A stretch of DNA of 37,347 nucleotides, taken from contig CAIWKO010000053.1 in assembly GCA_903913285.1 (NCBI GenBank), positions 1 to 37,347 of the forward strand, given 5' to 3'. Shown here in pieces: positions 1 to 37,347 of this stretch (positions within the stretch are counted from its first letter, which is position 1; each line of letters begins with the position of its first letter). This DNA comes from an uncultured Bacteroidales bacterium. GTDB taxonomy: Bacteria > Bacteroidota > Bacteroidia > Bacteroidales > CAIWKO01. The position numbers and the translations under genes are program-made. The notes below the pieces were generated by a model, which worked only from the letters and a program-made list of their open reading frames with translations, made no database searches and was not told where the DNA came from.

Positions 1-9
1 GGGTAAAGA

Positions 10-1755
10 TCAGGGCATCCATGAATATGTCGTACCAACTACCGTACTCGTCACACTTAACGAAGATGAAGCACCGTTACATATCGTTGCAGGAGTCGCT
101 GTCGGGGTCAACACTGGATTCGGATTCACTGTCACTGTCACTGTATTAGAACCTGTACAACCGGATGCAGTGCCTGTTACGGTATAAGTCGTCGTTACGT
201 TAGGATGAACACTAACAATATTGTATGGCGGTGGAGGTGAACCACTGTAATTCGGCCACCAAGTATATGTATCCGCTCCCGAACCGGTTAAGGTTGTTGT
301 TTGCCCTGCACAAATTGGATTTGGAGAGGCAGTGGCGGTTACTGTTGGTAACGGATTTACTGTTACTGTAACAGTATTGGTACCCGTACAGCCAACTGTT
401 GTTCCAGTTACTGTATAGGTTGTAGTTATGTTAGGATGAACACTAACAATATTGTATGGCGGTGGAGGTGAACCACTGTAATTCGGCCACCAAGTATATG
501 TATTAGCTCCCAAAGCGGTTAAGGTTGTTGTTTGCCCCGCACAAATTGGATTTGGAGAGGCACTGACGGTTACAGTGGGTACCGGATTTACTGTTACTGT
601 AACAGTATTGGTTGCATTACAACCTGCTAAAGATCCAGTAACTGTGTATGTGGTGGTAATAATTGGGAAAACATTAAAAAGCGATCCTGTAAAAGCACCA
701 GGATTCCATGTATACGAAGTTGCTGTACCTGAGGCTTGTAATCCTGAACTTTGACCTGCGCATATTGTAGTTGGTGTGGCTGTTGCAGTTACGGTTGGTA
801 TAGGATTTACTGTAACTGTAACTGTATTGGAACCACTACAACTTGCTGCTGTTCCAACAACTGTATAGGTCGTTGTCGTTGCTGGAGTTACTGTTACAGG
901 ACTTCCTGTTAATGGACCCGGAGTCCATGAATAGGTCGTACCTCCTACTGTGCTTGTTGTTGATAAAGATGAAGACGCTCCGGCACATATCGTAGCAAGC
1001 GATGCTGTCGGTGTTAACACTGGATTCGGATTTATAACAACTGTGGTTGTAACAGGCAAACTATTAACACCTCCAACGGTCATAACCAAAGTATAAACAC
1101 CTGCCATTGCAGTAGTAACATTTGTTATTGTTGGGTTCATCACGTTAGATGAAAAACCATTGGGTCCTGTCCATGCATAAGTAGCCCCTGTAGTAGCAGC
1201 AGTTACAGTAAGTTGTAATGTTTGCCCCACGCATAATGGTCCATTATTTATTACAGGAGGTGCAATTATAGAACAAGTTGTTGCACCTGTTCCACCTGTT
1301 TGATTAAATTGAATATTAGTTGTTGCATCAGAATAATTTGTTATAAGCAATACATATACCTGACCTGCTATAGCACCAGGAATAGTGCATGTTTCATTAG
1401 ATGCAATAGAATAACTACAATCAACATAGGTATTATCATTCATCAAATTAGAACCGCAAGCCTGAGCTAATGATGTGAAAGGTCCCCAGCAAATATAATC
1501 AATATCATGATTACCAAGGGTACTATGCATATTAATTGTTATAGTTCCCGAAGTTCCGACTTGCATCCAATACCATGCAGGATTAGGAGTTGAACCTAAA
1601 CATCCAACTGAACCCAGACTAGGCACACCAGTAGAAGCAGGAAAATTATAAGTAGAGCTTGTACAAAACGGGGAGGCACCAGTACAAATAGTACCTTGGG
1701 CATTCACAAATAATGCTGAAATTAAAAAGAGTATAGTTAATAAAAATTTCTTCAT
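10..1755 (-). CDS. Secreted Ig/PKD-like repeat adhesin, prematurely stopped
   Basis: The protein begins with a clear signal peptide ([20 protein letters not shown]), so export to the cell surface is expected. An N-terminal domain of about 150 residues, rich in Cys and aromatics, is followed by Ig-like/PKD-like repeats of roughly 70-80 residues, each with an ATxxxICAGxxxxL-type opening and a [21 protein letters not shown] close. Two adjacent repeats containing the unusual [15 protein letters not shown] stretch are nearly identical, with a period of 231 bp. The frame ends at TGA (10-12) in the middle of a repeat. In the earlier matching repeat the same place reads W-T-P-G, and here it reads W-M-P-stop, so one G-to-T change of a Gly codon explains it. 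Coding potential continues to the window edge. No C-terminal T9SS sorting domain is visible, so the natural protein is probably longer. The adhesin role is inferred from the repeats. Confidence 0.8.
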
Positions 1756-2450
1756 AAAGTTATATTTGTTTCTCTCTTAATTTAATTTAAAAAATAAATT
1801 CTAATTACCTTAAATTAGTACAAAAGTACTAACATTTTATCATTAATTTAAACTATTTTTTCTTAAAAAGTAGTTAACATTTTTTATTTAATTGATTGTA
1901 TTATTGATTTTATTTTACTCTCAAAAAAATTATTTTTAGTGTTAGCATTTCAAATTTTGTTTTTTGGCATAATTTATTCTATTCTTAGCTTTCTACCTGC
2001 TATTTATGTATAAATATTAAATACTATAAAAAGTGTTTCAAGTTAATACTTCAATTGTTTTTCTCATCATTAATAACGTAATCTCGTTCATAAAACTTGG
2101 TAAAGTTTAAAAATAATTTTGTTATTTTTTATTGCAACAACATTAAAGTTTTATGAGTTTATGAAACATCAAATTGTCAATACGTTTATTATGTTCTAAC
2201 TATTTGACTTGTGGACTAAATATAAATAGTCTTTAAGCAAGGACAAATGGTTCCAAACTTCAACCTATCGACATCAGACAAAAACCTATAGGTTTCATAC
2301 CAAATAAGGTCGTATTTAAACAGAATACGGCCGTATCTTTACCGAGAACAATTGGTTTCAATCCAACAACATTAAGTCATTCATCGACCATGATAATCTT
2401 GTCGAAACAAAAATGGAAATGTCAACAAACAAAATAAATTTCGGATAAAA
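1756..2450. other. AT-rich gene-free gap between adhesin and cysQ-like gene
   Basis: No supported reading frame is present. The adhesin promoter is at its left end. A perfect 14-bp palindrome (AAACCTATAGGTTT, 2282-2295) and a 9-bp hairpin (2308-2316 with 2324-2332, one G-U pair) lie in the right half. Neither is followed by a T-run on the minus strand that would make a classical terminator for the operon ending at 2451. Confidence 0.6.
1821..1828 (-). promoter_or_regulatory. -7 element of the adhesin promoter
   Basis: Read on the minus strand this is TACTTTTG, an exact TAnnTTTG. It lies about 66 nt upstream of the adhesin ATG, giving a leader of about 60 nt. No convincing -33 TTTG is seen at the usual distance. 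Confidence 0.45.
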
Positions 2451-3254
2451 CTAACGGGAAGCGATAAATTCAGGGTTTACCAAATCGGGTTTATTGTAAT
2501 TGAGCAAATTCTCTATTTCAAAAATTCGCACTTTAGCTCCGGCATAGCGTAATATAGCATCTCCGGCTGCAATATCCCATTCCATCGTTCGACCGAAACG
2601 CGGATATTCATCGGCACTCCCTTCGGCAATTGCGCATAATTTCAGTGAACTGCCTTTACTAATAAACACCTTTTCTCTGTTATTACTTTCAAGGTATTTC
2701 TGTGTTTTGTGATTAATATGCGAACGGCTTACGACATAAGTGTATGTATCGGTTTTCGCATCAGGCAATTTTGTACTTTCTGATATTACTGATTCGATTG
2801 ATCTGTTTTCCCCTATTACTTTAGTTGCATTTTTTAATCTGAACGAACCAATCTGTTCTGAAGCGAAATAAAGTAGATCGTATGCTGGAGCATAAATAAC
2901 ACCAAGAACCGGAATACCATTACAGATCAAAGCTATATTAACCGTAAAATCATTTCGATGGGCAATAAATTCTTTTGTTCCGTCCAATGGGTCGACCAAC
3001 CAGCAATAACCCCATTTAGAGCGTTCTTCGTAAGGAGCAATTTTAGATTCTTCGCTGATAATTGGAATCTCAAATTGTGAAAGCCGGTCAATGATGATCT
3101 GATTTGCTATTTTATCTGCATTGGTAACTGGTGTTAGATTTCTTTTAATACTTACGCGAATTTTCGTATTAAAAACATCCTTTATCTGAATTCCCGCCTC
3201 GATGGATGCATCTATGGCAGTTTGTAATAATTTGTTCAACTCTTCACTTTTCAT
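2451..3254 (-). CDS. cysQ: CysQ-like 3'(2'),5'-bisphosphate nucleotidase
   Basis: This is a 267-aa inositol-monophosphatase-fold enzyme, expected to remove the 3'-phosphate from adenosine 3',5'-bisphosphate (PAP), a by-product of sulfate activation and of phosphopantetheinyl transfer. The metal-binding motifs are present in order: SEES (E68/E69), VDPLDGTKEF (D88, D91) and EWDIAAGDAIL near residue 225. DGTKEF and the NPEFIA end are typical of CysQ rather than of other inositol phosphatases, and the length is normal. It is the last gene of the six-gene operon and its start overlaps the hotdog gene stop by 11 bp, implying translational coupling. PAP clearance would fit a pathway using carrier proteins, but that link is inference. 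Confidence 0.88.
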   Translation of the reverse strand: MKSEELNKLLQTAIDASIEAGIQIKDVFNTKIRVSIKRNLTPVTNADKIANQIIIDRLSQFEIPIISEESKIAPYEERSKWGYCWLVDPLDGTKEFIAHRNDFTVNIALICNGIPVLGVIYAPAYDLLYFASEQIGSFRLKNATKVIGENRSIESVISESTKLPDAKTDTYTYVVSRSHINHKTQKYLESNNREKVFISKGSSLKLCAIAEGSADEYPRFGRTMEWDIAAGDAILRYAGAKVRIFEIENLLNYNKPDLVNPEFIASR

Positions 3255-3624
3255 TTTTCACTTCCTTAAAATCTGCTTTCATCTTCAAAAAAACAGTTGG
3301 TCCGTCGGTTATAATAATGCTATAAGCATAGGGATTTTCAGATTTAGTTCGTTGCTGAATTTCAAGAGTAAGTTTGCTGCTTTGTTCTGGAATTACCATA
3401 TTCATGAATTTTATTTCATCTGCCTTTTCAAGATTGAAGGTTTTGTTTTGCAAAACCTCAATAGTTTCACGGATCATTTGAACTAAACAAACACCCGGAA
3501 CAACTGGATTGCCGGGGAAATGACCTTCAAAGATTTCATGACCACCATTGATTTCAACTTCAACTAAAGTTTTTTCTTCTTGCACGGAAGTTGAAAGAAT
3601 TTTGAAAAAAGAATTTAGCAACAT
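3244..3624 (-). CDS. FabZ-like 3-hydroxyacyl-ACP dehydratase with altered active site
   Basis: This 126-aa single hotdog domain carries the FabZ signature GHFPGNPVVPGV with the catalytic His at residue 35. Family members dehydrate 3-hydroxyacyl-ACP to the trans-2-enoyl form. In FabZ the catalytic acid (Glu; Asp in FabA) lies 14 residues after the His, but here that position is Gln49 (GVCLVQMIRE). The protein may therefore be a poor enzyme, a partner subunit of a heterodimer, or specialised for another substrate. Paired hotdog subunits are known from aryl-polyene pathways. It sits 9 bp after the LolA-like gene and overlaps cysQ. Family assignment is firm, activity is not. Confidence 0.82.
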   Translation of the reverse strand: MLLNSFFKILSTSVQEEKTLVEVEINGGHEIFEGHFPGNPVVPGVCLVQMIRETIEVLQNKTFNLEKADEIKFMNMVIPEQSSKLTLEIQQRTKSENPYAYSIIITDGPTVFLKMKADFKEVKNEK

Positions 3625-3633
3625 AATCAGTAT

Positions 3634-4284
3634 TTATTGAAGGTTAAATTTTTCATCGGGAACGGGAGAATTGATCTTTCTGTCGGTAAATTCAATATCG
3701 GTTTTATCGCCCGATAATTCCAATATTACCACACGCGAAACTGAAAATATTTTCTTATCGAAATACAAAATCACACGGCTAAAAAAACCCGTATGTGCTT
3801 TTGCTTTTGGAGTGAGTACCAGTTTATAATTCTGGCTATTTTCGAAAAACATGCAGGCAAAGTCATTTTGATCGATAAAAACATTGCCCTGAAGAATTTT
3901 GCCCAACTTTGAGTTCATTTCTAGGAAAGCTTTGTTTGAAGTCAGGTCGTATGAATTGGTCTTGTTTTCGTCGTGAACAGCCAAACGCCCGTTATTAATT
4001 ACTATTAGATATTTAAAAGGCTCAATATATTCCCACCGGATCATTGTACCGTTCTTGTAGCAGAAATACCCATTCGATTCGCTGGGTTCGGTGAGTACCG
4101 ACATATATTTCTTCTGCGTAAAATTGCTTTCGATGGTTGTCAGGTTTTTGGAATAGGTATTCACCCTGGTTTTCAATGCAGTGGTATCTTTCAACACCGT
4201 GTAAGTTGTGTCGGCAGGGGAAGCAAAGGTTGCACTGATTCCAACAACCAGAAATGCTATAATACTATAAATCAATTTATTCAT
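3634..4284 (-). CDS. LolA-like outer-membrane lipoprotein carrier
   Basis: The 216-aa protein has a signal peptide (MNKLIYSIIAFLVVGISATFA) and a LolA fold pattern: an early TIESNFTQKKYMSVLTEP segment, then GYFCYKNGTMIRWEYIEPFKYLIVINNG, and a C-terminal stretch ending DEKFNLQ. LolA proteins carry lipoproteins, or related lipids, through the periplasm. A dedicated LolA paralogue inside a ketosynthase operon is a known feature of aryl-polyene-type clusters, where it is thought to move the lipid product or anchor. It overlaps the deacetylase gene by 8 bp. Housekeeping LolA is less likely given the neighbours. Confidence 0.8.
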   Translation of the reverse strand: MNKLIYSIIAFLVVGISATFASPADTTYTVLKDTTALKTRVNTYSKNLTTIESNFTQKKYMSVLTEPSESNGYFCYKNGTMIRWEYIEPFKYLIVINNGRLAVHDENKTNSYDLTSNKAFLEMNSKLGKILQGNVFIDQNDFACMFFENSQNYKLVLTPKAKAHTGFFSRVILYFDKKIFSVSRVVILELSGDKTDIEFTDRKINSPVPDEKFNLQ

Positions 4285-5041
4285 AAGCCGGAATATTCAA
4301 CACTTCGTCTAAACGGGCAATCTCCAGATGTTGTTGTTTGCAAAAGAACAAAAATTCGTCCAGAACTTTATCGATATTTTCAACTCTGTCGTGAAAAAGA
4401 ATTATGTCGCCCCCTTTTGTTTTTTTCAGTTTTTCCATGAGTATTTCCGGTTCACTATTCACTGTATCCAGAGTTCGCAAACTCCATCCAACAGGAACCA
4501 AGGGGTATTTTTTTAAAGCACGTTTCATGTTCGGATTTGTGACCCCGAATGGCGGACGGAAAAAACGCGGACTCTCTCCTATTATACCTCTTATTATTGT
4601 GTTGCATTTTTGAAGATCGGCAATTATTTTTTTAGAAGAAAAAAAGCCGAAAAAATCGCTGTGACAATAGGAATGATTCGCAATGATGTGGCCATCATTA
4701 TATGCACTTCGTGTGATTTCGGGAAATTGTTCTGCTTTGCTGCCGATACAAAAGAAAACAGCCTTTACATCGTGTTTCTTTAATACTTCCAATACTTTAC
4801 GGGTTGTTTTTTCATCGGGGCCGTCGTCAAAAGTCAGCACTATTTGATTCTTGCTTTTAAACCTGTTTATCACATCAAAATAAAACGACATACCAATACG
4901 AAAAGAACCAATTCCTGTCATTCCAAACAAAACCACTCCCGGAATAACATACCACCAACCCGAAATATGAAAGAAAATGTTCATCACATTCAGAAACATG
5001 ATCAACATAAGAAAAACTACACTTGTTCGCTTGAAATTCAT
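4277..5041 (-). CDS. Membrane-anchored polysaccharide deacetylase (NodB family)
   Basis: The 254-aa protein has two predicted membrane segments in the first ~60 residues, then a complete NodB homology domain: TFDDGPD (D72/D73), the metal-binding HSYCH (H123, H127), RPPFG (residues 162-166) and a late ILFHD motif. Such enzymes remove acetyl or similar acyl groups from sugars or related amides. The catalytic part would face the periplasm if the N-terminal hairpin holds. Its ATG overlaps the stop of the upstream ketosynthase-like gene (TAATG), so translation is coupled. In this operon it may trim a glycan head group or another acylated product. The true substrate is unknown. Confidence 0.85.
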   Translation of the reverse strand: MNFKRTSVVFLMLIMFLNVMNIFFHISGWWYVIPGVVLFGMTGIGSFRIGMSFYFDVINRFKSKNQIVLTFDDGPDEKTTRKVLEVLKKHDVKAVFFCIGSKAEQFPEITRSAYNDGHIIANHSYCHSDFFGFFSSKKIIADLQKCNTIIRGIIGESPRFFRPPFGVTNPNMKRALKKYPLVPVGWSLRTLDTVNSEPEILMEKLKKTKGGDIILFHDRVENIDKVLDEFLFFCKQQHLEIARLDEVLNIPAYE

Positions 5042-6102
5042 TATTCAGAAAGTAATATTAACAAGTGTTCAGAATTTTTATACTGATTGTATATCAGAAC
5101 TTTTTCAACCGCTTTCGGTGAAACAAAACGATATTTCATAGCATCGGGAAAAACCTGTTTTTTGATCATTTGAGCTGCAGTCCACATGGCAAAAGCGGAT
5201 GATGTGAAATACTCGCCCGAAAGATGTTTGTAATACATTATATTATTGTGCGCAAAAATTGAGTCTGCCATTTTGTCATACAAAGCATCGTAACGACTGT
5301 CGCCACTATAACCCATGATAACAGCATCGATATCGTTGGCCGATAACCCGTGTTCTGAAATAAAATTGTTGATGTGGTTTTGGGTTTCTGTTTCGTCAAG
5401 AGGTTTGTAGAATATCTTAACTCCTTCGATCGCTGCAAATGCTTTTTCCGGTGAATTCGATACTACAAAAAACGTTGCCCCCTCTCCTGCTATGCTGCCT
5501 TCGGTTTTTGTACGAAACACATCGGGTGACAGATCTTTGGCGCTTTTGTATATTTGCAGACGTTGCATTATCGTGTAAGAAACTTCCGTGATTTCGTCCA
5601 CTCCACCCAACAGAATTTTATGGGCAGGTTGTTCGGTCAACATCATCAACGCATCGAGCAAAGCATTTTCGAAGGAAAAGTTGCGGTGAACGTATGCATA
5701 ATTATAGGAATTGCATTTCAGCATCAGCGCAATTTGTCCGGCTATGGTGTTGTGAGTTGACTGGATAAAAGATGTGGGTGGCAGAAACTGCTCATTGTTT
5801 ATCACGATCTGATGAAGAAATTTCTCGGTATCTTCAATACATCCAAGGCTTGTCCCCGTGATGATGGCATCGGGATTTTCGAGTTGAATATCTTTCAGGC
5901 ATTTCAGACTTGCCGCCACACCCATTTTTATCACCCGCCCCATACGACGAATGAGGTTGGGATTGATGATCTCTTTATAATCGGGTTCTATGCATTTAAG
6001 GAAGTCCGAAGTATAAGCGGTTTCAGAAACCTGAAGCTGAAATTCGCCGCTGAAGGTATCAGCCGGACTTATGGCACAAAGGGAGTTTATATATGCTTTC
6101 AT
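5041..6102 (-). CDS. Ketosynthase-like chain-length-factor protein lacking catalytic residues
   Basis: The 353-aa protein keeps the thiolase/ketosynthase scaffold (STHNTIAGQIAL, ILLGGVDEIT, GEGATFFVVS, DIDAVIMG). Hand alignment with the adjacent active enzyme shows the catalytic set is lost: the Cys position is Asn141, the first His is Gly264 and the second His is Glu297. Only Lys292 is kept. It is shorter than FabF-type enzymes (about 400-410 aa). This matches chain-length-factor partners, which pair with an active ketosynthase and shape the acyl tunnel. It is encoded 3 bp after the active ketosynthase, which supports a heterodimer. The pairing is inferred from families and context. Confidence 0.78.
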   Translation of the reverse strand: MKAYINSLCAISPADTFSGEFQLQVSETAYTSDFLKCIEPDYKEIINPNLIRRMGRVIKMGVAASLKCLKDIQLENPDAIITGTSLGCIEDTEKFLHQIVINNEQFLPPTSFIQSTHNTIAGQIALMLKCNSYNYAYVHRNFSFENALLDALMMLTEQPAHKILLGGVDEITEVSYTIMQRLQIYKSAKDLSPDVFRTKTEGSIAGEGATFFVVSNSPEKAFAAIEGVKIFYKPLDETETQNHINNFISEHGLSANDIDAVIMGYSGDSRYDALYDKMADSIFAHNNIMYYKHLSGEYFTSSAFAMWTAAQMIKKQVFPDAMKYRFVSPKAVEKVLIYNQYKNSEHLLILLSE

Positions 6103-6105
6103 AAA

Positions 6106-7308
6106 TTAACAGGCTGATAAAATTAATGTGGAATTGTTTCCGCCAAAACCAAACGAATTGGACAACACATTCCTCACGTTTATATTTTCCATTAGTTTTG
6201 TAACGGGTGAAATATTCAGTTCTGGAATCGGTTCGCTGAAATTCAAATTGGGGTATACTATATTATATCGTATAGCCAAAACCGACAAAACAGCTTCTAT
6301 ACCTCCTGCCGCTCCCAATGTATGACCCGTGAATGGTTTGGTGGAACTGAACAAAGGAACTTTGTCGGCAAATATTCGCTGCATGGCAACTCCTTCCGAC
6401 AAATCGTTGTTGCTGGTTCCGGTTCCGTGTACATTTATATAGTCAATATCTCCGGGTTTCAGTCCGCTCATAGCTAGAGCTGTTGTCATGGCAAGGAAAG
6501 CACCCTGTCCGTCGGGCGAGGAAGCGGTTTGATGATAGGCATCGTTGGCATTGCCATAGCCTTTTACTTCGGCCATAGGTTTTTTATGCAATTCCCCCAT
6601 CACTTTTTCGGAAACCAACACCACAAAGCCGGAGCCTTCGCCCATATTCAAACCAACACGTTTGGCATCGAATGGCTTACAGTGTTCTTTATCCAATATC
6701 ATCAGAGTATTAAAACCATTGAGGGTGAATCGTGTGAGCGAATCAGTGCCGCCTGCCAGAACCACATCTACTATGTTGTTCTTGATAAGCCGCGAGCCAA
6801 ACATGATGGAGTTTGCCGAAGACGAACAAGCTGTGCTGATAGTTGCCAAATAATCTTTTATTCCAAGAAAATTTGCAATACGTTCGGTGCTGTCGGCACA
6901 ATCGTGGCCCTTCACACCTTCTGTGTCGCCTTTGGTTTGGTCGGCATTAAAATCATCATAAAAATGTTCGCTCAGATCCATGCCGCCAACGGAAGTTGCT
7001 GACACAATTCCGCAACGATATTTCGATAGGTCGACACCCGAATTTTGCAATGCTTCGCGGGCGGCCATCATCCCGAAAAGGGAAGTGCGGGTGATGCTTT
7101 GGTTAACATCGAGGCCAAGCATCTGTTTGAGTTCGGTATTGGTTTTTTTGATTTCACCGGCCGGAATGGCAGCTTTGAGGGTTGTTTCGAGCAGTGTTAT
7201 GGGCCCGATGCCTGAGCGGGTTGCTTTGAGCGATTCAAGGGTTTCATCAACGGTAAGGCCAATGGCCGAAACGATTCCCAATCCTGCTATATAAACTTTT
7301 TCGTTCAT
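6106..7308 (-). CDS. Beta-ketoacyl-ACP synthase (FabF-like)
   Basis: The 400-aa condensing enzyme has all catalytic residues: Cys161 in STACSSSANS, His294 in VHGTGTSNND, Lys324 and His329 in KPFTGHTLGAAGG. It condenses malonyl-ACP with an acyl chain by decarboxylation. It is the first gene of the minus-strand operon and is followed directly by a non-catalytic paralogue. A KS plus KS-like pair with hotdog, LolA-like and deacetylase genes points to a dedicated aryl-polyene/flexirubin-like or other specialised acyl pathway rather than housekeeping fatty-acid synthesis. No acyl carrier protein, ketoreductase, starter-unit enzyme or exporter is in the window, so they must be encoded elsewhere. Confidence 0.9.
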   Translation of the reverse strand: MNEKVYIAGLGIVSAIGLTVDETLESLKATRSGIGPITLLETTLKAAIPAGEIKKTNTELKQMLGLDVNQSITRTSLFGMMAAREALQNSGVDLSKYRCGIVSATSVGGMDLSEHFYDDFNADQTKGDTEGVKGHDCADSTERIANFLGIKDYLATISTACSSSANSIMFGSRLIKNNIVDVVLAGGTDSLTRFTLNGFNTLMILDKEHCKPFDAKRVGLNMGEGSGFVVLVSEKVMGELHKKPMAEVKGYGNANDAYHQTASSPDGQGAFLAMTTALAMSGLKPGDIDYINVHGTGTSNNDLSEGVAMQRIFADKVPLFSSTKPFTGHTLGAAGGIEAVLSVLAIRYNIVYPNLNFSEPIPELNISPVTKLMENINVRNVLSNSFGFGGNNSTLILSAC

Positions 7309-7330
7309 TAAAATGGATTTAAAAGTGGTG

Positions 7331-7338
7331 CGAAAATA
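7331..7338 (-). promoter_or_regulatory. Candidate -7 element of the ketosynthase operon
   Basis: On the minus strand this reads TATTTTCG, one mismatch from TAnnTTTG. It lies about 22 nt upstream of the ketosynthase ATG, giving a short leader. It is a weak call because of the mismatch and the absence of a clear -33 element. Confidence 0.3.
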
Positions 7339-7370
7339 CGATTTTTTGGCGAAACAGACATCGGGGAATA

Positions 7371-7434
7371 GCGATTGGCAATTTGTGATCGGTGATTAGA
7401 AGGGTCAAATCGCAAATCGCAAATCACTAATCAC
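7371..7434. repeat. Dispersed intergenic repeat, inverted pair
   Basis: Two copies of a roughly 29-bp unit lie head to head (7371-7399 and 7406-7434), so the ends form an imperfect hairpin (GTGATTAG with CTAATCAC). The second copy matches a unit after pepF (9925-9953, opposite orientation) at 27 of 29 positions by eye. It contains the GCGATTTG-type motif several times and looks like a Bacteroidota REP-type intergenic element. Confidence 0.55.
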
Positions 7435-7443
7435 ATTTTTAAC

Positions 7444-7451
7444 TACTTTTG
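7444..7451 (+). promoter_or_regulatory. -7 element of the rnpB promoter
   Basis: TACTTTTG is an exact TAnnTTTG match and lies 7 nt upstream of the predicted P1 helix of RNase P RNA at 7459, the expected spacing to a transcription start. A clear -33 TTTG is not seen because the upstream bases are the intergenic repeat. Confidence 0.65.
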
Positions 7452-7458
7452 TAGCAGT

Positions 7459-7822
7459 AAAACAGCAGTCCGGTTTGTCGCTGTTCGGGGCAACCCGAAA
7501 AGAGGAAAGTCCGGGCAACACAGGGCGCCATACTTCCTAACGGGAAGGGTTTCGGGCAACCGAATGACAGCAAGTGCCACAGAAAATAACCACCCCAACG
7601 CCTCGTGCGGAGGGGAACGGGTGAAAATGTGAGGTAAAAGCTCACGTCGCGATAGGGTAACCTGTCGGGAGGGTAAACCTTATGGGTTGAAAGACCAAAT
7701 AAACCGGAGCATGAGGGCTGCCCGCCCCATTCCGGAGGGTAGGTCGTTGGACCGCGTCGGCGACGACGCGGCTAGATAAATGACAGACTAAAACAGAACC
7801 CGGCTTATGGGACTGTTGTTTT
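7459..7822 (+). ncRNA. rnpB: RNase P RNA (bacterial type A)
   Basis: This is the catalytic RNA that trims the 5' leader from tRNA precursors. Diagnostic conserved blocks are present in order: GAGGAAAGTCCGGGC near 7500, GACAGCAAGTGCCACAGAAA near 7566, GTGAGGTAAAAGCTCACG near 7630, and the 3' block ACAGAACCCGGCTTATGGG near 7794. The ends are set by helix P1: 7459-7470 pairs with 7811-7822 over 12 bp with one G-U pair. Total length of about 364 nt is normal. A short T-run follows at 7825-7830. Small reading frames on the opposite strand here are chance. Confidence 0.95.
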
Positions 7823-7845
7823 GCTTTTTTAAGAAACCATTTGTT

Positions 7846-7882
7846 AATAATCAATAGGCAATAGATTGCTGTTATTATTTTT
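7846..7882 (+). terminator. Candidate rnpB terminator hairpin
   Basis: AATAA (7846-7850) pairs with TTATT (7872-7876), and GCAAT (7858-7862) with ATTGC (7865-7869), giving a bulged stem followed by a T-run. The stem is AT-rich and interrupted, so this is tentative. The T-run directly after P1 may be the real end point. Confidence 0.35.
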
Positions 7883-7950
7883 GATCATAACTATTTGACA
7901 ATTGAAATAGGTGTTCAATCCATAGAGATGCTCGCAAATCAAAAAAATAT

Positions 7951-7958
7951 TACATTTG
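7951..7958 (+). promoter_or_regulatory. -7 element of the pepF promoter
   Basis: TACATTTG is an exact TAnnTTTG. Its last three bases are the TTG that could be read as an upstream start codon. Seeing it as promoter places the transcript start near 7965 and makes the ATG at 7989 the true start. Confidence 0.6.
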
Positions 7959-7988
7959 CAACCCAAAAAGATTAATAAAAATATCAGA

Positions 7989-9923
7989 ATGATGAAAAAA
8001 TTATTTGCAAACCCAAAAACAATTGTTATGCTGTTAGGAGTTTCGTTTGGCTTGGTTGCCAACGGTCAGAACAAAACGGGCATCCCCGATTTTTCGAACA
8101 CCGATCGCTCGGCTGTTCCGAAAGAATATAAATGGAGGATGGAAGACATTTATGCCACCACCGACGCCTGGAAAGCCGATCTGGAAAAGGTGAAACAACA
8201 ATCCGCAAAAATTGAAAGCCTGTCGAAAACATGGACCGCTTCGGCTAAAAATATGCTCGATTTCCTGAATACCACAAACGATATTTCGCTTACGGGTGAA
8301 AAGTTGTATTCTTATGCTTCGAACCAAAGCAACATGGATTTGGGCAACACCCTGTTCATTTCGCTGAAAGGCGAAGTGGAGAACTTTTTTGTTCAATTCG
8401 GCGCCAGCCTCTCCTTTATGGAAAGCGACATCATTGCTTTGGGCGAACCCAAATTCAACGAATATCTGAAAGCCGAAAAAGGCCTTGAGATCTATAAATT
8501 CGGCATCGAAAAAACATTTCGCAACAAAGACCACATCTTAAGTTCCGATCAGCAAAAGATCGTGTCGCTCACCGGTTTGTTCAGTTCGGCGCCCAACGAA
8601 GCTTACGGAGTGCTTTCGAATGTCGAAATGCCACACCCCGACGTCACCCTCCACGACGGAACAAAAATAAACCTCAACGTGGCCAATTATATGAAATATC
8701 GCGGCAGCGCTAATCAGGCCGACCGTTCGCTCGTGATGAACACATTTTGGGATAACCAGAAGAAATTTGAGGGCACCTACGCCGCTTTGCTCAATGGCGA
8801 AATTAAAAAACACTGGTTTGCAGCTCAGGTTGAAAAATATCCGACAAGTCTGGATGCACGCCTGTATCCGACCGCCATTGATACAAAAGTTTATACCGAA
8901 CTTATTGATGCCATACATTCGCATCTGGGTTCGTTGCAAAAATTCCTCACACTGAAAAAGAAAATGCTGGGCCTGCCAAACTATAGCTACGACGACATTT
9001 ATACTTCGGCCGTGAAATCGGTTTCGAAAACCTACACCTACGACGAAGCCAAACAAATCATACTGAACACGCTGCAACCCATGGGGAAAGGCTATACCGA
9101 TATTATTACCAAAGCGTTCAACGAAGGCTGGATCGATATTTATCCCAACAAAGGCAAAGAATCGGGCGCTTATTCGTCGGGACTTTACGGAGTGCATCCT
9201 TTTATAAAGGTAAACTATAATGGCGATTATAATTCCGTTTCGACACTCATCCACGAACTGGGACATACCATGCACAGCTATTATTCGGACAAAACCCAAC
9301 CTTATGCCACTTCGCAGTACGAAACGTTTCTGGCCGAAATTGCATCTACCTTTAACGAAAATCTGCTGATGCATTACATTTTGAAAACCGAAACCGACGA
9401 TTTGTTCAAAATTTATATCCTCGACCAGTATCTCGACAACGCCCGCGGCACCATTTTCCGTCAGGCTTTGTTTGCCGAATTCGAACTGGCCATGCACCAA
9501 CAGGTTGAAAGCGGACAATCGCTCACAGCCGATTTTCTCGATAAAAAATACCTGGAACTCACCAAACTTTATTACGGCGACGCAAAAGGTGTGATGAAAG
9601 TGCCCGATTACATTCAAACCGAATGGAGCTACATACCTCATTTTTATATGGATTACTACGTATTCCAGTATTCAACAGGCTTGATAGCCTCCATGGCGCT
9701 GAGCGAAATGGTTTTGAACGGCAAAGAAGCCGACCGCGACCGTTATATCACCATGCTCAGTTCGGGCGGCAACGACTATCCGCTGAATATACTGCGCAAA
9801 GCCGGAGTAGATATGACCCAACCCGAAGCCTACAACGCTGCTTTTGCTAATTTCGACAAACTGGTCGACCAGATGGAAGCCTTGTATAACAAACTGAACG
9901 CTGAAGGAAAATTTAATAAATAA
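7989..9923 (+). CDS. pepF: Exported M3-family oligoendopeptidase F
   Basis: This zinc metallopeptidase of the thimet/oligoendopeptidase family cuts short peptides. The zinc motif HELGHTMHSY (HExxH) lies near residue 420 and the downstream AEIASTFNEN carries the expected metal-binding Glu. The length of about 644 aa is typical. The start is set at ATG 7989 (or 7992) because the earlier TTG (7956) overlaps the promoter. From here the protein opens with MMKK and a hydrophobic segment ending VANGQN, a signal peptide, so it probably works in the periplasm or at the envelope, unlike the usual cytoplasmic PepF. It is a single-gene unit, with its own promoter and a strong terminator. Confidence 0.92.
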   Translation: MMKKLFANPKTIVMLLGVSFGLVANGQNKTGIPDFSNTDRSAVPKEYKWRMEDIYATTDAWKADLEKVKQQSAKIESLSKTWTASAKNMLDFLNTTNDISLTGEKLYSYASNQSNMDLGNTLFISLKGEVENFFVQFGASLSFMESDIIALGEPKFNEYLKAEKGLEIYKFGIEKTFRNKDHILSSDQQKIVSLTGLFSSAPNEAYGVLSNVEMPHPDVTLHDGTKINLNVANYMKYRGSANQADRSLVMNTFWDNQKKFEGTYAALLNGEIKKHWFAAQVEKYPTSLDARLYPTAIDTKVYTELIDAIHSHLGSLQKFLTLKKKMLGLPNYSYDDIYTSAVKSVSKTYTYDEAKQIILNTLQPMGKGYTDIITKAFNEGWIDIYPNKGKESGAYSSGLYGVHPFIKVNYNGDYNSVSTLIHELGHTMHSYYSDKTQPYATSQYETFLAEIASTFNENLLMHYILKTETDDLFKIYILDQYLDNARGTIFRQALFAEFELAMHQQVESGQSLTADFLDKKYLELTKLYYGDAKGVMKVPDYIQTEWSYIPHFYMDYYVFQYSTGLIASMALSEMVLNGKEADRDRYITMLSSGGNDYPLNILRKAGVDMTQPEAYNAAFANFDKLVDQMEALYNKLNAEGKFNK

Positions 9924-9924
9924 G

Positions 9925-9953
9925 GCGATTAGTGATTTGCGATTGGCGATTTG
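9925..9953. repeat. Dispersed intergenic repeat, copy after pepF
   Basis: This matches the reverse complement of 7406-7434 at 27 of 29 positions by eye. The two copies bracket the rnpB-pepF segment in inverted orientation. Confidence 0.55.
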
Positions 9954-9985
9954 AATCTACAATCGAAATTAATCTTAATTTATAA

Positions 9986-10020
9986 AAACAAAACCCGGCA
10001 CTTAGTGTCGGGTTTTGTTT
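9986..10020 (+). terminator. Rho-independent terminator of pepF
   Basis: A 16-bp stem (9986-10001 with 10005-10020, one G-U pair) encloses a 3-nt loop. The GC-rich upper stem CCCGGCAC/GTGTCGGG sits on an A-tract/T-tract base that includes TTTTGTTT. The symmetric A and T tracts would also allow it to work on the minus strand. Confidence 0.85.
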
Positions 10021-10121
10021 TATGATTACTTTGTATGTGCCTTAAATTTATACGCAATCTTTTAGTTCATTATACATTTTTCTCTACTTTTACATTTCAT
10101 ATTTTTTTGAAATAGTGCCCC

Positions 10122-12623
10122 ATGGAATACCGGCAAAATGCGGAGTTGAAACTCGCCGCTGATTTTTTACAGTTTACGAACAAAAACATTTTCCTGACTG
10201 GGAGAGCCGGAACCGGTAAAACTTCCTTTTTGCATAATCTTCGTAAAATTACACCGAAACGTATGGTAGTGGTGGCGCCTACAGGTGTGGCTGCCATCAA
10301 TGCAGGCGGGGTTACCATACATTCGTTTTTTCAGTTGAGTTTCGCACCTGCCATTCCGGAAAGCCTCCAACCAAAAAACACGGCTCCCCAACACGATGAT
10401 TACAAACGGAAATTCAGGCGCGAGAAAATAAGGCTCATCAAATGCATAGATCTGCTTGTGAACGACGAAATCAGTATGGTTCGGGCCGATACATTGGATG
10501 CTGTCGACGAGGTGCTGAGGAAATACCGCGACCGGTCGAAACCGTTTGGCGGGGTGCAATTATTGATGATAGGCGATCTGCATCAGCTCACTCCCGTGAT
10601 TAAACAATCGGAATGGGAAATTTTGAAAGATTATTACGAAAGCGTCTACTTTTTCGACAGCGTGGCGCTAAAAAACTCTCATCCCATCAGCATTGAATTA
10701 AAAGAAATTTTTAGGCAATCGGACACCTATTTTATAGACCTGCTGAATAAGGTACGCGATAATAAAATTGATGCGAAAGCCATCGAAGAAATCAACACGC
10801 GCTACATTCAAGGGTTTAAAGCCACCGACGACGAAGGCTATATTACTTTGACCACACATAACGCGAATGCCTTTGAAATGAACTGCGCCAAACTGAAAGA
10901 AATTAAAACCAAAAAACATATATTTTCGGCAGCGGTCGAAGGCGATTTTTCTTCCTACGATTTTCCGACGGAAGCCGAACTTGAACTGAAAGTGGGCGCT
11001 CAGGTGATGTTTATTAAAAACGACCCTTCGCCTGAAAAGTGTTATTACAACGGGAAAATCGGAAAGGTGAGCCGGATTGAAGAGGATGCCGTTTTTGTTA
11101 AATGCCCGGGCGATAATGCCGAAATTGAAGTCGTCAAGGTGATTTGGGAACACATGAAATATTCGCTCAACAACGCCACCAAAGAAATTAAGGAAGAAGT
11201 AGCCGGAACTTTCACGCAAATACCGCTCAAACTTGCGTGGGCAATCACTATTCACAAAAGCCAGGGGCTGACCTTCGACAAAGTGATTATTGATGCCAAT
11301 GCCGCTTTTGCCTTCGGGCAGGTGTATGTTGCGTTGAGCCGTTGCCGCACCTTTGAAGGCATTGTATTAAGTACACCCATTTCAGTTTCGGGCATAAAAA
11401 CCGATTCGCTGGTGTTGAATTATGCCGACGAAACCCGCAAAAACGAACCCGGACCCGAAAAACTTCTCGAATCGAAGAAACTGTTTCAGCAGGAACTCAT
11501 TTTGGAGTTGTTCGACTTTAAATTAATTAAATATCGTTTCGATGAATTGCTGAAACTAACCGAAACAAATTCAAACATTTTGGATGTAGGTATGATCACC
11601 GATTTGCGGACACGCAGAAACCAATTGGATGTGGAGTTGTTTCAGGTCGCCGAAAAATTCAAGCCCCAACTATTGCATTTAATGCAGTCCGAAACGCTTC
11701 CGGAAGAAAATCCCGTTTTGCAGGAACGTATTAAACAAGCTGCGCTCTATTTTTCGGAACACCTGATGGCTATGCTGATGTATTTTAAGGAAACCGTAAA
11801 TTTCGAAACAGATAATAAGATCATCAGAAAACTTCTGGCCGACTCGCTGGAACAATTTCAAAAAGACCTTTTTATTAAAACCGGCTGCATGACAAATTGC
11901 CACAATGGTTTCGAAACCATTAGCTATATCAGGAAAAGAGGCGATACGGAACTGGATTTCCATCCCGATTTGAAGGTGAAAGAAAAATCGCCGGCCAAAG
12001 TTTCGAAAGATATCAGTAATCCCGAACTCTACCTCAGGCTGAAACTATGGCGCGACCAACAAGCTGAAGAAAACAATATGCCTTTGTTTTGGGTGCTGCC
12101 TTTTAAAACAATGCAGGAACTAACTAAAAAATTGCCGGTCACATTGAAAGAATTAAAAACTGTGAAAGGAATCGGCAAGGCAAAACTGGACCAGTTCGGC
12201 GGAAATATTTTAGCTATCATTAAGGAATATTGTGATGATAACGGGATTTCTCCTGAAAAGACCGTAATTCAGGTTAAACCGAAAAAAGTAAAAGTTGATT
12301 CGCCCAAACTCAGTTTCGACCTTTACAAATCGGGCGAACCTATATACGAAATTGCTAAAGAACGCAATCATACAATAGGAACTGTTGAAGGGCATTTGGC
12401 AAGTTATATCGCAACGGGCGAGTTAAGCATTTCCAAGTTCGTATCAGAAGAAAAAACGAAAAAGGTGTTGGAGTATCTCTATCAAAATCCTACGGAACTG
12501 CTGAGCGAAATTAAGAACGCATTTAATGAGAAAATTTCGTATTCCGAAATCAGATTTATTGTGGAACATAAGAAATGGTTGGACGGAATTATGTCGGGCG
12601 ACAACTTCAAGGTGTCAAAATAA
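10122..12623 (+). CDS. Pif1-family SF1 DNA helicase with HRDC and HTH tail
   Basis: The 833-aa ATP-dependent helicase has Walker A GRAGTGKT at residues 27-34, a Pif1-style Walker B/DEISMV near residue 115, and late SF1 motifs LAWAITIHKSQGLTFDKV and QVYVALSRCRTFEGIVL between about 370 and 420. After a linker of about 200 residues comes an HRDC-like domain (about 640-705; LPVTLKELKTVKGIGKAKLDQFG in two blocks) and a C-terminal helix-turn-helix module (about 725-820; PIYEIAKERNHTIGTVEGHL) of the type found on RecQ/Pif1 helicases. A role in replication, recombination or G-quadruplex unwinding fits the family. ATG 10122 precedes the conserved N-terminus closely. It appears monocistronic. Confidence 0.9.
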   Translation: MEYRQNAELKLAADFLQFTNKNIFLTGRAGTGKTSFLHNLRKITPKRMVVVAPTGVAAINAGGVTIHSFFQLSFAPAIPESLQPKNTAPQHDDYKRKFRREKIRLIKCIDLLVNDEISMVRADTLDAVDEVLRKYRDRSKPFGGVQLLMIGDLHQLTPVIKQSEWEILKDYYESVYFFDSVALKNSHPISIELKEIFRQSDTYFIDLLNKVRDNKIDAKAIEEINTRYIQGFKATDDEGYITLTTHNANAFEMNCAKLKEIKTKKHIFSAAVEGDFSSYDFPTEAELELKVGAQVMFIKNDPSPEKCYYNGKIGKVSRIEEDAVFVKCPGDNAEIEVVKVIWEHMKYSLNNATKEIKEEVAGTFTQIPLKLAWAITIHKSQGLTFDKVIIDANAAFAFGQVYVALSRCRTFEGIVLSTPISVSGIKTDSLVLNYADETRKNEPGPEKLLESKKLFQQELILELFDFKLIKYRFDELLKLTETNSNILDVGMITDLRTRRNQLDVELFQVAEKFKPQLLHLMQSETLPEENPVLQERIKQAALYFSEHLMAMLMYFKETVNFETDNKIIRKLLADSLEQFQKDLFIKTGCMTNCHNGFETISYIRKRGDTELDFHPDLKVKEKSPAKVSKDISNPELYLRLKLWRDQQAEENNMPLFWVLPFKTMQELTKKLPVTLKELKTVKGIGKAKLDQFGGNILAIIKEYCDDNGISPEKTVIQVKPKKVKVDSPKLSFDLYKSGEPIYEIAKERNHTIGTVEGHLASYIATGELSISKFVSEEKTKKVLEYLYQNPTELLSEIKNAFNEKISYSEIRFIVEHKKWLDGIMSGDNFKVSK

Positions 12624-13143
12624 TCAAAGTAGTATAAAGTAGGTTGTTTAAACAGGTTTAAAGAGTGTTTACACTAAGGCTTGGAGAGTTCGCACTTAGG
12701 CTTGGGAAGTCTGCAGTGAAGCTTGGGAAGGTTGCAGTAGAGCTTGGGAAGGTTGCAGTAGAGCTTGGAAAGTCTGCAGTGAAGCTTGGGAAGTCTGCAG
12801 TGAAGCTTGGAAAGTCTGCAGTGAAGCTTGGGAAGGTTGCAGTAGAGCTCGGAAAGTCTGCAGTAGAGAGCGGACGGTCGGTACTAGAACGCGGACAGTC
12901 GGCAGCGAAGTGATAGTTTTACTTAAAGTGAAGCTATTACATGATGAGATTGCTTCAGTCGTTCCTCCTTCGCAATGACGTTATTGCCCAGGCTAAAGAG
13001 TTATCAAATACCTCCTGTTAATAATTACCTAAAGTGGCGTGCGTTTGCAGCTGTAATAAATAATAAATTCGCTGATAATTTGATTATTATTCGTATAATA
13101 CAATTATTATCAATCAGATAAATACTTTTTAAAGCGTATCGAT
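12624..13143. other. Intergenic region with tandem array and one REP-like element
   Basis: Besides the 21-bp array, the stretch 12949-12976 is bounded by ATTGC and GCAAT and resembles a common bacterial palindromic repeat (TCATTGCGA...GAAGCAATC type). No supported gene is present, and no exact promoter element was found before the TPR gene at 13144. Confidence 0.6.
12677..12907 (+). repeat. 11-unit 21-bp tandem array
   Basis: Eleven contiguous 21-bp units of the form AAGCTTGGGAAGTCTGCAGT plus one base, with a common variant in which AGGTTGCAGTA replaces AGTCTGCAGTG. The first unit and the last two are the most divergent. Because 21 is a multiple of three, the plus strand stays open from GTG 12665 to 12913 and would encode heptads such as KLGKSAV/ELGKVAV. 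There is no ATG or ribosome-binding signal, so a protein is not supported. It lies downstream of the helicase gene. Confidence 0.85.
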
Positions 13144-16100
13144 ATGCTCAAAAAAATTCAGCAATTTATAGTTTGTTTTGCACTTATGGCCATCACCACA
13201 GGGGTATGCGCGCAAAAAACCACAACGTATCAGTCGCCCTTATCGCAATATAATGATGGTGTTGAGCTTTTCAACAAGGAAAAATTCAGCGCCGCTCAGG
13301 AAAAATTCCGCGAAGTACAGTTTTGCGAAAAAAGTACGGTCGAAATGAGGGCCAACGCAGAATATTATTCGGGGATCTGCGGATTGATATTGTTCAATGG
13401 CGATGCCGAAAGTTTGGCGATGTCGTTCATCAAAAGTCATCCCGAAAATCCAAAGGTGAACGAAGCCTATTTTCGTTTGGCAAATTATTATTTCAAAAAC
13501 AAACAATACGGCAGCTCTCTGATTGCTTATGAACATGTGAATGTTGAACAACTCAGCGATGCCGACTTGAGCGAATATTACTTTAAAACCGGCTACAGCA
13601 ATTTCGTAAATCAGGATTATGATAAGGCAAAAAAAGCATTTTACGAAATTCTGGATAAAGATTCTAAATATTACGCTCCGGCAAACTATTATTTTGCACA
13701 CATTGCCTACACCGAAAAAAATTACGAAACCGCCCTGAAGGCTTTCAAAAAGCTGCTCACCGACGAAAACTACGGTAAAATTGCCCCTTATTATCTGATA
13801 CAGATTTATTACTACCAGCAAAACTACGACGAAATTATTGTGCTAGCTCCTGCCCTGCTCGATTCGGCTTCGAGCAAACGTGCTCCCGAAATTGCCCGTA
13901 TGGCAGCCGAAGCTTATTATCAAACCGAACGCTATTCAGAAGCCATACCCTTTCTGGATATCTATCTGCAAAAAAACTTTACCCCTCTGACACGTCAGGA
14001 TTATTATATGATAGGGTTCACTTATTTCAAAGTGAAGGATTACAATAATGCCCTCACCTATTTTAACAAAATAAACACAACTTTAAACGATTCACTAAGC
14101 CAGCTAACCTATTATCATTCGGGCGAATGTTATTTAAAAACCGCGCAGAAACAATTTGCAATGAACATGTTTTCGTCAGCCTATAAAATTGATGCTGATG
14201 CAGATATTCAGGAAAACGCCATGTTCAACTACGCCAAACTGGCCTATGAAACGGTCTACAACCCTTATAATGTCGCTATCGATGTATTTAATCAATACAT
14301 CGAAAAATACCCAAACTCTGCTAACATTGATGAGGCTTATACCTATTTGTCGAACATCTACCTCTCGACCAAGAACTATAAAGATGCTCTTATTGCTTTG
14401 GAAAAAATTAAGAAACGCGATATTAAACTCAACGAAGCCTATCAAAAGATTGCTTACCTGAGGGGGATAGAGCTTTTTAATAATTCCGACCTGAGTCAGT
14501 CGATTGAACTGCTTGGCAAATCGTTGAAATATCCGATAAACCCGGGCATCGAAATTCAATCGTACTACTGGATTGCAGAAGCATGCTTTCGACAGGAAAA
14601 ATACGATTCGGCAATCGTCAATTATAAGATGTTGCAATCCATACCAGGAGCTTTGGATGGAGAACATTACCTGAACTCATATTATGGCTTGGGCTACTGC
14701 TACTTTAAAAAACAAAACTGGACATCGGCATTGGCCAATTTCAAAAAATATTGTTCCGAAGCAAAAAATGCAAAGCCCATCAACTTAAATGATGCATATA
14801 ACCGAACCGGCGACTGTTATTTTATGAGCAAGGATTTCACAAACGCAATTGATAACTACCAACAAAGCATCAAAATGAAACTCATTGATGTAGACTATGC
14901 ACTGTATCAAACAGCATTATCGGAGGGCGCACTCGGCAAACTCGAGACCAAAGCCGTTACTTTAATGCAGCTTGTCGACAACTACACCAATTCTAATTAC
15001 AGGGCTTCGGCACTTTACGAACTGGGTAGTACATATCAAAGTTTGAACAACAACCCTAAAGCCATCGAATATTTCGACAAACTCATTAAGGAATACCCCA
15101 AATCGAGTTACATCAGTCAGGCATTGTTGAAAAAAGGAATGATATATTTCAATCAGTCGCAGGACGATATGGCGTTACAGGTATTAAAGAAGGTTGTAAG
15201 CGATTTTCCGGGAACTGCCGAATCGAAAGAAGCTTTGGTGAGTATCCGTAATGTGTATGTTGATATGGACAAAGTTGAAGACTTTTTTGTGTATGTGAAA
15301 GAACTCCCCTTCGCCAATGTTTCCGATTCGGAACAGGATTCAATCACCTATATTGCTGTTGAAAACCGATACATGCGCAACGATTGCGAAAACGCCAGCA
15401 AGGGTTTTAGAAGCTACATCGAGAAATTCCCCAACGGGGTTTACCAGTTGGATGCAAATTTTTATCTGGCAGAATGTTGCTATCGTGCCGGATTAACTGA
15501 CGAAGCTTTGCAACACTATAATTTTGTTAATGCTAAAGCACACAGCAAATTTACCGAAACCTCGCTGTTGAACGCTGCAGAAATTAACTTCGGCAAAAAA
15601 AACTATCAGGCAGCTTTGACCAACTATAACGATTTGGAGAAAAATGCCGAATACAAAGAAAATATCACCACGGCTTATTTGGGCGAAATGCGTTGCAATT
15701 TTCAACTTGCCTTATATAAAACCACCATCGAATCGGCCAACAAATTATTATCAACCGAAAAACTTCCCGAAGAACTAAATTGTGAAGCTCATCTTACGAT
15801 GGCTAAATCAGCCCTGGCGCAAGACAGTATCTCACTTGCCTTAGCCGAATTTTTAACCGTAACAAAAAACACGAAGAACGAAATGGGAGCAGAAGCAAAA
15901 TACAACATTGCTGAAATTCAATATAAAACAGAAAATTACGAAGAGTCTCAAAAAACCGCATTCGACCTGATAAACCAAATTCCATCCTATGATTATTGGG
16001 TTGCTAAGGCATTTATTTTGCTCGCCGACGATTATCTAAAAACCAACAATCCTCATCAGGCAAAATCAACTTTGAAAAGCATCATTGATAATTATAAGGG

Positions 16101-16242
16101 AGTCGATCTGGTAAAAATTGCTCAGGACAAACTCAATGCAATTATTGAAGCCGAGAAACAGGAAGAACAACGAAAAGCTGATGAATTGCTGAAACAGCAG
16201 AATACTCCCGACCCCAACCTTGATATTAATATTCTGAAATAA
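13144..16242 (+). CDS. Large periplasmic tetratricopeptide-repeat protein
   Basis: The 1032-aa protein starts with a signal peptide (MLKKIQQFIVCFALMAITTG, cleavage after VCAQ) and then consists almost entirely of TPR-like helix pairs. Typical units are YNDGVELFNKEKFSAAQEKF near residue 36, ALYELGSTYQSLNNNPKAIEYF in the middle, and AKYNIAEIQYKTENYEESQ near the end. A Gln/Glu-rich tail finishes it. TPR arrays are protein-docking scaffolds, so an envelope assembly or secretion role is plausible but not shown. The gene ends 6 bp before an outer-membrane barrel gene, so the two are probably co-transcribed and may form a complex. I do not recognise a specific named family member. Confidence 0.85.
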   Translation: MLKKIQQFIVCFALMAITTGVCAQKTTTYQSPLSQYNDGVELFNKEKFSAAQEKFREVQFCEKSTVEMRANAEYYSGICGLILFNGDAESLAMSFIKSHPENPKVNEAYFRLANYYFKNKQYGSSLIAYEHVNVEQLSDADLSEYYFKTGYSNFVNQDYDKAKKAFYEILDKDSKYYAPANYYFAHIAYTEKNYETALKAFKKLLTDENYGKIAPYYLIQIYYYQQNYDEIIVLAPALLDSASSKRAPEIARMAAEAYYQTERYSEAIPFLDIYLQKNFTPLTRQDYYMIGFTYFKVKDYNNALTYFNKINTTLNDSLSQLTYYHSGECYLKTAQKQFAMNMFSSAYKIDADADIQENAMFNYAKLAYETVYNPYNVAIDVFNQYIEKYPNSANIDEAYTYLSNIYLSTKNYKDALIALEKIKKRDIKLNEAYQKIAYLRGIELFNNSDLSQSIELLGKSLKYPINPGIEIQSYYWIAEACFRQEKYDSAIVNYKMLQSIPGALDGEHYLNSYYGLGYCYFKKQNWTSALANFKKYCSEAKNAKPINLNDAYNRTGDCYFMSKDFTNAIDNYQQSIKMKLIDVDYALYQTALSEGALGKLETKAVTLMQLVDNYTNSNYRASALYELGSTYQSLNNNPKAIEYFDKLIKEYPKSSYISQALLKKGMIYFNQSQDDMALQVLKKVVSDFPGTAESKEALVSIRNVYVDMDKVEDFFVYVKELPFANVSDSEQDSITYIAVENRYMRNDCENASKGFRSYIEKFPNGVYQLDANFYLAECCYRAGLTDEALQHYNFVNAKAHSKFTETSLLNAAEINFGKKNYQAALTNYNDLEKNAEYKENITTAYLGEMRCNFQLALYKTTIESANKLLSTEKLPEELNCEAHLTMAKSALAQDSISLALAEFLTVTKNTKNEMGAEAKYNIAEIQYKTENYEESQKTAFDLINQIPSYDYWVAKAFILLADDYLKTNNPHQAKSTLKSIIDNYKGVDLVKIAQDKLNAIIEAEKQEEQRKADELLKQQNTPDPNLDINILK

Positions 16243-16248
16243 AATTTC

Positions 16249-17958
16249 ATGAAAACCCATATAGTTATGAAAACAACCATCATGAAACCATTCTTATTTA
16301 GCCTTGCAATTTTTTTGCTAATTGGTTGCGCTTGTTTCCGATTATCAGCTCAGGTAAAAACCTATACAGAGAATGTTACTATTGTTAGCAATTTCGTACC
16401 AACATTGTCGGATGCCAATAAACTGAATGCACAACCGGTGATAGCAGATACCAATGTCACCATTTCGCCGTTGAATTACACATTTCTGACACGTAAATAC
16501 AAAACTGCCTATGCTTCCGAGCCGATAAAACCTGCTCGCGTAGGCGAACAAAAGTTTACAAAATTGTATAAGTTTTTATTGAAGGCAGGATTTGGTAATT
16601 ACACCATGCCTTACGGAGAGTTTTATGCAAACAATACTTACTCGAGATCATTCTCCATCGGAGCACATTTAAAACACCTGTCATCGTCGGGAAAACTGAA
16701 GAGTTGGGCATATCCTGGTAACAGCGAAAACGCAGTTGATTTCTACGGTAAAAAATTCTTTAAAACAAGTGTAATTGGAGGTACCATTGATTACAAAAGA
16801 AACGTGTATCATTATTATGGATTCAAACCGGATGAATTTCTCATTCAGCCAACTGACAAAAATGTGTATAAACAAAGATTCAATCTGATAAATGCCGATG
16901 TTTATTTTAACAGCACTCATCATCCCGACTCGTTAAAACTTAATTACAGCGTCGACCTGAAATACTATTATCTGAACGATTATTACAATACAACCGAAAA
17001 TGCGATTGCTCTAACCGGCGATATTAATAAAGACCTTCATTTGTTTAAATTCACGAGTTCGCAGGTGCTGGGGATTTTTGCCCGCGTGAACTATTGTTTT
17101 GCTCAGGATACGAACCTGAACTATAATGCAGGTATTATCACCCTGAAACCCTATTTGAAAACCACTTTTAAAGGTTTTAACTTTAATCTGGGACTCGATA
17201 TATCTACTTCAGCCGACAGCAATGCTAAAATGCATTTCTACCCTGATGTTGATGTTCAGTTCAATATTGTAAAAAACATATTGATCGTTTTTGCCGGAAT
17301 CGACGGCCATCTCACACAAAACTCATTCTTAAGCTTCACAACCGAAAACCCTTATGTGGAATCGAAAACTTTACTTTCTTATACCAGTAATCCTTACAAT
17401 ATTTACGGCGGAATCAAAAGCAATATTAGTCGCAGTTTGAATTTTTCGGCTGCAGTTTCATATTCGAACCTGAAAAACATGCCGCTTTATGTGAATGATA
17501 CCAACATGGTTTTCAGAAATAAGTTTGCTGTAATTTATGATGATGCAAAACTGTTAAATATTAAAGGTGAATTGGCTTACCAAAAGGATGAAAAGTTTAA
17601 GTTATTAGTGGGTGGTAATTTCTATAACTACAAAATGGCTACCGAACAAAAAGCATGGCAAAAGCCTGTTTTTGATGCTTATATCGATTTCTTCTACAAT
17701 ATTCACGATAAGTTCATCATTTCGTCGAGCTTAATCGGACGTTCGAATATTTATGCTAAAACTTTCGATGGTACTTCTATTGTGGCAAAGAACGTCAAAG
17801 GCTTTGCCGATATCAGTCTTGGGTTAGAATATCGTTATTCGAAGATATTATCAGCCTTCCTGAACCTGAATAATATTACTTCGATAAAATATTACACATG
17901 GTACAATTATCCATCCTATGGGTTTAATTTGATGGGAGGAGTAACTTACGCTTTCTGA
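16249..17958 (+). CDS. Outer-membrane beta-barrel protein partnered with TPR protein
   Basis: The protein has up to 569 aa. The first ATG is at 16249, with further in-frame ATGs at 16267 and 16282; the latter (MKPFLFSLAI) starts right at the signal peptide. The signal ends LSAQ|VKTY. A Cys in LLIGC could be read as a lipobox, but a porin-like barrel makes ordinary cleavage likelier. A periplasmic N-terminal plug-like region (VTIVSNFVPTLSDANKLN) precedes alternating amphipathic strands rich in Tyr, Asn and Phe, and the chain ends GGVTYAF with the terminal Phe expected for barrel insertion. Substrate and partner are unknown. It lies 6 bp after the TPR gene. Confidence 0.75.
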   Translation: MKTHIVMKTTIMKPFLFSLAIFLLIGCACFRLSAQVKTYTENVTIVSNFVPTLSDANKLNAQPVIADTNVTISPLNYTFLTRKYKTAYASEPIKPARVGEQKFTKLYKFLLKAGFGNYTMPYGEFYANNTYSRSFSIGAHLKHLSSSGKLKSWAYPGNSENAVDFYGKKFFKTSVIGGTIDYKRNVYHYYGFKPDEFLIQPTDKNVYKQRFNLINADVYFNSTHHPDSLKLNYSVDLKYYYLNDYYNTTENAIALTGDINKDLHLFKFTSSQVLGIFARVNYCFAQDTNLNYNAGIITLKPYLKTTFKGFNFNLGLDISTSADSNAKMHFYPDVDVQFNIVKNILIVFAGIDGHLTQNSFLSFTTENPYVESKTLLSYTSNPYNIYGGIKSNISRSLNFSAAVSYSNLKNMPLYVNDTNMVFRNKFAVIYDDAKLLNIKGELAYQKDEKFKLLVGGNFYNYKMATEQKAWQKPVFDAYIDFFYNIHDKFIISSSLIGRSNIYAKTFDGTSIVAKNVKGFADISLGLEYRYSKILSAFLNLNNITSIKYYTWYNYPSYGFNLMGGVTYAF

Positions 17959-18006
17959 TCATAAGTTCAATTTTGTAAACTTGCTTTGATTTTTCTTTTC
18001 TTCATC

Positions 18007-18040
18007 TTTGATAAATGAATTAGAAAAATTTATAGCTTTG
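18007..18040 (+). promoter_or_regulatory. Bacteroidota-type promoter for the 399-aa barrel gene
   Basis: TTTG (18007-18010) and TAGCTTTG (18033-18040) are separated by 22 bp. The -7 element is an exact TAnnTTTG and ends 29 nt before the ATG at 18070, so this gene can be transcribed apart from the upstream pair. Confidence 0.6.
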
Positions 18041-18069
18041 TTCTGCTATTACTATTCCAAAACAAAACA

Positions 18070-19269
18070 ATGGTGAAAAAGATATTATGCTTATGCTTTT
18101 TGGTTTTAAGTTCTTTGTTTGTAAGATCGCAAAAAGCCGATACACTTATTCGTTCTACAGGTTTTTTTATCTCACCTGCCTGCTCGAATTTGAATAACGC
18201 TGATGACAGTGTTACAACCTCTCCCCGATTCGGATTATCAGCAGGATATCGTTTTGTGAATAAATTCAAATATGGATTCTTTATCGAATCGGGCTTAAAT
18301 TATACATGGATTGGAGCCAAATATCCAAAAACAACACAAACAGTTCTTGCATTTGGCCGAAACCGTACTTTTTCAATCGATAAGGTCGCGAATCAAATGT
18401 TTCTGAGCATCCCATTTTTGGCCGGATACAAAACTCAAAGCGGGAAAGTCAGGTTTCAGGCAAGTTTAGGGTTTTCGTTCGATCTGATGTTCAGCAATTA
18501 CGCAATGGAAAAAATAAGCGGTGATTACCCTTATGGAATTGACGGAAAAAGTAAGATTGGAGATGTGTTTACTATTGGTGGCGGTTTCAGCGGTATAGTG
18601 AAAGCAGGCATTTCGATTCCTGCTACAAAACGCTTAAGTATTGATATCTTACCTTCGCTACGTTATCATTTTATTTCTTTCAATCAGGGAAGTTCTGACC
18701 TGATACAAAGCGCCACAACAGATTTTCAGAAATGGTCGGCCGGAATTGATATCGGGTTGATGTGGACACTCGACAATAATAAACCTGAAACTTTTGAGGA
18801 AAAACGTGTTGTGAAACCACAGGATTATACGTTTCAATACAATCCTGACGAACCACAAATCGCAACTAAAAAGAATGTTAAGCCTTGGGGATATAAGAAC
18901 TATTTGTATCTGGAAATAGCAGGAACGGGTTTGGTTTATTCAATAAATTACGAAAGGAATGTTTTTGAGAAAGGCATAGTTAGTTTGAATGCCAGAGCGG
19001 GATATGGGTTCACTGCAAGAAGTTATGCTTTTCCTATGGGTATGAATGTTTTATTGGGACGGGGAACTAAAAAGTTCGAAGCCGGAGTTTATGCTACATT
19101 CGAAAATTATTTACTGAACGAATTTAATATCAATATCACTCCTGCAATGGCCTTTCGTTGGATAAGCCGCGAACATTTCTTTCTGAGGCTTTCAGTTATG
19201 TCGCATATCGTTATTGGTACAGGTGAAATTGTTCCGGGAGTTGGGCTTTCGATGGGTGGCGGATTTTAA
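18070..19269 (+). CDS. Outer-membrane beta-barrel protein
   Basis: The 399-aa protein has a signal peptide (MVKKILCLCFLVLSSLFVRSQ) followed by an OmpX/PorT-like barrel pattern: GLSAGYRFVNKFKYGFFIESG, MFLSIPFLAGYKTQSGK, VTGGGFSG-like strands, and a final VVPGVGLSMGGGF-type strand ending in Phe. The pattern fits the Bacteroidota 'outer membrane beta-barrel' family, for which no enzymatic role is known. A loop of charged residues (about 240-280; NKPETFEEKRVVKPQ) interrupts the barrel and divides it into two halves. It has its own promoter and converges on the M50-type gene with a gap of only about 10 bp. Confidence 0.75.
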   Translation: MVKKILCLCFLVLSSLFVRSQKADTLIRSTGFFISPACSNLNNADDSVTTSPRFGLSAGYRFVNKFKYGFFIESGLNYTWIGAKYPKTTQTVLAFGRNRTFSIDKVANQMFLSIPFLAGYKTQSGKVRFQASLGFSFDLMFSNYAMEKISGDYPYGIDGKSKIGDVFTIGGGFSGIVKAGISIPATKRLSIDILPSLRYHFISFNQGSSDLIQSATTDFQKWSAGIDIGLMWTLDNNKPETFEEKRVVKPQDYTFQYNPDEPQIATKKNVKPWGYKNYLYLEIAGTGLVYSINYERNVFEKGIVSLNARAGYGFTARSYAFPMGMNVLLGRGTKKFEAGVYATFENYLLNEFNINITPAMAFRWISREHFFLRLSVMSHIVIGTGEIVPGVGLSMGGGF

Positions 19270-19278
19270 CCTGTCGGG

Positions 19279-19947
19279 TTATATTTTAAAGAACAATTTG
19301 ATAGTGAGATATACGAAAACACCTGCCTGAGCCACAAACAACAGAGCCCATAACATGGCAGGGATTCCTGTGAAGCGTTCTAGATTATAGGCATCTCCGG
19401 CTGCTTTCGATTTTTTCGAAGCAATTATCACCAATTCTATTGACGAATACAACGACTCGAAAAGCATCACACCCGAAAGCCATAGCGTGAAAACATATTG
19501 CACGATATCGTTGCTATAAAAAACCACCACCATAATCAGTATAATGACAGTTATAAGCCAAAACACGCCATAAGTGTTCCGAACCAGCATGGCCAGATTC
19601 AGAAGTGCAATAATAGCCACTATGTATAAAACCACATGAATATAATCTTGTGAGATCAGATAAAACATCAGATAGGCAAATGCTGACCCGAAAGGATAAC
19701 CCATTAATGCAACCAGAAACCGGCTAAACTTACCGTTAGTCTTTGTGGTAGCGGTTCCCGAACGGTCGCTGAAAAGTTCAACTTCATAAACTTCGCCGCT
19801 GCTGAGCAGTGCAAACAATGCATGACCGCTTTCATGTATCAAAGTGTTTACCACACGTAAATACTTGCCCACGTATGGTATACGGTTAATAACCAAAACC
19901 ACAAGTGGCAGCGCGTATAAATAATAGTCCTTGTTTGTGAAATCCAT
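19279..19947 (-). CDS. M50B-like integral membrane metallopeptidase
   Basis: The 222-aa polytopic membrane protein carries the zinc motif HESGH (residues 38-42) in the segment VVNTLIHESGHALFALLSSG, next to the first membrane helix, with about six hydrophobic segments. This is the arrangement of peptidase M50B-like proteins, which are distant relatives of site-2 proteases. A late Asp (GDAYNLERF) before the last helices could be a third ligand. Substrate is unknown. It follows the DUF2784-like gene by 30 bp on the same strand, so the two may be co-transcribed. Confidence 0.8.
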   Translation of the reverse strand: MDFTNKDYYLYALPLVVLVINRIPYVGKYLRVVNTLIHESGHALFALLSSGEVYEVELFSDRSGTATTKTNGKFSRFLVALMGYPFGSAFAYLMFYLISQDYIHVVLYIVAIIALLNLAMLVRNTYGVFWLITVIILIMVVVFYSNDIVQYVFTLWLSGVMLFESLYSSIELVIIASKKSKAAGDAYNLERFTGIPAMLWALLFVAQAGVFVYLTIKLFFKI

Positions 19948-19977
19948 ATTCGAAATGCAAAGTAAACTATTTTTTAT

Positions 19978-20373
19978 TTATCTGCTTTTATGAATAAACC
20001 TGCCTTTGATAAAATTCAAATAAGTTGAAGCAAAAAAAGCAATAATAAAAACTACTGCCGTGGCTATTTCAACCAAATTTGGATTCATATTTACATGTGC
20101 CAACCTATAAATAAGATATTGAATATACGAATATGGCAAATTCCGTACTCCTAGTTTTTCAAGAACCTGCCAATGCCATTCCGTGAGAGGACAAAAACCG
20201 ATTCCGTAGAATAATCCCAAACCAAACCACGATAATGCCGTTAGCGATAGCGTAATAAAATTGGCTAATCTGATCTTTCTCCAGATCCATCCAACAATAT
20301 TAAAAAGTGTCAGTATTGTATGAAATATCAGAAAGAAATAATCCAGAACATGATACCAGAACATCGATTGCAA
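19978..20373 (-). CDS. DUF2784-like small membrane protein
   Basis: The 131-aa protein has four predicted membrane helices and the motif GFCPLTEWHWQVL, which fits the conserved CPLT segment of DUF2784 proteins. The function of the family is unknown. A second Met four codons in (20364) is an alternative start. It lies upstream of, and probably in the same transcript as, the M50B-like protease, which hints at a membrane-related role but does not prove one. Confidence 0.7.
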   Translation of the reverse strand: MQSMFWYHVLDYFFLIFHTILTLFNIVGWIWRKIRLANFITLSLTALSWFGLGLFYGIGFCPLTEWHWQVLEKLGVRNLPYSYIQYLIYRLAHVNMNPNLVEIATAVVFIIAFFASTYLNFIKGRFIHKSR

Positions 20374-20524
20374 TTTTCTGTAAAAATATTAATTATTAAG
20401 AAGTTTACAAAATTATTCCCGATAGGTTGTGTTCAAAATTCCTCAAAAAAGATACTCAAAAAGTTGTTGATAACTTCTGTGAATTTAGGCTTAAAAAATT
20501 ATCTCCTGTTTCAGAAAAAAGGAG

Positions 20525-20532
20525 TATCTTTG
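20525..20532 (+). promoter_or_regulatory. -7 element of the gyrB promoter
   Basis: TATCTTTG is an exact TAnnTTTG, ending 31 nt before the gyrB ATG at 20564. No strong -33 TTTG is visible at 19-23 bp upstream. Confidence 0.55.
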
Positions 20533-20557
20533 TACATGTTACAATAAAATTAAGTAA

Positions 20558-22543
<1,986 letters not shown>

Positions 22544-22563
22544 TGTAGTTGTAAACTAAGCGT

Positions 22564-23238
22564 ATGAATATCATCATCACCGGTGCCGGAAAAGGGATCG
22601 GTTTCGAAACATGCAAAAAGCTGCTCCATAATCCGGAACACAGCATTCTGGCAATTTCACGAAATATTGATGCTCTGCTGGAATTAATGAAAAGCCATCA
22701 GAATTTGGTTCCTATTGCTTTCGATCTCGAAAAAGATCCCTTTGATGATATCCTAAAAAACATAAACGGCACCATAGATGTTCTGATAAACAATGCAGGA
22801 TATCTTATAAACAAGCCTTTCGGTGCGTTCAAACAAAGTGAACTCGAACGCATTATGAACGTTAATTTTAATGCACCGTTCCGGCTTATACAAACCTTAT
22901 TGCCCCGCTTTTCGGAAAATGCCCATATTGTTAACATCAGCAGTATGGGAGGTTTTCAGGGAAGCGCCAAGTTTGCCGGACTGTCGGCCTACAGCTCAAG
23001 CAAAGCTGCTTTGGCTTGCCTCACCGAATGTTTGGCAGAAGAATTAAAAGATCGAAAAATAAAAGTAAACTGTTTGTGTTTGGGTTCGGTTCAAACCGAA
23101 ATGCTCGAAAAAGCTTTTCCAAACTACAAGGCTTCGATGAAGCCCGCTGATATAGCAGAATATATAGCCCACTTTGCGCTGAACGCTCATAACTACATGA
23201 ACGGAAAAATAATTCCGCTTTCGATAAATACCCCCTAA
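22564..23238 (+). CDS. Short-chain dehydrogenase/reductase (SDR)
   Basis: The 224-aa classical SDR has the nucleotide-binding TGAGKGIG (residues 6-13), the NNAG motif, catalytic Ser in NISSMGG and the YSSSK active site (Tyr/Lys). It would reduce or oxidise a carbonyl or alcohol with NAD(P)H. The substrate cannot be read from the sequence. It begins 20 bp after gyrB and may be read through from the gyrB promoter. Length is slightly short of the usual 240-260 aa because the C-terminal substrate loop is small. Confidence 0.88.
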   Translation: MNIIITGAGKGIGFETCKKLLHNPEHSILAISRNIDALLELMKSHQNLVPIAFDLEKDPFDDILKNINGTIDVLINNAGYLINKPFGAFKQSELERIMNVNFNAPFRLIQTLLPRFSENAHIVNISSMGGFQGSAKFAGLSAYSSSKAALACLTECLAEELKDRKIKVNCLCLGSVQTEMLEKAFPNYKASMKPADIAEYIAHFALNAHNYMNGKIIPLSINTP

Positions 23239-23315
23239 TTTTTTTTTATTTTTTGTACAATTTTTGATAGAGGCTTGTCGTTAAAAAAACTGATCATTCA
23301 AAAAATTGTAAACTT

Positions 23316-24125
23316 ATGAAAACTTATGTCTTTAAATTCATTTGCTCTGCAGTTTTATGTTTCGCTGCATTATGGGCCACCGCTCAAACCAAATCAACCA
23401 TCACCATCAAATCGATCACCATTGAAAACGGCGACACTATCGTGAAAGAAAAAACATACACCAGCGACGGAAACAGCATTATAACCGATAGCATGCCCGG
23501 CAACAATTCGCAGTTTATGTTCTTTAACGGAACTTTCCCCTTCGACTCAAATTTTATGCAGGGATTTCCGAAGTTCGACCGTAATTATTCCGATCTGTTC
23601 GGACAGGGTTTCGGCAATTTTCAGGGAATGGACGACCTTTTTAAACGCTTTTCCGACTCAACAGGCAGCTTTTTCAATAACCATAACTTCAATTTCTTTG
23701 ATAACGAAACCCCATATGGTTTCGATTCCCTGCAATCCGGCAATAATTTCCGCGACTATACACCCAACGACAACTCATTCGGCAACGATCAAACGCCCGG
23801 TCAGGGACATTTTCAGGCATACAACATCAATTGCAGGAAAATTGTTTCGTCGGCAGCGCCGGAAGTTGAAAACTACAGCGTTGAACCCGACCGCGAAACA
23901 GGTACCCTCAAAGTGGCCTTTAATCTCGATCCGGATAAACAAACTTCGATTTGTATAAAAGATGCCCGAAACAAAAGTGTTTATCAGGAGAAACTAACCA
24001 AATCGAAAGGGCTTTACACCCGGCTGTTCGATCTGACTGTTTATGAATCCGGATTATACACCCTCAGCGTTTCGCAGGGAAAAAAGTGTTGCACAACACA
24101 AATCGGTTTCTGGAAAAACCAATGA
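23316..24125 (+). CDS. Secreted Asn/Phe/Gly-rich protein with sorting-domain-like C-terminus
   Basis: The 269-aa protein has a signal peptide (MKTYVFKFICSAVLCFAALW, cleavage after ATAQ). The middle (about 60-165) is low-complexity and rich in Asn, Phe, Gly and Asp (NFQGMDDLFKRF, FFNNHNFNFFDNE). The last ~85 residues, from NYSVEPDRETGTLKVAFNL to YESGLYTLSVSQGKKCC, follow the strand order of a T9SS type A sorting domain, but the usual YPNP opening is missing. It may be a divergent T9SS cargo or a periplasmic/surface protein with a similar beta-sandwich. Function is unknown. It stands alone between the SDR gene and tRNA-Val. Confidence 0.7.
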   Translation: MKTYVFKFICSAVLCFAALWATAQTKSTITIKSITIENGDTIVKEKTYTSDGNSIITDSMPGNNSQFMFFNGTFPFDSNFMQGFPKFDRNYSDLFGQGFGNFQGMDDLFKRFSDSTGSFFNNHNFNFFDNETPYGFDSLQSGNNFRDYTPNDNSFGNDQTPGQGHFQAYNINCRKIVSSAAPEVENYSVEPDRETGTLKVAFNLDPDKQTSICIKDARNKSVYQEKLTKSKGLYTRLFDLTVYESGLYTLSVSQGKKCCTTQIGFWKNQ

Positions 24126-24176
24126 TGTTTTTTTGGGTTTGAAGAGATTTGAAACCCGCGATGTAAAATTTATTAC

Positions 24177-24184
24177 TATTTTTG
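24177..24184 (+). promoter_or_regulatory. -7 element of the tRNA-Val promoter
   Basis: TATTTTTG is an exact TAnnTTTG, 19 nt before the mature tRNA. A TTTG at 24148-24151 is 25 bp upstream, slightly farther than usual for a -33 element. Confidence 0.55.
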
Positions 24185-24202
24185 TGCCTGATAAAAGGTA
24201 TC

Positions 24203-24277
24203 GGGTGGTTAGTTCAGTTGGTTTAGAGCACTTGCTTGACAGGCAAGAAGTCATCAGTTCGAATCTGATACCACCCA
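24203..24277 (+). tRNA. tRNA-Val (anticodon GAC)
   Basis: A 75-nt cloverleaf with acceptor GGGTGGT/ACCACCC, D-stem GTTC/GAGC, anticodon stem CTTGC/GCAAG around loop TTGACAG, variable loop AAGTC, T-stem ATCAG/CTGAT with TTCGAAT, and discriminator A. The anticodon GAC reads Val codons GTC/GTT. The CCA end is not encoded. Confidence 0.95.
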
Positions 24278-24280
24278 CAT

Positions 24281-24314
24281 AAAAAGACTTTCATAACAAT
24301 ATGAAAGTCTTTTT
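24281..24314 (+). terminator. Rho-independent terminator after tRNA-Val, probably bidirectional
   Basis: A perfect 14-bp stem (24281-24294 with 24301-24314) closes a 6-nt loop and ends in a run of eight T. The A-run on its left makes it symmetrical, so it may also end transcription of the minus-strand surface gene that stops at 24387. Confidence 0.9.
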
Positions 24315-24386
24315 TTTATCGATGTTCTACCCTTTTCGAACCCAGTACTTAATAGAACAATTTAAGTACAAATTTAACTCCCGGAG

Positions 24387-27300
24387 CTATTGCTTTATGA
24401 TCTTATAAATTTTGTGTGGAGCATTTGAAATATATAATAAGTAGGTACCGCCTTTCAGGTCGGACAGATCTACAATTTCAGTATTATCGCCGCTACTCAA
24501 GTAAAATTGCCTGGTGTAAACCATGTTACCTTCGGTACTTGAAATAATTATTGTTACAATCTGTTCCGTTTTGGAGAACATATCGATACTCAAATTAACG
24601 TTGAACGGATTTGGATAAACACTAATTATCGAGCTTTCATTTTGCGTACAAGGCTCGGAATAGATAGTTCCGGAATAAGAAAACTTTCCGTCGAAGTCGG
24701 TTTGTTTGAGTCGGTAATATATGATCTGGTCCGAAGCTTTATCGGTTAAACTATATGACTTCAACTCATTGCTGTTTCCGGCACCTTTTACAATTCCAAC
24801 CAGGTTCCAATTTTTTACATCAAAGCTTCGTTCGATGGTAAAGTAATCATTATTGGTTTCTGTTGCTGTGACCCACTCCAACTGGTTATTATCTCCATTG
24901 CACGATACTGTGAATGATAACAGACTTATGGGCAAAGGCGAAGATTTTCCTTCTATGATAAAATTTGAAAACGTATTTATGCCGTCAACAGAAGCTGTGA
25001 AGGGACCGGAACCTGAATACTGATAATTGCCGGATAGCATTGTCCATGTTTCATCTATACCCGCAATATGGTGATTTTGATACAAAGATACTGAAGCAGG
25101 GTCGGAAAGATTATGCTGATCTGCATCGTTCCATTGTAATTTCAGCATGGTTTGCTTTGCATTATTTGTGTTCTCAGGTACAATATCCCAGGTACATCTT
25201 ACAATATTATCGCCTTTACTAATATCATCTCCGCTTGTACCCTTCGACAGAACCGTCCCGAACAGATTAACTTTATAGTTAGTTCCGGTGGCGTTTGTTG
25301 TGGAAATATAGCAGGGTGTGTAGCTTGTTTCGGTTCCAACCGGAAATACCTGATTTGATACCGGTGTCGAACTATTAACAGATCGTATCAGTCGTCCGGC
25401 TCCCGGCACGTAAGTCGCACCTCCTGCAATTATATATTTTGCAGCATCATAGCCAGTGATGGTTGCACCATCGGCAAGGGTTAAATTACCGCCTGTGATA
25501 TCAATTTTTCCGGTGGTAAAAACCAGATTTCGGTTTACAGTAATATTCTTTAAAAGTTTTACTCCATTGTTATTGCTTATGGTCAGATCTCTGATCTTGC
25601 TTGCATCATCCGGCAATTCGTTTCCCGATTCAGTTAGTGAGGCAAATTGATTGTAAACAACGTCAACCATGCCCGGGAAGGTAGGAGCCGTGGATAAACT
25701 ACCCCCTGTGAGCGTTATAACAGCATCATTTGTTATCGACAAGGCTTTTCCATTTATGTTTATTTGGCCATTTATTAAGGAGAGAGTTTTGGTAATAGTT
25801 ATATCGGAATTGAGGGTTAAGCCTTTCGTATTATTTATGGTCAATGCATTAATGGTATTACTAAGAAATGCCCCGTTGGGTATGTTTTGAACCGACGAAC
25901 CGGCAAATACAACTTCGGATGAAGCCGCTGTTGCATCAATTTGTGCACCGTTCGAAAAATTCAGGCTTTTGTTCAGGGCGAGTTGTTTGCCGTTGATTAC
26001 CAGCTTGTAGGTGGCTTGTGCATTATTGATATCGCCAAGGGCACGGGCCTGATCCAAAACACAATTATTTGCAGGCGAGGAAGCAAAAGCGATGTCCATA
26101 CCGTTGGAAGGCACCACGGCACCCGACCAGTTGGCAGGCGTAGCAAAATCATTACTGACGTTGCCTTGCCAAACATAATTGTTCGTTTCCAATGCGCCCA
26201 TTTTGGGAGTTGAACCTCTGGTAATGCCGGAGTAATCGGTGGTGATGCCTGTACCTGTTATACCGGGCAAAACTGCCGATGTGTAATAATTTAAAGCTGC
26301 TGTTCCGCCGGCCAGGGTGAAAGCCGGATCATTGCCGAGGCTGTTCACATCCTGACTTGTTCCCGATTTCCAGGCAGCCAGATCAGCTTTATCGAGCGTT
26401 CCGATCCTGCCTAGCGAACCACTGGCAGAGTAATAGTCGTTGTAATCGATGGTAACATTTGTCATTCCTTCAAGACGAATGGCATAGTGTTTACCCGTGG
26501 TACCTCCCGTTCGGGCATTCATCAGTATATTATTTCGGTAGTTTCGGTTTGAAGTATTGTTTTTATTCCACAAGGCCGCAGTAGATGAAGTGACTCCCGA
26601 CGCAACGGTTCCGCCCAGATAAACCGAATTGAAATAAATGTTGTTATTGTTAGTAGCTGAACTTTCATCCCAAATACCGTTTATCTTATAGCCGGTGGTA
26701 ATTCCAACGCCCAGATTGATAATATTATTAAAGCAGGTGGTTAGTCCGTTATTGAAAAGGATGCCTTCCATATCGCAGGAAGTATTTGGCGAAGCAAAAG
26801 AGATGCTGTGGACCAGATTGGAGGAAACAGAGTTAGTTCCGGAATTGGGCCCGCCATAATAAATACCGTAGATAACGGTTTGAGCACTTGGATTCGAATT
26901 ATACAGATTATAGATCGTGTTTCCATTCACAATTTGGGTAGTACCATCGATTGCCGATGTTTGAGCAATGCCGATAACCGAAGCCGTAGACATTGTACCG
27001 GTTTGACCGCTTGCAGAAGTGATATTCCTCACCAGGTTGTTCTGAATGGTGTTCGTACCTGCAATAGTTGCAATGGGTCGGGTTCGCGAGGCGCCGTTCG
27101 TTCCGCTGTATGAATTGGTTATATTTGCTATGGTGTTGCCGGTGATAATGGCGCTGCCTCCTGAGTTATTGTATATGCCGTATACATCCTGTTTCTGAAG
27201 CGATGAGGTTGCTGCCGAACTGGTGTTGATGCTGTTGGGAGTTGTCAGGCTGCCGATCAGATTAGCTGTTAAAGTGGTGGTTCCTGTTGCCCCTCTTAAA

Positions 27301-29039
27301 TAGATCGATTCAAACCCGTGCGAATAGGTTGTTGAGCCAATCGTGGTTACAGAGCCTATGGTATTGTTTGAAATTATGACCGTTCCCACTCCGGCATTTA
27401 TCATGCCGTGCGAAGTGGAATAGTTATTCGATTGTCCGTCGAAAACCACAGAAGGAGTCGACGGATAGCCGCTGCCTCCATTTGTGAGATTGATGGCGGT
27501 TATAACACCACCCGAAATGACGGCTGTGGCAATTGCAGGCGTTGTGTAGGTTAGCGGATAGAACGAAATGGCAGGAGGAGTTGTATATCCGCTTCCGCCG
27601 CTGATCAGTGTTACCGCGGTTATAACGCCTCCCGACATGGTTGCAGTTGCAACAGCCAAAGGTGTGGTGACCGTTATCGACCCGTTGCCCGTGGTTGCCC
27701 CGATGGTATTGCCCGTAACCGTTACATCGCCCGAATTTATGAAGATGCCGTCCCAGGGATTATCTTCGGTGCTGGTATAATTGATGTTCTGGATCGTATT
27801 GTTCTGAACAACGCAGGGATTACCGGTGGCACCGCTGACGTATAAGCTGCAAAAATAAGTTGCCGTACTTGAATTTACTGTAAGAGCTGCACCGCCGCAT
27901 TGAGGAGCACTGCCGCCTATATAGTTGCCCGAGATCAGATTATTTTCGTTGGCCGAGATCCTCACCGGTGTGAAGGTATAGGCACCTGTAGGTATCAGTG
28001 TGGTGGTTTCGTAGAAACTGTTGCCCGAGATGGTCCAGGTGTTCGAAAAACCTCCAATAAATATTCCGTTCGATGTTGCATTGGGGTTTAGAAAATTATT
28101 AAAATTATTGTTCGAGATAATATTGCCGCTGTTTTCTTTGCCTGTCGAGCCATAAGAATATAATGCAGTGGAAGGCCTGACATCACCGTTGCCGCTGATA
28201 TTATTATTGTCGACCGTATTGTTGATATTTCCGTTTCCGGTGTTGGAGGTAGAAAAATAGACAACGCCGCAGGAGGCATTTGTTTCCGAACCTTTGATAT
28301 TACAATACTTCACCATATTGCTTTCGGCCGAATTGTAAAAGCGTATGGTCGAAGCTGAATTTCCAGTATAGGTATTGTCTATCGTGAGGCTTTTGGTGCT
28401 GCCCGTGGCCCCCACTCTGCCGTCGATGGTAACGTTGTCGGCGCCGTTCAGATCGATCAGGTGGTTATCAAAGTTTCCGGTAACGGTAAGCCCTGCCACG
28501 GTAGGGTAAATGCTGACCGAAGTATAGTTTGATGTTCCGCCCCCCGTGGTATTTCCGCTTTGATACAGCACTGCCGAAGCCATTTCAGTGGTGTTGGCCT
28601 TAATCCTAATCTCGAGCACTCCCGTATGTGTGCCGTTGTTTATTTTATCGAAAGCATCTTTCAGGCGCGAATAGCTCGATTGAAACACCCCTGCCTTGTA
28701 TACATCCAGATTCAGATTCAGCGTAACTTCATAAACACCCAGGGTGGGTGTAGCTGCCCTGGTCACCGAAGCATAATCGTTGCTAACGGTGTTGATGGTG
28801 GTGCCTTCCAGTTTGTCCGAAGTGGGTATATAGTTCGCGGCAGCGGTGCCGCCTTCCGATGCAAACGACGGGTTAATGTTCAAACTACGGGTGTCGAGGC
28901 CGGATATCAATGGCAAAGCCGCAACATTGGCCCCGTTGTAATAGCCCAACATACCGCCGTTTCCGGATGTATAATAATCGTTGAAATCCAGGGTCAGCAG
29001 CGTGCCGACGGCATAATTGAAAAAGGCTGCATAGTGCAT
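24387..29039 (-). CDS. C-terminal part of giant beta-helix surface protein with T9SS sorting domain
   Basis: This is the downstream part of a gene split by an in-frame TAG at 29118-29120. The frame is open from 29117, and Met at 29039 is only the first internal ATG. The 1550 residues contain many right-handed beta-helix repeats (NNTIGSVT, GNTIANITNS, VSSNLVHSIS), two GGSGY modules, an insert with NYVWQGNVSNDFATPANWSG, then a sandwich domain ending in a T9SS type A sorting domain (ISVYPNPFNVNLSI ... GGTYLLYISNAPHKIYKIIKQ). The signal peptide lies in the upstream part, so this fragment alone could not be exported. Expected role: cell-surface adhesin or glycan-interacting protein. It shares an architectural repeat with the upstream fragment. 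Confidence 0.82.
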   Translation of the reverse strand: MHYAAFFNYAVGTLLTLDFNDYYTSGNGGMLGYYNGANVAALPLISGLDTRSLNINPSFASEGGTAAANYIPTSDKLEGTTINTVSNDYASVTRAATPTLGVYEVTLNLNLDVYKAGVFQSSYSRLKDAFDKINNGTHTGVLEIRIKANTTEMASAVLYQSGNTTGGGTSNYTSVSIYPTVAGLTVTGNFDNHLIDLNGADNVTIDGRVGATGSTKSLTIDNTYTGNSASTIRFYNSAESNMVKYCNIKGSETNASCGVVYFSTSNTGNGNINNTVDNNNISGNGDVRPSTALYSYGSTGKENSGNIISNNNFNNFLNPNATSNGIFIGGFSNTWTISGNSFYETTTLIPTGAYTFTPVRISANENNLISGNYIGGSAPQCGGAALTVNSSTATYFCSLYVSGATGNPCVVQNNTIQNINYTSTEDNPWDGIFINSGDVTVTGNTIGATTGNGSITVTTPLAVATATMSGGVITAVTLISGGSGYTTPPAISFYPLTYTTPAIATAVISGGVITAINLTNGGSGYPSTPSVVFDGQSNNYSTSHGMINAGVGTVIISNNTIGSVTTIGSTTYSHGFESIYLRGATGTTTLTANLIGSLTTPNSINTSSAATSSLQKQDVYGIYNNSGGSAIITGNTIANITNSYSGTNGASRTRPIATIAGTNTIQNNLVRNITSASGQTGTMSTASVIGIAQTSAIDGTTQIVNGNTIYNLYNSNPSAQTVIYGIYYGGPNSGTNSVSSNLVHSISFASPNTSCDMEGILFNNGLTTCFNNIINLGVGITTGYKINGIWDESSATNNNNIYFNSVYLGGTVASGVTSSTAALWNKNNTSNRNYRNNILMNARTGGTTGKHYAIRLEGMTNVTIDYNDYYSASGSLGRIGTLDKADLAAWKSGTSQDVNSLGNDPAFTLAGGTAALNYYTSAVLPGITGTGITTDYSGITRGSTPKMGALETNNYVWQGNVSNDFATPANWSGAVVPSNGMDIAFASSPANNCVLDQARALGDINNAQATYKLVINGKQLALNKSLNFSNGAQIDATAASSEVVFAGSSVQNIPNGAFLSNTINALTINNTKGLTLNSDITITKTLSLINGQININGKALSITNDAVITLTGGSLSTAPTFPGMVDVVYNQFASLTESGNELPDDASKIRDLTISNNNGVKLLKNITVNRNLVFTTGKIDITGGNLTLADGATITGYDAAKYIIAGGATYVPGAGRLIRSVNSSTPVSNQVFPVGTETSYTPCYISTTNATGTNYKVNLFGTVLSKGTSGDDISKGDNIVRCTWDIVPENTNNAKQTMLKLQWNDADQHNLSDPASVSLYQNHHIAGIDETWTMLSGNYQYSGSGPFTASVDGINTFSNFIIEGKSSPLPISLLSFTVSCNGDNNQLEWVTATETNNDYFTIERSFDVKNWNLVGIVKGAGNSNELKSYSLTDKASDQIIYYRLKQTDFDGKFSYSGTIYSEPCTQNESSIISVYPNPFNVNLSIDMFSKTEQIVTIIISSTEGNMVYTRQFYLSSGDNTEIVDLSDLKGGTYLLYISNAPHKIYKIIKQ

Positions 29040-29117
29040 TCCCGACCCTCCGCTGTTGGTGCGTGCATTTTCGAAGATATTGTCTTTGAAGATGCGGGTG
29101 TTGGAGGCGGCATTGCT

Positions 29118-31097
29118 CTATACGCAATACGAATTGTTCGACGCTCCCGCACCCAAACTTCCGCCAATATAAATGGTGTTGAAATACAGGTTGCAGCTTT
29201 GCGAGGCCGCGCCTGTTTCGTATATGCCATAGATGCCGGTCGCTGTGTTCCCGCCAAGGTTAATGATATTGTTCGAATAGGTGGTGGCTCCCGAAGCAAT
29301 GTAAATACCATAGACCGTAGCAGCAGAAGTGCCTGCATTTACCGACAAACTCTCGATAAAATTCGAAGCAACTGTGTTGCTTCCCGTATTACTTAAAAAG
29401 TATAACCCAATAAGGCTGCCCGAAAATGAAGCGTAGGTGTTCGACAAATTGTAGATCTTGTTTCCCGTGATGGTTTTTGCTGCATCCGTTCCGGTAACGG
29501 CAATTCCGCATACGGATGCCGTGTTGGTGGACGAAGTATTGGCGTTGGCTGTCGTGAGGTCGTGGATGATATTGCCCGACAGGGTTGGCGAGCCTGAACT
29601 TGTTGCCAAACCGGTGACCGAACCTAAGGTTGCCGTGTTGGTATTGCTGCTGCTGTTGGTTAGATTTGCGATGGTATTATTGCTTATCGTGTAACTGCCT
29701 CCGCCGCTGTTGTTGATGCCGGTTATATTCTGCGCGTTGGCCAAACTTGCCGAGGCGGTCTGTATGCTGTTAGCCGTGGTGGCGCTGCCGATGGTGTTGT
29801 TGCTGATGGTTACCGTGCCCGAACTCGACCGGATGATGCCGTAGAAATTGGCCGCATGGTTGGCATCGGAAGTACCGATGGTAATAGCGCCTATTTTATT
29901 ATTTTCGCAGTCGCTGGGACCGGCTATTTTGATACCATAAAAAGTGGCTCCGCTGGCGCCTTCGCTAACAACAACCGAACCTGTGCCTGTTTCGGCGCCT
30001 ATGGTGTTGCCGTTCACATTTCCAATATTCACAAAGCCGGCCTGTATGTTAATGGCGGTCCAGTCGGAAGCTGCCGAATTGCTCCAGGCAAAGTTGCGGA
30101 TGGTATTGTTCTGCACGCTGCTGGCAGCCGAAGTGCCAACATTGAGGTAGATGGCATAAAAGGCGTTGTTTTTGGCGTTGGTTTTGGTGAAAGCCGAACC
30201 GCCGCAGGAGGCCGCGCTTCCGCCAATGTAATTGTCCGTGATGGTATAACTGGCTCCGGTGCTGATGATAATAGCATCGTATTCCACATCACCATATGGC
30301 ACCAGCGATGTACGTTCATAAAAACTGTTGCCCGATAAGGTCCACGCGCCGCTGTTGGTCGAGATGCTGATGGCGTGTGAGGCAAAAGCCACCGTGTTGT
30401 TCAGAAAATCGTAGAAACAATTGTTGCTGATGGTGTTGCTGCTGTTCTCGTGGGTTAGAGTGCCCGACGAAAGGAGTGCATTCACGGGTCGTCCGGCGGC
30501 ATCGCTTGTTATATTGTTATTGTCGATAACATTACTGCTGTTGCCGCTGCCCGCCGAAGCCAACGAAAACATTAGCACGGCGCTGGTGGTGCTGGTTTCC
30601 GAACCTTTGAGGGTGCAATATTTTACCGTATTGCTGGCTGCCGAATTGATGAACCTGAGGGTGGATGCTGTTGCGCCCGAGCCGGTGTAGGTATTGGTGA
30701 TGGTGAGGTCTTTGGCCGAACCCGTGGCGTTCACGCGTCCGTCTATCACCACGTTGGTGGCGCCGTTCAGATCGATGAGGGGTGCATTCAGCGAACCGCT
30801 GATGGTATAGCCCGTGGCAATGGGATAGATGGTAATTGACGAATAGCTGGCACTTCCGCTTCCGGTGGCATTCAAAACTGCCGAAGCGCTCTCGGAGGTG
30901 TTTCCGTTAATTTGAAGGCTTATGACACCCGTGATGGTGCCGGCATTGATGGCATCAAAAGCTGCCTTGAGCGTTGCATAGTTTGCCCCTGCCCCGCCAA
31001 CCGTTTTGACGGTTTGAGCATTCGAAACCAGGCAATGCAATGTAAAAATGAACGAAAACAATAAGAATATTTTTTTATTCATAGCTTTATAATTCAT
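29118..31097 (-). CDS. N-terminal part of giant beta-helix surface protein
   Basis: The 659-aa product has a signal peptide (MNKKIFLLFSFIFTLHCLVS, cleavage after NAQ) and then beta-helix repeats of the same kind as the downstream fragment (TVGGAGANYATLKAAFDAIN, NVVIDGRVNATGSAK, NNTIANLTNS). It stops at TAG 29118-29120. Reading through gives SNAASNTRIFKDNIFENART in the same frame, matching LWNKNNTSNRNYRNNILMNART in the downstream half, so the two pieces were one gene of about 2236 codons. The TAG aligns with a Trp codon. An internal ATG at 31082 begins directly at the signal peptide and may be the true start. Alone, the product has no T9SS sorting signal. Confidence 0.82.
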   Translation of the reverse strand: MNYKAMNKKIFLLFSFIFTLHCLVSNAQTVKTVGGAGANYATLKAAFDAINAGTITGVISLQINGNTSESASAVLNATGSGSASYSSITIYPIATGYTISGSLNAPLIDLNGATNVVIDGRVNATGSAKDLTITNTYTGSGATASTLRFINSAASNTVKYCTLKGSETSTTSAVLMFSLASAGSGNSSNVIDNNNITSDAAGRPVNALLSSGTLTHENSSNTISNNCFYDFLNNTVAFASHAISISTNSGAWTLSGNSFYERTSLVPYGDVEYDAIIISTGASYTITDNYIGGSAASCGGSAFTKTNAKNNAFYAIYLNVGTSAASSVQNNTIRNFAWSNSAASDWTAINIQAGFVNIGNVNGNTIGAETGTGSVVVSEGASGATFYGIKIAGPSDCENNKIGAITIGTSDANHAANFYGIIRSSSGTVTISNNTIGSATTANSIQTASASLANAQNITGINNSGGGSYTISNNTIANLTNSSSNTNTATLGSVTGLATSSGSPTLSGNIIHDLTTANANTSSTNTASVCGIAVTGTDAAKTITGNKIYNLSNTYASFSGSLIGLYFLSNTGSNTVASNFIESLSVNAGTSAATVYGIYIASGATTYSNNIINLGGNTATGIYGIYETGAASQSCNLYFNTIYIGGSLGAGASNNSYCV

Positions 31098-31310
31098 TCA
31101 AAATAAATATTTTATTCCTCCGCAAAAAGGAACACGAATCCAACAAACAAAATTACAATTGAGCAATAGGCCATTACAAGATGTAAATAACCCGATTTAG
31201 CTGATTAAAAGTGTTGCTATTTTTCAGGTATAAAGACCTGATTTGAAAGGCTAAAAAGCACGCACATGATATTTATCTGTTCTGAATTATGATGCCGGAA
31301 AATAATAAAA

Positions 31311-31418
31311 GGACACGATATTATGGGTAATAGGCGGACAGGATATATCGTGTCCCTACATTTTAATGGTCATAAAATTTTATGGCCCAACATAAAAAGG
31401 ACACAAATTTTTGTGTCC
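31311..31418. repeat. Cluster of three palindromic REP-like elements
   Basis: GGACACGATAT (31311-31321) pairs with ATATCGTGTCC (31345-31355). A 20-bp near-palindrome follows at 31368-31387 (GGTCATAAAA/TTTTATGGCC), and a third at 31399-31418 (GGACACAAA/TTTGTGTCC, perfect). The first and third share GGACAC...GTGTCCCTACAT, so they look like copies of one mobile intergenic element. Confidence 0.6.
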
Positions 31419-31432
31419 CTACATAAAATTTT

Positions 31433-31462
31433 ACCGTTAACTTTTTAAAAGCTACCGTTAAC
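31433..31462 (+). promoter_or_regulatory. Candidate LytTR operator: paired ACCGTTAAC direct repeats
   Basis: Two identical 9-mers, ACCGTTAAC at 31433-31441 and 31454-31462, are separated by 12 nt (21 bp start to start). LytTR/AgrA-type sites are 9-bp direct repeats with a GTT core and a 12-13 bp spacer. The AgrA repeat ACAGTTAAG differs at two positions. The pair ends 10 bp before the -33 element, an activator-like position, and the gene downstream encodes a LytTR domain. Binding is inferred. Confidence 0.6.
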
Positions 31463-31472
31463 TTTTTTGTTC

Positions 31473-31503
31473 TTTGATTTCGCTTATTTGTATTTTAAAT
31501 TTG
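31473..31503 (+). promoter_or_regulatory. Consensus promoter of the LytTR gene
   Basis: TTTG (31473-31476), 19-bp spacer, TAAATTTG (31496-31503): a full match to the Bacteroidota -33/-7 pattern. The predicted start near 31510 gives a leader of about 88 nt before ATG 31598. Confidence 0.7.
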
Positions 31504-31597
31504 TACTACTATTTTTTACTATTCTAATACCCTGATGCTTTAACAACATCATGCATGTTAAACTTATTAAAACTTAACCTTTTTAATATTTTCAGTC

Positions 31598-31969
31598 ATG
31601 ACAAACGAAGTAGTAGTGAACCAAAACGGCATCTACATCACCTACAACAACAAAATTATTTACCGTAAACTGTCCCAAATTATCTTCTGCAGAACCTTTG
31701 GCCGCAATTGCCAGATTTATTTCGACGACGGCAGCAAAGAAATAGCGCCCATTTGCCTTAAAGATCTCATGCTCCTCTTGCCCGCCGATAGTTTCAACCG
31801 CTGTCATACCCATTTCCTCATTCATCTCTTCATCATGGACAAAGGCTATATCTTCAAAGATAAAATTTATTACAAAGAACACGTAATTCCCGTTTCCCGT
31901 CTTCGCATCAATCAACTCATCCAAAGCATCAAAAACTATTTTCACATTCCGCTCAAAAAATTGAGTTAA
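31598..31969 (+). CDS. Stand-alone LytTR DNA-binding domain protein
   Basis: The 123-aa protein is essentially one LytTR domain: LSQIIFCRTFGRNCQIYFDDGS, LKDLMLLLPADSFNRCHTHFLIHLFIMDKG, then the closing VIPVSRLRINQLIQSI, which matches the family's IPVSRRR-type end. There is no receiver domain, kinase partner or membrane segment, so it would be an orphan transcription regulator. LytTR proteins bind paired direct repeats, and such a pair lies just upstream of its own promoter, suggesting autoregulation. The first ~15 residues (MTNEVVVNQNGIYITY) lead directly into the domain. Targets other than itself, possibly the downstream genes, are inference. Confidence 0.82.
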   Translation: MTNEVVVNQNGIYITYNNKIIYRKLSQIIFCRTFGRNCQIYFDDGSKEIAPICLKDLMLLLPADSFNRCHTHFLIHLFIMDKGYIFKDKIYYKEHVIPVSRLRINQLIQSIKNYFHIPLKKLS

Positions 31970-32637
31970 CAAAACATCATTTTTATAAAAAAACAACCAT
32001 TTTGTAGTCTTTCCTCCGAAAATCACCAATTTTCCCTCAAAAAACACCCCCATTTCAAAAACCAATTTTGTATCTCAAATTGCAGGTTTTGTATCCCGCA
32101 ATAGCCAAACTTTGCAAAGTTGCTACATGACGATAGTTCTGCTTCAACTCGTTGTAATTTTGTATCGTCAAGTTCAATTTGAAAACACGGGTACAAAAAA
32201 TGCAGATCAAAAGTACAAGATATTATTTCGAACTTAGCATGAAACACAGTAGTTGCAATGCTTTTGCCAACGTTTGGAAGGTTTTGAACGGCCCTTATCA
32301 AGTTATGGTCAAGCCTTATCGGGTTTTGGTCAACCTTTATAAGGTTTTGGTCAACCCTTATCAAGTTATGGTCAACCCTTACCGAGTTAAGATTAACCCT
32401 TATCAGGTTTTGGTCAGCCCTTATCAAGTTATGGTCAACCCTTATCAGGTTTTGATTAACCCTTATCAGGTTTTGGTAAGCCTTTATCAGGTTATGGTCA
32501 AGCCTTATCGGGTTTCGGATATCCCGTGTCGGGATGTGGTTCACGTTTTATCGGATATGGACTTTTTAACGGAAAAGATTAATAAATCAACACATTATAA
32601 AACAATTAATTTAGTAGTAACCTAAAACCTAATTATT
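31970..32637. other. Intergenic region carrying the second 21-bp array
   Basis: No convincing gene is present. Long open frames on both strands over 32023-32625 result from the 21-bp periodic array and start at weak codons. The left ~300 bp (31970-32280) show no recognised element. Confidence 0.55.
32293..32544 (+). repeat. 12-unit 21-bp tandem array
   Basis: Twelve contiguous units of the form CCTTATCAGGTTTTGGTCAA plus C, with a frequent CAAGTTATGG variant. The last two units decay. On the plus strand the array would encode NPYQVLV-type heptads and on the minus strand NLIRVDQ-type heptads, both without stops, so strand and coding status are undecided. It lies between the LytTR gene and the 402-aa gene and is unrelated in sequence to the array at 12677-12907, though it has the same period. 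Confidence 0.85.
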
Positions 32638-33846
32638 ATGAACAAGTATGAAATTGCCCATTACAATAGTTATGACAGAATCAGAATTTTTGTCACGAAA
32701 AACAGTACAGCACTGAATGCCGTATCTTTGTTCGTATCGCTGCTTGTCGTTTTTAACGGCGATCTGACAGCACTTGAAAATGCTATTTTGCTGCAGACCG
32801 TTGAAACCGGGATGGACGCAGCCGACAAGGAAGTTATTAAGAAAATTTTAGGCAACACGGTGATAAAATACGCTGAACGCGGCTGTGTGCAAGCCCACCT
32901 GCTGGGTGAAAACAAAATGGAAGGAAACCTGGATTTTCCGGTTTCGTATATCACCAAGGCTAATGATAAGTCAGCTCTGGCACGGTCCACCGACCTGAAA
33001 GTTTATATGAACGACAATATGGCTACGCTGACTGAAATTAAAGCTGCCGATATTAGCGATATGGAAAAGGTGATCGCTAAATTTGATGCTGTGATGAATT
33101 TGCCGGGGAGCGATATTAAAACACGAAAATCGGAAGGAACTGATCAGATTTCGGTATGCATAGCCAAGCTGGAAACCGATAAGGCTTTGATGGGCAAATT
33201 GATACATTCGTATTTCGAGAGTCTGGAAGGGAACTGGATCACGGAAAGCCGCATAGGACAGCCAAAAGGCATGCGACACACCTCTATTTTATACAAATTT
33301 TTGGATGCCGATACAGGCGGCGCAGTTTTGAAAGTGAAATGCGCCCTTACAAAAGGCCAGCTGAGCGAGGTGAAATATAGCAGCCGACTGGGATGGATGC
33401 GGGCATACAGTCTGGAACCGGGCTCATGGAACCTGACGGCAGAGAACGATATGTATCAAACCGTGGTGACCACAAATATTAAAGTGGATGATGAGCATAT
33501 TGAAAAGAAGACGATAATTTTGCAAAAAAAAACCGTGACTGACGACGGCACAACCCCCGTCACCACGGGCTACGGCAATGGCTTCGGCGTAATGTACAAC
33601 AGCGTGAGCCTCGAGCCCATTGCCAATGGTTTGGTATTTCTCGACAAAGTTGCCGAACCCATCGAAACCGACGACGACGGTTCGTGGGGCAACGATCACA
33701 TACCCGCCGACTGCAAAACCATCCGCGGCACCGCCGACGGCTATGCCAACTATTTTAAAAACATCAGCATCACTCCCGACGACGACAACGAAATAGATTT
33801 GCCGATGGACCCGGTGGACGACGGGCCTCCGGCACCTGATGCTTGA
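32638..33846 (+). CDS. Uncharacterised protein with helical N-half and beta-sandwich-like C-half
   Basis: I do not recognise a named family for this 402-aa protein. There is no signal peptide. The first ~200 residues look mostly helical (MDAADKEVIKKILGNTVIKY, VCIAKLETDKALMGKLIHSY). The rest resembles two carboxypeptidase-regulatory-like beta-sandwiches in tandem: GGAVLKVKCALTKGQLSEVK...LEPGSWNLTAEN, then PIANGLVFLDKVAEPIETDD...GTADGYANYFKNISI. The tail is very acidic (DDDNEIDLPMDPVDDGPPAPDA). It is probably cytoplasmic or released by an unknown route. It follows the 21-bp array and precedes an adhesin gene. Function unknown. Confidence 0.7.
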   Translation: MNKYEIAHYNSYDRIRIFVTKNSTALNAVSLFVSLLVVFNGDLTALENAILLQTVETGMDAADKEVIKKILGNTVIKYAERGCVQAHLLGENKMEGNLDFPVSYITKANDKSALARSTDLKVYMNDNMATLTEIKAADISDMEKVIAKFDAVMNLPGSDIKTRKSEGTDQISVCIAKLETDKALMGKLIHSYFESLEGNWITESRIGQPKGMRHTSILYKFLDADTGGAVLKVKCALTKGQLSEVKYSSRLGWMRAYSLEPGSWNLTAENDMYQTVVTTNIKVDDEHIEKKTIILQKKTVTDDGTTPVTTGYGNGFGVMYNSVSLEPIANGLVFLDKVAEPIETDDDGSWGNDHIPADCKTIRGTADGYANYFKNISITPDDDNEIDLPMDPVDDGPPAPDA

Positions 33847-34238
33847 GGGAGTTATTAGTTATTAGTTACGAGTTACTAATTATTAGTTGAGGGAGGGCTT
33901 GCTTGAGAGGGCGGGCTCTTTTTTTTTTATTTTTTTTATGAATCGAATAAATAAATATGTATCTTTACATTGCAAAATGATGGAAATGATGTGAGTTAAA
34001 TGCTGCATAAGCATCGGGAGCCACTCCCGATATGAGGTGCGGTACAGACCGAAAGCAGGGAAAGAAGAACAGATTTGCTTTATTTACTTGAATTGTTAAG
34101 ACATCGTTCAACTAAAACCACACTGAATTATACGCTATTATATACTAAGGAAATGAGCAAGTAATGAGAATAAAAAGTTTGTGATCCAATATTAAATTTT
34201 ATAACAAACATAATTATAAAAAAAAACAGGAGGACCAA
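33847..34238. other. Intergenic region and possible long leader of the GEVED adhesin
   Basis: At its left are short direct repeats of TTATTAG/ACTAATTA type (33851-33889). TATCTTTA (33960-33967) is one base off the -7 consensus. A perfect hairpin ATCGGGAG-CCA-CTCCCGAT (34013-34031) lies in a GC-richer stretch (about 33990-34080) that stands out from its AT-rich surroundings. No riboswitch class was recognised. Confidence 0.5.
34227..34234 (+). promoter_or_regulatory. Strong Shine-Dalgarno of the GEVED adhesin
   Basis: CAGGAGGA ends 4 nt before ATG 34239. Such a near-perfect ribosome-binding site is unusual among the Bacteroidota genes in this window and fixes the start. Confidence 0.7.
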
Positions 34239-37200
34239 ATGAAACATAATCGTATTCTTTTTATTGTAATTTTTATTGTCATAACTAATTTAAATCTTAA
34301 AGCTCAGTATTGCACCAGCAGTTCAAATAGTTGTAGCTGGGAATACATTTCAAACGTTACCTGCGGCAGCATTAATAACAGTACTGCGTGTGCGGGATAT
34401 GGAAACTATACTTCATTATTATCAACAAATATGGCATTGGGAAGTACTCAAACAATCTCAGTTACTAACGGGCAATATTCTTCCGGTGATTATGTTGATG
34501 TCTGGATCGATTATAACCATAACGGTGTTTTTACGGATGCCGGAGAACAAGTTGATCATGTTGCTCAGACAGGGGCTACTACAATCACAAATTTTACAGT
34601 TCCGATAACAGCAGCATTCGGGCCCACCACAATGAGAGTTTGCATTAGTTATAGTTCCGGTACTTCACCGTGTGGAACCATACAATACGGGGAGTATGAA
34701 GATTATACGGTTAATTTAACCTATTGCACAGTCGGTTCCAATAGTTGTTCGTGGGAATACATTTCAAACGTTACTTTAGGAAGTATTAATAACAGTACGG
34801 CTTGTGCCGGATATGGAAACTATACTTCAATGTCTGCAAATCTGTCTTTGGGAAGTACCCAAACAATTTCAGTCACCAACGGACAATATTCTTCAGGCGA
34901 TTATGTTGACGTATGGATCGATTATAATAATAATGGTTTTTTTACAGATGCCGGTGAACAAGTTGTTCATGTTGCTCAGACCAGTGCTACTACAGCCGTT
35001 AACTTTACCGTACCTACCACTGCAACTTTTGGACCTGTAAGAATGAGAGTTTGTATCGGTTATAGTTCCGGTAATTCACCGTGTGGAACCTTACAATACG
35101 GGGAGTATGAAGATTATACGGTTAATTTAACCTATTGCACCAGTGGTTCCAATAGTTGTTCGTGGGAATACATTTCAAACGTTACTTTAGGGAGCATTAA
35201 TAACAGTACCTCTTGTGCCGGATATGGAAACTATACTTCAATGTCTACAAATCTGTCTTTGGGAAGTACCCAAACAATTTCAGTCACCAACGGACAATAT
35301 TATTCAGGCGATTATGTTGACGTATGGATCGATTATAATAATAATGGTTTTTTTACAGATGCCGGTGAACAAGTTGTTCATGTTGCTCAGACCATTGCTA
35401 CAACAGCCGTTAACTTTACCGTACCTGCCACTGCAACTTTTGGACCTGTAAGAATGAGAGTTTGTATCGGTTATAGTTCCGGTAATTCACCGTGTGGAAC
35501 CTTACAATACGGGGAGTATGAAGATTATACGGTTAATTTAACCTATTGCACCAGTGGTTCCATTAGTTGTTCGTGGGAATACATTTCAAACGTTACTTGC
35601 GGCAGCATTAATAACAGTTCTGCGTGTACAGGATATGGAGACTATACATCATTATCCACGAATATGCCATTGGGAAGCACACAGACAATTTCGGTTACCA
35701 ACGGACAATATTATTCAGGCGATTATGTTGATGTATGGATAGATTATAACCATAATGGTTTTTATACTGATGCAGGAGAACAAGTTGTCCATGTTGCACA
35801 AACAACTGCAATTACAACCGCTAGTTATACTGTACCCTTAACTGCAACATTTGAACAGACAACAATGAGGGTGAGTATCAGCTACAGTTCCGGGGCATCA
35901 CCTTGTGGAACCATACAATATGGAGAGTATGAAGATTATACTATTAATAAACCATGCCTTCCACCTATAATTATTGCTACACCTTCAACTATTTGTAATG
36001 GATCAAGTACAAGTTTGTCAGCAACAGGAGCCATAAGCTATTCCTGGAGCAACAGTTCAACCGGAACCCCGGTAACAGTCTCTCCAACCTCCACTACGGT
36101 TTACACAGTTACAAGCACAGCTGCAAATGGTTGTACAAGTACAGCAAGTGCAACTGTTACAGTAAATGCATTGCCAACAGTTAACCTTGCAAATTTCAGC
36201 AGTGTTTGTGTCAGTGCAGCACCCTTTACGTTAACGGGCGGGACCCCAACCGGAGGAACATACAGCGGGACGGGCGTGAGTGCAGGTGTTTTTAATCCGG
36301 CATCAGCTGGTGTAGACACTTTTACAATAACGTATTCCTATACCGATGCTAATTCGTGTACCAACACGGAGTCAAAGTCAATTATGGTAAATGCATTGCC
36401 AACAGCTAACCTTGCAAATTTCAGCAGTGTTTGTGTCAGCGCAGCACCCTTTACGTTAACAGGCGGAACCCCGACAGGAGGAACATACAGCGGGACGGGC
36501 GTGAGCGGAGGTGTTTTTAATCCGGCATCAGCTGGTGTAGACACTTTTGCAATAACCTATTCTTATACCGATGGTAATTCGTGTACCAACACAGCGTCAA
36601 ATACCATTACGGTAAGTGCATTGCCAACAGTTAACCTTGCAAATTTCAACAGTGTTTGTGTCAGCGCAGCACCCTTTACGTTAACAGGCGGGACCCCGAC
36701 AGGAGGAATATACAGTGGCACGGGCGTGAGCGGAGGTGTTTTTAATCCGGCATCAGCTGGTGTAGACACTTTTGCAATAACGTATTCTTATACCGATGGT
36801 AATTCGTGTACCAACACAGCGTCAAATACCATTACTGTAAGTGCATTGCCAACAGTTAACCTTGCAAATTTCAGCAGCGTTTGTGTCAGTGCAGCACCCT
36901 TTACATTAACAGGCGGAACCCCAAGCGGAGGAACTTACAGCGGAACGGGTGTGAGTGCAGGTGTTTTTAATCCCGCGACAGCCGGTGTGGGAACTTTTAC
37001 AATAACCTATTCTTATACCAATGGTAATTCGTGTACCAATACAGCGTCAAAGTCAATTACGGTAAATGCATTGCCAACAGTTAACCTTGCAAATTTCAGC
37101 AGTGTTTGTGTCAGCGCAGCACCCTTTACCTTAACAGGCGGAACCCCAAGCGGAGGAACTTATAGCGGGACAGGCGTGAGTGCAGGTGTTTTTAACCCCG

Positions 37201-37347
37201 CGACAGCTGGTGTAGGAACTTTTACAATAACGTATTCCTATACCGATGCTAATTCGTGTACCAACACGGAGTCAAAGTCAATTATGGTAAATGCATTGCC
37301 AACAGCTAACCTTGCAAATTTCAGCAGTGTTTGTGTCAGCGCAGCAC
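34239..37347 (+). CDS. Secreted GEVED/Ig-like repeat adhesin, 5' part (runs off window)
   Basis: The frame is open from ATG 34239 to the right edge (1036 codons, no stop). A signal peptide (MKHNRILFIVIFIVITNLNL, cleavage near KAQ) is followed by four tandem GEVED domains of 137-138 residues (TAT at 34308, 34722, 35133 and 35544). Each carries VDVWIDYNxNGxFTDAGEQV and ends QYGEYEDYTVN. An Ig-like domain (about 35955-36161) follows, then 75-aa repeats (225 bp) beginning NALPTVNLANFSSVCVSAAP and containing GGTYSGTGVSAGVFNPA. GEVED domains are common in T9SS-exported surface proteins. The sorting domain would lie beyond the window. The second and third GEVED units differ at only about a dozen bases by eye, indicating recent duplication. 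Confidence 0.9.
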   Translation, partial: MKHNRILFIVIFIVITNLNLKAQYCTSSSNSCSWEYISNVTCGSINNSTACAGYGNYTSLLSTNMALGSTQTISVTNGQYSSGDYVDVWIDYNHNGVFTDAGEQVDHVAQTGATTITNFTVPITAAFGPTTMRVCISYSSGTSPCGTIQYGEYEDYTVNLTYCTVGSNSCSWEYISNVTLGSINNSTACAGYGNYTSMSANLSLGSTQTISVTNGQYSSGDYVDVWIDYNNNGFFTDAGEQVVHVAQTSATTAVNFTVPTTATFGPVRMRVCIGYSSGNSPCGTLQYGEYEDYTVNLTYCTSGSNSCSWEYISNVTLGSINNSTSCAGYGNYTSMSTNLSLGSTQTISVTNGQYYSGDYVDVWIDYNNNGFFTDAGEQVVHVAQTIATTAVNFTVPATATFGPVRMRVCIGYSSGNSPCGTLQYGEYEDYTVNLTYCTSGSISCSWEYISNVTCGSINNSSACTGYGDYTSLSTNMPLGSTQTISVTNGQYYSGDYVDVWIDYNHNGFYTDAGEQVVHVAQTTAITTASYTVPLTATFEQTTMRVSISYSSGASPCGTIQYGEYEDYTINKPCLPPIIIATPSTICNGSSTSLSATGAISYSWSNSSTGTPVTVSPTSTTVYTVTSTAANGCTSTASATVTVNALPTVNLANFSSVCVSAAPFTLTGGTPTGGTYSGTGVSAGVFNPASAGVDTFTITYSYTDANSCTNTESKSIMVNALPTANLANFSSVCVSAAPFTLTGGTPTGGTYSGTGVSGGVFNPASAGVDTFAITYSYTDGNSCTNTASNTITVSALPTVNLANFNSVCVSAAPFTLTGGTPTGGIYSGTGVSGGVFNPASAGVDTFAITYSYTDGNSCTNTASNTITVSALPTVNLANFSSVCVSAAPFTLTGGTPSGGTYSGTGVSAGVFNPATAGVGTFTITYSYTNGNSCTNTASKSITVNALPTVNLANFSSVCVSAAPFTLTGGTPSGGTYSGTGVSAGVFNPATAGVGTFTITYSYTDANSCTNTESKSIMVNALPTANLANFSSVCVSAA
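34308..35954 (+). repeat. Four tandem GEVED-domain repeats (414/411 bp)
   Basis: In-frame units begin at 34308, 34722, 35133 and 35544. The two central units are nearly identical and the outer two more diverged, consistent with unequal crossing-over inside the gene. Confidence 0.85.
36162..37347 (+). repeat. Tandem 225-bp (75-aa) adhesin repeats
   Basis: Units begin at 36162, 36387, 36612, 36837, 37062 and 37287 (last one cut by the window). The phase is exact. The stretch from about 37226 to the window end repeats about 36326-36447 without visible change, at an offset of 900 bp (four units). Confidence 0.88.

Follow-up and report, generated by a model that had tools for sequence, protein, structure and literature searches.

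What controls a stand-alone LytTR gene that has a LytTR-type operator directly in front of it? The question is raised by a gene for a 123-aa protein (31598–31969, forward strand) on a contig of 37,347 nt from an uncultured Bacteroidales bacterium. This contig, C53 of a 4.0-Mb genome in 70 contigs (G000), is referred to over its whole length as the window. Upstream of the gene, on the same strand, lie two exact copies of ACCGTTAAC (31433–31441 and 31454–31462) with 12 nt between them, the second beginning 21 bp after the first. A gap of 10 bp (31463–31472) separates the repeats from a TTTG element of the -33 type (31473–31476), and 19 nt further on comes TAAATTTG (31496–31503), which we take to be a -7-type element of the Bacteroidota consensus. 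An earlier note on this DNA had described both the repeats and the TTTG-N19-TAAATTTG promoter ahead of the LytTR-type ORF, correctly to the base, and had proposed autoregulation by the encoded protein as the simplest model. Sequence comparisons across the order point instead to a conserved two-component regulator, encoded at another place in the genome, as the most likely controller of the operator; the 123-aa protein itself probably does not have this role.

In the text available from PMC6193735, a LytTR-type operator is defined as two direct repeats of about 9 bp that are 11–13 bp apart, and LytTR regulatory systems are described as having two 9-bp direct repeats, a 12-bp spacer and a distance of 10 bp to the promoter; the available text of PMC4227749 places the repeats bound by AgrA near -60. 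The window repeats follow the 9-12-9 pattern exactly, are separated from the -33 element by 10 bp and, with an assumed start site, fall at about the position of the AgrA repeats. The reading of the paired repeats as a predicted LytTR-type operator of the AgrA/LytR kind, already offered in the earlier note, is supported by this agreement in geometry and position. Just upstream of the operator (31298–31428) lies a dispersed repeat, GGACAC...GTGTCCCTACAT, whose 14-base core has three copies in the genome, one of them upstream of the operator on contig C15.

The 123-aa ORF is a credible, if borderline, LytTR protein. Its Pfam LytTR (PF04397) score is 22.5 bits against a cut-off of 22.6, and it passed the cut-off in a genome search counting neighbours in frame. 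The best fold match of a single-sequence structure model was a LytTR domain (3d6w), a weak match (E 0.07, probability 0.95) from a modest model (mean pLDDT 64.6, with no fold match at E ≤0.001). A first search of a collection of genome contigs found no relative of the protein, and a PDB sequence search returned a single match (E 0.16). As the earlier note had read it, the protein consists of a LytTR domain without a receiver domain, and it appears to be soluble, with a highest 19-residue hydropathy of 1.07. A profile search finds 14 LytTR places in the genome.

A genome scan for further repeat pairs, which had been suggested as a check, found 22 exact occurrences of ACCGTTAAC-N12-ACCGTTAAC. 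Only 9e-5 are expected by chance on both strands of 4.0 Mb (first-order Markov model, from 150 kb of the genome), so the pair is not a chance occurrence; the pattern read backwards gave no exact match in the genome. When three mismatches were allowed, 32 matches were found and the backward control found 30, so this search is uninformative and the exact search alone counts. The 12-mer TACCGTTAACTT had 37 matches, as compared with two for its backward control. Merging of overlapping or neighbouring pairs reduces the 22 pairs to 20 promoter regions, to which a near-exact repeat triple on C68 adds a 21st in the alignment. Since these promoters were chosen by their repeats, the invariance of the repeats among them is no evidence and only the alignment outside them is informative. 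All 21 promoters share TT after repeat 1, a T on either side of repeat 2, and TT at the fourth and fifth bases past repeat 2; T before repeat 1 and C two positions before repeat 2 are each present in 19. The inner spacer is mostly variable, and few neighbouring positions are shared outside the repeats. The distance from the operator to a TTG is one and the same in 13 of the 21 promoters and one base longer in two, including that of the window; in the other six no clear TTG is seen where one would be expected, which counts against control by a response regulator.

The genes behind the operators encode VIT/vWA proteins, a TonB receptor, ExbB, TonB, an adenosine-deaminase-like protein, a GWxTD protein and secreted proteins, and the operator on C6 is followed first by a tRNA-Ser gene and second by a gene for a PBP_like_2 protein. 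Four operators lead into stand-alone LytTR genes (in the window and on C23, C15 and C33) and three into small HTH-like ORFs (on C43, C45 and C66); of these three, the C43 protein alone matches a Pfam HTH profile. Several targets recur in other genomes: the GWxTD protein is shared with G229 (Pfam), the adenosine-deaminase-like gene with G001 and a GPDN(V/I)GGRTRAI protein with G110 and G117 (the latter two by eye). In both L028 (G000:C39) and L066 (G229:C114), the operator–GWxTD pair is flanked on its other side by tRNA-Ser(tga), and therefore the whole neighbourhood is conserved.

One further operator, on contig C5, lies between a gene for a protein with the Pfam domains Response_reg and LytTR and a gene for a TonB receptor, the latter confirmed by Pfam in this genome. 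The order regulator, operator, TonB receptor is also found in G001, G003, G110, G198, G277 and G086, seven genomes in total, with a small ORF interposed in three of these six. Directly upstream of the regulator, five of the seven genomes (this one, G110, G198, G277 and G086) carry a Reg_prop/Y_Y_Y/His_kinase gene, so that kinase and receiver–LytTR genes form a pair in this genome and four others. In G001 and G003, which belong to the genus of the window, this place is taken not by the kinase gene but by another ORF, one without a Pfam match, a point against the pairing.

We built a profile from the seven regulators and ran it over 295 genomes of the order, 40 of which gave a match of at least 354 bits. 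Regulator loci were taken from 30 of the 40, among the best; that of G189 ends at a contig edge, leaving 29 in which 429–465 bases behind the regulator gene were scanned. A pair with a 21-bp period scoring at least 13 of 16 is present behind 24 of these 29 orthologues, and the 21-bp period beats eight other periods tested in 27 of them. Without the six loci where the motif was first seen, 18 of 23 still score at least 13. Among 26 control LytTR genes of the regulator type only two have such a pair (Fisher p 5e-8 against the orthologues, computed with 23 rather than 24 and at a threshold of 13 set after seeing the scores). The operator is thus linked to the regulator gene across species, its common form behind these genes being, by eye, (A/G)CCGNNAACTKATT twice. 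Two of the 29 loci, in G270 and G212, have no outstanding pair behind the regulator gene and count against the link. The same holds for two other LytTR genes, L107 (G266:C251) and L115 (G189:C140), each followed by a 21-bp-period pair that scores 13; the unit of the L115 pair is CCCGTTCACTAAA-like and is perhaps an operator variant of its own. In named genomes, where 44 of 80 loci were examined, the pair was found in all three loci with at least 60% identity and in none of the 41 with at most 53%. Of these three, L218 probably duplicates G086:C69, and the other two are uncultured Bacteroidetes/Bacteroidales assemblies.

The exact pair is present in 11 of the 295 genomes of the order, where its backward control gave two matches, both in a single genome. 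A phylum sample added 246 other genomes; the exact pair was found in none of these, and the backward control matched once. Of the 11 genomes that carry the exact pair, 10 have a regulator match of at least 354 bits, as do 30 of the 284 that lack it (p 7e-9, with the 354-bit threshold set afterwards). Two observations count against a strict association. G229 has one exact operator, that before its GWxTD gene, and no regulator match at E 1e-60; and 30 of the 40 genomes with the regulator have no exact pair, a diverged pair being usual beside the regulator gene in the loci looked at (29 of the 40 genomes).

Directly observed are the sites and how many there are, their retention next to the regulator gene, and the geometry of the promoters. 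On these grounds we consider it probable that the paired repeats are the operator of a two-component system whose response regulator activates the window gene as a member of its regulon. The binding, phosphorylation and activation steps are predicted. A signal would be passed by the propeller-type (Reg_prop/Y_Y_Y) histidine kinase to the receiver–LytTR response regulator encoded on C5. With a spacing of 21 bp, or two helical turns, both repeats would be bound by the phosphorylated regulator from the same side of the DNA, immediately ahead of the -33 element, and transcription would be activated in the manner of AgrA and other LytTR activators. The window gene would be one of about 20 target promoter regions, the other proposed targets including genes for TonB, ExbB, the TonB receptor, VIT/vWA proteins and secreted proteins. 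Through its membership of the regulon, the stand-alone LytTR protein would come under the control of a signal-fed regulator.

The alternative that survives best, and which we still regard as unlikely, is dual control: both the response regulator and the stand-alone protein would bind, and the stand-alone protein, needing no phosphorylation, would act as competitor or co-activator and so exert feedback on the whole regulon. The 123-aa protein does have a LytTR domain and retains the H and R of the contact motif (FNRCHTHFL), and the identical exact operator precedes each of the four paralogues in its clade, although the proteins have diverged. We take the IPVSRRK region to be a LytTR contact motif. 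It was compared together with the FhRhHRS region, for which we relied on the available text of PMC4227749. Proteins reading one common operator should keep their contact motifs constant, as is seen in 18 regulators, whose motifs are 90% identical versus 57% elsewhere in the domain; in the four operator-driven stand-alone proteins, the motifs are 44% identical versus 41% in the remainder of the domain. A tree of 69 LytTR domains, in which the deeper branches are weak, likewise does not group these four with the regulators: the four form one clade and the 18 regulators another, each with a support of 100. Because the four proteins form one clade, their shared operator may have been gained once. 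We also considered the stand-alone LytTR protein as a copy of the DNA-binding domain of the response regulator; the tree does not support this idea, since the two clades do not join, at branches that are, again, weak.

Pure autoregulation, with the 123-aa protein as sole binder in a positive feedback on its own promoter, has in its favour the geometry of LytTR regulatory systems, down to the 9-bp repeats, 12-bp spacer and 10-bp distance (available text of PMC6193735). We nevertheless consider it very unlikely. The same pair precedes 20 promoter regions, only four of which lead into stand-alone LytTR genes, the operators being found at non-LytTR genes too, and in many families it adjoins the gene of a LytTR response regulator that is both full-length and conserved. 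We took 26 of 36 operator places in other genomes and searched up to 1.5 kb on each side for LytTR domains; the only LytTR genes were five response regulators, and no stand-alone LytTR gene was found near these loci, so that, in the loci examined, operators are present in genomes that have no operator-linked stand-alone gene. The contact motifs, as shown above, are not specially conserved in the four proteins that share the operator. Within the genus, the upstream regions of 13 further stand-alone LytTR genes were compared, and this operator was found at none of them. Five of the 13 (C20, C4, G003 C387, C174 and C7) have weaker pairs of their own, with 8–9 of 9 bases matching at a distance of 20–21 bp (shuffle p 0.005–0.05), which would fit self-regulation; those of C20 and C4 fall within a TCTGAATTC micro-repeat, and we consider it unlikely that the weaker pairs are operators. 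A multi-pass membrane inhibitor gene, as expected in the same operon, was not found among the ORFs downstream in the window by hydropathy: a 402-aa protein has one weak hydrophobic segment (1.86 at residue 28, less hydrophobic in its paralogues by eye), and the ORF across a tandem array reaches at most 0.97. Least credible is a spreading promoter element or repeat family of no regulatory meaning, for which the many identical copies and the recombination of cassettes as modules speak; against it stand the sparse sharing of positions outside the repeats, the mostly variable inner spacer, the retention of the pair beside one orthologous gene across many families and the lack of any exact pair in the 246 genomes that the phylum sample adds.

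Several known systems resemble the arrangement described here. Known Bacteroidota Reg_prop/Y_Y_Y systems are typically fused hybrids that control one polysaccharide locus. The locus on C5 resembles them in the sensor order Reg_prop, Y_Y_Y, His_kinase and in its TonB-receptor neighbour but differs in having a separate LytTR response regulator and a genome-wide operator set. The HdrRM and BrsRM systems of Streptococcus mutans, as far as they are described in the available text of PMC6193735, share with the window a soluble LytTR regulator that lacks a receiver and whose gene has, about 10 bp ahead of its promoter, two 9-bp direct repeats with a 12-bp spacer; here, in contrast, no multi-pass membrane inhibitor gene adjoins, and the same operator recurs at about 20 promoter regions and at the locus of a response regulator. 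AgrA of Staphylococcus aureus is, in the available text of PMC4227749, likewise a LytTR response regulator with direct repeats near -60 upstream of the promoter. Unlike AgrA, the present system has a Bacteroidota -33/-7 promoter, a propeller histidine kinase and a broad set of envelope and secretion targets, and its contact motif is F.RPHKSHL as compared with FFRCHNS. We found no paper on this operator or regulator in the open-access literature searched, and a search with the letters of the repeat gave none that was relevant by title among the matches listed.

Downstream of the LytTR gene, the window carries a tandem array of 10.6 copies of a 21-bp unit, CCCTTATCAGGTTATGGTCAA (32292–32514), which is probably not coding. 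It is followed by the gene for the 402-aa protein (32638–33846, forward strand), which has a CarboxypepD_reg-like C-terminal part and belongs to a multi-copy family, of which this genome has at least 12 matching members (12 of 46 candidates scored); its structure model is useless (mean pLDDT 29.9). The three elements recur together. Of 14 other stand-alone LytTR genes in this genome, G001 and G003 (a count that leaves out G003 C59), 11 adjoin a 21-bp array and a gene for a protein of 140–400 aa; such neighbours are missing at G003 C387, G003 C174 and G001 C42, two of which are near contig ends. Rows of 21 bp, in some cases of only two or three copies, also lie upstream of the family gene in 15 of 18 further regions around members of the 402-aa family, including regions from other families (G042, G132, G032 and G150) and one, L215, with a small HTH ORF in front of the rows; L202, L211 and L216 have none. 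An array follows within 1.5 kb downstream of eight of the 21 operator promoters in this genome, versus about 9% expected from the array density of this window, a rough yardstick. In G001:C217, an operator precedes an array-like ORF and a relative of an operator target of this genome (by eye).

At the DNA level, the window shares the operator and LytTR gene with C23, the operator, array and gene with C15, and, with C43, nothing but the operator and the 3' end of the gene. L130 (G000:C33) and L133 (G000:C66) have the same gene at the end of their contigs and, in front of it, closely similar arrays (DNA identity about 92%); the small DNA-binding genes upstream differ, being LytTR with a DnaJ-like gene between in L130 and HTH-like in L133. 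In three of five aligned members of the 402-aa family (the window protein, L128 and L131), the C-terminal ~100 residues are almost identical and the N-terminal parts diverge, as if the ends had been exchanged between copies. The arrays were also considered as coding 7-residue repeats; as a rule this was not supported, since most open frames show no third-position excess in a codon test that kept period-21 rows only (separate array listings gave the periods unforced). Two of 21 arrays (L132 and L134) have no open sense frame, and one, L131, looks coding-like, with 2, 2 and 11 changes by codon position. A second array in the window (12675–12865) has the same 21-bp period and an unrelated unit sequence; it lies between ORFs of 833 and 1032 aa, and no small DNA-binding ORF was noticed beside it. 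Tandem repeats with long periods, about 411 and 225 bp (34308–35948 and 36157–37347), look as though they lie in one large secreted protein that runs off the contig.

A stand-alone LytTR gene or small HTH gene, a 21-bp array and a gene for a protein of 300–400 aa may make up a mosaic cassette whose small protein recognises the array beside it, so that the regulator would switch on private readers in a recombining two-tier control. We offer this reading tentatively and regard it as unlikely; it is suggested by the array period, which equals the spacing of LytTR operators, and by the variation of array sequence and contact residues between cassettes, as private protein–array pairs would show. 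A tandem array from the same phylum, the minisatellite within a MITE of Porphyromonas gingivalis, is reported in PMC4596501; among the papers listed, judged by titles and the starts of abstracts, none seems to deal with 21-bp minisatellites beside stand-alone LytTR genes.

With these results, the regulator gains a predicted operator and a predicted list of targets across many Bacteroidales families, testable from sequence, and a gene that appeared to be self-regulated would become a downstream node of a two-component system. The cassette reading, if true, would explain why 21-bp minisatellites lie beside stand-alone LytTR genes.
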